The translations under genes and the position numbers were made by a program. 42,265 nt of DNA from Anaerolineae bacterium (GTDB taxonomy: Bacteria; Chloroflexota; Anaerolineae; Anaerolineales; Villigracilaceae). The notes beneath the pieces were generated by a model. It saw only the letters and a program-made list of their open reading frames with translations, made no database searches and had not been told where the DNA came from. Below are positions 1 to 42,265 of the stretch, piece after piece. How positions within the stretch are numbered: position 1 is the first letter of the stretch; each line of letters opens with the position of its first letter. The stretch spans positions 1 through 42,265 of the forward strand of contig JAKEFL010000231.1 of NCBI GenBank assembly GCA_022616105.1, given 5' to 3'.

Positions 1-176
1 ACAATGCTACCATCTTTTTCGGATAATTCCAGCGCGCGGGCAAAAGCGGATTCCACGGGACTCGCCGCCTCAGACTCGACCCCGGCTTGCCGCGCCAACT
101 CGATGATTTTCTCCACCTCCAGCGCGCGTGGATGGTCAGCACGTGTCACGATGAGTCTCTTGATCTTTGGCTTCAT
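1..176 (-). CDS. Partial gene: stand-alone copy of the FolC C-terminal domain
   Basis: The gene begins at an ATG that overlaps the folC stop codon as ATGA and runs off the left edge of the window; 58 codons are visible. The residues (MKPKIKRLIVTRADHPRA at the start, later SPVESAFARALEL) match the C-terminal part of the adjacent FolC (LKPRLERVVATHADHPRA, then TPVESALERALEL). It therefore looks like a tandem duplicate of the Mur-ligase C-terminal (glutamate-ligase) domain without the ATP-binding part, translationally coupled to folC. If the frame stays open to the left, it may be a separate domain protein; otherwise it is a relic of an unequal duplication. The homology is seen directly. Any function is unknown. 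Confidence 0.75.
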   Translation of the reverse strand, partial: MKPKIKRLIVTRADHPRALEVEKIIELARQAGVESEAASPVESAFARALELSEKDGSI

Positions 177-1489
177 CCTGGTCTCTTTCGCCAAGCCGCA
201 GTGATTTCACCTGCAAATGCAACACTGCCAGTAGCCAGAACAATTTTTTGTTCGCCAGCTAGTTCCAGAGCGCGCTCTAAAGCAGATTCTACAGGTGTGA
301 CTGCTTCCACCGGGATGCCAGCTTTCTTCACCTGATCAGCAATCCACTCAGCTGATGGCGCACGTGGATGATCTGCATGTGTCGCTACAACCCTTTCAAG
401 CCGTGGTTTAAGTTCTTCTAACATACCTGAAATATCTTTATCTTCCAAAGCGCAAAAAACCAAGATGACGGGTCTAGTAGGATAAATTTCATCAAGTGTC
501 TCGCGCAAACGTAATGCAGAATCGCGGTTATGAGCCGAATCAATTACAACAGGTGGCTCCCGACTGAGGATTTCAAAGCGGGCGCGCCATTTTACCTGAG
601 CAAACCCTTTTTGGATGGCTTCATCTGAAATTTCAAGCCCACTGGCTTTCAATGCCGCGTAAGATGTCGCCGCGTTTTCGATTTGATTGAGACCAAGCAA
701 GGGGATTGTGAAATCCAGTGATGGAAGAAAGATGAAAGATGAAAGACGGAATGTCTGTCCGTCAAGAGATGAGCTGAGTCGTTGAAAGTTTACATCTTTA
801 CCCACAAGTGTCATCTCACAACCCTTTAGTTTGGCTACGCGCTCCAAAACTTGTAGGGCTTCTTCCTTTTGCGGCGAGGATACAACTGGCACACCTTCCT
901 TGATGATGCCCGCTTTCTCTCCCGCGATTTTTGCAAGCGTATTTCCCAACACAGCCATATGGTCATAGGATAGTGACGTGATCACTGAAACTTTTGGTAG
1001 GACAATATTGGTCGCGTCCAATCTCCCGCCCAAACCGACTTCGATCACTGCTGCATTGACATTGTTCCTGGCAAAAGCCAAAAAGCCAAGCGCGGTGGTG
1101 ATTTCAAAGGTCGTGAGCTTGGGGATTTTCGCAACGGCCGGTTTTACTTCTTCAACCAACTCAACCAACTGCTCATGTGAAATTGGTTCTCCATTGATTC
1201 GGATTCGCTCTGTATATTCCAATAAATGCGGCGAGGTATATAGCCCAACTGTATATCCCGCCGCCCTCAGCGCGGACGCGCACAACGCGCAGACCGAGCC
1301 TTTACCCTTTGTCCCTGCCACGTGGATAATGGGATATTTCGCCTGCGGATTCCCGAGTTCTTCCATCAACGCGAACATGCGATCAAGGTTGAACTCAGCT
1401 TTGGCGATTTCAGAGGAATGTTTGAGGCTATAATCTACAAAAGAATAGAGGTAATCGAGGGCTTTGTTATATTGAATTTCAATGTCCAT
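173..1489 (-). CDS. folC: Bifunctional folylpolyglutamate / dihydrofolate synthase
   Basis: This 438-residue Mur-ligase-family enzyme adds glutamate to dihydropteroate or tetrahydrofolate with ATP in the cytoplasm. The P-loop GTKGKGS lies at residues 59-65. It is followed by TSPHL and ERIRING, the GLGGRLDATN segment, and the C-terminal DSAHN motif that opens the ligase domain. Length is normal for the family. A stretch around 708-770 (repeated AAAGATG units) encodes a low-complexity piece (RLSSSLDGQTFRLSSF) in a variable loop and may be a repeat insertion. The gene shares a 4-nt ATGA overlap with the C-terminal-domain duplicate downstream. No Shine-Dalgarno sequence is seen before the ATG. 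Confidence 0.95.
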   Translation of the reverse strand: MDIEIQYNKALDYLYSFVDYSLKHSSEIAKAEFNLDRMFALMEELGNPQAKYPIIHVAGTKGKGSVCALCASALRAAGYTVGLYTSPHLLEYTERIRINGEPISHEQLVELVEEVKPAVAKIPKLTTFEITTALGFLAFARNNVNAAVIEVGLGGRLDATNIVLPKVSVITSLSYDHMAVLGNTLAKIAGEKAGIIKEGVPVVSSPQKEEALQVLERVAKLKGCEMTLVGKDVNFQRLSSSLDGQTFRLSSFIFLPSLDFTIPLLGLNQIENAATSYAALKASGLEISDEAIQKGFAQVKWRARFEILSREPPVVIDSAHNRDSALRLRETLDEIYPTRPVILVFCALEDKDISGMLEELKPRLERVVATHADHPRAPSAEWIADQVKKAGIPVEAVTPVESALERALELAGEQKIVLATGSVAFAGEITAAWRKRPG

Positions 1490-1496
1490 GCGAGGG

Positions 1497-1525
1497 ATTG
1501 TAAAGCGTAATTGGTAATTAGTAAA
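1497..1525 (-). promoter_or_regulatory. Candidate folC promoter, near-leaderless
   Basis: On the minus strand TTTACT is followed after 17 nt by TACAAT. Seven nt separate TACAAT from the folC ATG, so transcription would start at or next to the start codon. Only sequence similarity to sigma-70 elements supports this. Confidence 0.4.
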
Positions 1526-1575
1526 TTCGGGAATCGTGGGAACCTTGCATATTCTAAATCAAAGGCAGAACCTCA

Positions 1576-1887
1576 ATGGATGTTAGATATTATGAGAATG
1601 AAAGATCCATTAGTGCCGAATTATTTAGAGATTCGGACGGTTCTATATTTCGGTTGATCGCAGATGAATTAACTGAAGTGTTCAATGTTCAGTGGAAAAC
1701 TAAAATTGATGGTTTTGATCAGAGATATTGGGATTTTGAATTCAAGGGAACCACTTTAACTTTGCATCTTGAACACTTTCTAGGGATCAGTATCTTTGTT
1801 GAAAAATCTGAGGTGGACAGTAAAAGTGCAAAACGAGTTTTAGAGGAAATTGGAGATTACTTCAAGCCTTGGCATCCTCCAAATTGA
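1576..1887 (+). CDS. Small hypothetical protein, 103 aa
   Basis: The ATG at 1576 follows AAAGGCAG, a plausible ribosome-binding site. The product is acidic and soluble, with alternating hydrophobic residues that suggest a beta-sheet core followed by a C-terminal helix (SAKRVLEEIGDYFK) and the tail WHPPN. No signal peptide or membrane segment is seen. I do not recognise the family. The gene is more AT-rich than folC or panB and lies between folC (opposite strand) and the DUF503 relic, so a recent arrival is possible. It shows no recognisable toxin or immunity motif. Confidence 0.6.
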   Translation: MDVRYYENERSISAELFRDSDGSIFRLIADELTEVFNVQWKTKIDGFDQRYWDFEFKGTTLTLHLEHFLGISIFVEKSEVDSKSAKRVLEEIGDYFKPWHPPN

Positions 1888-1888
1888 A

Positions 1889-1958
1889 ATGCTCGCCACC
1901 CATACCATCTATTTTCACCTACCCGCAGACATAGTCCCTCAAAGAAATGCAAGGATAA
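1889..1958 (+). pseudogene. Relic of the 5' end of a DUF503 gene
   Basis: Starting at ATG 1889, the frame reads MLATHTIYFHLPAD and then NARI. This parallels MLATLTIHLHIPAC and RGRI at the start of the intact DUF503 gene at 2383, and the DNA is clearly alignable over about 70 bases. The frame then runs into the HIT gene out of phase. It is best read as the remains of a second DUF503 copy, so that the HIT gene was once flanked by, or inserted in, a duplication. Confidence 0.6.
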
Positions 1959-1961
1959 ATT

Positions 1962-2381
1962 ATGGAAAACTGTTTCATCTGCCGAAAACACAATGGACTA
2001 GAAGCCGCCCCTCCTGGCGGATATATTTACGAAGACAAGCATTGGATGGTCTGCCACGCGCCTGCGAAGTTGGGACCATTAGGCACATTGTTCATCGAGT
2101 CAAAGCGGCATTTTCTTGATTACGCGGGAATGACAGATGAAGAGTCTGTCTCGCTTGGGAATGTAATGAAGAAAATCTATGCCGCGCTAAGATTGCACAC
2201 AAACGCAGAGCGCATTTATCAGGTCACTCTGATGGATGGAGTGCCACATTTTCATAGCTGGCTCGTACCGCGACGAAAAGATGACGCGGAGCGTGGAATG
2301 AAATTCCTTGCAAGAGATGATTCGTGCAATGAAGAAGATGCTATCGAGTTGGCAAATAAATTACGTGAAGCAATGAAATAA
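1962..2381 (+). CDS. HIT-family protein (histidine triad variant)
   Basis: This 139-residue protein belongs to the HIT superfamily of nucleotide hydrolases and transferases. The triad region reads GVPHFHSWLVPR, with His96 and His98 in place but Trp100 where the third histidine of HxHxH would stand. His98 corresponds to the usual nucleophile. The N-terminus has CFIC (Cys4, Cys7), which with His50 and the triad region could bind zinc as in Fhit/GalT-like relatives. The substrate is unknown, probably a nucleoside phosphoramidate, AMP ester or dinucleotide. The stop codon is directly followed by the DUF503 start, so the two are probably co-transcribed. Confidence 0.85.
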   Translation: MENCFICRKHNGLEAAPPGGYIYEDKHWMVCHAPAKLGPLGTLFIESKRHFLDYAGMTDEESVSLGNVMKKIYAALRLHTNAERIYQVTLMDGVPHFHSWLVPRRKDDAERGMKFLARDDSCNEEDAIELANKLREAMK

Positions 2382-2382
2382 G

Positions 2383-2667
2383 ATGCTTGCCACCCTCACC
2401 ATTCACCTCCACATCCCTGCCTGCACCTCTCTCAAAGAAAAGCGCGGACGAATCAAGCCGCTGATCTCACGCTTGCACCGCGAGTTCAATGTCTCTGTGG
2501 CGGAGCTGGATTTGCAGGATAAATGGGATGAAGCAATTATCGCCTGCGCGATGATAGGGAACGAACGCGGACATTTAGAGTCCGCTTTGCAGAATGTCGC
2601 AAAATGGGTGGAAGGAAATTGGACCGATGGGGATGTGTGGGATACCAAAATTGAAGTAGACAGGTAA
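2383..2667 (+). CDS. DUF503 (YlxP-like) protein, 94 aa
   Basis: The start MLATLTIHLHIP, the SLKEKR segment and the AELDLQDKWDEAIIACAMIGNE core are typical of DUF503, a ferredoxin-like fold found beside rbfA and nusA in Firmicutes (YlxP). Full family length. Its biochemical role is not established; links to ribosome biogenesis come from gene context elsewhere. The ATG lies one base after the HIT stop, which indicates coupling. Confidence 0.85.
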   Translation: MLATLTIHLHIPACTSLKEKRGRIKPLISRLHREFNVSVAELDLQDKWDEAIIACAMIGNERGHLESALQNVAKWVEGNWTDGDVWDTKIEVDR

Positions 2668-2705
2668 ACAAGGAACGTGTGTGCCTGTATACCTGCCTAC
2701 CTGTT

Positions 2706-2927
2706 TTACATCACATCCCGCGGCGCGCGCATTTCATCCAGTCTCTGGCGCAGCTCAATCCTTCGCTCATCCGCCGCGTGACGGACATCGCTAAAGAAAT
2801 TCTGCCCGCGCTCACGTATCTGTGAACGTAATTGATCTCCAGATTCTGGAGCCATTAACAATGCGATCGTCGAACCAACCAGGCTTCCCACTGCAATTCC
2901 GATCATAAAGCCAAACATTCTTCTCAT
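2706..2927 (-). CDS. YtxH-domain small membrane protein
   Basis: The protein has 73 residues. A glycine-rich hydrophobic N-terminal segment (GFMIGIAVGSLVGSTIALLMAPESG) matches the YtxH/GvpP-like pattern, where the APESGxxLR motif follows a single membrane helix. The rest is a charged amphipathic helix (SDVRHAADERRIELRQRLDE). The start has a good ribosome-binding site (GAGGAGAG). The family is linked to envelope stress; no specific role is known here. The gene is monocistronic between a convergent DUF503 gene and a repeat. Confidence 0.85.
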   Translation of the reverse strand: MRRMFGFMIGIAVGSLVGSTIALLMAPESGDQLRSQIRERGQNFFSDVRHAADERRIELRQRLDEMRAPRDVM

Positions 2928-2946
2928 ATCGTCTCTCCTCTTTGGA

Positions 2947-3070
2947 TGTCATTGCGAGGAGGGCGCTTTTCCCGACGAAGCAATCTCCAAATTCATATGG
3001 AGACTGTTTAGCTGCATGCGCTTCGTCTGCGCCTCCGGCTCCGCTCAGCGCGAAACAATTCGCAATGACA
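2947..3070 (+). repeat. Interspersed inverted-repeat element
   Basis: Terminal inverted repeats TGTCATTGCGA (2947-2957) and TCGCAATGACA (3060-3070) are perfect over 11 bp. The inner part includes GCGCTTCGTCTGCGC and CTCAGCGCGAA, which recur inside the heparinase-like gene at 11843-11888. The rest of the gap between the YtxH gene and panB (about 170 nt to the panB ribosome-binding site) shows no gene that I can support. Confidence 0.75.
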
Positions 3071-3239
3071 CAATTTTTTTGATAAATTTATTATAGATGA
3101 AATTCGAGTTTTGTGGAATAATAGAAAGACCGAGCGTATCCGCTTTGCGTGAACGCGACGGAATCATATCAAAGCTGTCCACGTTGCGGCAATTAGTGGG
3201 CGACCGCACCAAACGGCTCCTACCATTTTGGAGGATACC

Positions 3240-4121
3240 ATGTCTACATCTACACCAATTTCCACCAGCGCGCCCCCGCGCAAAAAGGTAACTACGCTTA
3301 CCTATCGTCAAAAGAAGGAGCGCGGTGAGATCATCACCATGCTCACCGCGTATGACTATCCCACTGCCATTGCAATGGACAAGGCCGGAATCGATTCCAT
3401 CCTTGTCGGCGATTCACTAGGGATGGTTGTACTCGGCTACGAGAACACTCTCCCTGTCACGATGGAGGAGATGCTCCATCACTGTCGCGCGGTTGCGCGC
3501 GGCGCAAAGACCGCGCTTCTCATCGGCGACATGCCATTTATGTCGTATCAAGTTTCAGTAGAGGAAGCGACGCGTAACGCAGGCCGCTTTTTGCAGCAGG
3601 GCGGCATGGACGCGGTCAAACTCGAAGGCGGACGTGAACGTGCGGATGTCATCCGTTCGATCACCAGTGCAGGGATTCCCGTCATGGGACACCTCGGTCT
3701 CACGCCGCAATCTGTCAATCAATTGGGCGGATTCCGTGCACAGGGCAAGACCGCCATCGCCGCGAAACGACTCGTGGAGGATGCGCTCATTCTCGAAGAA
3801 GCAGGCTGTTTCAGCGTTGTGCTCGAATCTGTTCCCGCGCGTCTGGCGGAATTGATTTCGAAAAAGATTTCGATTCCAACAATTGGCATCGGCGCGGGCG
3901 CGGGCTGCGACGGGCAAGTATTGGTCACACATGACTTGCTTGGATTGTTCGACCGCTTCACACCCAAGTTCGTCAAGAAATATGCAAACTTCCATAATGA
4001 GATGCAAAAGGCCTTCGCCGATTACATCGAAGATGTGGAGACGAAACGCTTCCCTGCGCCTGAACACACCGTTGAGATGAAAGATGAAGAGTGGGAAATC
4101 CTACTGAAGGAACTTGGCTAA
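3240..4121 (+). CDS. panB: 3-methyl-2-oxobutanoate hydroxymethyltransferase
   Basis: This 293-residue enzyme transfers a hydroxymethyl group from 5,10-methylene-THF to 2-oxoisovalerate to give ketopantoate, the first committed step to pantothenate and CoA. The MLTAYDYPTA and DSILVGDSLGMV motifs near the N-terminus, AVKLEGG, MGHLGLTPQS and the IGIGAGAGCDGQVLV segment are diagnostic. ATG 3240 was chosen because GGAGG lies a few bases upstream; an in-frame TTG at 3228 is a weaker alternative. panE follows after 51 bp, so the two successive pathway steps are probably co-transcribed. Confidence 0.97.
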   Translation: MSTSTPISTSAPPRKKVTTLTYRQKKERGEIITMLTAYDYPTAIAMDKAGIDSILVGDSLGMVVLGYENTLPVTMEEMLHHCRAVARGAKTALLIGDMPFMSYQVSVEEATRNAGRFLQQGGMDAVKLEGGRERADVIRSITSAGIPVMGHLGLTPQSVNQLGGFRAQGKTAIAAKRLVEDALILEEAGCFSVVLESVPARLAELISKKISIPTIGIGAGAGCDGQVLVTHDLLGLFDRFTPKFVKKYANFHNEMQKAFADYIEDVETKRFPAPEHTVEMKDEEWEILLKELG

Positions 4122-4129
4122 CAAAAGAA

Positions 4130-4163
4130 TACGCAGTACGTATTACGTAATACGTACTGCGTA
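4130..4163 (+). repeat. Perfect 34-bp palindrome between panB and panE
   Basis: The sequence starts TACGCAGTACGTATTAC and continues as its exact reverse complement, with no loop. It could form a cruciform or hairpin between the two pan genes. No T-run follows, so it is not a standard terminator. It may be a mobile palindrome or an operator. Confidence 0.85.
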
Positions 4164-4172
4164 ATTTATAAC

Positions 4173-5156
4173 ATGAATAACGATAGTATTCTCATCGTCG
4201 GCACAGGCGCGCTTGCCACGCTTTTCGCCGCGCGCCTGACACAAGCGGGACATCATGTCACCTTACTTGGCACATGGAAAGAGGGAATTGATGCATTACG
4301 CAAGAACGGCGCGCGGTTGATCGATACAAATGGAAATGAACATCAGTTTGAAGTCCATGCGACAGATGACGCACATGAATGTGTAGGTACAAAACAAGCG
4401 CTCGTGCTTGTCAAAGCCTGGCAAACGGAGCGCGCCGCGGGACAATTAAAAGAATGTCTCGCAGATGATGGACTCGCAGTCACTCTCCAAAATGGACTAG
4501 GGAATTACGAGACACTGGTTCAAGTTCTTAATTCATCTGCCACAGACGCTTCGCGCACAGAGCAAAAAAGAGAAAAAGACTCAAAGAACTCAGTGATCTC
4601 TGTGGCTCAGAAATATTCGCGTGTGGCATTAGGCAGTACCACTACTGGAGCGACTCTGCTCGGGCCTGGTCTGGCAAAAGCGGGTGGAGAGGGGATTATC
4701 TCCATTGAACGGCATCAGGCTTTAGGTCCGATTGAGGCGGCGTTGAGGTCCGCAAAATTCAATGTACAAATCGTTGAAGATGCGCAATCATTAGTCTGGG
4801 GAAAGCTGGTCATCAACGCGGCGATCAATCCATTGACGGCGTTATTGCGAGTCACAAATGGCGAATTACTACAGCGCCCGTCCGCACGTGAAATGATGGG
4901 AGCATTAGCATGTGAAGCCGCGCAAGTCGCAAAGGCTGAGAAAGTTGAGTTGCCATTCACCGACCCAATTGCTGCGGTGGAGGATGTGGCGCGGAAGACC
5001 GCTGCAAACCGTTCATCCATGTTGCAGGATATACTTCGTAATGCGCCAACGGAGATCGATGCGATCTGTGGCGCTGTGATAAAAGCCGCACAAAAGCATC
5101 AAATTGACACACCTGCCAATTGGGCTTGTTGGAATTTGATCAAAGCCATATCTTAG
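4173..5156 (+). CDS. panE: 2-dehydropantoate 2-reductase
   Basis: This 327-residue enzyme reduces ketopantoate to pantoate with NADPH, the step after PanB. The N-terminal Rossmann fingerprint is GTGALATLFAARL (residues 10-22). KAWQT, TLQNGLGN and the C-terminal GKLVINAAINPLTAL with its catalytic Lys-Asn pair are all visible. Between LQNGLGNYETL and RVALGSTTTGA there is a charged, low-complexity stretch of about 25-30 residues (near residues 122-145), longer than usual for the family. Its DNA carries an inverted repeat, so it is probably an in-frame repeat insertion. Confidence 0.93.
   Translation: MNNDSILIVGTGALATLFAARLTQAGHHVTLLGTWKEGIDALRKNGARLIDTNGNEHQFEVHATDDAHECVGTKQALVLVKAWQTERAAGQLKECLADDGLAVTLQNGLGNYETLVQVLNSSATDASRTEQKREKDSKNSVISVAQKYSRVALGSTTTGATLLGPGLAKAGGEGIISIERHQALGPIEAALRSAKFNVQIVEDAQSLVWGKLVINAAINPLTALLRVTNGELLQRPSAREMMGALACEAAQVAKAEKVELPFTDPIAAVEDVARKTAANRSSMLQDILRNAPTEIDAICGAVIKAAQKHQIDTPANWACWNLIKAIS
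4539..4606 (+). repeat. Probable repeat insertion inside panE
   Basis: Inverted ends GCCACAGA (4539-4546) and TCTGTGGC (4599-4606) flank an A-rich centre. Similar wording (TTCACAGAGA, CTCTCTGTGCACTCAGTGG) occurs in the non-coding element near 41.2 kb. The stretch is read in frame and falls in a surface loop region of the reductase. Confidence 0.5.
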
Positions 5157-5194
5157 CAAATGGAATTGAAATCAATTTTCGGGATTTTCATTGG

Positions 5195-5352
5195 CTCACC
5201 TTACGCGCTTTAATACTTTTTAGGTATGTCACCCTGAGCGACAGCGAAGGGTCTCTGAGACAATCGAAGAGATTCTCACCTGCATGATTTGCTTAGCAAA
5301 TCACGTGCGGCGCAAGTGTCGCTTCGCTCAGAATGACACTCCGTAAGGTGAG
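5195..5352 (+). repeat. Nested inverted-repeat element after panE
   Basis: Outer inverted repeats CTCACCTTACG (5195-5205) and CGTAAGGTGAG (5342-5352) enclose an inner element with TGTCACCCTGAGCGA at 5227 and TCGCTCAGAATGACA ending at 5338. The inner element resembles the one at 11614-11700. A smaller hairpin (GATTTGC-TTA-GCAAATC) lies in its centre. No gene is visible between panE and the DUF5668 gene. Confidence 0.7.
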
Positions 5353-5430
5353 TTATTGATTGGTTCACCTGACCAGTTAAAAGCCCCTCTTTGGTGGGGC
5401 AACCTTTGTGGGTAATCCACGTATACCTAA

Positions 5431-5513
5431 TATTACAGCGCAAGGTTGCGAGTAAAAAGCCGCTAACGAGGTCTGATTTACCTTCGTGAAAATACCTACT
5501 TTGCGCTGTAATA
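5431..5513 (+). repeat. Inverted repeat upstream of the DUF5668 pair
   Basis: TATTACAGCGCAA (5431-5443) is repeated in inverse as TTGCGCTGTAATA (5501-5513), perfect over 13 bp with a 57-nt spacer. It ends 34 nt before the next start codon, so it is either a small mobile element or part of the leader or regulatory region. Confidence 0.65.
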
Positions 5514-5547
5514 CTAAGTGCCACTCAAGTTAAAAAGGAGAAGAGAT

Positions 5548-6129
5548 ATGTTCACGAATCGTTCAAATCCCGGTTCACTCATTGCGGGCGCCGCCTTGAT
5601 TGCGGTTGGCTTGCTCGCGCTGGCAGGTCAGCTCTTCAGAGGGTTTGATTTCTGGGGAGCCATCTGGCCATTTTTCATCGTTGGCGCCGGCGCATTGTTC
5701 TTTGTAGGAATGTTCAGCGGTGGGAAACCAGCTGCAGGTCTGGCAATCCCCGGCTCCATCCTCATTGCCGTTGGGCTGATGCTGTTCCTGCAAAACCTGT
5801 TTGGGCATTGGGAAAGCTGGGCATACGGCTGGACCGTGATCCTGATGGCAGTAGGTATTGGTATTTACATTATGGGACGGTACACGGAAAACCCAGGTCA
5901 ACGTGCGAGCGGGCTGAGTCTGATCAAAATCGGCGCGATTATGTTCGTTGTCTTCGGTGCGTTCTTCGAGATGATTTTCAATTCGTTCGCTTTCTCAAGG
6001 TTCCTATTTCCTGCAGCGTTGATTTTGTTTGGCGTCTATCTCATCTGGGGGCGTTCCCGTTCGCTGACCAAACCTCAGGACATGCCAGCAGAGATGACGA
6101 ACTCATCTACAAGTTTGGAGGAAAAATGA
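5548..6129 (+). CDS. DUF5668 / LiaI-LiaF-like transmembrane protein
   Basis: ATG 5548 follows AAAAGGAGAAGAG, a strong ribosome-binding site, and is preferred over in-frame upstream codons. The 193-residue product has about five hydrophobic segments with the repeated pattern of the LiaI/LiaF transmembrane region (SLIAGAALIAVGLLALAG, FWGAIWPFFIVGAGALFF, IPGSILIAVGLMLF). It ends in a short polar tail. LiaF-type proteins in Firmicutes modulate envelope-stress sensing; a similar role here is inference. The stop overlaps the next start (ATGA), so it forms an operon with the following gene. Confidence 0.8.
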   Translation: MFTNRSNPGSLIAGAALIAVGLLALAGQLFRGFDFWGAIWPFFIVGAGALFFVGMFSGGKPAAGLAIPGSILIAVGLMLFLQNLFGHWESWAYGWTVILMAVGIGIYIMGRYTENPGQRASGLSLIKIGAIMFVVFGAFFEMIFNSFAFSRFLFPAALILFGVYLIWGRSRSLTKPQDMPAEMTNSSTSLEEK

Positions 6130-7076
6130 ATCAACGTTCGTTATTTTGGCCCCTGACGCTGATCGCAACCGGCGTGGTCTGGCTGATGGTCAGCATGAAT
6201 GTCATCCCTGCCGCGAATCTGTGGGCGTTGACTTATATCTGGCCCTATGTGTTGATCCTGCTTGGGCTGGGATTAATTTTGCGAAGTTACCTGCCCGCGG
6301 CTGGATGGATCGTCTCGGCGCTGATCGTGATCGGCGCGGTGGCAGCGGTCGTCTTTGCACCTCGATTGGGCTGGGCGGGTGGACCAAGCATGGCTTTCGG
6401 CCCAGATTTTGGTGGGGGTGTCCCAGGATCCGGGAAGATTGAATCGGAAACGCGCGAAGTGCAGGGTTTCCTTGCAGTATCAATCAACTATCCCGCAGAA
6501 GTCCTCATCCAACAAGGCAAAGTCGAATCAGTGAAAATCGAAGCGGATGATAATTTGCTTTCACAGCTCACAACCGAAGTGAATGATGATACTCTTGTCA
6601 TCGAAAATAAAGAGGAGCGCTGGTCAGAGCGCGTAAACCCCACGGAGCGTGTGAAGATCACGATCACTGTAAAGGATTTGCATGAGATCGAGTTTTCCAG
6701 CGCAGGGAATTTGCGAGTGGAAGGTTTGAAGACTGATGAATTAAGTTTGAAACTGAACGGTGTGGGCGAAATGATATTGAATGATCTCGATGTGCGCAAA
6801 CTGGAATGCCGGCTCAGCGGTGCAGGCAACATCGAAGCCAATGGCGTAGCCGATGAGCTTGATATCAGAATCAGTGGGGTGGGCGGTTTCGATGCGCCGA
6901 AACTTGAAAGCATGGTTGCCAACGTCCGCATCAGTGGCGCAGGCAGTGCCACAGTGTTCGTCAAAGATGACTTAACGGCCAGAGTGAGCGGCGCTGGGTC
7001 GATCAACTACTATGGCTCACCTACTTTGCACGAAGAGGTCTCTGGTGCAGGATCGGTAAGCCAGGTCGACGAATAA
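6126..7076 (+). CDS. DUF5668 membrane domain fused to a DUF2807 (GIN) beta-helix domain
   Basis: ATG 6126 overlaps the previous stop and has GGAGGAAA upstream, so the longer upstream frame is rejected. The 316-residue protein starts with three or so membrane segments of DUF5668 type (residues about 5-80). An exported domain of about 220 residues follows, with repeated SGAGNIEANG, ISGVGGFDA, ISGAGSATVFV and VSGAGSINYYG units. Those units are characteristic of DUF2807, a right-handed beta-helix head domain. It likely displays the beta-helix outside the membrane. It pairs with the preceding membrane protein; the function is unknown. Confidence 0.85.
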   Translation: MNQRSLFWPLTLIATGVVWLMVSMNVIPAANLWALTYIWPYVLILLGLGLILRSYLPAAGWIVSALIVIGAVAAVVFAPRLGWAGGPSMAFGPDFGGGVPGSGKIESETREVQGFLAVSINYPAEVLIQQGKVESVKIEADDNLLSQLTTEVNDDTLVIENKEERWSERVNPTERVKITITVKDLHEIEFSSAGNLRVEGLKTDELSLKLNGVGEMILNDLDVRKLECRLSGAGNIEANGVADELDIRISGVGGFDAPKLESMVANVRISGAGSATVFVKDDLTARVSGAGSINYYGSPTLHEEVSGAGSVSQVDE

Positions 7077-7171
7077 CTCTGGCTGACAGTCATTTTCTGG
7101 AAAGTTTAAAGGCAGGTTGTAACTTATTAATATCGCGCTGGGAGTAAATTTCAGGTAAAATTAGGCAAAGA

Positions 7172-7194
7172 AGATTATATATAATATATAATCT
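7172..7194 (+). promoter_or_regulatory. AT-rich perfect palindrome upstream of metVF
   Basis: A 23-bp perfect palindrome (AGATTATATAT to its complement, centred on 7183) lies immediately before the AAGGAG ribosome-binding site and contains TATAAT on both strands. It could be an operator overlapping a -10 element, or a leader hairpin. No regulator can be named. Confidence 0.5.
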
Positions 7195-7206
7195 CAAGGA
7201 GATTGA

Positions 7207-8712
7207 ATGCCTGGCTTTACTCCCGGCCGAAGATGGCAGCCTGCCTACTCCCCCTTCCAAAAAGAGACCTTTGGCGAACACGCCCTGCGAGTGCTCGAAT
7301 ACAGCGTGAAGGGTCCGCTGTTTGGGTGCCGCATGTGCGGGAATTGTTTACTGGCAGAGACCGCGCTGATCTGCCCGATGGAATGTCCAAAGGGATTGCG
7401 CAACGGTCCATGCGGAGGCTCCACATCCGAATATTGCTACGTGGATAAAAGCCGTCCATGCATCTGGTACAAGATTTACGAACGTTCATTTGAATGGGGG
7501 CGTGAAGCTGTATTGCTTGAAGTGCTTCCGCCGCTCGATTGGGAACAAGTGGGAAAAGATTCGTGGAGCGCAATTTTCAGGAACGCGAGAAACATTGGTG
7601 TAAAGAAAATTTTTAGCGGATTACTTTCACGTTCGTCTGACGTGCGCGCACAAACATTGGATGGGATTTTCCGTCCTGTACGTCAGCCTGAGTGGTGGCA
7701 AGGCGATTCGAAATATCATCCGCCCGCGTACACAGAACCCGCTTCAGAACTGGAACAGAGGCTGGTCGCCGGTGAATTTGTCGTTACTTGCGAAGTGACA
7801 CCTCCGTTATCTTCCTCCACTGACAGGTTGATCCACAACATCGAAATGGTCAAGCCTTATGTGACGGCAGTTAATTTCACGGACAATCAATCCGCGATGC
7901 CGCGCATGACCTCGTGGGCATGCAGTCAGGTTGCGATGAGTCATGATGCTGAACCGGTTTTGCAAATGTCGGCGCGCAATCGTTCGCGTGGAAGTCTGCA
8001 AAGCGAGATCATCGGCGCGACCGCGCTCGGTGTGCGAAATGTTTTGTGTGTAACAGGCGACAGTGCCAAACTCTCCCCCTCCCCGCGCGATCAAATGGAT
8101 ATTAATGATCTGGATTCAATCCAAATGTTGTGGGTGTTGCGTCGTATGCGCGATGAAGGCAAATATTTGGATGGACGCGAGATCAAATATCCGCCCATGT
8201 TCTTCCTCGGCGCGGCGGCTTCGCCATTTTCGTCCAATGTGAAATTTCAGGCATTGCGCGAACAAAAGAAGGTCAACGCTGGGGCACAGTTCTTCCAGAC
8301 CAATTTGATTTTCGATGTGGATGGAATGGAACTCTGGTTGAATGAACTCGCGAAGAGAAATGTGTTGGATAAGGTCTACATTCTGGCTGGCGTCACACCC
8401 ATCAAGAGTTTGAAGATGGCACAAAAACTTGCAGAAGTTCCAGGAGTATATCTTCCAAAGAATATTCTTCAAAGAATGGAAGTTGCAGACCGAGCAGGTA
8501 ATGCTCAGGCAGAAGGCGTGCAAATCGCGCTGGAAGTCATTCGTAGAATCAAGACTTATGAAAAACAGGGAATTCACGGAATCCACCTCATGCCCGTTGG
8601 GTGGGATGAGATTGTTCCGCGGATTGTTATGGAGGCAGGGTTGATTCGGCGGGCTGAAGCCCTGCCTCAGTTCATGGAAGTCCGCTCAAGCGGACTCAGG
8701 ATTTCAGCGTAG
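7207..8712 (+). CDS. metF: MetV-MetF fusion: methylene-tetrahydrofolate reductase
   Basis: The 501-residue protein has an N-terminal MTHFR_C/MetV domain with a cysteine cluster (Cys41, 44, 47, 56, 60, 69, 77 in GCRMCGNC, CPMEC and GPCGG). It is followed from about residue 178 by a MetF TIM barrel (FVVTCEVTPPLSSSTDRL, TDNQSAMPRMT, NVLCVTGD, AGVTPIKS). MetF makes 5-methyl-THF from methylene-THF. In acetogens a separate MetV is needed for the iron-sulfur-linked enzyme; here both parts are one chain. The last ~17 residues come from a short palindromic repeat that supplies the stop. The AcsE-like gene follows, pointing to methyl transfer to a corrinoid. The start follows AAGGAG. Confidence 0.85.
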   Translation: MPGFTPGRRWQPAYSPFQKETFGEHALRVLEYSVKGPLFGCRMCGNCLLAETALICPMECPKGLRNGPCGGSTSEYCYVDKSRPCIWYKIYERSFEWGREAVLLEVLPPLDWEQVGKDSWSAIFRNARNIGVKKIFSGLLSRSSDVRAQTLDGIFRPVRQPEWWQGDSKYHPPAYTEPASELEQRLVAGEFVVTCEVTPPLSSSTDRLIHNIEMVKPYVTAVNFTDNQSAMPRMTSWACSQVAMSHDAEPVLQMSARNRSRGSLQSEIIGATALGVRNVLCVTGDSAKLSPSPRDQMDINDLDSIQMLWVLRRMRDEGKYLDGREIKYPPMFFLGAAASPFSSNVKFQALREQKKVNAGAQFFQTNLIFDVDGMELWLNELAKRNVLDKVYILAGVTPIKSLKMAQKLAEVPGVYLPKNILQRMEVADRAGNAQAEGVQIALEVIRRIKTYEKQGIHGIHLMPVGWDEIVPRIVMEAGLIRRAEALPQFMEVRSSGLRISA

Positions 8713-8741
8713 TAGGTGGAGCAGGTAAAAAATAACATCTC

Positions 8742-8805
8742 GTACCGCGGCTTCGCGGTGTCGCTCTACCCAACGCAGGCGACACCGCGAAGCGTGTCGC
8801 GGTAC
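8742..8805 (+). repeat. Palindromic repeat between metVF and the acsE-like gene
   Basis: GTACCGCG and CTTCGCGGTGTCGC on the left pair with GCGACACCGCGAAG and CGCGGTAC on the right, forming a long imperfect hairpin with a small bulge. It ends 17 nt before the next ATG. It looks like a REP-type element rather than a riboswitch; I see no cobalamin-riboswitch sequence. Confidence 0.7.
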
Positions 8806-8822
8806 ATTTTGGAGAGGAATTC

Positions 8823-9695
8823 ATGCACACTATCTTGAAAAGTAATACTAAAACTGTCACCATAGGTGCAGACAAGCCGTTCGTCATCATCGGTGAAAAG
8901 ATAAACCCGACTGGAATCAAGAAACTTGGACAGGCGCTCGTTGACCAAAACTTCGAGTACGTCAAATATCTCGCGCAGAGACAAGTCGCCTGGGGCGCGG
9001 ATGTGTTGGATGTCAATGTCGGTCACCCACAGATTGACGAAGCCGCGATCATGCCGAAGGTAGTTGAAGCAGTCTTGTCCGTTGTGGATGTGCCATTGTG
9101 CATTGACTCAAATGAGCCGAAGATCCTGGAAGCTGGTTTGAAGGTAACGCCCGGAAAGCCGTTAGTGAATTCAGTGAACGGAGAGGACAAGCAACTGGCG
9201 ACAGTTCTGCCCATCGTCAAGGATCGAGGCGCGGCGGTGATTGGGATGGCAATCGGCAATGAGGGTATCCCTGCTACACCGGAGGGACGTCTCGCCGCGG
9301 CGGGGAAGATCATTGAGCGCGCGGCAAAGATGGGCATCCCGATCGAGGACATTGTCATTGACCCTCTTGTGATGACGGTGGGTCATAACAGCAACGCGGG
9401 CCTGGTGACGTTGAAGTCGATTGAGTTGATCAAGAAGGAATATGGGGTAAATATGAGTCTTGGCGCGAGCAATGTCTCGTTTGGTCTGCCAGACCGTCAT
9501 TCGGTGAACAGCGCGTTCCTTGCACTGGCAGTGCAGACAGGTGTGACCATATCCATTACTGACCCGATCAAATTGGGAAGTTCCATCCGCGCGATCGATT
9601 TATTACTTGGTAAGGACGCGAATTCGATGAGGTATCTGAAGTATTTCAGAATGACGGAGAAGTTGAGGGCGGAAGAGGCGGCAGTGATGGTGTAG
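8823..9695 (+). CDS. AcsE-like methyltetrahydrofolate:corrinoid methyltransferase
   Basis: The 290-residue protein is a pterin-binding TIM barrel of the AcsE/MtrH/MetH family. IIGEKINPTG (about residues 22-31), ADVLDVNVG, PLCIDSN, NSVNGED and MSLGASNVSFGLPDR are the usual pterin-binding strands. It should move the methyl group of 5-methyl-THF to a corrinoid protein. MetVF upstream makes the substrate. The corrinoid iron-sulfur protein and CO dehydrogenase/acetyl-CoA synthase are not in the window, so either a Wood-Ljungdahl methyl branch or another corrinoid pathway is possible. The ATG follows GGAGAGG. The 3' end overlaps the convergent heparinase-like gene by 50 bp. Confidence 0.85.
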   Translation: MHTILKSNTKTVTIGADKPFVIIGEKINPTGIKKLGQALVDQNFEYVKYLAQRQVAWGADVLDVNVGHPQIDEAAIMPKVVEAVLSVVDVPLCIDSNEPKILEAGLKVTPGKPLVNSVNGEDKQLATVLPIVKDRGAAVIGMAIGNEGIPATPEGRLAAAGKIIERAAKMGIPIEDIVIDPLVMTVGHNSNAGLVTLKSIELIKKEYGVNMSLGASNVSFGLPDRHSVNSAFLALAVQTGVTISITDPIKLGSSIRAIDLLLGKDANSMRYLKYFRMTEKLRAEEAAVMV

Positions 9696-12126
9696 TAATT
9701 GGCCCCACAGGGATGCTTCGCAATAAGTGGTAATTGTGGAGGAATCGGAGAATTAGAGACTGGAGATTGGAAGGGCTGGTGGTTGAGTAGCCCGAAGCGA
9801 CACTTGCACCGCACGCAAGTGCAGGTGTAGCGAAGGGTGTATCGAAACCACCAGTAAGTAAAGCAACTTTTGTTACAAGAGTGTTTTTGATTCCTGTTGG
9901 TTTCGACTGCTTGCGCTCGACCAGCGGAATTTTATTTGAATTAATCTTTAGATCATTTTCTTCTACTTCAACAACATCATTTTCAAATCCAAAGAACGTC
10001 CAAAAAGTGACTTGGGATTGATTTGCCTCAAGCATCACGGAAATGGCTGGTTCTTTGTGACCGTAATATCGCGAACGCCAGCCGCGCGTGGAGTTGGGGT
10101 CCGCGCGGACGATAGAGAAGTTCTCGTTTCCTTCCATCAATCCCATTTCAATCAAAATTTTGGAGTCGGACAGCTTGCTGTCAGTTTTTGCTGGAGTCAG
10201 CCATAAGCCATGTGCAGTAGCAAGCTCCTGCACTCCAAAATCTCCATCACAGAGCAACCAATGCAAAGCATAACGATGTGGTTCGTTTGCGATAAGGTTA
10301 TCAATGACAAGCCAGCGGTCATCTTCTAATATCATCACAGTTCGTTTGTGAGCCACGGGTTTGTAGCCATTGTGTTCGCCTTGCCAGATTTTTTCGTTGT
10401 GTTTAAGAACTTTGCCTTTTGCCCAATTCGTCCACGTGAAGCGACTGAACATGGTCATTTGGTCTTTGCCATCTACAGTTACTGTATTATGAACAGAGGT
10501 GCGTGCAAAACCATTGCGCCAGATGCCTTTACCGCTGTATAGATAGGTCCCCGCATCGCAGGCGATATTGTGACCGTGAATCCACAAGTCTACGTGGAGT
10601 TGGTCGGCGTGGGAGGGGCGGGAGCGGAAGTCCGTGCAGCGGATGAGGGCTTTGCTGTTTGCACCGCGGAGGAGGAATACTCCCCCATTAAGAAAACTTG
10701 TGCTATCTTGACTCTCCCTCACCCTAACCTCTCCTTCGGAGCGCTTCGCAGTCTCCCGCTGGGAGAGGGGACTCGTGCCATATAACCAAAATATATCTTC
10801 GTCCCATTCACCAGAGTCAAATAATGATTCGCCTTTTGTTATAAAGGAACCCAACTGCAAAAGCGGACGATAATCGGTGAAGTCGCAGTTGTTCAATGGC
10901 AGGACTAAGGCACCATCATTTGAACCATAGACAGGCATTTGTCCTGTTTGGGGGTCGATAAGTTGGGAGAGGTAGGTGATAGAGGATGAGGTTTTTTGAT
11001 AAACGAGACTGGAGACTGGAGATTGGTTTAACTCGCCTAGTCGAATCATGTACAGATAGATTTGCAGGATAAAGCGATGATAATTCAGCGAATACATAGA
11101 GTAACTACCATCGTGGAAAATTTGTTTAACTGCTTCCTCTTCGAGTAGTTTCTTACCTAGTGCAAGATATTTTTCCGCGTCTTTCAATTCGGGGAAAAGC
11201 AATCCAACTAACCATAATCCAAAGGCTTCGCTGATGGTGTGATTGCTTTTTGTGGAAATAGCGTAGTCAATGTTCTTATAGATCCGTTCGGCTTGTGCGG
11301 CGACGAACGTAGTGAACCGCGCGATGTGTTGAGGAGTTGCAGAAGGAGAATTAGAGAATTGGTAGTAACCGAACATCCATGCCATGAGGCGGAGGACGAT
11401 TTCCTGTCCGTCTTTCCAGTTGGCGCCTGTGTTCGGAGGATTATGTTCCGCCCAATCAAGAATCAATTGCCAGAAGGCTTCGGCGTATTTTTCATCTTGA
11501 GAGGCGGCATAGGCGCGGACGAGGGTGTAGACAAAACTGAATCGGTTCGCTTCCCAGATAAATTTGATATCAATGTTGGCATCGTCGGAGATTTGGGACC
11601 AGTGTTTGGTAGATATGTCACTCTGAGGGAGCGCACTTAGCGACCGAAGAGTCTCGGATGGTTGATGTAGAGACCCTTCGCTATCGCTCAGGGTGACATA
11701 GCTGGAAAAATAATCTTGCTGCCAATTGGGAGGAAAACCAGTTTGATGAAATTGATGAGCAAAATATCTTATTTCGCCAGATAAGATTCGATTGGCTTCA
11801 TCAATAGCGGTTTGCTTATTCCATGGGAGGGTTGAAGGTAAACGCGCTTCGTCTGCGCTCGACAATCGCTCGCTCCGTTCAGCGCGAAGAGAACCGAAAA
11901 AAAACTTAGGAGAATTTTGTTTTCGCCATTGAGTATATGATTCAGGGTTCGATGAGATATCTTTCTTCAACCAAGTTTCAAGCGGGCGGTCATTCCATCT
12001 ATATTGTGGCATTTGCAAACGGATGAGTCCCGTGCGGAGGCGAAAGGCGTAGACGAGGCGAAAGACTGACCAACGGAATCCAAGCTCTCGGTAGAGCGAA
12101 GCGAACGTCTGGAGTTTCATCAACAT
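9646..12126 (-). CDS. Heparinase II/III-like polysaccharide lyase family protein
   Basis: The protein has 826 residues with an N-terminal alpha/alpha-toroid part (IKFIWEANRFSFVYTLVRAY, SNHTISEAFGLWLVG) and a C-terminal beta-sandwich part. The family hallmark RSRPSHADQLHVDLW is near residue 500, followed by DAGTYLYSG and HNTVTVDGKDQ. Family members cleave uronic-acid polymers; in bacterial surface-glycan loci they accompany capsule genes. No signal peptide is visible. Four repeat-derived segments are read in frame (near residues 80-95, 143-171, 453-472 and 758-783). The last ~80 residues look like translated repeats and intergenic DNA, so the original stop was probably lost. Substrate unknown. 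Confidence 0.8.
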   Translation of the reverse strand: MLMKLQTFASLYRELGFRWSVFRLVYAFRLRTGLIRLQMPQYRWNDRPLETWLKKDISSNPESYTQWRKQNSPKFFFGSLRAERSERLSSADEARLPSTLPWNKQTAIDEANRILSGEIRYFAHQFHQTGFPPNWQQDYFSSYVTLSDSEGSLHQPSETLRSLSALPQSDISTKHWSQISDDANIDIKFIWEANRFSFVYTLVRAYAASQDEKYAEAFWQLILDWAEHNPPNTGANWKDGQEIVLRLMAWMFGYYQFSNSPSATPQHIARFTTFVAAQAERIYKNIDYAISTKSNHTISEAFGLWLVGLLFPELKDAEKYLALGKKLLEEEAVKQIFHDGSYSMYSLNYHRFILQIYLYMIRLGELNQSPVSSLVYQKTSSSITYLSQLIDPQTGQMPVYGSNDGALVLPLNNCDFTDYRPLLQLGSFITKGESLFDSGEWDEDIFWLYGTSPLSQRETAKRSEGEVRVRESQDSTSFLNGGVFLLRGANSKALIRCTDFRSRPSHADQLHVDLWIHGHNIACDAGTYLYSGKGIWRNGFARTSVHNTVTVDGKDQMTMFSRFTWTNWAKGKVLKHNEKIWQGEHNGYKPVAHKRTVMILEDDRWLVIDNLIANEPHRYALHWLLCDGDFGVQELATAHGLWLTPAKTDSKLSDSKILIEMGLMEGNENFSIVRADPNSTRGWRSRYYGHKEPAISVMLEANQSQVTFWTFFGFENDVVEVEENDLKINSNKIPLVERKQSKPTGIKNTLVTKVALLTGGFDTPFATPALACGASVASGYSTTSPSNLQSLILRFLHNYHLLRSIPVGPITTPSLPPLPPSTSPSF
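9776..9854 (+). repeat. Inverted-repeat element forming the C-terminus of the heparinase-like gene
   Basis: CTGGTGGTT (9776-9784) pairs with AACCACCAG (9846-9854). Inside, CACTTGCACC, CGCAAGTGCAGGTG and CGAAGGGTG form further palindromes. On the minus strand it is translated as LTGGFDTPFATPALACGASV and onward. Confidence 0.7.
10712..10770 (+). repeat. In-frame repeat in the heparinase-like gene (CTCCCTCACC family)
   Basis: CTCTCCCTCACCCTAACC and the closing GCTGGGAGAGGGGA pair around a GGAGCGCTTCGCAG centre. On the minus strand it encodes SPLSQRETAKRSEGEVRVRE. The element inside recQ at 26358-26444 uses the same words (GGGAGAGGGG, GGGGTGAGGG). Confidence 0.7.
11614..11700 (+). repeat. In-frame 87-bp repeat in the heparinase-like gene (TGTCAC family)
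   Basis: TATGTCACTCTGAG at one end pairs with CTCAGGGTGACATA at the other. The element is exactly 87 bp, so it adds 29 codons without shifting the frame (YVTLSDSEGSLHQPSETLRS and onward). The same family lies outside genes at 5227-5338. Confidence 0.8.
11843..11888 (+). repeat. In-frame repeat in the heparinase-like gene (GCGCTTCGTCTGCGC family)
   Basis: GCGCTTCGTCTGCGCTCG, then GCTCCGTTCAGCGCGAAG. Near-identical words lie in the intergenic element at 2947-3070. It is translated as LRAERSERLSSADEARLP in the lyase. Confidence 0.6.
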
Positions 12127-12174
12127 TAAGAAGGGATTTAAAACACGAAGGAAAATCCTTAAGGATTAAGAACC

Positions 12175-13224
12175 TTAGTGGACCTCACCTGCACTTGCGC
12201 CAGGTGCAAGTGTCGTGTCCTTTGTGGTTAAAGATTTTGCATGGCGAGATAAGAGAATCCAAATGAGCGGAAGTCCCAAAATAATCAATGGCGGGGCATA
12301 GACTTGTCCCCATGACCACGCGTAGGAGAGCAGGCCCGCGAGCAGAGTCAGGGAAATATACAATGTGCTAATGGCTGCATGACTGTAGCCGCCAATGACC
12401 AGACGTTGATAGAGATGTGTGCGATGCGCGGTAAAAATATTTTCACGTTTGAGGGCTCGGCGAATGAAAGTTACGCCCGCGTCCATGATGAAGGTCCACA
12501 TCAGGAGCGTGCCGAGCATGAGCGCGTCGCCGCTTTGATCGGACGATATCAAAGGTAGAGCCGCAAAGGTATAACCGAGAAACGTGCTGGCAACGTCGCC
12601 CATGAAAATTTTTGCAGGCGACCAGTTATGACCCAGAAAACCCAAGCTGCTCGCAGCGATGGCTAATGCAATCCAAAACGCAAACGGACTATGCGCGTTG
12701 GTCGCTAGCAACATCCAGCCTAGACTACCTGCAAATGCCACACCGCCCGCGATGCCGTCAATACCGTCCATGAAGTTATAGGCGTTCGTCAAGCCGATGA
12801 TCCACAAAAACGTGATGACGACTCCTACCACTCCCAGTTGCAATTCTCCGAACAATGGAATCGTGACCGATTTGAAATACCCCAACCCATAAATCGAGAC
12901 CACCGCGACAAGCCCGTGCACCGCAAAACGGACGCGCGTCGAAAGGGATGAGACATCGTCGCGCCAACCTAACCATGCAATGACCAAACCACATGCAATA
13001 TAAATAAGCACACGGCTTGCATCCGCTTCCTTCATTGACCATAAAGCTGTCGCTATTACCAACATAACAATTGCCAGCCCGCCCCCGCGCGGCGTGGGCA
13101 TGGAATGTAAACTGCGTTCGTTTGGATGGTCTATGATTTGACGTCGGTCCGCGTAACGACGAATGAGGTAGACGCCGATGTAAGAGAGGATGGTGAGTAG
13201 GAGGAAGATAAGAAGTTGGGTCAC
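12175..13224 (-). CDS. MraY/WecA-family sugar-1-phosphate transferase, copy 1
   Basis: The 349-residue polytopic membrane enzyme links a UDP-sugar phosphate to undecaprenyl phosphate and starts glycan assembly at the inner face of the membrane. It shows about ten membrane helices. GWRDDVSSL carries the Asp pair (89-90), NAYNFMDGIDGIAGG is at 147-161, HNWSPAKIFMGD carries the third acidic residue, and HRTHLYQRL is the conserved histidine loop. The start is GTG. It is about 60-70 percent alike by eye to copy 2 at 16494, and the two form an ancient duplicate now separated by a defence cassette. The precise sugar (GlcNAc or another) is not known. Confidence 0.9.
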   Translation of the reverse strand: MTQLLIFLLLTILSYIGVYLIRRYADRRQIIDHPNERSLHSMPTPRGGGLAIVMLVIATALWSMKEADASRVLIYIACGLVIAWLGWRDDVSSLSTRVRFAVHGLVAVVSIYGLGYFKSVTIPLFGELQLGVVGVVITFLWIIGLTNAYNFMDGIDGIAGGVAFAGSLGWMLLATNAHSPFAFWIALAIAASSLGFLGHNWSPAKIFMGDVASTFLGYTFAALPLISSDQSGDALMLGTLLMWTFIMDAGVTFIRRALKRENIFTAHRTHLYQRLVIGGYSHAAISTLYISLTLLAGLLSYAWSWGQVYAPPLIILGLPLIWILLSRHAKSLTTKDTTLAPGASAGEVH

Positions 13225-13275
13225 AGAGATGATTGTAAACGAGACTTGAAATTTTCGCTCTCAATAACTCAATGA

Positions 13276-13281
13276 TAGAAT
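13276..13281 (+). promoter_or_regulatory. Candidate -10 element of the methyltransferase, leaderless
   Basis: TAGAAT sits 6 nt before the ATG at 13288, and no Shine-Dalgarno sequence is present. The -35 region is weak (TTTCGC at the 17-nt spacing). The position predicts transcription starting on the ATG. Confidence 0.35.
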
Positions 13282-13287
13282 TAGCAA

Positions 13288-14637
13288 ATGGCATCCCCCA
13301 CTCAACTCAAATTGGGATTTGATGGCACTGAAGAAGTTCAGGAAGAAGAAAAGAAATCTGAACTTTCCAATGGTCGCGCCAATAAATTATCTCTTCAAGA
13401 CCGTGCCTTTCATGATTGGTATCGGTTTGTTTTGTCATTTCCACCGCACTTGGTTAGAGAGTACATCACAAAATTTGAACTGAGTCAAAATAGTGTTGTA
13501 CTAGACCCATTCTGCGGTACAGGAACAACACTGGTTGAAGCAAAGTTAACAGGAATGAAAGCCATTGGTTTAGAAGGTAATCCTTTCCCACATTTTGCTT
13601 CATCAGTCAAGACTGAATGGAACTTGGATGCAGATTTGCTTTCGTCGTATGCACAAAAAATAGCAGATGAAGTATTGGATGTTCTGAAGTCGCAAGGCAT
13701 TGACGACAATTTTCCTCTTGAAATAGATAACAAGAAACTAAGAACTCTCTCGCCAGAGGCAGAAAAACTTATCTTGACAAACTCAATAAGTCCACTTCCG
13801 TTACACAAGACACTGGTTTTGTTCGAACTCCTCAAAAAGCATGAGACAGAACCTTATTATCGCCATTTACTTTTGGCTTTGGGAAATGCTTTGGTGTTCA
13901 AAATCAGTAATTTGCATTTTGGTCCAGAAGTGGGAGTCAGGAATCCTAAAATTGATGTTCCTGTTGTTTCAAATTGGCTGGTTGAAGTCGATAAAATGAT
14001 AAAAGACTTGCGCAAGATTGCAGGAAAATCATTTTCAGACACTCAAGTCCACTTGACAGATGCTCGCAACTTGGAAATATTGGAACCAAATTCTGTTGAT
14101 GCAGTCATTACATCACCCCCCTATCCAAATGAAAAAGATTACACTAGAATTACAAGGCTCGAGTCGGTTCTACTTGGGTTTATTAATAACAAAAAGGAAT
14201 TGCAGGAATTAAAGAGAAAACTTGTGAGGTCAAACACGCGCGGTATTTACAAAGATGATGATGATGATAAGTGGGTTACCGATATTCCAGAAATCCAACG
14301 TATTGCACAGGAAATCGAAAAACGTCGGATTGAACTTGGAAAAGATTCGGGGTTTGAAAAACTATATCCAAAAGCTGCAAAATTATATTTTGGTGGTATG
14401 GCAAAACACCTGTCCAGTCTGCGCAAGGTTCTTCGCCCTGGGGCGCGGCTTGCCTATGTAGTCGGTGACCAAGCGTCTTATTTACGCGTAATGATAAGAA
14501 CCGGCCAGCTTTTGGGAGATATTGCCCAGAAACTCGGCTATGAACTCGTTGACATTGACTTATTCCGTACTCGATTGGCAACAGCCACAAAGGAACAATT
14601 GCGAGAAGAAGTAGTTATCCTAAAATGGAGTGGGTAA
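13288..14637 (+). CDS. DNA methyltransferase (N4-cytosine / N6-adenine type)
   Basis: This 449-residue protein has the AdoMet-binding motif I VVLDPFCGTGTTLVEAK near residues 69-85 and the catalytic motif IV DAVITSPPYPNEKDY near residue 272. SPPY is usual for N4-cytosine enzymes. About 190 residues separate them and probably hold the target-recognition domain, giving an I-TRD-IV (alpha-like) order. The C-terminal part, GARLAYVVGDQ, is the motif X/VIII-type strand. It is followed at once by a putative endonuclease, so a type II restriction-modification pair is likely. The pair is AT-richer than the flanking glycan genes and lies on the opposite strand, consistent with horizontal arrival. Confidence 0.88.
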   Translation: MASPTQLKLGFDGTEEVQEEEKKSELSNGRANKLSLQDRAFHDWYRFVLSFPPHLVREYITKFELSQNSVVLDPFCGTGTTLVEAKLTGMKAIGLEGNPFPHFASSVKTEWNLDADLLSSYAQKIADEVLDVLKSQGIDDNFPLEIDNKKLRTLSPEAEKLILTNSISPLPLHKTLVLFELLKKHETEPYYRHLLLALGNALVFKISNLHFGPEVGVRNPKIDVPVVSNWLVEVDKMIKDLRKIAGKSFSDTQVHLTDARNLEILEPNSVDAVITSPPYPNEKDYTRITRLESVLLGFINNKKELQELKRKLVRSNTRGIYKDDDDDKWVTDIPEIQRIAQEIEKRRIELGKDSGFEKLYPKAAKLYFGGMAKHLSSLRKVLRPGARLAYVVGDQASYLRVMIRTGQLLGDIAQKLGYELVDIDLFRTRLATATKEQLREEVVILKWSG

Positions 14638-14642
14638 GGATC

Positions 14643-15443
14643 ATGGAAAACAAAGAAGCCAATCGTTACTCCAGAATTCTTGAAGCCATTTTTATAAAAC
14701 GCTTCAAGAAAGGTACGACTGAGATTGAATTCGAACGTGCAGAATTCAGCCAAGTTGCAGACGAATTAGGAATTGTCCTTCCTAAAAACTTGGGAGATGT
14801 TCTCTATTCATTCAGGTACAGAACGAATTTGCCAAAGTCCATCACTTCAAAAGCCCCGAAAGGTTATGAATGGATTATAAGGCCGGCAGGCAAGGGAAAA
14901 TACAAACTTGTAATTGCCAAGCAATCAAATATTATCCCATCAACTATTCTAGCAGAGACAAAAATTCCAGATGCAACCCCAGGCATCATAGCCAAATATT
15001 CAATGAACGACGAGCAATCCTTATTGGCAAAACTTCGCTATAATCGCTTGATTGACATTTTTACTGGTTTGACTTGCTATTCCCTACAAAATCATTTGAG
15101 AACAACTTTGAGCGACGGCTCGCAAGTGGAAACCGACGAAATCTATATCGGCTTAGATAAGCGCGGTGCGCATTATATACTGCCAGTTCAAGCGAAAGGT
15201 GGCAAAGACAAGATTGGTGTGATACAAATTGAACAAGATTTTGAAATGTGTACAATCAAATTTCCAGGTTTGGTTTGCCGTCTCATTGCTGCACAATTTA
15301 TTGATAAAAACCTGATTGCCCTTTTTGAGTTCGAACCTTCAAAAGATGGAATAAAAGTCACTTCTGAAAAGCATTATCGCTTGGTAAAACCAGACGAACT
15401 ATCACCAGAAGAGTTGAAAAATTATTTGGTAAGGCAAGATTAG
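14643..15443 (+). CDS. Putative restriction endonuclease partner
   Basis: The protein has 266 residues from ATG 14643, which has AAGGA just upstream; an in-frame ATG at 14625 inside the methyltransferase 3' end is an alternative. The segment SQVETDEIYIGLDKRGAHYI then LPVQAKGGKD, near residues 160-190, looks like a PD-(D/E)xK-type nuclease core (acidic residues followed by QxK after a hydrophobic strand). The N-terminal half may be a winged-helix DNA-binding part. It sits directly downstream of the methyltransferase and ends at a strong terminator. I do not recognise a named enzyme, and the recognition site is unknown. An endonuclease is inferred from motif and position. Confidence 0.65.
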   Translation: MENKEANRYSRILEAIFIKRFKKGTTEIEFERAEFSQVADELGIVLPKNLGDVLYSFRYRTNLPKSITSKAPKGYEWIIRPAGKGKYKLVIAKQSNIIPSTILAETKIPDATPGIIAKYSMNDEQSLLAKLRYNRLIDIFTGLTCYSLQNHLRTTLSDGSQVETDEIYIGLDKRGAHYILPVQAKGGKDKIGVIQIEQDFEMCTIKFPGLVCRLIAAQFIDKNLIALFEFEPSKDGIKVTSEKHYRLVKPDELSPEELKNYLVRQD

Positions 15444-15481
15444 TTTCATAACTGTTTACGATATGAACTAACATTTGCCTG

Positions 15482-15523
15482 AAACAAGGAACTCGGAGGC
15501 TTTCACCTCCGAGTTCCTTGTTT
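15482..15523 (+). terminator. Strong terminator of the restriction-modification pair
   Basis: A perfect 18-bp stem (AAACAAGGAACTCGGAGG with its complement) and a 6-nt loop CTTTCA lie 38 nt after the endonuclease stop. The stem ends in TTGTTT. The symmetry allows it to act in both directions. Confidence 0.85.
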
Positions 15524-15565
15524 ATGCTGGTCTCACACGGGAATAGTCAACGTGCTTTACTCAAT

Positions 15566-15706
15566 TCAATTCTTATCCTTCCTCAAACGAAACGGACTGA
15601 CCCCAAAATCCCTCTCTGCTTCCGCATAACTAAAATCCTCATTCTCATTCAGGCGCAAGACCTGTTCCGCTTTGATTAGGAATGCGTCCGAGAAGTTTTT
15701 CGCTAA
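15566..15706 (-). pseudogene. C-terminal fragment A of a lost epimerase paralogue
   Basis: Minus-strand translation gives KAEQVLRLNENEDFSYAEAE, then RDFGVSPFRL and a stop. The intact epimerase at 17506-18375 ends with KAEQVLRLNEDKAFSYADAQ and RDFSYAPLSF. No upstream remainder of this copy survives; the sequence is replaced by the promoter of the toxin-antitoxin pair. It marks the former gene that preceded wecA copy 1. Confidence 0.85.
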
Positions 15707-15712
15707 CAACCC

Positions 15713-15741
15713 TTGAAAAAATGTTAGCATTGTGCTAACAT
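15713..15741 (+). promoter_or_regulatory. Promoter with built-in operator of the RelE/XRE module
   Basis: TTGAAA (15713-15718) and TAACAT (15736-15741) are 17 nt apart. A perfect inverted repeat, ATGTTAGCA (15721-15729) and TGCTAACAT (15733-15741) with a 3-nt centre, covers the spacer and the -10. Binding of the XRE antitoxin here would block RNA polymerase, the usual autoregulation of such modules. The toxin GTG starts 6 nt after the -10, predicting a leaderless transcript. Confidence 0.75.
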
Positions 15742-15747
15742 AGAGTC

Positions 15748-16005
15748 GTGTACAAAATCATCATCAAGAAAGAAGCCTCAAAATCGTTGAACAAACTTCC
15801 ACGCAATATAGCAAAGACGATTCGTGAGAAACTTGAAGCTATTGCTGCCAACCCATACGCTGACCATCCAAATGCGAAAAAACTACAAGGAAGAGATGGT
15901 TACCGTCTCAGAGTTGGAGACTGGCGAGTAATTTACGAAATACAAAATAATGAATTGGTAATATTGGTTCTGAGAGTTGCTCCACGCGGAGAGGTGTACC
16001 GATGA
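15748..16005 (+). CDS. RelE/ParE-superfamily toxin
   Basis: The 85-residue basic protein has a GTG start. The N-terminal helices (KEASKSLNKLPRNIAKTIRE) and the beta-sheet core (GYRLRVGDWRVIYEIQNNEL, LRVAPRGEVYR) fit RelE. The basic residues Lys/Arg in KKLQGRDGYRLR and Arg near the C-terminus correspond to the ribosome-dependent mRNA-cleavage site of RelE. The order is toxin first, antitoxin second, with an ATGA overlap, as in HigBA/RelBE-reverse type modules. Its likely role is growth arrest under stress, or stabilising the inserted island. Confidence 0.9.
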   Translation: MYKIIIKKEASKSLNKLPRNIAKTIREKLEAIAANPYADHPNAKKLQGRDGYRLRVGDWRVIYEIQNNELVILVLRVAPRGEVYR

Positions 16006-16391
16006 AAGAAAATATTCAATTAATTGAACGAGATGGCAAGCCTGAATGGGCTATTCTTCCTTATGAGGATTATCTATATCTTCTTGAGCAGGCTGAAATG
16101 CTTGAAGATATCCGCGACTACGATGCTGCAAAAGCCGAGCTTGAAAATGGAGAAGATGAACTAATTCCCTCTGAAGTTGTATTTGCGATTCTGGACGGCG
16201 AAAATCCTATCAAGGTTTGGCGCGAGTATCGCGGGCTGACACAACAACAACTGGCAGACGCGGCGGGAATTAGCAAGCCCTATCTCTCGCAAATCGAAAC
16301 AGGCAAACGGACAGGGACGACTGAAATCTTATCCGCGATTGCGAAGGTGTTAGATGTGTCGCTGGATGAGGTAGTAGAAAGAAAAGAGTAA
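16002..16391 (+). CDS. XRE-family antitoxin with N-terminal toxin-binding part
   Basis: This 129-residue protein starts within the toxin stop (ATGA). Residues 1-60 (LIERDGKPEWAILPYEDYLY, LLEQAEML) resemble the N-terminal part of Phd/YefM-like antitoxins. Residues about 73-127 are a typical helix-turn-helix (YRGLTQQQLADAAGISKPYL then SQIETGKR). It should neutralise the RelE toxin and repress the promoter through the palindrome at 15721-15741. A short GC-rich imperfect hairpin followed by CTTTTTG just after the stop may terminate the transcript. Confidence 0.9.
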   Translation: MKENIQLIERDGKPEWAILPYEDYLYLLEQAEMLEDIRDYDAAKAELENGEDELIPSEVVFAILDGENPIKVWREYRGLTQQQLADAAGISKPYLSQIETGKRTGTTEILSAIAKVLDVSLDEVVERKE

Positions 16392-16435
16392 AATTTGGCG
16401 GCGAAGAGCCACCTTTTTGTTTGAGTTAAGAGACT

Positions 16436-16487
16436 TTACTCAACTCCAATCTTATCCCTCCTCAAACGAAAACGGACTGGACCAAAA
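16436..16487 (-). pseudogene. C-terminal fragment B of the lost epimerase paralogue
   Basis: The minus-strand frame ends FGPVRFRLRRDKIGVE and stop, matching FGVSPFRLRKDKN of fragment A. In DNA, 15555-15605 and 16434-16485 are direct repeats (CTTTACTCAA, TCCTTCCTCAAACGAAACGG / TCCCTCCTCAAACGAAAACGG type). The two copies bracket the toxin-antitoxin module. Confidence 0.75.
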
Positions 16488-16493
16488 GTATAT

Positions 16494-17504
16494 TCACTCA
16501 ACACTGCGCAAGCGCGCTGCATGAAAGGTCAACAGACTCCAGATCACTAGGAGACTCGCAAATATCAATGGTGGAGCGATATAACTGCCTTGCAACCAGA
16601 TATGGGAAAGGTATCCTGCAAGCAGCGTTAGCACAATATATAAGGAACTTATCGTTGAGTGCTTGTATCCACTGATGACCAGGCATTGAAACAGGTGGGA
16701 ACGATGACGCGAAAAAATATTTTCGCGTTTGATCAAACGCCCAATGAAGGTCACACTTGCATCCATAATGACGGTCCACATCAAAAGTGTCCCGATCAGT
16801 AACGCATCTCCCCTTTGATCGGAAACGATCAGTGATAGAACAGCGAAACTATAACCAAGAAACGTGCTGGCAGCATCGCCCATAAAAATTTTAGCAGGTG
16901 ACCAGTTATGTCCAAGAAAGCCCAAACTGCTGGCTGCAATTGATAGTGCAACCCAAAAAGCAAAGGCATTATTGACGTTTAATGAAAGCCACATCCAGCC
17001 CAAGCCCGCGCTGAACGCCACGCCGCCCGCCATGCCGTCAATGCCATCCATAAAATTAAAAGCGTTTGTCAAACCGACAATCCACAAAAACGTGATGATG
17101 ATTCCAACCACTCCAAGTTGAAGTTCACCAGACGATGCCAATGTGATGACCTTGAAATATCCCATCCCCCATATGGAAATCATAGCGACGAGACCTTGAA
17201 TTACCAGGCGGAAGCCTGCAGGTAAGGAATGAACATCATCGCGCCAGCCCATCCAGGCGATGATGGATCCGGAGACAATGTAAATCAGACTTCGTTTCCA
17301 ATCCGTTTCATTAGCCACCCATGCGCCTGTTGCAAGCACAAGGATGGCAATGACCAGCCCTCCCCCGAGCGGCATTGGAATGGAATGTGAACTGCCTTCA
17401 TTTGGGTGATCCATAATCTTATACTGCAATGCCAAACGGCGAATATAGAAAACACCGATGTAGGAGAGAACGGACAGGAGGCAAAACACAGTAACTTGCA
17501 ACAT
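16494..17504 (-). CDS. MraY/WecA-family sugar-1-phosphate transferase, copy 2
   Basis: The protein has 336 residues from ATG 17504, which lies one base after the epimerase stop; the longer frame to 17534 would overlap the epimerase. The motifs are those of copy 1: GWRDDVHSL, NAFNFMDGIDGMAGG, HNWSPAKIFMGDAAST and HRSHLFQCL. About ten membrane helices are expected. It transfers a sugar phosphate to undecaprenyl phosphate and is translationally linked to the epimerase, which may prepare or modify its UDP-sugar. Two such initiating enzymes in one locus suggest two glycans or a redundant duplication. Confidence 0.9.
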   Translation of the reverse strand: MLQVTVFCLLSVLSYIGVFYIRRLALQYKIMDHPNEGSSHSIPMPLGGGLVIAILVLATGAWVANETDWKRSLIYIVSGSIIAWMGWRDDVHSLPAGFRLVIQGLVAMISIWGMGYFKVITLASSGELQLGVVGIIITFLWIVGLTNAFNFMDGIDGMAGGVAFSAGLGWMWLSLNVNNAFAFWVALSIAASSLGFLGHNWSPAKIFMGDAASTFLGYSFAVLSLIVSDQRGDALLIGTLLMWTVIMDASVTFIGRLIKRENIFSRHRSHLFQCLVISGYKHSTISSLYIVLTLLAGYLSHIWLQGSYIAPPLIFASLLVIWSLLTFHAARLRSVE

Positions 17505-17505
17505 A

Positions 17506-18375
17506 TCAATGTCCCCGTAAACCTTCCAATTCAAGTTTTATTCCATCTTCAAAAGACAAGGGAGCATAACTAAAATCCCTTTGTGCATCTGCATATGAAA
17601 ATGCCTTATCTTCATTCAGCCGCAGCACCTGCTCCGCTTTGAGGGGAAACGGAATACGCATCCGCTCAAATAGTCTCAGCAGGGATATCACAGGACGTGA
17701 TGGTATCTGGATTTTTCCAACACGCTTCTTCATCTGTCTGGCTATCGTATCGATGACCTCATTATAGGTAAGCGGATGTTTCCCAGCGATATTGTAATTC
17801 TTGCAGATGGTTTGATCCTTCAATAAGCAATTCACGATTGCCTGTGAAACATCATCCACATATACAGGCTGTTGCAGGGAATTCCCATCGCCAAAGACAG
17901 GGACAATCGGAGAGGTACGCATAAATCGGATCAGCCACCACATGTTTCTGTCACGTGGGCTTCCATAGATCATGGTCGGGCGCAGGATGGTGTATTTCAA
18001 CCCGCTGTTTTCAATCGCATGTTCCGCAGCAACACGGACCTTCTTGCTGTTCGCGTTCAATTGTGTAAAGATGGCTGTCGTGCTGATGAAGACCGCGCGT
18101 TCAATGCCCGCCTTCATGGCTGCGCTGAGGATCGACTCCGCGTGACCAAATCCGAGAGAGGCAATGTTGACGAGGGCATCTGTCCCCTGTATCGAAGCGG
18201 TGAGGGCTGGGGTGTCGGATAAATCTCCTGACGCCCACTCAATTTCCGGCTGAAGAAGAAGCGAGCGGTCACTTGTCAGACGGCAAAGACAACGTACCTG
18301 GAATCCGTTTTGCAGCAGCAAAGGAACGACTCGTGAGCCAGCGAATCCGGTCGCGCCTGTGACAAAGACTTTCAT
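17506..18375 (-). CDS. NAD-dependent epimerase/dehydratase (extended SDR)
   Basis: The protein has 289 residues. The NAD-binding fingerprint GATGFAGS is at residues 7-14, and DALVNIASLG, AVFISTTAIF and LKYTILRPTMIYGSPRDRN follow. A clear YxxxK catalytic pair is not visible, so this may be an atypical SDR (binding or reducing rather than epimerising). Its C-terminal region (LKAEQVLRLNEDKAFSY) is what survives in fragments A and B. It overlaps the GT4 gene upstream (ATGA) and abuts wecA copy 2, giving the operon GT4 - SDR - wecA. Acts in the cytoplasm on a nucleotide- or lipid-linked sugar, by inference. Confidence 0.85.
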   Translation of the reverse strand: MKVFVTGATGFAGSRVVPLLLQNGFQVRCLCRLTSDRSLLLQPEIEWASGDLSDTPALTASIQGTDALVNIASLGFGHAESILSAAMKAGIERAVFISTTAIFTQLNANSKKVRVAAEHAIENSGLKYTILRPTMIYGSPRDRNMWWLIRFMRTSPIVPVFGDGNSLQQPVYVDDVSQAIVNCLLKDQTICKNYNIAGKHPLTYNEVIDTIARQMKKRVGKIQIPSRPVISLLRLFERMRIPFPLKAEQVLRLNEDKAFSYADAQRDFSYAPLSFEDGIKLELEGLRGH

Positions 18376-19592
18376 GTCTTCACTAAATTTTTAAGCAGTT
18401 GCAAAGTTTCATCCAACTTATCATGCCGATCAAGATGCCTGACCAGATACGCGCGCGCATTCATTCCCATTTGATTTGTGCGCTGAGGGTCTTTTGAAAG
18501 TTCGAGAATTGTTTTTGCAAGCATTTCATCATCCCCAGGGTTGACATAGATTCCCCCATCAGAGGACTCGATCACTTCGCGGATGACGCCGTCGATCACA
18601 AGGATGGTAGGGCGCGCAGCCGCCATATAATCGAAAACCTTGTTCGGATAGGTTGTGCGAAACATGGGAATATTCTGTAAGATCGCCAGGCACACATCCG
18701 ACGAAGCCAGCACAAAGGGCATCTCTTTTTTCGGACAAGGACCTGCGAAGATTATGTTATCGAGTTTCTTATGACTTGCTTCCGCCTCCAGCCGCGTCCG
18801 TTCCTTGCCATCACCGAACAGGATAAAACGGATTTTGGATTCATCCTGCAAACGCAAGGCTGCGCGCAGGATCGTATCAATGTCGTTTGCCTGTCCTAAT
18901 GCTCCTGCATAAACAACTGTGAATTTATCATCCAATCCGAATTTCTTTCGGATGTGTGAGCCATCCACATTTGGGTTAAACATGTTGATATCTGTTCCAT
19001 AAGGAATGAATGTGATCTTCTTTCCAGGCACGCCTTTGCCAAGCAGATATTCCTTATAGGCAGGTGAATTGACTAATATATGTGTTGCATGTTTATACAG
19101 GAAGTTTTCAAGCCAGCGCGCAGGCACAATGACAATTGGATTCCTGATCACGCCCATGCTAATCCCGAACTCGGGCCACAGATCGCGCACCTCCAGCAGG
19201 AAGGGTTTGCGCCGCAGCCAGGCTACAAACCATGCAGATAGCGCTTGAAAGATCTGCGGTGTTGTGCCCATGATGATGTCCGCATCTTTCACGAATAAAG
19301 CCGTCCACACGGAACTGAACATAAAGCTGAAAAAGGAAACAATACGCCAAAAATAACTGCGATGCAGTTCAGGATAGATATAAGCGCGAAGGATTCGCAC
19401 ACCATCAATGACCTGTTCGGTGAACATACCGCGATGCTTTACAATGCGTTGACCAGTCTGGTAATTCAGGTCACTGGCAACGATGACCAATTCGTGTCCA
19501 TGTTTGAGCAAGTATTGAGCCATTTCAAAGTGGCGAGTATGCCCCGGTTCATCAGGAGAAACAAAAGCTTGATGGAGCAATAAGATTTTCAT
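18372..19592 (-). CDS. Family 4 glycosyltransferase
   Basis: This 406-residue protein has two Rossmann domains. The N-terminal part carries the GT4 start LLLHQAFVSPDEPGHTRH and a WbuB-like layout. The C-terminal donor-binding part has FTVVYAGALGQANDIDTILR, FILFGDGKERTRLE, IIFAGPCPKKEMP and YPNKVFDYMAAARPTI, where the conserved acidic/KxFE-type site normally reads E. It likely adds a sugar (GlcNAc or a deoxy-aminosugar) to the lipid-linked intermediate. TATAAT lies 8 nt upstream of the ATG, and no Shine-Dalgarno sequence is visible. First gene of the GT4-SDR-wecA operon. Confidence 0.9.
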   Translation of the reverse strand: MKILLLHQAFVSPDEPGHTRHFEMAQYLLKHGHELVIVASDLNYQTGQRIVKHRGMFTEQVIDGVRILRAYIYPELHRSYFWRIVSFFSFMFSSVWTALFVKDADIIMGTTPQIFQALSAWFVAWLRRKPFLLEVRDLWPEFGISMGVIRNPIVIVPARWLENFLYKHATHILVNSPAYKEYLLGKGVPGKKITFIPYGTDINMFNPNVDGSHIRKKFGLDDKFTVVYAGALGQANDIDTILRAALRLQDESKIRFILFGDGKERTRLEAEASHKKLDNIIFAGPCPKKEMPFVLASSDVCLAILQNIPMFRTTYPNKVFDYMAAARPTILVIDGVIREVIESSDGGIYVNPGDDEMLAKTILELSKDPQRTNQMGMNARAYLVRHLDRHDKLDETLQLLKNLVKT

Positions 19593-19844
19593 CTATGGTC
19601 ATTATAAATTATATATGGGATAAAGAACCGCTCATGCTGCGCCCAGGCATGTCTCGCTTCGATGGCATCCACCAGTTTAGAAATTTTCCTACAGTCAAAA
19701 TACTTAATGTTATTACTCACCCAGATTTGAATTTAACAATATTTTCAAAATCAACATGAATTATAATAAGCGTATAAGGATTCCATACAAATCCATCGCG
19801 AATCCTCATATTCACCCCAATACAACAAATAGAAAGGAATTACC
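19593..19844. other. Intergenic, divergent promoters
   Basis: The stretch separates the glycan operon (minus) from the DUF3597 gene (plus). On the minus strand TATAAT (19601-19606) serves the GT4 gene. On the plus strand TATAAT (19762-19767) lies 78 nt before the DUF3597 start without a clear -35. AGAAAGGAA precedes the ATG. No gene is seen. Confidence 0.4.
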
Positions 19845-20327
19845 ATGGGCCTCTTCTCAAAAATTCTTGAAAAGCTTGGGATTAAAAAGGACAAACAGGC
19901 GGGAGCAACTGCGACTGTCACTGAAAAGCCTGCCGCGTCAGCTCCGGCACCAAAGGTCAGTGCACCTGCCAAGCCAGCCCCAGCAGCCACATCCAGGGCT
20001 GCCTCTACACCCAAACCTGCTCCGGTTCCAGTTACACCCAAAGTGGCAGCTCCGACTCCGATTTCAGAAGTTGATGTGGTTAGCAAGCTTGAGGGACTTG
20101 CCGCCAATAATCCCGCAAAACTTAACTGGAAGGTATCGATCGTGGACCTTCTAAAACTCCTCGATCTGGAAAGCAGTTTTGAGGCACGCAAGGAAATGGC
20201 AGTCGAGCTTGGCTGTCCTCCCGAACTGATGAATGATTCTGCCAAGATGAATACATGGCTTCACAAGAAAGTTCTACAGGAAATTGCCGAAAACGGCGGA
20301 AATGTTCCAAAGGAACTGTTAGACTAG
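19845..20327 (+). CDS. DUF3597-domain protein
   Basis: This 160-residue protein has three parts. An N-terminal amphipathic helix (MGLFSKILEKLGIKKDK) comes first. A proline/alanine/lysine-rich linker follows (about residues 20-75, APAPKVSAPAKPAPAATS). Last is a compact DUF3597 domain (about 80-160, DVVSKLEGLAANNPAKLNWK then SIVDLLKLLDLESS), a helical fold found in many bacteria. The linker resembles those of LysM-associated proteins, but no LysM is present. Function unknown. It is monocistronic, with a good ribosome-binding site and a terminator 20 nt after the stop. Confidence 0.85.
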   Translation: MGLFSKILEKLGIKKDKQAGATATVTEKPAASAPAPKVSAPAKPAPAATSRAASTPKPAPVPVTPKVAAPTPISEVDVVSKLEGLAANNPAKLNWKVSIVDLLKLLDLESSFEARKEMAVELGCPPELMNDSAKMNTWLHKKVLQEIAENGGNVPKELLD

Positions 20328-20346
20328 AGAAAAATCAATGTATCAG

Positions 20347-20374
20347 CAGCGTGGACTTGAATAAGTCCACGCTG
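20347..20374 (+). terminator. Terminator after the DUF3597 gene
   Basis: A 12-bp perfect stem (CAGCGTGGACTT) with loop GAAT is followed by TTGTGATTTATT. The T-run is poor, so it may act as a transcript 3' end or a protective hairpin. Confidence 0.65.
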
Positions 20375-20456
20375 TTGTGATTTATTCAGACAAGTTGTTG
20401 AAAATGATTGGGACTCTTAATAAAGTCTCATTTTCATTTTAGAAAGGAAATAACCC

Positions 20457-20475
20457 TGAGAGTCTTTGAGAGTCT
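20457..20475 (+). promoter_or_regulatory. Direct repeats upstream of the DUF35 gene
   Basis: TGAGAGTCT occurs twice, 10 bp apart (20457 and 20467), just before a possible -10 TAGAAT at 20485-20490. One helical turn between the copies would suit a dimeric regulator. Weak evidence. Confidence 0.3.
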
Positions 20476-20513
20476 CACTGCATAGAATTATATGTGAAGA
20501 AAGGAATTTATTC

Positions 20514-20918
20514 ATGGAAATCCCAAGACACTGGAGACTCAAAAAACAACGCTACGGGCTGGTCGGTGAAGTTTGCCCCCATTGCGATTACAAGATTTTC
20601 CCCCCACGAGATGTCTGCCCAAACTGTGGCGACGAAGCCAAAGACCTCTATACATTTAGCGGCAAAGGCGAAGTGTACTCTTATACTACCGTTTATGAAG
20701 CCCCCAGCGGCTACGATAGCAGCGCCCCTTATACTGTGGCACTCGTAAAACTGGACGAAGGTCCCATGGTCACTGCCCAACTTACAGATGTAGACAATGA
20801 CGCGGTTGAAATCGGTATGCCTGTTGAGATGGTTACCCGCAAGATGCGAAATGACGGGGATGAGCGCGGACTCATCGTCTATGGCTACAAATTTCGTCCC
20901 CGCCTGGCTGTTGCATAA
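20514..20918 (+). CDS. Zn-ribbon/OB-fold DUF35 protein
   Basis: The protein has 134 residues. A rubredoxin-like zinc ribbon comes first (CPHCDYKIFPPRDVCPNCGD; four cysteines near residues 20-40). An OB fold follows (GKGEVYSYTTVYEAPSGY, APYTVALVKLDEGPMVTAQL). Proteins of this family are acyl-CoA-binding partners of thiolases and HMG-CoA synthase (archaeal acetoacetyl-CoA thiolase/HMGS complex, steroid ChsH2). The expected thiolase partner is not in the window, so the gene is solitary here. AAAGGA precedes the ATG at a normal distance, and a terminator follows. Confidence 0.88.
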   Translation: MEIPRHWRLKKQRYGLVGEVCPHCDYKIFPPRDVCPNCGDEAKDLYTFSGKGEVYSYTTVYEAPSGYDSSAPYTVALVKLDEGPMVTAQLTDVDNDAVEIGMPVEMVTRKMRNDGDERGLIVYGYKFRPRLAVA

Positions 20919-20981
20919 TCTCTCGTAAGGTGGAATGGCATCCCGCCCTACGTGCCATTACAAAAAGCAATTTAGATACCC

Positions 20982-21014
20982 ATCGTCCTGCCGAATTGGC
21001 AGGACGATTTTGTT
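20982..21014 (+). terminator. Terminator after the DUF35 gene
   Basis: An 11-bp stem (ATCGTCCTGCC, loop GAATT, and complement) runs into TTTGTTA. It forms the left part of a module repeated before recQ. Confidence 0.8.
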
Positions 21015-21063
21015 ATGTACAAATATAAAGTTGTATAATACGGACATCCCCTTCTTTGGAACG
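21009..21063 (+). promoter_or_regulatory. Promoter of the SWIM gene, duplicated before recQ
   Basis: AAAGTTGTATAAT ends at 21036 with a consensus TATAAT -10 (21031-21036). After 5 nt come CATCC and then TTCTTTGGAAC. The same words in the same order occur at 24494-24530. TTGTTA 18 nt before the -10 is a possible -35. The predicted transcript starts about 25 nt before the ATG. Confidence 0.65.
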
Positions 21064-21067
21064 TTCC

Positions 21068-22807
21068 ATGACATCTATTCCACACCTCAAAAAATCCGAT
21101 GTCGTCCGATGGACAGATGAAATTTATTTTCAACGGGGTCAAAAGTACTTTGAAGCGGAAGCCATTTATGACCAACGCCGTGAGGGAATGACGCTCAAAT
21201 CCAAATGCTCTGGGAGCCAGGCGCCTTTTTATCAGCAGAAAGTGATATTCGACAGCAAAGGGATTCAGTCTGCGGAATGTTCCTGTCCCGTGGGCGATGG
21301 CGGACATTGCAAACATGCCGTTGCGTTACTGCTTACATGGGTCAACGATCCTGATTCGTTTCAAGAAGTTGAAGCGCTGGAGGAGATTCTCGAAAAACGA
21401 ACCAAAGCTGAACTGATTGTCATTGTTAAACAAATGCTCGATCAGGAACCAGATCTCGAGTCCCTCCTGGATTTGCCATTTTCACAGGAAGAAAGCCAGC
21501 CGCTCAACGTCAAAGCGATTCGTCAACAGGCGCAAAATGCTTTTCGTAATGTGGATTATGAATGGGGCTACACGCGCGAAATCAAACAGGTTTTGAATCC
21601 GCTTTTGAAACTCGCGGCGAGTTATCTCGCCCGTAATGATGCGGAAAATTCCGCCCTCATATATGAAACCATCATCGAATCCATTATAGACAATGAAAAT
21701 GCGGCTCTTGGCGATAAAGAAGGAGAATTGCTGAGGGTTGTATATGATTGCGCTGAGGCCCTCGGAGAGTGTCTAACTCCTATCGCTGACTCGAAGACGC
21801 GGATTGAGATTTTACAAATCTTATTCAGCGCCTATCGGTGGGACACTATCAAAATAGGCGGCGTCGGCGCAGCGGACTGTGTGCCAGAAATTCTCACATC
21901 ACAAACAACATCTAAAGAGCAGAAAGAAATAGCACAATGGACGCGCGAAATCATGCCAAAAGGAAACAGTTGGAGCGATGGCTACCATCGCGAAGTCCTG
22001 GGCAGGCTATTGCTCGACCTTGAGGCAAATACTCTCGATGATGAAGCCTATTTGAAGATCTGCCGAGAGACAGGGCGATTGAACGACCTGATCGAACGCC
22101 TGCTCAAACTCAAAAGAATTCAAGAAGCCGAAGAAGATGCCAAAGCCGCGGAAGATTATCCGCTTTTTCGTGCGCTTGAGATTTTTACAAAACACAAACA
22201 AGCCGACCTTGCCGAAAAAATTGTGACGGAACGCTTGAAAACAATCGAAGATGACCGCCTGATAGAATGGCTTTCAGAAAGATACAAACAACGCGGCAAT
22301 TTGGCTGGCTCATTAAATTTAGAAGAACGCTTATTCCGGAAATACCCTAACATCGAGAAATACAAAAAACTTCACAAACTGGCAGGGCAGCTTGACCGCT
22401 GGGGGCATTTGCGGGCCCAAATCATCAGCGAACTTGAAAACAAAAAGGATTTTCATTTCCTGATAAGTATCTACCTTTTTGAAAAAGAAGTGGGGAAAGC
22501 GCTTGCAATGCTTGAAAAATTACCGCCTCGATGGGGAGACCATTCTACGCAATTTGAAGTGGCACAGGCGGCAAAGAAGCAATATCCTCAGGAAGCCATT
22601 CGAATATTCACGAATGAAGCAGAACGATTTATTGACTTTCGCAACCGCGACAGTTATTCACAAGCCGCGCTTTGCCTGCATGAGGTTCGCGATATCTATC
22701 GCCAAATGAACGAAATGGAATCCTGGAACAAACTCATCAAAGAAATACGCGAACGGTATAAAAAACTCCCTGCCCTTCAGGACGAATTGCATCAACTCAA
22801 GTTATGA
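21068..22807 (+). CDS. SWIM zinc-finger protein with helical repeats
   Basis: ATG 21068 is preferred over an in-frame TTG 12 nt upstream. The 579-residue protein starts with a SWIM domain: AECSCPVGDGGHCKHAVALL gives the CxC-x7-CxH ligands Cys71, Cys73, Cys81 and His83. The remainder is almost entirely helical with TPR-like repeats (LIERLLKLKRIQEAEEDAKA, RLKTIEDDRLIEWLSERYKQ). SWIM proteins bind DNA or proteins; bacterial ones often sit with SNF2 helicases, but none is adjacent. Role unknown. AbiE genes follow but start from their own promoter. Confidence 0.85.
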   Translation: MTSIPHLKKSDVVRWTDEIYFQRGQKYFEAEAIYDQRREGMTLKSKCSGSQAPFYQQKVIFDSKGIQSAECSCPVGDGGHCKHAVALLLTWVNDPDSFQEVEALEEILEKRTKAELIVIVKQMLDQEPDLESLLDLPFSQEESQPLNVKAIRQQAQNAFRNVDYEWGYTREIKQVLNPLLKLAASYLARNDAENSALIYETIIESIIDNENAALGDKEGELLRVVYDCAEALGECLTPIADSKTRIEILQILFSAYRWDTIKIGGVGAADCVPEILTSQTTSKEQKEIAQWTREIMPKGNSWSDGYHREVLGRLLLDLEANTLDDEAYLKICRETGRLNDLIERLLKLKRIQEAEEDAKAAEDYPLFRALEIFTKHKQADLAEKIVTERLKTIEDDRLIEWLSERYKQRGNLAGSLNLEERLFRKYPNIEKYKKLHKLAGQLDRWGHLRAQIISELENKKDFHFLISIYLFEKEVGKALAMLEKLPPRWGDHSTQFEVAQAAKKQYPQEAIRIFTNEAERFIDFRNRDSYSQAALCLHEVRDIYRQMNEMESWNKLIKEIRERYKKLPALQDELHQLKL

Positions 22808-22847
22808 CCATCACAGCCCAGTCAACCGAGTTTGCTTCAGAGTTCTG

Positions 22848-22876
22848 TTGCATCAATTTGCCATTTATGGCATAAT
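22848..22876 (+). promoter_or_regulatory. Promoter of the AbiE system, leaderless
   Basis: TTGCAT (22848-22853) and CATAAT (22871-22876) are 17 nt apart. The antitoxin ATG starts 6 nt after the -10, without a Shine-Dalgarno sequence. GCCATTTATGGC overlapping the spacer and -10 is a small palindrome and possible operator. Confidence 0.6.
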
Positions 22877-22882
22877 AATTTC

Positions 22883-23518
22883 ATGAAATTTGCTGAGTTG
22901 CTTTCCCTTGTTGGAGATCAACCGGTTTTTGAAACGGGATTGCTCCTGGCAGGGAATGTAGACCCCAATGATGTGCGTCGCCAACTCTCACGCTGGGTGC
23001 ACACTGGAAAAATTCGCCAACTACGACGGGGGTTGTATATGTCTGCGCCGCCATACCAGAATGTCGTACCACATCCTTTTTTAATTGCCAATGCGCTCAT
23101 GCCTGGCTCCTACGTCAGCGAACAATCAGCATTGGCGTATTATGGGCTGATTCCAGAATACACGCCTCGCACACTCAGTGTTACGATGTCGCGCCCAGCA
23201 CAATGGGAGGATGGTTTTGTTTTTCGGCATCTTGCCCCGCACCTGTTTTTTGGCTATCAATCCATCGAAGTTGCTCAGAGACAGCATGTCTTTGTTGCAC
23301 ATCCCGAGAAAGCCCTGCTTGACTTGGCGCATCTTACACCAAATTCAGATTCACTAAAGTATTTGTCCCAATTACGCTTGCAAAATCTGGAACGTTTAAA
23401 TTTGGACCGACTGTATGGTTTTGCCGAACGCGCTGGCAAGCCCAAGTGGAAACGAGTTGCCCACCAGGTTATCGTGTTGGCACGGCAGGAAGAAAGCGAA
23501 TATGAGGAGTTACGATGA
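22883..23518 (+). CDS. AbiEi-like antitoxin / transcriptional regulator
   Basis: ATG 22883 is preferred over a longer in-frame start at 22832. The 211-residue protein has an N-terminal winged helix (FETGLLLAGNVDPNDVRRQL then SRWVHTGKIRQLRRGLYM) of the AbiEi_4 type. A C-terminal domain follows with YVSEQSALAYYGLIPE and HPEKALLDLAHL, the antitoxin fold of type IV AbiE systems. It represses the operon and counteracts AbiEii without binding it, as known for AbiE. The start codon of the toxin overlaps its stop (ATGA). Confidence 0.88.
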   Translation: MKFAELLSLVGDQPVFETGLLLAGNVDPNDVRRQLSRWVHTGKIRQLRRGLYMSAPPYQNVVPHPFLIANALMPGSYVSEQSALAYYGLIPEYTPRTLSVTMSRPAQWEDGFVFRHLAPHLFFGYQSIEVAQRQHVFVAHPEKALLDLAHLTPNSDSLKYLSQLRLQNLERLNLDRLYGFAERAGKPKWKRVAHQVIVLARQEESEYEELR

Positions 23519-24333
23519 AAGAACATCTGGCAACATTGATTCAATCGTCACCGTCTCCTGTTGAAGCACGTAACCTGGCGCGCGAATACTTGCAAGCTCT
23601 GATCTTGCAAAGTCTACAGCGAGCAAGTGCAATGACCTCATTTGCGTTTCATGGAGGTACTGCCTTAAGATTTTTATATTCCCTGCCGCGTTATTCTGAA
23701 GACCTGGATTTTGCTCTTGAACGTGCATCCGATTCATACAATTTTCGATCCTTCCTTCAAACCATTCGCAAAGATTTGGAAACACAAGGATATGCCATCG
23801 CGCTCAAGGTAAACGATCAGAAAACGGTCCACAGTGCATTTGTCCGTTTTTCAGGGTTGCTCTATGAGTTGAAATTGACTCCGCATCAGGATGAAATTTT
23901 GGCGGTGAAACTTGAAGTGGATACTAACCCACCAAAGGGAGCCGTATTGAATACATCGCTTGTTCGCCGTCACATTTTACTTAATTTACAACACCATGAT
24001 CAGTCATCTTTGCTTGCTGGCAAACTTCATGCAATTTTGCAACGCCCATATCTCAAAGGACGCGATATATATGATCTCCTCTGGTATTTGAGTGATAGGA
24101 ATTGGCCCGCCCCCAACCTGATTTTGCTGAATAATGCATTGAAACAAACAAACTGGGATGATCCAACCCTGACTGCGGAAAACTGGCGTGAGATCGTACG
24201 CACTCGAATCGGATCAAGTTCCTGGGAGCGCGTTATGGATGATGTTCGCCCATTCCTCGCATCGCAACAGGAAATCGAGTTGTTGACAAAGGAAAACCTG
24301 ATCAGGCTGCTCAAGAAAGATTCTTTGGATTAA
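23515..24333 (+). CDS. AbiEii-type nucleotidyltransferase toxin
   Basis: The protein has 272 residues of the DUF1814 / AbiEii family. The nucleotidyltransferase motif FHGGTALRFLY (about residues 45-55) is followed by RYSEDLDFAL, with the catalytic acidic pair Asp63-Asp65. ELKLTPHQ, the LKLEVDTN-like strand (VKLEVDTNPP) with the third Asp, and the C-terminal LLAGKLHAILQRPYLKGRDI motif with its conserved Lys/Arg complete the family pattern. AbiEii uses NTPs and arrests growth during phage infection; later work shows tRNA 3' modification by related MenT toxins. All key residues appear intact. Confidence 0.9.
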   Translation: MKEHLATLIQSSPSPVEARNLAREYLQALILQSLQRASAMTSFAFHGGTALRFLYSLPRYSEDLDFALERASDSYNFRSFLQTIRKDLETQGYAIALKVNDQKTVHSAFVRFSGLLYELKLTPHQDEILAVKLEVDTNPPKGAVLNTSLVRRHILLNLQHHDQSSLLAGKLHAILQRPYLKGRDIYDLLWYLSDRNWPAPNLILLNNALKQTNWDDPTLTAENWREIVRTRIGSSSWERVMDDVRPFLASQQEIELLTKENLIRLLKKDSLD

Positions 24334-24455
24334 AGCCTATGTCCATTTATGCCGAATGCGTCTACAAAACACGTACCTGAGCGTGATGGGAAGGCCAATG
24401 ACACACGTCGCAAGCAGATGCCGTCACGCTGTGCTTCGATGTTCTCCATAATATC

Positions 24456-24487
24456 CCCTGTCAATTTTGACAGGGCAATTTTGTTTC
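24456..24487 (+). terminator. Terminator before recQ
   Basis: CCCTGTCA, loop ATTT and TGACAGGG form an 8-bp stem followed by CAATTTTGTTT. Together with the promoter at 24494 it forms the second copy of the module found at 20982-21063. Confidence 0.7.
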
Positions 24488-24493
24488 TATCTT

Positions 24494-24530
24494 AAAGTTG
24501 TATAATCCCTGCATCCTATTCTTTGGAACC
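24494..24530 (+). promoter_or_regulatory. Promoter of recQ
   Basis: AAAGTTGTATAAT carries TATAAT at 24501-24506. Then come GCATCC and TTCTTTGGAACC, as in the module before the SWIM gene. The start of transcription would fall about 22 nt before the GTG. Confidence 0.6.
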
Positions 24531-24534
24531 TAAT

Positions 24535-26772
24535 GTGATATCCACTACGAATTTACTTTCCATCTCATCCATTCTAAAAGACACCTTCGGCTACGATACC
24601 TTTCGTCCGCTTCAACGTGAAGTGATCGAAAACGTGATGGCTCGCCGCGACACGCTCGCAGTCATGCCCACGGGCGGAGGCAAATCACTCTGCTATCAAA
24701 TCCCGTCGCTCCTTTTTGATGGGCTTACTGTCGTTGTCTCTCCTCTCATTTCGTTGATGAAAGATCAAGTGGAGCAGTTGCGCGCCTTTGGTGTCCCTGC
24801 CCTGTTCCTCAACAGTTCGCTGGCGCCACAGGAATATCAGGAGAACATGGACTATATAAAGCGCGGCGAAGTAAAACTGTTATACGTCGCGCCTGAAACG
24901 CTCCTCACCCCGCGTATCCTCTCACTCCTTTCGTCGCTTCAAGTGGACTGCCTGACGATTGACGAAGCCCACTGCATCTCAGAATGGGGTCACGACTTTC
25001 GCCCTGAATATCGTCAAATCATCGAAATACGAAAACGATTCCCAAACGCGGTCTGTCTCGCCCTTACTGCTACTGCCACCTCGCGCGTGCGGCAGGATAT
25101 TCGCTCCACCCTCAAGTTCACAACCACAAACGAATTCATCGCCAGTTTCAACCGCGAAAATCTCTATATCGAAGTCATTCGCAAACGCGACCCGATCGGG
25201 CAAACCATTCAGATGCTTGAACGTTTCAAGGATCAATCAGGCATCATTTATTGTTTCTCGCGTAAACAAGTGGATGAACTCGCCGCGTATCTCGCTTCAA
25301 AAGGATATTCTGTCCGTCCATATCACGCGGGATTGGAAGATTCAGACCGCCGCAGAAATCAGGAGGCATTCATCCGCGATGACGCACAAATCATCGTTGC
25401 CACCATTGCGTTCGGCATGGGCATCAACAAGCCAAACGTACGCTTTGTCATTCACTTCGATCTGCCCAAGAGCATTGAAGGTTATTATCAGGAAATCGGC
25501 CGCGCGGGACGTGACGGCTTGCCCGCGCATTGTCTTCTCCTCTACAGTTATTCGGATGCCGCCAAAATCAACTACTTCATTGAACAAAAGGATGGGGACG
25601 AAAAACGCGTCGCCATTGAACATCTGAATGCAATCGTACGTTATGCGGAAGATGAGATGACCTGCCGCCGCAAACCGCTCCTCAACTACTTCGGCGAATC
25701 ATTCCAAGCTGACACCTGCTCCAACTGCGACAACTGTACCTCCGCCCCTACCGCGCTGACAGATATCACAGTCTTCGCACAGAAATTCCTCTCCTGCGTC
25801 AAACGCGCGGAGGAAAAATTCGGCGCGGGTCATATCACAGATATATTGCTCGGTTCGAAAAACGAAAAGGTCCTGCGCTGGGAACATGACAAACTGTCCA
25901 CGTATGGCATCGGCCCGGAACTTACGAAGAAACAATGGATGCACATCGCGCGTCAACTCATGACAATGGGGTATCTGAAACAGGAGGGCGAGTATCACAC
26001 ATTGAGTCTCACGGCGCGGGCGTTGGATGCGCTCAAGAAAAGAGAACCAATTTTCGGCGTCGTGCAGGAAGCGGAGCGTGTCCGAACAAAAGGAAAGAAG
26101 AAAGTGGAGTTGGAGTATAACCACGCTTTGTTTGCATTGCTCCGTCAAAAACGCAAAGAGATGGCAGACGAAGCAGGTGTACCTCCATACGTCATCTTCT
26201 CCGATCGAACCCTCATAGAAATGTCCGCTTATTATCCACAGTCGTTTGCAAGCCTCCTGAATATCTCTGGTGTGGGACAGGCAAAAGCCAGTCAATATGG
26301 CGACGCGTTTTTGGAAGTTATTCAATCATATTGTAAAAAGCATAGACTCGCGGAAATCCCTCATCCCCGACTCCGCGAAGCGTCCCGAGGGGAGAAGGGA
26401 GCGGCATCCCCCTTTCCCAATGGGAGAGGGGCTGGGGGTGAGGGAGAACTGAGCGAGCGCACGTGGCTCGTCGCTGAAGCATTCAATGAAGGTGCGACGA
26501 TTCAAAATTTAATGGAACGACATCAAGTCACAAAAGGAACGATTCTCGAACATCTCACAAAATACGTGATGGCAGGCAACATCCTGCGAAACGGAGAAGA
26601 CCTGGTATCGCTTGCAGCGGTCACGGCCGAACAAAAACAAGCCGCCTTCACTGCGTTCGATGAACTCAGCCCAACATTTCTCAAACCTGTGTTTGACAAG
26701 TTGAACGGAACATTGAATTACGATGAATTGAAAATTTTGCGAATGTTGTATTTGATCGCGCGACAGGGGTAA
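24535..26772 (+). CDS. recQ: ATP-dependent DNA helicase RecQ
   Basis: The protein has 745 residues from GTG 24535; an in-frame TTG at 24523 is possible. Domains in order: superfamily 2 helicase core with TFGYDTFRPLQREVI, Walker A MPTGGGKSLCYQIP (near 44), DEAH at about 143, and HAGLEDSDRRRNQEAF, then IGRAGRDG; a zinc-binding region with CRRKP, then CSNCDNC (near 376-405); a winged helix; an HRDC domain; and a C-terminal helix-turn-helix (RecQ C-terminal type). Unwinds DNA 3' to 5' in recombination repair. Residues about 608-636 between HRDC and the C-terminal domain are a translated palindromic repeat. The promoter module is shared with the SWIM gene. Confidence 0.96.
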   Translation: MISTTNLLSISSILKDTFGYDTFRPLQREVIENVMARRDTLAVMPTGGGKSLCYQIPSLLFDGLTVVVSPLISLMKDQVEQLRAFGVPALFLNSSLAPQEYQENMDYIKRGEVKLLYVAPETLLTPRILSLLSSLQVDCLTIDEAHCISEWGHDFRPEYRQIIEIRKRFPNAVCLALTATATSRVRQDIRSTLKFTTTNEFIASFNRENLYIEVIRKRDPIGQTIQMLERFKDQSGIIYCFSRKQVDELAAYLASKGYSVRPYHAGLEDSDRRRNQEAFIRDDAQIIVATIAFGMGINKPNVRFVIHFDLPKSIEGYYQEIGRAGRDGLPAHCLLLYSYSDAAKINYFIEQKDGDEKRVAIEHLNAIVRYAEDEMTCRRKPLLNYFGESFQADTCSNCDNCTSAPTALTDITVFAQKFLSCVKRAEEKFGAGHITDILLGSKNEKVLRWEHDKLSTYGIGPELTKKQWMHIARQLMTMGYLKQEGEYHTLSLTARALDALKKREPIFGVVQEAERVRTKGKKKVELEYNHALFALLRQKRKEMADEAGVPPYVIFSDRTLIEMSAYYPQSFASLLNISGVGQAKASQYGDAFLEVIQSYCKKHRLAEIPHPRLREASRGEKGAASPFPNGRGAGGEGELSERTWLVAEAFNEGATIQNLMERHQVTKGTILEHLTKYVMAGNILRNGEDLVSLAAVTAEQKQAAFTAFDELSPTFLKPVFDKLNGTLNYDELKILRMLYLIARQG
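26358..26444 (+). repeat. In-frame repeat inside recQ
   Basis: CCCTCATCCCCGACTCC at the start pairs with GGCTGGGGGTGAGGG at the end, with inner CGTCCCGAGGGGAGAAGGGA and CCCAATGGGAGAGGGG. It reads PHPRLREASRGEKGAASPFP and onward in the inter-domain linker. Its length preserves the frame. Confidence 0.75.
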
Positions 26773-26773
26773 G

Positions 26774-26940
26774 TCCGCTTTAGCGGGGTTTGTACGAATA
26801 GCACGGGGGTTTATCCCCGTGCGAGCAATGTCTGGCGGAATTCATCATGCGCGCAAATTGTGAGTCATCCCCTCGTTACCCGCACGGACGTCAACGTCCG
26901 TGCTACACTACACCTACAAAGACGGCTGAAGCCGCCTACT
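26774..26940 (+). repeat. Cluster of short palindromes after recQ
   Basis: GTCCGCTTTAGCGGGG (26773 onwards), GCACGGGG-6 nt-CCCCGTGC (26801-26822), GCACGGACGT-CA-ACGTCCGTGC (26882-26903) and GGCTGAAGCCGCC (about 26924) lie in the gap between recQ and the next gene. The first word also appears as AGTCCGCTCAAGCGGACT at the end of metVF. These are REP-like elements; some may serve as terminators. Confidence 0.7.
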
Positions 26941-26956
26941 TAAAGGAAAATAAGAA

Positions 26957-28045
26957 ATGCCCGAATATCCCGAATATGTGCATAAAACACTCGCCCGTGC
27001 GCGGGAGGAAGGTCAATGGCACGCGGCACAGTCAGACGCCGCGGGGTTGTGTTTTGATGTACTCGCGCTCTTCCCTGATTGCGAAGAAGCGAAGGAACTG
27101 GTCTATGAACTCTTTTGCGATGAATGGACAATTTATGATAACCGCGTTGCGGTTCAACAAAACATTGATGAATGGGACGATCGCCCGTGGCAACAACGCC
27201 GCAGGCTGGCATTGTCTTATCGCTTCATGAGTCGCTGGGATGGCAAGTATGAAACCAAAATGGACAGGGGCGGACCTAAAGATGTGCGAAAGATTCTCGA
27301 TGATGGAAAAATGGAATTGCTCGGCGCATATTGTCTTGGAGATGAGGAATGTACAGATTATGCCTGGTCCATTTTTGCGGATGCTATTCACAAAGCCAAA
27401 GACCCACAATCAACCTTGTTCTGGATCGGATGGCAATATGCCGACCTTGGCTTCTTTGCAGACGCGGCAGAAGCGCTCGGCGAATTATGCTCGCGTTTCA
27501 ACGATGCAGATGCAAGACGCCTTCTTGCTGAGGTCGTCTGGTGGCGCGACAATGCCCATCGCATTCCGTGGATTCCGCCTGCGGGTGATGGCTCACGGTA
27601 TGATCGAATGATAAAACAAATTGACCCCAATGCCCTTACAACACGGGAATATATTCAAAGAACGCGCAACGAAAATCAAAAGGAGCGCATCGCACCGTAT
27701 CGTCCCAGCATTGACAAACAACTGGCGAATCTTTTCAACCGATCCATTCCTGATAAAAAAGAACTGCCTGCCTCCACCCTTGTAGATTGGAGTTTCCTGG
27801 ATCAGGATGACGGTCAACCCGGCGAACTCCCTGATTGGGCGAAAAGGCAAATCAAACGACTCGAACGCCTCAAAGATGACGATGATGTGTCGAAGGAAAT
27901 GATCGAGCACATGATTCAAACACACAAATGGACGCGCAACATCCCGCCTCCCTCCACGCCGCCTCGTTACGACCCGAACGAGCCGCCTTTCGATCCAAGT
28001 GAATTTCTTGGCGATGCAGATCTCGATTTGGATGATGACGACTGA
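26957..28045 (+). CDS. Hypothetical acidic protein with TPR-like part
   Basis: This 362-residue cytoplasmic protein starts MPEYPEYVHKTLARAREEGQ with AAAGGAAAATAAG upstream. Residues 1-200 are helical with TPR-like spacing (AAGLCFDVLALFPDCEEAKE, WQYADLGFFADAAEALGELC). The C-terminal third is linker-rich and acidic and ends DLDLDDDD; a proline-rich stretch (IPPPSTPPRYDPNEPPFDP) comes before it. I do not recognise a family. The acidic tail suggests a protein- or metal-binding role, but nothing more can be said. It ends in a clear terminator and is probably monocistronic. Confidence 0.75.
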   Translation: MPEYPEYVHKTLARAREEGQWHAAQSDAAGLCFDVLALFPDCEEAKELVYELFCDEWTIYDNRVAVQQNIDEWDDRPWQQRRRLALSYRFMSRWDGKYETKMDRGGPKDVRKILDDGKMELLGAYCLGDEECTDYAWSIFADAIHKAKDPQSTLFWIGWQYADLGFFADAAEALGELCSRFNDADARRLLAEVVWWRDNAHRIPWIPPAGDGSRYDRMIKQIDPNALTTREYIQRTRNENQKERIAPYRPSIDKQLANLFNRSIPDKKELPASTLVDWSFLDQDDGQPGELPDWAKRQIKRLERLKDDDDVSKEMIEHMIQTHKWTRNIPPPSTPPRYDPNEPPFDPSEFLGDADLDLDDDD

Positions 28046-28056
28046 TTTGAAATGAT

Positions 28057-28080
28057 GCCGCTCCCTGGAGCGGCTTTTTT
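28057..28080 (+). terminator. Rho-independent terminator
   Basis: GCCGCTC, loop CCTG, GAGCGGC and six T residues follow the hypothetical gene by 11 nt. A textbook intrinsic terminator. Confidence 0.9.
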
Positions 28081-28096
28081 GTAACTTCTGCAATGC

Positions 28097-28102
28097 TATA
28101 AT
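28097..28102 (+). promoter_or_regulatory. Candidate -10 of the membrane-protein gene
   Basis: A consensus TATAAT lies 30 nt before the ATG at 28132. CTATAATCCGCACATC resembles the modules before recQ and the SWIM gene (TATAAT followed by CATC), but no good -35 is seen. Confidence 0.5.
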
Positions 28103-28131
28103 CCGCACATCTTTTGGGTAAGAGATATTGC

Positions 28132-29406
28132 ATGAATTGCATGAGGAACCTTCTTACAAGGAACTGGCTCCAGGACTTATCAGACCAGCAAAAGGATGTT
28201 TTGCTGGGTCTCTTTATAGTTTTGGTAGTCGCTGTTTTATATTACTTTCAATGGGCTTTTTATTTAACAGGGCTTGAAGGAAGCAAAGTCAATGTAGATC
28301 AGCCCGAAAGATATTTTTGGTGGGCAAATGACTCGCGCAGTTATCGTTCGGCAGGCGAATGGCTATTTGGACGTGAGGTTACAAATGCAATTGGAGAACG
28401 TCCCTGGCTTTACCCGTTCATGCTGGGACTGGCTCGCACACTTTTCGGGGGCAATGCAGAAGGGGTAATATGGGTCAGTCAATTTTTGATGTGGCTTGTA
28501 AGCGGACTCTTCATCTATATTGCACTGCAAAACGGCACAAAGTCTACAATACTCTCGATGACCGGAGCGGGCATCTTCTTCTCGCATCCATCTCCACTGA
28601 TCCTTACTTTCCATGGAATGACGGAATCATTGAACATCCTTTTGATCGCGATCTTATGCTGGGTCCTGATCACAGAAATTGAGGACCGCTATTATTTTGT
28701 TATCCTGCTCGTAAGCCTTGCAACTGTAACGAAACCAATTTATTTGTTATTCCTGGTTATGCTGATTATCTATGTCATAGCGCAACACAAACAAACTCCA
28801 AGATTAAGACAAATTGGAATCGTCGCTTTACTGCTTATCCCGATTTGGATTCAGCTTATTCTATCGACGCTTGCAATCGGAAAGCCAACAATTTCCACCA
28901 TTGGAGCATATACTTTCAAAAATTATTTGGTGGCAGATGTCCATCTTCGAGTAGAAGGACTCGAATGGCGCGAGAGCACAAAGGTAATTGAGGATTGGGA
29001 TCTGCAAAAACAAGTGACATATTTATGGCAACATCAGAGAGAAACCGCGCTGGCTTATCGTCGTCATATCATCGACTCAAATTTGTGGACTGGCTCTTTC
29101 TTTACACTCGGCGAGGGAAATCGGTTGGCTGAGTTTGCCCGCACAGCCAACGCGATTGCGGCCTACCTCCACCTGCTGATGCTTCCAATCGTGATCTACT
29201 ATCTTGTGTCATCGAAGTATTGGGATAATAAAGAGACGATTGCTCTGCTTTACATCTGTTTTGTGATCCAGCTCTTGACCAGTGGAATATCCACTGGTCA
29301 AGAGGACAGGTTGATGATTACTGCTTTGCCGCTGTGGATTGTTGCTTATTTTTTGGTATATACAAGTTTCCGAATTTATCCATTCCCTAACAATACCAGG
29401 AACTGA
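28132..29406 (+). CDS. Polytopic membrane protein, possibly a GT-C glycosyltransferase
   Basis: The 424-residue protein starts at ATG 28132; a second ATG lies at 28141. About ten hydrophobic segments follow (LLGLFIVLVVAVLYYFQWAF, LNILLIAILCWVLI, LLFLVMLIIYVIAQHK). The long loop after the first helix contains WWANDSRSYRSAGEWLFG, and conserved-looking GERPWLYPFMLGLARTLFGG follows. This layout is typical of GT-C (PMT/ArnT-like) transferases, whose first loop carries an acidic catalytic residue (Asp in NDSRSY). The call is inferred; the sugar and acceptor are unknown. No glycan genes are adjacent, though a glycan locus lies 9 kb away. Confidence 0.6.
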   Translation: MNCMRNLLTRNWLQDLSDQQKDVLLGLFIVLVVAVLYYFQWAFYLTGLEGSKVNVDQPERYFWWANDSRSYRSAGEWLFGREVTNAIGERPWLYPFMLGLARTLFGGNAEGVIWVSQFLMWLVSGLFIYIALQNGTKSTILSMTGAGIFFSHPSPLILTFHGMTESLNILLIAILCWVLITEIEDRYYFVILLVSLATVTKPIYLLFLVMLIIYVIAQHKQTPRLRQIGIVALLLIPIWIQLILSTLAIGKPTISTIGAYTFKNYLVADVHLRVEGLEWRESTKVIEDWDLQKQVTYLWQHQRETALAYRRHIIDSNLWTGSFFTLGEGNRLAEFARTANAIAAYLHLLMLPIVIYYLVSSKYWDNKETIALLYICFVIQLLTSGISTGQEDRLMITALPLWIVAYFLVYTSFRIYPFPNNTRN

Positions 29407-29645
29407 CTTTGCGTTGATCCCCAAATAATCTACAGAAATTCCACTTCGACACGATTTCGCTCGTCAGCGCACCTGGTCCTTTCCCAACTGAGTAGGAAAG
29501 TCATCACAACTAAAAATCATCATCAGGGCCCGGAAAGGTTTTTGAAATAAAGGCAGCAATTTAGGTGAGTTATTAAAACAAAAGCCGTGTATACAACTAC
29601 CCAATTTTCACCCATCTGCTTTAACTTTTAATCTCATTCTAATTC
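29407..29645. other. Intergenic before the RND operon
   Basis: No gene is supported. The stretch becomes AT-rich to the right (TTAACTTTTAATCTCATTC), leading into the direct repeats at 29646. Confidence 0.5.
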
Positions 29646-29702
29646 TTAAGAATGTTTTAAGAACTTATTTAGAGCAACTTAAGAGCATTCGGCTAATATT
29701 AT
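29646..29702 (+). promoter_or_regulatory. Four 11-bp direct repeats plus -10: activator-type promoter
   Basis: TTAAGAATGTT, TTAAGAACTTA, TTTAGAGCAAC and TTAAGAGCATT follow each other with an exact 11-bp period (29646-29689). This is the spacing used by OmpR/PhoB-type response regulators (pho-box style). A -10-like TATTAT sits at 29697-29702, so its -35 position falls inside the third and fourth repeats, as in PhoB-activated promoters that lack a -35. A hairpin-prone leader of about 140 nt (GCCAAGTTTCCAGC / GCTGGTATTTGGC) precedes the RND gene. Confidence 0.65.
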
Positions 29703-29842
29703 AGTTGAGAGCCAAGTTTCCAGCATAGCTGGTATTTGGCGCTTATAGGCATTGCGTTAGCAATCAATGTTGATGGGAAATAATTTGGCATCAGCCAAAG
29801 TATCCCAAGTCCGAAAACCAATTTTTCGAGGAGGTTTTTGCT

Positions 29843-32800
29843 ATGATGAGTTCGATTGTTCGATCAAGTTTGAAATATCAATTCCTGGTGATTACGATTG
29901 CCGTCACGCTGATGGCATTCGGCCTCACCCAATTCCGCGGGATGCCGGTGGATGTCCTGCCGGAGTTCTCTCCGCCTTTTGTCGAGATCCAGACTGAGGC
30001 GCTGGGGCTTTCCGCGGAGGAAGTAGAGCAGATGATCACTGTTCCCATAGAGCAGGACCTGATGGCCGGCGTGGCATGGCTCGATGTCATCCGCTCCGAG
30101 TCCGTACCAGGTCTATCATCCGTGCTTATCTACTTCGAACCTGGGACCGATCTCTATCGTGCACGCCAGATGGTGACTGAGCGCCTTGCGCAGGCCGCAA
30201 TCGCCATCCCGCATGTATCCAAGCCGCCGACAATGATCCAGCCTCTGTCGTCACAGAGCCGGTTCATGATTGTCGGTCTCTCTTCGCAGGAACTGTCCCT
30301 GATCGAAATGTCCGTGCTTGCGCGTTGGACGATTGCCCCTCAGTTGATGGGCGTACCCGGCGTGGCACATGTGGCCATCTGGGGTAACCGCGATCGCCAG
30401 CTTCAAGTGTTGGTTGACCCTAAGCAACTTCATGAGCAGGGTGTTTCACTCGACCAGGTGGTCGCTACTACAGGAAATGCCCTCTGGGTCTCGTCCTTGA
30501 CCTATCTCGAGGCTTCATCGCCCGGCACCGGTGGCTTCATCGATACACCCAATCAACGGCTTAATGTCTGGCATGTTTTGCCAATTTCCTCCGCTGAGGA
30601 TCTTGCCAAAGTCCCCGTGGATGGTACAGAAGGGCTGCGCCTGGGGGATGTGGCTCAAGTGGTGGAAGATCATCAGTTGTTGATCGGGGATGCAGTCGTT
30701 AACGAAAACCCCAACCTTTTGTTGGTGATCGAAAAATTGCCTGGTATCAATACTCTGGAAGTGACACGCGCTGTGGAAGCTGAGCTGGCGGGCTTGCAGC
30801 CTGGTCTGCCTGGTGTCCAATTTGATGCCACGCTTTTCCGCCCGGCAACCTTTATCGAAATGGCAATCTCTAACCTCACCCGCACTCTGGTCGTTGCCGC
30901 GCTGCTTGTAGTTCTGGTACTGGGTATGTTCCTTTACGGATGGCGCGCTGCATTGATCAGCCTGGCAGCTATCGTGGTATCCCTGTTCGCTGCCCTTTTC
31001 GTGCTCTATATGCGGGGCGAAACTCTCAATTCAATGGTGATTGCAGGTCTGGCAGTGGCACTCGGTCTCGTGATTGATGATGCCATCATCGATGTTGAAC
31101 GTATTATACAGAGTCTGCGCCTAAACCGCCAGCAAGGTGGACTCAGATCAGCTCCCGCTGTGATCCTCGGAGCGATAGGCGAAACGCGCAGTGCGCTCTT
31201 CTTCGCTACCCTGATTACGCTGCTGGCGATCTTGCCGGTCTTCTTCATCCAGGGTGTTTCTGGTGCATTATTCCAGCCCATGGTTGTTTCTTATGCACTG
31301 GCTGTTCTGGCTGCCATGATTGTGGCAGTGACCGTTACACCGGCACTGAGTATGCTCCTCTTATCAAAGACAAACCTCTCACTCCGGGAATCAGCATTTG
31401 TTGCCCGGCTGCAGAGCGGTTATGACCGGAATTTGTCACGGACTGTTAAGAGTCCAGGGCTTGCCAACACTGCCATTGTAGTCCTCGTGGTGGCAGCGCT
31501 TGTTGCGCTTCCATTCCTGGTGGAAGAAAATACGGCACTTCCTACATTCAGAGAACCTTATCTCACGGTCCGGTTTGAAGCCGCGCCGGGCACATCCCAG
31601 CCTGAGATGAACCGTATCGTGTCCCGCGCCAACAACGAATTGCGTAGTATTTCCGGCGTGAGCAATGTCGGTGCCCATATCGGCCGCGCCGTGTTTGGGG
31701 ATCAGACAGGCAATGTCAATTCTGCGGAACTTTTCGTCAGCATCGATCCTAATGCAAACTATGATGCAACAGTAGCCGCAGTTCAAAATGTAATAAATGG
31801 ATATGCCGGAGTGGATCGCGAAGTGCGCACCTACGTGCAACAGACTCTCAGCCAGCCGCAGACCAGCACCGCATCTGATCTCACCGTGCGTGTATATGGT
31901 GAGGATCATGCTACCCTGCGCGCTGAGGCACAAAAGTTGCAGCAGGTTTTGGCCAAGGTAAATGGCGTGGCTGATCCGCGCGTAATCCTCACCGCGGATG
32001 AACCTTCCCTGGAGATCGAGGTCGATCTGGCTGCAGCGCAAAAATTTGGCGTCAAACCTGGCGATGTCCGCCGGACTGCTGCAATCCTTTTGTCCGGAAT
32101 TCAGGTCGGCAGCCTTTTCGAGGACCAGAAAGTATTCGATGTAGTCGTCTGGGGCGAGCCTCAGCTGCGTCAGAACGTCTCGAACATTCATGATCTGCTG
32201 ATCGATGTTCCAGGTATTGACACTGCTCCTGGCACACAAGTGCGTCTGGGAGACGTTGCCGAAGTGCGCATCGTGTCATCTCCAACTGTGATCCATCGCG
32301 AAGCTGTTTCGCCATACCTGGATATTGCCTTTGGTGTCGAAGGTCGAAATGCCAACGCTGTGGCCCAGAACGTGACTGCCGCCCTCCAGAATTACCCCTT
32401 CCCGCTCGAATATCACGCGGAAGTTGTAAATGATTACGGAGCCCGGCAGGCCGCTCAGCAAAGTATCATCATCGCCAGCCTTGTTGCCATTCTCGGGATT
32501 TTCCTGCTCCTGCAGGCTTCTTTCAGGAGCTGGAAACTGGCTGTGGCTGCGGTCATCACCCTGCCTGCAGCGTTGTCTGGTGCCATATTGGCAGACCTGT
32601 TGGGGAATGGTGGTGCAGTATCGCTCGGTTTGATGATGGGCTGCCTTGCAGTGGCAGGCATCGCGCTCCGCAACAGTATCATGCTGGTCAACCACTATCA
32701 GAATCTCGAAGAGCAACAGGGTGAGAACTTTGGTCCAGAATTGGTGATGCGCGGCTCACGAGAACGAATGTCGCCCATCCTGATGAACGCCCTGGCAACT

Positions 32801-33007
32801 GGTTTGGCCTTCCTGCCCTTTGTGCTCTTCGGCAATATACCCGGGCACGAGATTGTGCGCCCCATGGCTATCGTGATTATAGGCGGCCTGATTACTTCGA
32901 CCTGGTTCAACCTGTTCGCCATGCCTGCCTTGTACCTGCGCTTTGGCGCCAGCCGTGAAGCCGATCTTGGCTTCCAGCAAGTCACAGCCGTCGCAGCGGA
33001 CGATTAG
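29843..33007 (+). CDS. RND-superfamily efflux permease 1 (CusA/HME-like)
   Basis: The protein has 1054 residues; the ATG (second ATG directly after) follows GAGGAGG. The full two-repeat RND layout is present: TM1 near residues 13-31; a large extracytoplasmic loop; TM2-6 from about 345, with VIDDAIIDVERI in TM4 near 410; a second loop; and the C-terminal half ending RERMSPILMNALATGLAFLPF. The N-terminal words PVDVLPEFSPPFVEIQTEAL and MITVPIEQ are those of CusA/CzcA heavy-metal RND pumps, but the TM4 acidic motif differs from classic CusA. No outer-membrane channel or normal adaptor is adjacent. It opens the operon. Confidence 0.93.
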   Translation: MMSSIVRSSLKYQFLVITIAVTLMAFGLTQFRGMPVDVLPEFSPPFVEIQTEALGLSAEEVEQMITVPIEQDLMAGVAWLDVIRSESVPGLSSVLIYFEPGTDLYRARQMVTERLAQAAIAIPHVSKPPTMIQPLSSQSRFMIVGLSSQELSLIEMSVLARWTIAPQLMGVPGVAHVAIWGNRDRQLQVLVDPKQLHEQGVSLDQVVATTGNALWVSSLTYLEASSPGTGGFIDTPNQRLNVWHVLPISSAEDLAKVPVDGTEGLRLGDVAQVVEDHQLLIGDAVVNENPNLLLVIEKLPGINTLEVTRAVEAELAGLQPGLPGVQFDATLFRPATFIEMAISNLTRTLVVAALLVVLVLGMFLYGWRAALISLAAIVVSLFAALFVLYMRGETLNSMVIAGLAVALGLVIDDAIIDVERIIQSLRLNRQQGGLRSAPAVILGAIGETRSALFFATLITLLAILPVFFIQGVSGALFQPMVVSYALAVLAAMIVAVTVTPALSMLLLSKTNLSLRESAFVARLQSGYDRNLSRTVKSPGLANTAIVVLVVAALVALPFLVEENTALPTFREPYLTVRFEAAPGTSQPEMNRIVSRANNELRSISGVSNVGAHIGRAVFGDQTGNVNSAELFVSIDPNANYDATVAAVQNVINGYAGVDREVRTYVQQTLSQPQTSTASDLTVRVYGEDHATLRAEAQKLQQVLAKVNGVADPRVILTADEPSLEIEVDLAAAQKFGVKPGDVRRTAAILLSGIQVGSLFEDQKVFDVVVWGEPQLRQNVSNIHDLLIDVPGIDTAPGTQVRLGDVAEVRIVSSPTVIHREAVSPYLDIAFGVEGRNANAVAQNVTAALQNYPFPLEYHAEVVNDYGARQAAQQSIIIASLVAILGIFLLLQASFRSWKLAVAAVITLPAALSGAILADLLGNGGAVSLGLMMGCLAVAGIALRNSIMLVNHYQNLEEQQGENFGPELVMRGSRERMSPILMNALATGLAFLPFVLFGNIPGHEIVRPMAIVIIGGLITSTWFNLFAMPALYLRFGASREADLGFQQVTAVAADD

Positions 33008-33039
33008 TTAATACGGTTGAAATTAATAAAACGAAACAT

Positions 33040-34071
33040 GTGAGCAAAATGAATCCAAGAATAGATTCCAAGATAACAAGCCCTCAGCCTGAAGTTTTGG
33101 TGGCTGAGGGCCTCCAAAAGTCCTATGATAAGAGACATGCACTTCAAGGGTTGACATTAACCTTGAGGGAAGGGCGCATCCTGGGCTTCCTAGGTCCGAA
33201 CGGCGCCGGAAAAACGACCTCCATTCGCATCCTCACCACGATGATCACGCCCGACGCAGGCTCCTTCTCTGTGGATGGCATCAGTTCCGACCATCCTCAG
33301 GAGATTCGCCGCAGGATTGGCGTTCTGCCGGAAAACCTGGGATTCCCCAGGCAAATGACAGGGATGGAATACCTGACCTTTTTCGGCCAGCTCTACGGTA
33401 GAAGCGCGGCAAATGCCAGAGAAACTGCCAAGGCTCTCCTCGAGGATGTGGGCATGACCAACAGGGCAAAGTCCCTCATCGGCAGTTACAGCCATGGGAT
33501 GAAACAAAGAATTGGCATTGCACGTTCCCTGATCAATGACCCGGTGGTTGTTTTCCTGGACGAACCAACGTTGGGATTGGATCCTCGTGGCCAACAGGAA
33601 CTGTTGGAACTGATCCAGCGCATCGCTCGAGAGCGAGGAACCGGCATCATCCTATGCAGCCATCTTTTATCTGAGATCGAGAATGTTTGCGACGATGTGG
33701 TCATCCTGAACCAGGGTCAAATCGTTGCACGTGGGACAGTAGCTGATGTCATAGGCCGCACACAGCAAAATATTGTTCTGAAAAATTCCATGCGCATCCA
33801 AGTGCCGCCCGACTATGTTGCAAAGGCAAAACAGGCTTTGAAAGCCACCATGCCGAATGTCATCAAGGTGAACTCCATCAGCGAGACGGAAGGCTGGATA
33901 CGCGCGGAACTTGTGGACGCGGCAAATGGAAATTCCGATAAGACCTACCTGATCAATAATACCATTCTGAGTTCGCTTATTCGCGCCAAGATCCCGATCT
34001 TGAGTTTTGTGGTCGAAGGCGGCAAACTACAGGATGTATTCCTGCACCTGACCGAGGAGACGATCAGATGA
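33040..34071 (+). CDS. ABC transporter ATP-binding protein
   Basis: The protein has 343 residues from GTG 33040 (ATG 33049 is also possible). Walker A GPNGAGKTT is near 53-61, the signature YSHGMKQR near 150, Walker B VVFLDEPTLGLDP near 169, and the switch histidine in ILCSHLLSE near 205. A C-terminal domain of about 110 residues, typical of CcmA/NatA-type exporters of the ABC-2 class, follows. It powers the two permeases downstream. The first permease starts in its stop codon (ATGA), so they are translationally coupled. Confidence 0.95.
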   Translation: MSKMNPRIDSKITSPQPEVLVAEGLQKSYDKRHALQGLTLTLREGRILGFLGPNGAGKTTSIRILTTMITPDAGSFSVDGISSDHPQEIRRRIGVLPENLGFPRQMTGMEYLTFFGQLYGRSAANARETAKALLEDVGMTNRAKSLIGSYSHGMKQRIGIARSLINDPVVVFLDEPTLGLDPRGQQELLELIQRIARERGTGIILCSHLLSEIENVCDDVVILNQGQIVARGTVADVIGRTQQNIVLKNSMRIQVPPDYVAKAKQALKATMPNVIKVNSISETEGWIRAELVDAANGNSDKTYLINNTILSSLIRAKIPILSFVVEGGKLQDVFLHLTEETIR

Positions 34072-34913
34072 GCAATGTCACTGCCAGCCTGAATGATAAA
34101 CAAGCTAGCCAGCGCCGGGCAGAATCCTTTGGGCGCGGGGCGCCGGCCTGGTGGCTTATGTTCACAAGGGAACTCGCCGATCTCTGGATTGGCGGGAAAG
34201 CCCTGTACCTGATTCTCGCTTACAGCCTATTTCTTGGATTCCAGTCTTACGCCCAGGTAAAGACTAGTGAGACCAGCTTTATTCCCCCAAAGGAAATGGT
34301 ATTCGCCACATTGCAGGGTGTCATCTATATGAGCGGACTGATCGGGATGATTATCGGAGCAGATAGCATCAGTGGCGAACGAGAACGAGGCACTCTGGAG
34401 GCACTGCTGCTCACACCGGCGAGCCGAAGGCAGATGCTCCTCGGCAAATTCCTTGCTGGACTGTCTCCCTGGCCAATCGCCCTGCTTATTGCCATCCCCT
34501 TCTTCCTGATGCTGGCTCAGGGGGATCCGATTTTCGGTCAGGCCCTGTATTGGGGCAGCATCGTGGGAACCCTGCTTGCAATCGGCTTTACTGGCCTGGG
34601 AATGCTGGTCAGTTTCTGGTCGAACTCCAACCGGGTCAGTTTCTTTGTAAGTTTGGGAATTTATATCGTGCTCCTGCTCCCCTCTAGTTGGCCTGGCAGA
34701 ACCGTGAGAGGAACCGTGGCAAAGGTCTTCCAAAGATTGAACCCAATCGAAGGTCCGATTAATGAATTTCTGCCAAAAATTCTCGTAAACAATCGGCACT
34801 TTTCTGAGTACGCGCACTGGCTGTGGACGCCAGAAGTATTTGCCGGCGTGATAGTACTGCTGCTCTTCCTCTATGCAGGTGCCCGACTCAGCATAGAGGC
34901 GAGACAACGATAG
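34068..34913 (+). CDS. ABC-2 type permease 1
   Basis: This 281-residue membrane protein has six or so helices. After the first helix the conserved cytoplasmic segment SISGERERGTLEALLLTPAS lies near residues 100-120, a hallmark of ABC-2/NosY-GldF permeases. LTGLGMLVSFWSNSNRVSFF (as FTGLGMLVSFWSN) is another family word. It shares about half its sequence with permease 2 (GGKALYLILAYS, the GERER motif), so the pair arose by duplication and probably forms a heterodimer with the ATPase upstream. Substrate unknown. Confidence 0.9.
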   Translation: MSNVTASLNDKQASQRRAESFGRGAPAWWLMFTRELADLWIGGKALYLILAYSLFLGFQSYAQVKTSETSFIPPKEMVFATLQGVIYMSGLIGMIIGADSISGERERGTLEALLLTPASRRQMLLGKFLAGLSPWPIALLIAIPFFLMLAQGDPIFGQALYWGSIVGTLLAIGFTGLGMLVSFWSNSNRVSFFVSLGIYIVLLLPSSWPGRTVRGTVAKVFQRLNPIEGPINEFLPKILVNNRHFSEYAHWLWTPEVFAGVIVLLLFLYAGARLSIEARQR

Positions 34914-34936
34914 TTATTTTTTTAGGAGAATTTCGA

Positions 34937-36358
34937 ATGAAAAGTATGACAATGCAGCAGGTCAGTAAAACTAAGATTGAACCCTGGCGGCCAGCGGTGC
35001 CTGCTTCGTGGGTTATGCTTACAAGCGAACTCACCGATCTCTGGGTGGGAGGCAAGGCACTATACCTTATTCTCGCCTATAGCATTATGCTCGGAATCCA
35101 AACCTTCGTCCTGGCAACCAATTTCGAACTGAGTTTGTTCACGCCGCAAGAAATGGTCTTCGAGATCCTAAAATCTTCCATTCAGGTAAGCCTGCTGATC
35201 GGATTGATCATTGGCTCCGATAGCATCAGCGGCGAACGCGAGCGGGCCACACTTGAAGGGTTGTTGCTTACACCCGCCAGTCGCAGGCAAATTGTCCTTG
35301 GCAAATTCCTCGCCTCACTCTCCCCTTGGCCCGCGGCTCTATGTATCTCTCTACCCTTCATATTCGTCCTCGCTCAAGGCGAAGTAGCCCTTGGTCCGGC
35401 GTTTCTTTGGAGCGCCCTCGTGGGCATTCTCCTGGTTCCCGCCTTTACCGCGCTGGGGATGATCGTGAGCTTCTGGTGTAACTCAAACAAGACCAGTTTC
35501 TTCATTAGCCTCGGAATCTTCCTGGTCGTCATCCTAATGGGACAGGTGATTGGAACCACCAGAGTAGGTGTGTTCGGTCAAATGCTTCTATTTATCAACC
35601 CTATCCCATCCGGCTTTGATTTCCTTTCGAAGATGCTGGTCGCTAACGGCACCTTTGCTGAATTCTGGATTTATCTGAAGGCGTCTTTTGTCTTTACTGC
35701 CGTGGTGATAGGATTTCTCTTCTATTACCTTAGCCCAAGACTCATGGTTGAGGAAGGAAGGATGAGCAGACTCTGGTCGAAGTTGAGCCGAAGGGTTGGT
35801 TTGGCGGTGATCGTCTGTCTTGTGCTAGCCCCGAGCGTGACTTCTGCTCAGGCTCTCTACCAATCTGAGGCAGGCGATTTGCAGATGTCTATCAGTATTC
35901 ATTCCATACAAGGGAAAACCGGCGACACAATCAATTTCGATACGGTCGTGACCAATACCAGCGCACAGCAATCCCCGCCAGTGATTGCAGCAATGAACAT
36001 CATCAATTTGAGCAAAACAGGAGACGTGGTCGATCCGGAAGATTGGTCGCCCCAACGAACCCAATACATCGATTCCCTGGGGCCCAATCAATCCACTACA
36101 CTTTCCTGGACTGTTAATGCTGTCTTGGATGGTGATTTCATGGTCTACGTTGTCGGAATTCCCCAACCTCAAACTGCGGAGGACTCCAGCCAGGTCGTTG
36201 CCAGTCCGGGCTTGCATTTATCGGTAGAAAAATTCACCAGTCTCAACCCCAGCGGCATCCTCCCGTTTGTGATTGGCGTACCAGTGGTCTTAGTGATTGC
36301 CATCTCCCTGTTGTTCCGGATGCGGCGCAGGCAGATTGACACGGGCGGTTCATCGTGA
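34937..36358 (+). CDS. ABC-2 type permease 2 fused to an extracellular domain
   Basis: ATG 34937 follows AGGAGAATTTCGA, rejecting the longer upstream frame. The protein has 473 residues. Residues 1-270 are an ABC-2 permease like its neighbour (SISGERERATLEGLLLTPAS). After PRLMVEEGR comes a second hydrophobic segment (VGLAVIVCLVLAPSVTSAQA) that looks like a signal peptide with a cleavable AxA end. About 150 residues of beta-rich extracellular domain follow (NFDTVVTNTSAQQSPPVIAA, TTLSWTVNAVLDGDFMVYVV), like CARDB or DUF11. A last membrane helix (LPFVIGVPVVLVIAISLLF) and basic tail end it. AGGAAGG-ATG at the junction hints at a former separate gene. Confidence 0.85.
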   Translation: MKSMTMQQVSKTKIEPWRPAVPASWVMLTSELTDLWVGGKALYLILAYSIMLGIQTFVLATNFELSLFTPQEMVFEILKSSIQVSLLIGLIIGSDSISGERERATLEGLLLTPASRRQIVLGKFLASLSPWPAALCISLPFIFVLAQGEVALGPAFLWSALVGILLVPAFTALGMIVSFWCNSNKTSFFISLGIFLVVILMGQVIGTTRVGVFGQMLLFINPIPSGFDFLSKMLVANGTFAEFWIYLKASFVFTAVVIGFLFYYLSPRLMVEEGRMSRLWSKLSRRVGLAVIVCLVLAPSVTSAQALYQSEAGDLQMSISIHSIQGKTGDTINFDTVVTNTSAQQSPPVIAAMNIINLSKTGDVVDPEDWSPQRTQYIDSLGPNQSTTLSWTVNAVLDGDFMVYVVGIPQPQTAEDSSQVVASPGLHLSVEKFTSLNPSGILPFVIGVPVVLVIAISLLFRMRRRQIDTGGSS

Positions 36359-36399
36359 ACCACTCAAAACATTTTTCAAATTTATATTGGAGGTATCAA

Positions 36400-36816
36400 A
36401 TGAAACACATCAATCGCTGGCTAGTTATCGTCCTTGTCCTTGTCACTCTCGGACTTGCAGCCTGTGGCCCCAAAACGACAACGGTGGAAAAAATCGTTCC
36501 GTCGAAACTTGAGCCCATCGAAGGCACGGATCTCAGCCGTGTGATCCTCACCGAGAAGGCCGCCGAGCGAATCGGCATCGAAACCGTCCTGGCAAGCGGG
36601 AAGTCTGTTCCCTTTGCTGCGGTAATTTATGATATCGAAGGCAATACCTGGATCTATACCAACCCCGAACCTCTGACCTTCGTTCGAGAACCCATCGTGA
36701 TAGATCAGATCGAAGGTGATACAGCCATATTGGCTGAAGCCTTAAACTCTGAAATGAACGTTGTAACGGTTGGAGTGATCGAGTTGTATGGTACTGAGAC
36801 CGGAGTTTCCAAATAA
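36400..36816 (+). CDS. Lipoprotein resembling the distal end of an RND adaptor
   Basis: ATG 36400 follows GGAGG. The 138-residue protein has a lipoprotein signal with lipobox LAAC (Cys22). After a short linker comes one beta-rich domain: LTEKAAERIGIETVL, VPFAAVIYDIEGNTWIYTNP, TFVREPIVIDQIEGDTAILA and a last VVTVGVIELYGTETGV. Those phrases correspond to the membrane-proximal C-terminal part of CusB/HlyD-type adaptors (end of barrel and MP domain). The lipoyl and helical-hairpin domains that would reach an outer membrane are absent. It lies 18 bp before RND permease 2 and is probably its accessory subunit on the outer face of the cell membrane. Confidence 0.75.
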   Translation: MKHINRWLVIVLVLVTLGLAACGPKTTTVEKIVPSKLEPIEGTDLSRVILTEKAAERIGIETVLASGKSVPFAAVIYDIEGNTWIYTNPEPLTFVREPIVIDQIEGDTAILAEALNSEMNVVTVGVIELYGTETGVSK

Positions 36817-36834
36817 CGCACCAGGAGGTGCACT

Positions 36835-39800
36835 ATGCGCTGGATTGTTCAAGCAAGCTTACGTTATCGCTACCTGGTGATGTTTCTCGCCGCAGTGCTG
36901 TTGGTCTTTGGCATTGCCCGGTTGAGGAACTCCGCGGTAGATGTCTTTCCTGAGTTCGCGCCGCCCAAGGTAGAGGTTCAGACACTCTCCATGGGGCTTT
37001 CCGCGACGGACGTGGAGGAGCTCGTCACAGTACCGATCGAGCAGGCGCTCAATGGGGTGCCCGGGCTGGACGTAATGCGCTCCAGGTCAGTAACCGACCT
37101 GTCTGATATCTTTCTGATCTTTAAGCCTGGCACCGATCTGATCTACGCGCGGCAGTTGGTTGCAGAGCGCCTCGCAGCGGTCTACCCAACACTGCCCACC
37201 TGGGCCGCCCCGCCGGTGATCATTCAACCTCTGTCATCGACCAGCCGGGCAATGAAGATCGGCATTTCCTCAGATATCTATGACGAAATGGATCTGTCGA
37301 TGATCGCTTATTGGAAGATCCGTGCCCGCCTGTTGGATGTGCCTGGCGTTGCCAATGTGCCGATCTACGGCGAGAAGATCAAGATGCCGCAGGTACAGGT
37401 GGATTTGAAAAAGATGCAGGAGCATAATGTCACGCTCGATGAAGTGATGGAAGTCACCTCAGATGCCCTGGATGTCAGCTTATTAATGTTCTCTGAAGGC
37501 TCATTCATTGGCACGGGCGGATTCATCGACACACCCAACCAGCGGCTTGGCATCCGCTCCGTTCTGCCCCTCATCACCCCTGAAAAATTGGGTGAGGTGC
37601 CCATCAATGATCGAACAAAGCCTGATGGCTCGCCTCTGCTCATTAAAGATGTGGCTAATGTCGTTTGGGGAACTTGGTCGCTCTTTGGGGATGCAGTCAT
37701 TAACGAAGGCCCCGGTTTAATGCTGATCGTTGAAAAGCTGCCGTGGGCAAACACCCTGCAAGTAACTCGCGGGGTGGAAGAGGCGATCGCCGAGATGCAG
37801 CCCGGACTGGATGGGATAAATATCGACACCACCATCTTCCGGCCGGCGACCTTCATCGAAACCTCGATCAATAATCTCACCCAATCACTTCTGATTGGCG
37901 CCGTTCTGGTCGTGATCATCCTGCTCTTCTTCCTATACGAATGGCGGGTTGCGCTGATCAGTGCTACGATCATCCCGTTATCACTCATGGCTTCCATGCT
38001 GGTGCTTAACCTGCAGGGTGTGGCGATCAATGTGATGACCCTGGCAGGCCTTGCGATTGCAATCGGCGCTGTGGTAGACGATGCCATCGTTGATGTCGAA
38101 AATATTGTGCGTCGTCTGCGCCGCCTCCGCCAGGAAGGCAGCACTCAGTCGACAGCCAGCATTGTGCTGGAGGCTTCCCTAGAAGTGCGTGGCTCGATTA
38201 TCTATGCTTCACTCATTGAGATCGCCGCCTTGATGCCGGTCTTTTTCCTGGATGGCTTGTCAGGCGCGTTCTTCCGGCCCCTGGCCACCGCTTATGTTGT
38301 GGCGGGCCTGGTCTCCCCGTTCGTTGCTCTGACGGTCACACCAGCCATGGTCTTGACCCTGCTGTCAAACGCACCCATAGACCATCGCCCATCCCCGATC
38401 ATTCCCTGGCTCCACAGTATCTATGACCGTGTACTGGGACGGGTTTTCCGTGCGCCCGCTCTGGCTTACGCTACTGCAGGCGTGATAGTGGTGGCCGGAC
38501 TGGCGGTAACGCCGTTTCTTGGGCAGGAATTATTGCCCTCGTTCAAGGAACGCGACTTCCTGATGCACTGGATTCTCAAGCCTGGCGCTTCCCACCCTGA
38601 AATGTGGCGCATCACCGCCGAGTCTTGCCGCGAATTATTGACGATCCCCGGCGTACGCAACTGCGGCTCACATATCGGTCAAGCCGTTAATGCCGATGAA
38701 CCCTACGGTGTCTACTTTACCGAAAACTGGATCAGTGTCGACCCTTCGGTTGACTATGACAAAACGCTGAACTCGGTTCAGGAGCTGGTGGATGGCTACC
38801 CTGGGCTGGTCCGCGATGTGCAGACCTATCTAAAAGAAAGAATCCGTGAGGTTCTCACGGGATCGAGCGATACGGTCGTGATCCGTATTTATGGTCAGGA
38901 CTTACATGCCCTCGGTGAGAAGGCAGATGAAGTTCGGGCTGCGTTGGAAGGCATTCCTGGAATCGTGGATCTAAAAAAGGAACTCCACATGGAGACGCCT
39001 CAGATAGAAGTCGAGGTGGATCTGGCAAAGGCTGAGCAATACGGCCTGAAACCGGGCGATGTCCGCCGTGCAGCAGCTTTCCTGTTACAGGGCGAAGAAG
39101 TCGGAGATATTTTCCTCAATGGGAAGACCTACGATGTAAATGTGTGGAGCACGCCCGAAACGCGCCACAGCCTGAACGATATTGAAAATCTCCTGATCGA
39201 TACACCCAGCGGTGAACGTGTGCGCCTGGCGGATGTAGCAGACGTACGCATTGGGGCAGTTCCGAATGTGATCGAACGTGAGGGCCAGTCGCGCAAAATT
39301 GACGTTTCAGCGAATGTAAAGGGACGCGATCTCGGTTCTGTAGCGGATGATGTCGAAGATACCCTAGCTAAGATCGAGTTCCCACTGGGCTTCCATGCAG
39401 AGGTGCTCGGCGAGTTTGCAGAACGGGAAAAGGCGCAACAGAACTTACTCCTCGCCGGGTCTATCGCTGTCATCGCCATATTCTTCCTGCTGTATACATC
39501 CTTCGGGAACTGGCGCCTGGCTACACTTACTTTCTTCACCCTGCCCTGGGCGCTGGTAGGCGGCTTGCTGGCAGCATATTTTAGCAGTGGCGTACTCTCC
39601 CTTGGCTCACTGGTTGGGCTGCTCACGATCCTGGGCATTGCCACCCGCAACGGCATCATGATGGTCAGTCACTTCCAGCATCTGGAGCAGGAGGAAGGTA
39701 TGACCTTTGGTCCGGAGTTGGTCATGCGCGGCGCGAAAGAACGCATCGCACCCATCATGATGACGGCATTGACGACTGGCCTGGCGCTTATCCCTCTGGC

Positions 39801-39987
39801 GATTGCCGGCGACTTGCCTGGTCATGAGATCGAGCATCCAATGGCACTCGTCATCCTGGGTGGACTGGTCACTTCGACCCTGCTCAACCTGCTAGTGGTA
39901 CCCACCTTGTATCTGCGCTTTGGTAAAGCTCCTGAGCGTGCAGGCAGATCAATCGCAGTTTCGCCTGAGCCAGCCGGAACCGATTAG
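36835..39987 (+). CDS. RND-superfamily efflux permease 2 (CusA/HME-like)
   Basis: The 1050-residue protein follows CACCAGGAGGTGC, an excellent ribosome-binding site. It has the same layout as permease 1: VDVFPEFAPPKVEVQTLSMG near the N-terminus, VTVPIEQALNGVPGLD, TM4 motif VVDDAIVDVENI near 410, and the C-terminal FGPELVMRGAKERIAPIMM. Overall the two share an estimated 45-50 percent of residues by eye. Here VPIEQALNG keeps the normal CusA word, where permease 1 has VPIEQDLMAGVAW. RND pumps act as trimers; two different subunits in one operon could form a heterotrimer (as MdtBC) or separate pumps. The lipoprotein before it may act as the adaptor. Confidence 0.93.
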   Translation: MRWIVQASLRYRYLVMFLAAVLLVFGIARLRNSAVDVFPEFAPPKVEVQTLSMGLSATDVEELVTVPIEQALNGVPGLDVMRSRSVTDLSDIFLIFKPGTDLIYARQLVAERLAAVYPTLPTWAAPPVIIQPLSSTSRAMKIGISSDIYDEMDLSMIAYWKIRARLLDVPGVANVPIYGEKIKMPQVQVDLKKMQEHNVTLDEVMEVTSDALDVSLLMFSEGSFIGTGGFIDTPNQRLGIRSVLPLITPEKLGEVPINDRTKPDGSPLLIKDVANVVWGTWSLFGDAVINEGPGLMLIVEKLPWANTLQVTRGVEEAIAEMQPGLDGINIDTTIFRPATFIETSINNLTQSLLIGAVLVVIILLFFLYEWRVALISATIIPLSLMASMLVLNLQGVAINVMTLAGLAIAIGAVVDDAIVDVENIVRRLRRLRQEGSTQSTASIVLEASLEVRGSIIYASLIEIAALMPVFFLDGLSGAFFRPLATAYVVAGLVSPFVALTVTPAMVLTLLSNAPIDHRPSPIIPWLHSIYDRVLGRVFRAPALAYATAGVIVVAGLAVTPFLGQELLPSFKERDFLMHWILKPGASHPEMWRITAESCRELLTIPGVRNCGSHIGQAVNADEPYGVYFTENWISVDPSVDYDKTLNSVQELVDGYPGLVRDVQTYLKERIREVLTGSSDTVVIRIYGQDLHALGEKADEVRAALEGIPGIVDLKKELHMETPQIEVEVDLAKAEQYGLKPGDVRRAAAFLLQGEEVGDIFLNGKTYDVNVWSTPETRHSLNDIENLLIDTPSGERVRLADVADVRIGAVPNVIEREGQSRKIDVSANVKGRDLGSVADDVEDTLAKIEFPLGFHAEVLGEFAEREKAQQNLLLAGSIAVIAIFFLLYTSFGNWRLATLTFFTLPWALVGGLLAAYFSSGVLSLGSLVGLLTILGIATRNGIMMVSHFQHLEQEEGMTFGPELVMRGAKERIAPIMMTALTTGLALIPLAIAGDLPGHEIEHPMALVILGGLVTSTLLNLLVVPTLYLRFGKAPERAGRSIAVSPEPAGTD

Positions 39988-40020
39988 ATACAAAATCACT
40001 GTTAATCTCTTATTTTAGGT

Positions 40021-40058
40021 CGACACACGATATGGTATTATTGCCATATCGTGTGTCG
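40021..40058 (+). promoter_or_regulatory. 15-bp hairpin before the lipoprotein gene
   Basis: CGACACACGATATGG (40021-40035) and its perfect complement (40044-40058) enclose the loop TATTATTG. It ends 14 nt before the ATG. It may terminate the RND transcript or act as operator. The core GGTATTATTGCC is echoed in the hairpin at 41006-41047. Confidence 0.75.
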
Positions 40059-40072
40059 AGAATCGAGGCAAA

Positions 40073-40918
40073 ATGCAACGTTCTCACCTCTTATTTGTAG
40101 CAGTGGCTCTCCTCATCACAATTATTGTTTCAGCATGTGCGCCAAGTGCACCTGATGATCCGGTTTTCGATAGCTTCGATCCCAATAATTTCGACAATTC
40201 GACCAACATAGATAATGAATGGATGCCCTTGAAACCTGGCACGCAGTTGGTTTTTGAAGGGGAAACCATTGAGAATGGCGAATCAGTTCCGCATCGAGTG
40301 GTGATTAATGTTACGGATTTAACCAAGGTAATCAGCGGGGTCCGCTCAGTCGTCACCTGGGACTTGGACTATAGCGGAGACGAATTAGTGGAGGCAGAAC
40401 TTGCCTTCTTCGCCCAGGATAATGACGGGAATGTCTGGCGTATGGGTGAGTATCCTGAAGAATATCAGGATGGCAAATTCATTGATAATCCAACCTGGAT
40501 TCATGGCTTGGATAATGCGCTCGCGGGCATTGCAATGCAAGCCAACCCACAACCCGGCACACCGGATTATCCTCAAGGGTGGGGTCCCGAGGTAGATTGG
40601 ACCGACCGCGGCTTGGTGGATAAGATCGTTCAGGAAACTTGTGTCCCAGCCGGCTGTTATCAGAATGTTTTGGTCATCAAAGAAACCAGTGCAACTGAAG
40701 TTGGAGCGTTTCAGCTCAAGTATTTTGCGCCTGGCGTGGGTAATGTTTTAGTGGACTGGACTGGCACAGACAAAACGCAAGAGACTCTGGAACTGGTTGA
40801 ATACAATCAACTCAGCCCCGAAGAGATGGACGAGGTCCGCGCCTCGGCGTTGGAACTGGAAAAGAGCGCCTATGAAAGAAGCAAAGATGTATACAGCCAG
40901 ACACCGCCGTTGGAATAA
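40073..40918 (+). CDS. Lipoprotein of unknown function
   Basis: The 281-residue protein has an N-terminal signal with lipobox VSAC (Cys22), then CAPSAPDDPVFDSFDPNNFD and DNEWMPLKPGTQLVFEGETI. That last phrase, together with VTWDLDYSGDELVEAELAFF, AQDNDGNVWRMGEYPEEY and ETCVPAGCYQNVLVIKE, belongs to a family of secreted proteins seen in actinobacteria and Chloroflexota with no known role. A Cys pair (ETCVPAGC) may form a disulfide. It is flanked by two hairpins with similar loops, so it may be transcribed apart from the RND genes. No ribosome-binding site is obvious (GAGGCAAA). Confidence 0.75.
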   Translation: MQRSHLLFVAVALLITIIVSACAPSAPDDPVFDSFDPNNFDNSTNIDNEWMPLKPGTQLVFEGETIENGESVPHRVVINVTDLTKVISGVRSVVTWDLDYSGDELVEAELAFFAQDNDGNVWRMGEYPEEYQDGKFIDNPTWIHGLDNALAGIAMQANPQPGTPDYPQGWGPEVDWTDRGLVDKIVQETCVPAGCYQNVLVIKETSATEVGAFQLKYFAPGVGNVLVDWTGTDKTQETLELVEYNQLSPEEMDEVRASALELEKSAYERSKDVYSQTPPLE

Positions 40919-41005
40919 TATAGAAGTACAACTCACTTCGGATACCTAACGCAAGTTGTGATTCCCGTTTGTACATCCAATCCGAAGAGTTATTAGACAA
41001 ATTTC

Positions 41006-41047
41006 AACTTCCCCAATCATGGTAGTAATGCCATGATTGGGGAAGTT
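41006..41047 (+). terminator. 17-bp hairpin after the lipoprotein gene
   Basis: AACTTCCCCAATCATGG (41006-41022) and its perfect complement (41031-41047) enclose TAGTAATG. ACTTTTT follows, so it can act as an intrinsic terminator. The core GGTAGTAATGCC resembles the loop of the hairpin at 40021. Confidence 0.75.
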
Positions 41048-41071
41048 ACTTTTTAAAATGTTTCAAATAGG

Positions 41072-41269
41072 AATAAACTACGGAGTGGCTAAAAGGGTGG
41101 GTTGACATCCTCCACCACGGAGTACACACACCTGCCCTGGTACGGCTTAAGCCGCACGGTGCCAGGGGAGTTCACAGAGATTGTTAAAGCTTTTCTCCGT
41201 GCTCTCTGTGCACTCAGTGGATAAATCTTTGGACAAGCCCACAACATTAGCCACTCCCTAATAAACTAC
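41072..41269 (+). mobile_element. MITE-like element with flanking direct repeats
   Basis: GGAGTGGCTAA (41082-41092) and TTAGCCACTCC (41247-41257) are 11-bp perfect terminal inverted repeats about 176 bp apart. AATAAACTAC occurs immediately outside on both sides (41072-41081 and 41260-41269), like a 9-10 bp target-site duplication. Inside is a hairpin (CCCTGGTACGGCTTAAGCCG, GTGCCAGGG) and TTCACAGAGA / CTCTCTGTGCACTCAGTGG words. It has no coding capacity. The family of the mobilising transposase is unknown. Confidence 0.7.
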
Positions 41270-41348
41270 CATCTTTTTCTCCCCAATATAAGACCATGCC
41301 TGGCAGGTAATTTTTAACGATCCCAGGCTTTAATCTGGCATACAATCA

Positions 41349-42038
41349 CTACTTCTCAAATATGTATCCAACACCGTGGAGCGTTAGGATATAACGCGGG
41401 CTTCTGGTATCTTCACCAAGTTTTCTTCGGAGATGTGAGATATATACATGAACATAGTCCATGCTTCCACGATATTCATTTCCCCAAACATTACTAAGGA
41501 TCTGTTCGAAAGTTAAGACCTTACCTGCGTTACGCGCAAGATAAGTCAACAACCGGAACTCAACAGGGGTTAATTTTATCCTTTTGCCATGTAACAAGAC
41601 ATCGCGTCTTTCAACGTCAATGGTCAGGTCACCGTTGTTGTAATTAAAAGGGTCACTCTGGGATTTAAGATTTTCACTGCGACGCAGGACTGTTTTGGCT
41701 CGGGCAAGCAGAACCTCTGCATTGAAAGGTTTTGATAGGAAATCATCCGCGCCGGCATCCAACCCGCGTAACATTTCCTGTTCATGGTTCAAGGCTGTTA
41801 GCATGATAAGCGGAGTATCCGAAACCTGTCTAATTCTTTGACAGACCTCGAACCCGTTCATCCCTGGCATCATTACATCTAAAATGATCAGATCAGGATG
41901 ATAGGTAAAGAGTTTACTAACACCTTCCATGCCATCACGAGCTGTCATAACTTGAGCTCCTTCCTTTTTAAAAATGACGGAAGCCAGTTGAAGGAGATCA
42001 GCGTCATCATCTATGAGAAGCACTTTTGAGTTAATCAT
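41349..42038 (-). CDS. OmpR/PhoB-family response regulator
   Basis: The protein has 229 residues. The receiver domain (1-120) has the acidic pocket IDDD (Asp10-12), phosphoacceptor Asp54 in LIILDVMMPGMNG, Thr81 and Lys103 (LSKPF). A winged-helix Trans_reg_C domain (about 132-228) has KLTPVEFRLLTYLARNAGKV, VHVYISHLRRKLGED and the closing TLHGVGYIFEK. GGAAG precedes the ATG. No histidine kinase is in the window; it may lie to the right (upstream of this gene) or elsewhere. Family members bind tandem 11-bp repeats, so it may control the RND operon 12 kb away, which carries such repeats at 29646. Confidence 0.95.
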   Translation of the reverse strand: MINSKVLLIDDDADLLQLASVIFKKEGAQVMTARDGMEGVSKLFTYHPDLIILDVMMPGMNGFEVCQRIRQVSDTPLIMLTALNHEQEMLRGLDAGADDFLSKPFNAEVLLARAKTVLRRSENLKSQSDPFNYNNGDLTIDVERRDVLLHGKRIKLTPVEFRLLTYLARNAGKVLTFEQILSNVWGNEYRGSMDYVHVYISHLRRKLGEDTRSPRYILTLHGVGYIFEK

Positions 42039-42203
42039 ACTTCCATCAATTTTGGATTAAAAAGGTTGGCTCAAATCTTGTTCCCAGATTCCTGAACGGT
42101 ACTTGTTGCAATAGATATAATATTATAAATCCAGAATGCCCGAAAATCAACAAGCGTTTCTTTCCGGTGTGCACGCAAAACATGTCAGGCAGTTGCTCCC
42201 TGC

Positions 42204-42250
42204 GCCGTCCTCGGCGCAGGATTTACCTGAAAAACGCCGCCGAGGACGGC
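42204..42250 (+). repeat. GC-rich palindromic repeat at the right edge
   Basis: GCCGTCCTCGGCG (42204-42216) pairs with CGCCGAGGACGGC (42238-42250), and each half is itself nearly palindromic. The remaining gap from 42039 holds AT-rich DNA (GATATAATATTATAAATCC near 42110) that may carry the response-regulator promoter on the minus strand. Confidence 0.7.
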
Positions 42251-42265
42251 GGCTTGAGCTTAGGT

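Follow-up and report, generated by a model that had tools for sequence, protein, structure and literature searches.

The 138-residue lipoprotein encoded at positions 36400 to 36816 of the window (the whole stretch of 42,265 nucleotides analysed here, from an Anaerolineae bacterium) can with good support be read as an RND adaptor that has kept just its membrane-proximal (MP) domain. We are fairly confident that this mini-adaptor, devoid of barrel, lipoyl and hairpin domains, is a lipid-anchored MP domain that would dock on the RND2 pump without any conduit. What was computed is homology, a fold match, missing domains, gene order, the absence of TolC and Omp85, and a repeated change in length. 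The features of the locus are as follows.

29843-33007, plus strand: RND1 permease, 1054 aa, directly upstream of the adaptor in other genomes (PF00873, 5e-190; synteny)
33040-34071, plus strand: ATPase of an ABC cassette between RND1 and the mini-adaptor (profile match, synteny)
34068-34913, plus strand: ABC-2 permease 1 (PF12679, 2.8e-23)
34823-36358, plus strand: ABC-2 permease 2, with an additional extracytoplasmic C-terminal region (PF12679, 1.3e-16); the ORF call begins upstream of the likely start
36389-36394, plus strand: Shine-Dalgarno GGAGGT of the mini-adaptor (read from the sequence)
36400-36816, plus strand: the mini-adaptor, a lipoprotein of 138 aa in which the MP domain is all that remains of an RND adaptor (sequence, family profiles, alignments, predicted fold)
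36400-36465, plus strand: signal peptide and lipobox LAAC, with Cys22 as the predicted lipidated residue (sequence; Cys22 invariant in 11 aligned homologues)
36490-36591, plus strand: N-half of the MP domain (approximately residues 31-64), corresponding to what precedes the barrel, lipoyl and hairpin domains in full adaptors (hhalign)
36592-36603, plus strand: junction, where the barrel/(lipoyl)/hairpin segment of full adaptors, about 195 columns, is absent (alignments)
36598-36813, plus strand: C-half of the MP domain, residues 67-138 (hhalign; TIGR01730 positions 252-313 of 322)
36823-36829, plus strand: Shine-Dalgarno AGGAGGT of RND2 (read from the sequence)
36835-39987, plus strand: RND2 permease, CusA/CzcA-like, 1050 aa, the predicted partner (PF00873, 5e-219; TIGR00914, 578.7 bits)
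40073-40918, plus strand: conserved lipoprotein after RND2 (synteny; no convincing Pfam match)
41006-41047, plus strand: strong terminator-like hairpin with a 19-pair stem, a plausible operon end

The gene runs from the ATG at 36400 to the TAA at 36814-36816, and 18 bp separate it from the RND2 start codon at 36835. The lipobox and its predicted lipidation would provide the anchor, lipid or transmembrane, of an adaptor. A sequence-only reading of this DNA had described such a lipoprotein at this spacing, ending in an adaptor-like phrase; coordinates, lipobox and spacing can all be read directly, and the phrase, VVTVGVIELYGTETGV, is found at the C-terminus.

On its own, the mini-adaptor (P0001) matches TIGR01730 with E=0.092 and 11.7 bits, short of the curated cut-off of 94.9 bits, its residues 67-129 falling on model positions 252-313 of 322; a PDB search with this single sequence found nothing. 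Since the single sequence gives so weak a family match, the case for its identity needs the family profile. Homologues were collected by whole-genome searches across Chloroflexota, and the family alignment holds 11 MP-only forms with 17 invariant residues, including Cys22, W84, Y86, R96 and E128. In scans of the individual sequences, TIGR01730 was matched by six of the 11 (best 7.7e-7) and the CzcB model by two (best 2.8e-5). Pfam gave no domain in any family member, and weak Pfam matches to LptM and to lipoprotein were discarded as signal-peptide artefacts. When the family profile is compared with PDB, its top matches are adaptors, 6vej (TriA) at 2.7e-4 and 4l8j at 0.018. Two candidate homologues were rejected: L005 (G087) is an unrelated lipoprotein matching on the signal region, and L023 an unrelated membrane protein matching by chance.

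The MP domain of full adaptors is formed by the two ends of the chain (established knowledge, also given in PMC13328181). The full-length set used for comparison consisted of plasmid adaptors from Hymenobacter, Sphingomonas and Methylomonas together with CusB. Of the 349 columns of the full adaptors, hhalign placed the N-half profile of the mini-adaptors on 37-78 (probability 96) and the C-half profile on the last 76, 273-348 (probability 99.3). The start of the full adaptors aligns with the mini-adaptors (GTDLSRVILTEKAAERIGIET in the mini forms versus ESDLTTVTITADAEKRLGIKT in the full ones), as does their end, and between the two some 195 full-adaptor columns, comprising the barrel, the hairpin and any lipoyl domain, are missing from the mini-adaptors. 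Given that the MP domain is made from two chain ends, both of its halves are present in the mini-adaptor, while the barrel, lipoyl and hairpin domains are gone. The scripted half-split cut G272 and G411a at the wrong place, and these two yielded noise. Set directly against CusB alone, the family gave low hhalign probabilities (1-15), because one sequence has no alignment depth. A C-half match to PDB 8pjx was rejected as a repeat artefact, being a 14-residue match repeated within one chain.

The predicted fold points the same way. AlphaFold2 with the 11-sequence alignment gave a model with a pLDDT of 86.6 and a pTM of 0.71, residues 31-140 lying at 84-98 by block. The first Foldseek match in PDB is CusB in the CusBA complex (3ne5, E 3.2e-3, probability 1.00), and every listed match with a probability of 0.98 or more is an adaptor (CusB, AcrA, MexA, ZneB, BesA, TriABC and the SilB MP construct 5a4g); the best-matching domains are the MP domains of CusB, AcrA, MexA and ZneB. 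The E-values all exceed 1e-3, with coverage mostly of the C-half (55-70 columns), and are modest because the MP domain is small and is interrupted in the targets. TMq is about 0.4, as measured on a length that includes the signal peptide. Matches to ATP synthase were discarded for low probability and large rmsd. The confident PDB matches are adaptors, and the outcome that would have refuted the earlier proposal, a fold bearing no relation to the MP or barrel domains of adaptors, did not occur. Its central claim, an RND adaptor reduced to the MP domain, is supported by the family profiles, the end-matching halves, the predicted MP fold and the conserved slot, and its claim that lipoyl and hairpin domains are lacking agrees with the alignment, neither region being found within the 138 residues.

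Among Chloroflexota genomes, we found 19 loci where a member of the mini-adaptor's family adjoins a tandem pair of RND genes. MP-only forms make up 13 of them (the window, G170, G363, G362, G280, G513, G272, G422, G411, G388, G666, G745 and G734, the last ending at a contig edge before RND2), with lengths of about 138-157 aa (138 in the window, 151 in G170). The other six are barrel+MP forms: G493 with 256 aa, G114 with 259, bin26 with 248, G661 with about 258, G668 with about 283, and G113 with 544, the last carrying an inserted domain. At the mini-adaptor's junction point there is 1.2 kb in G113 and 0.3-0.5 kb in G493, G114 and bin26. None of the 19 Chloroflexota adaptors has a hairpin or lipoyl domain. 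The length survey beside RND genes thus sets 138-157 or 248-283 (544) aa in Chloroflexota against 314-419 aa in diderm relatives, where TolC is encoded alongside. In the relatives, synteny places the adaptor between the two RND genes, with RND1 directly upstream. The mini-adaptor is not a chance resemblance, because 12 other MP-only homologues occupy the equivalent place and 17 residues are invariant.

In a draw of 400 genomes, 13 had an RND2 relative and 10 of these 13 had the adaptor; the remaining three are G542 (a lone RND2 without adaptor), G313 (contig edge) and G508 (a remote RND, 29% identical). An orphan mini-adaptor of 155 aa was seen in G411 on C208 (L088 3700-4167), with no RND gene adjoining and a cupredoxin-like ORF about 0.8 kb upstream. 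Several of the source genomes are probably metagenome assemblies. Neither the mini-adaptor nor RND2 occurs in four further genomes from the window's genus or in those sampled from its family, and the nearest relative, G493, shares no more than its taxonomic order with the window's genome, suggesting that the locus (29843-40918) was gained horizontally.

With respect to the neighbouring genes, RND2 scores 578.7 bits against the heavy-metal RND model TIGR00914, below the cut-off of 701.45. The three-methionine site of CusA (M573, M623, M672) is not present, the equivalent residues being H/F/E in RND2 and R/S/Q in RND1; hence, export of copper or silver is not implied for either. The transmembrane relay aspartate expected of a proton-coupled RND permease (CusA D405) is an aspartate in both, and an arginine stands in place of CusA E939. 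The lipoprotein family after RND2 is present at the majority of loci and would seem to be a dedicated part of the pump; in L008 (9566-11350), two copies lie in one protein. A domain of this lipoprotein sits inside the barrel of the 544-aa G113 adaptor (L010 15857-17491), where the insert is apparently permuted, with the later part of one lipoprotein copy preceding the beginning of another. This may be either an assembly chimera or a real fusion tying the lipoprotein to the pump. Only in the window does the ABC cassette lie between RND1 and the adaptor; in G272, a cassette of this type comes after the lipoprotein. In the window, ABC-2 permease 2 (34823-36358) has about 150 extra extracytoplasmic residues ahead of its last transmembrane helix. 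Cassettes of the same type were also observed beside RND genes in G272, G542 and G313 (L081 13626-16012; L057 from 5756; L060 from 2750). Because the cassette recurs beside RND genes at differing positions, its tie to the pump seems real even though its place shifts.

This neighbourhood lends itself to another explanation, in which the MP domain was recruited as an accessory to the lipoprotein or ABC neighbours, or to link RND1 with RND2, and does not serve as a substrate-vetting subunit. Its position between two RND genes, the lipoprotein encoded next at most loci and fused into the G113 adaptor, and the ABC cassette adjoining in the window and in G272 would all suit such a role. However, the cassette is missing from most adaptor loci, and in pumps already known it is the RND porter region that the MP domain binds (PMC4446572); we therefore regard recruitment of this kind as unlikely, though the best of the alternatives. 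Far less probable is a decaying gene, a degenerate remnant that has lost its middle and its function. Three of the four canonical domains are indeed lost, and close relatives differ in length (138 aa in the window, 256 aa in G493), but the ORF is intact, with a good Shine-Dalgarno sequence and a lipobox, the predicted fold is confident, and an MP-only gene is kept in the same slot in 13 genomes, 17 residues being invariant over 11 of its forms. That the middle of a normal adaptor was dropped in assembling the window's genome (367 contigs) has next to no probability, as MP-only forms recur in 12 other genomes, the single-contig G280 included, which refutes an artefact in general.

A tree of the RND2 sequences shows how an RND adaptor reduced to its MP domain is spread among barrel-containing relatives. 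The window is sister to G493, whose RND2 is 81% identical, and the MP-only G170 is sister to G113, which has the barrel. The tree requires a minimum of five switches between barrel-containing and MP-only forms, and a single MP-only clade is rejected (AU p 3e-7). Such counts do not separate gain from loss; nevertheless, repeated loss of the barrel would be the simpler reading, because the barrel is present in the outgroup and could be regained only through recombination. A tree of the MP domain only (107 columns) is too poorly resolved to place the window protein firmly.

The sequence-only reading had regarded such a reduction as expected if there were no outer membrane to reach. TolC-type OEP (PF02321) was found in none of 18 carrier genomes tested and Omp85 in none of 13; the same searches match in seven of 14 control genomes, E. 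coli, Caulobacter, Thermus and Bacteroides among them, and in no Gram-positive control. The host bacterium thus seems to have no outer membrane, and to this extent the rationale fits. It is insufficient as an explanation, because the same genome keeps a full-length adaptor of 428 aa directly beside a MacB-type ABC ATPase. Lacking an outer membrane allows an adaptor to be reduced but does not compel it. Gram-positive adaptors known in 2015 also keep large hairpins (Symmons et al. 2015, PMC4446572).

Several known systems resemble the mini-adaptor in part. CusB of E. coli (3ne5, 3ow7), the adaptor of an RND metal pump, shares the MP fold, the order of adaptor then RND permease, and both alignable ends; unlike the mini-adaptor, it retains the barrel, the lipoyl and the helical domains and is paired with an outer-membrane channel, CusC, and unlike CusA, the partner RNDs of the mini-adaptor lack the three metal-site methionines. 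The nearest full-length relatives found are the plasmid adaptors of Hymenobacter, Sphingomonas and Methylomonas (314-419 aa), with 35-39% identity over the MP columns and partner RNDs about 50% identical to RND2. These diderm adaptors differ in keeping barrel and hairpin (in Hymenobacter also lipoyl) and in being encoded with TolC beside them. The Sphingomonas and Methylomonas forms of 314-326 aa (L025 5461-6438, L026 4215-5195, L075 1751-2695) apparently have no lipoyl domain, while hairpin and barrel are kept and TolC is present; they seem to be another partial reduction. A Sphingomonas plasmid match with 95% coverage, taken as a candidate diderm mini-adaptor, proved to be a 325-aa adaptor next to TolC. 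BesA of Borrelia burgdorferi (4kku) is also a natural RND adaptor without an alpha-hairpin (PMC3807786, PMC4446572), but it has further domains besides MP and belongs to a diderm pump whose channel is BesC. The SilB MP construct (5a4g) is an MP-containing fragment of similar size studied alone, although it is an engineered 180-residue fragment and not a natural gene. YknX of Bacillus subtilis is likewise an MP-domain adaptor in a monoderm (PMC4446572), but it keeps a prominent hairpin and its partner is an ABC transporter. EmrA is without an MP domain (PMC4158417). According to the 2015 review, adaptors without a hairpin would be expected in Gram-positives, but none had been found (PMC4446572), and our search of the open-access literature found no natural MP-only adaptor.

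MP domains are the transporter-recognition region of adaptors and have been proposed to vet or present substrate or to sense the state of the pump (PMC4446572); an MP residue of AcrA changes which entry channels of AcrB work (PMC8934357). Physical binding to RND2, its stoichiometry, the function and the cargo are the parts of our explanation that we infer. The mini-adaptor would most likely dock on the porter region of a trimeric RND2 pump, where the MP domains of CusB and AcrA bind, and RND1 may perhaps join RND2 beneath it as an RND1/RND2 hetero-oligomer. The lipid-anchored MP domain alone would then present substrate or sense the pump's state, and so modulate or load the RND pair. No conduit would be built, because such a pump would release its cargo straight outside a cell that has no outer membrane. 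Counting against this scheme are the RND contacts that AcrA also makes through its barrel (PMC8934357), which is absent from the mini-adaptor, as well as the full-length adaptor kept in the same genome, the orphan copy in G411 and the adaptor-less RND2 of G542.

The broader proposal, to which we give even chances, is that Chloroflexota possess a distinct monoderm RND machine, with two different RND permeases, a stand-alone MP domain as the sole adaptor that regulates or loads the pump, a dedicated lipoprotein and no conduit. If true, the transporter-facing role of an adaptor would be separable from its outer-membrane role and able to outlive it. In the adaptor field it is debated whether the MP domain acts simply as a spacer or takes an active part in substrate vetting and energy coupling (PMC4446572, PMC8934357). 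That a natural system has kept just the MP domain, several times over, suggests that this domain has a job of its own, and the mini-adaptor offers a minimal object of about 115 residues for testing that role.
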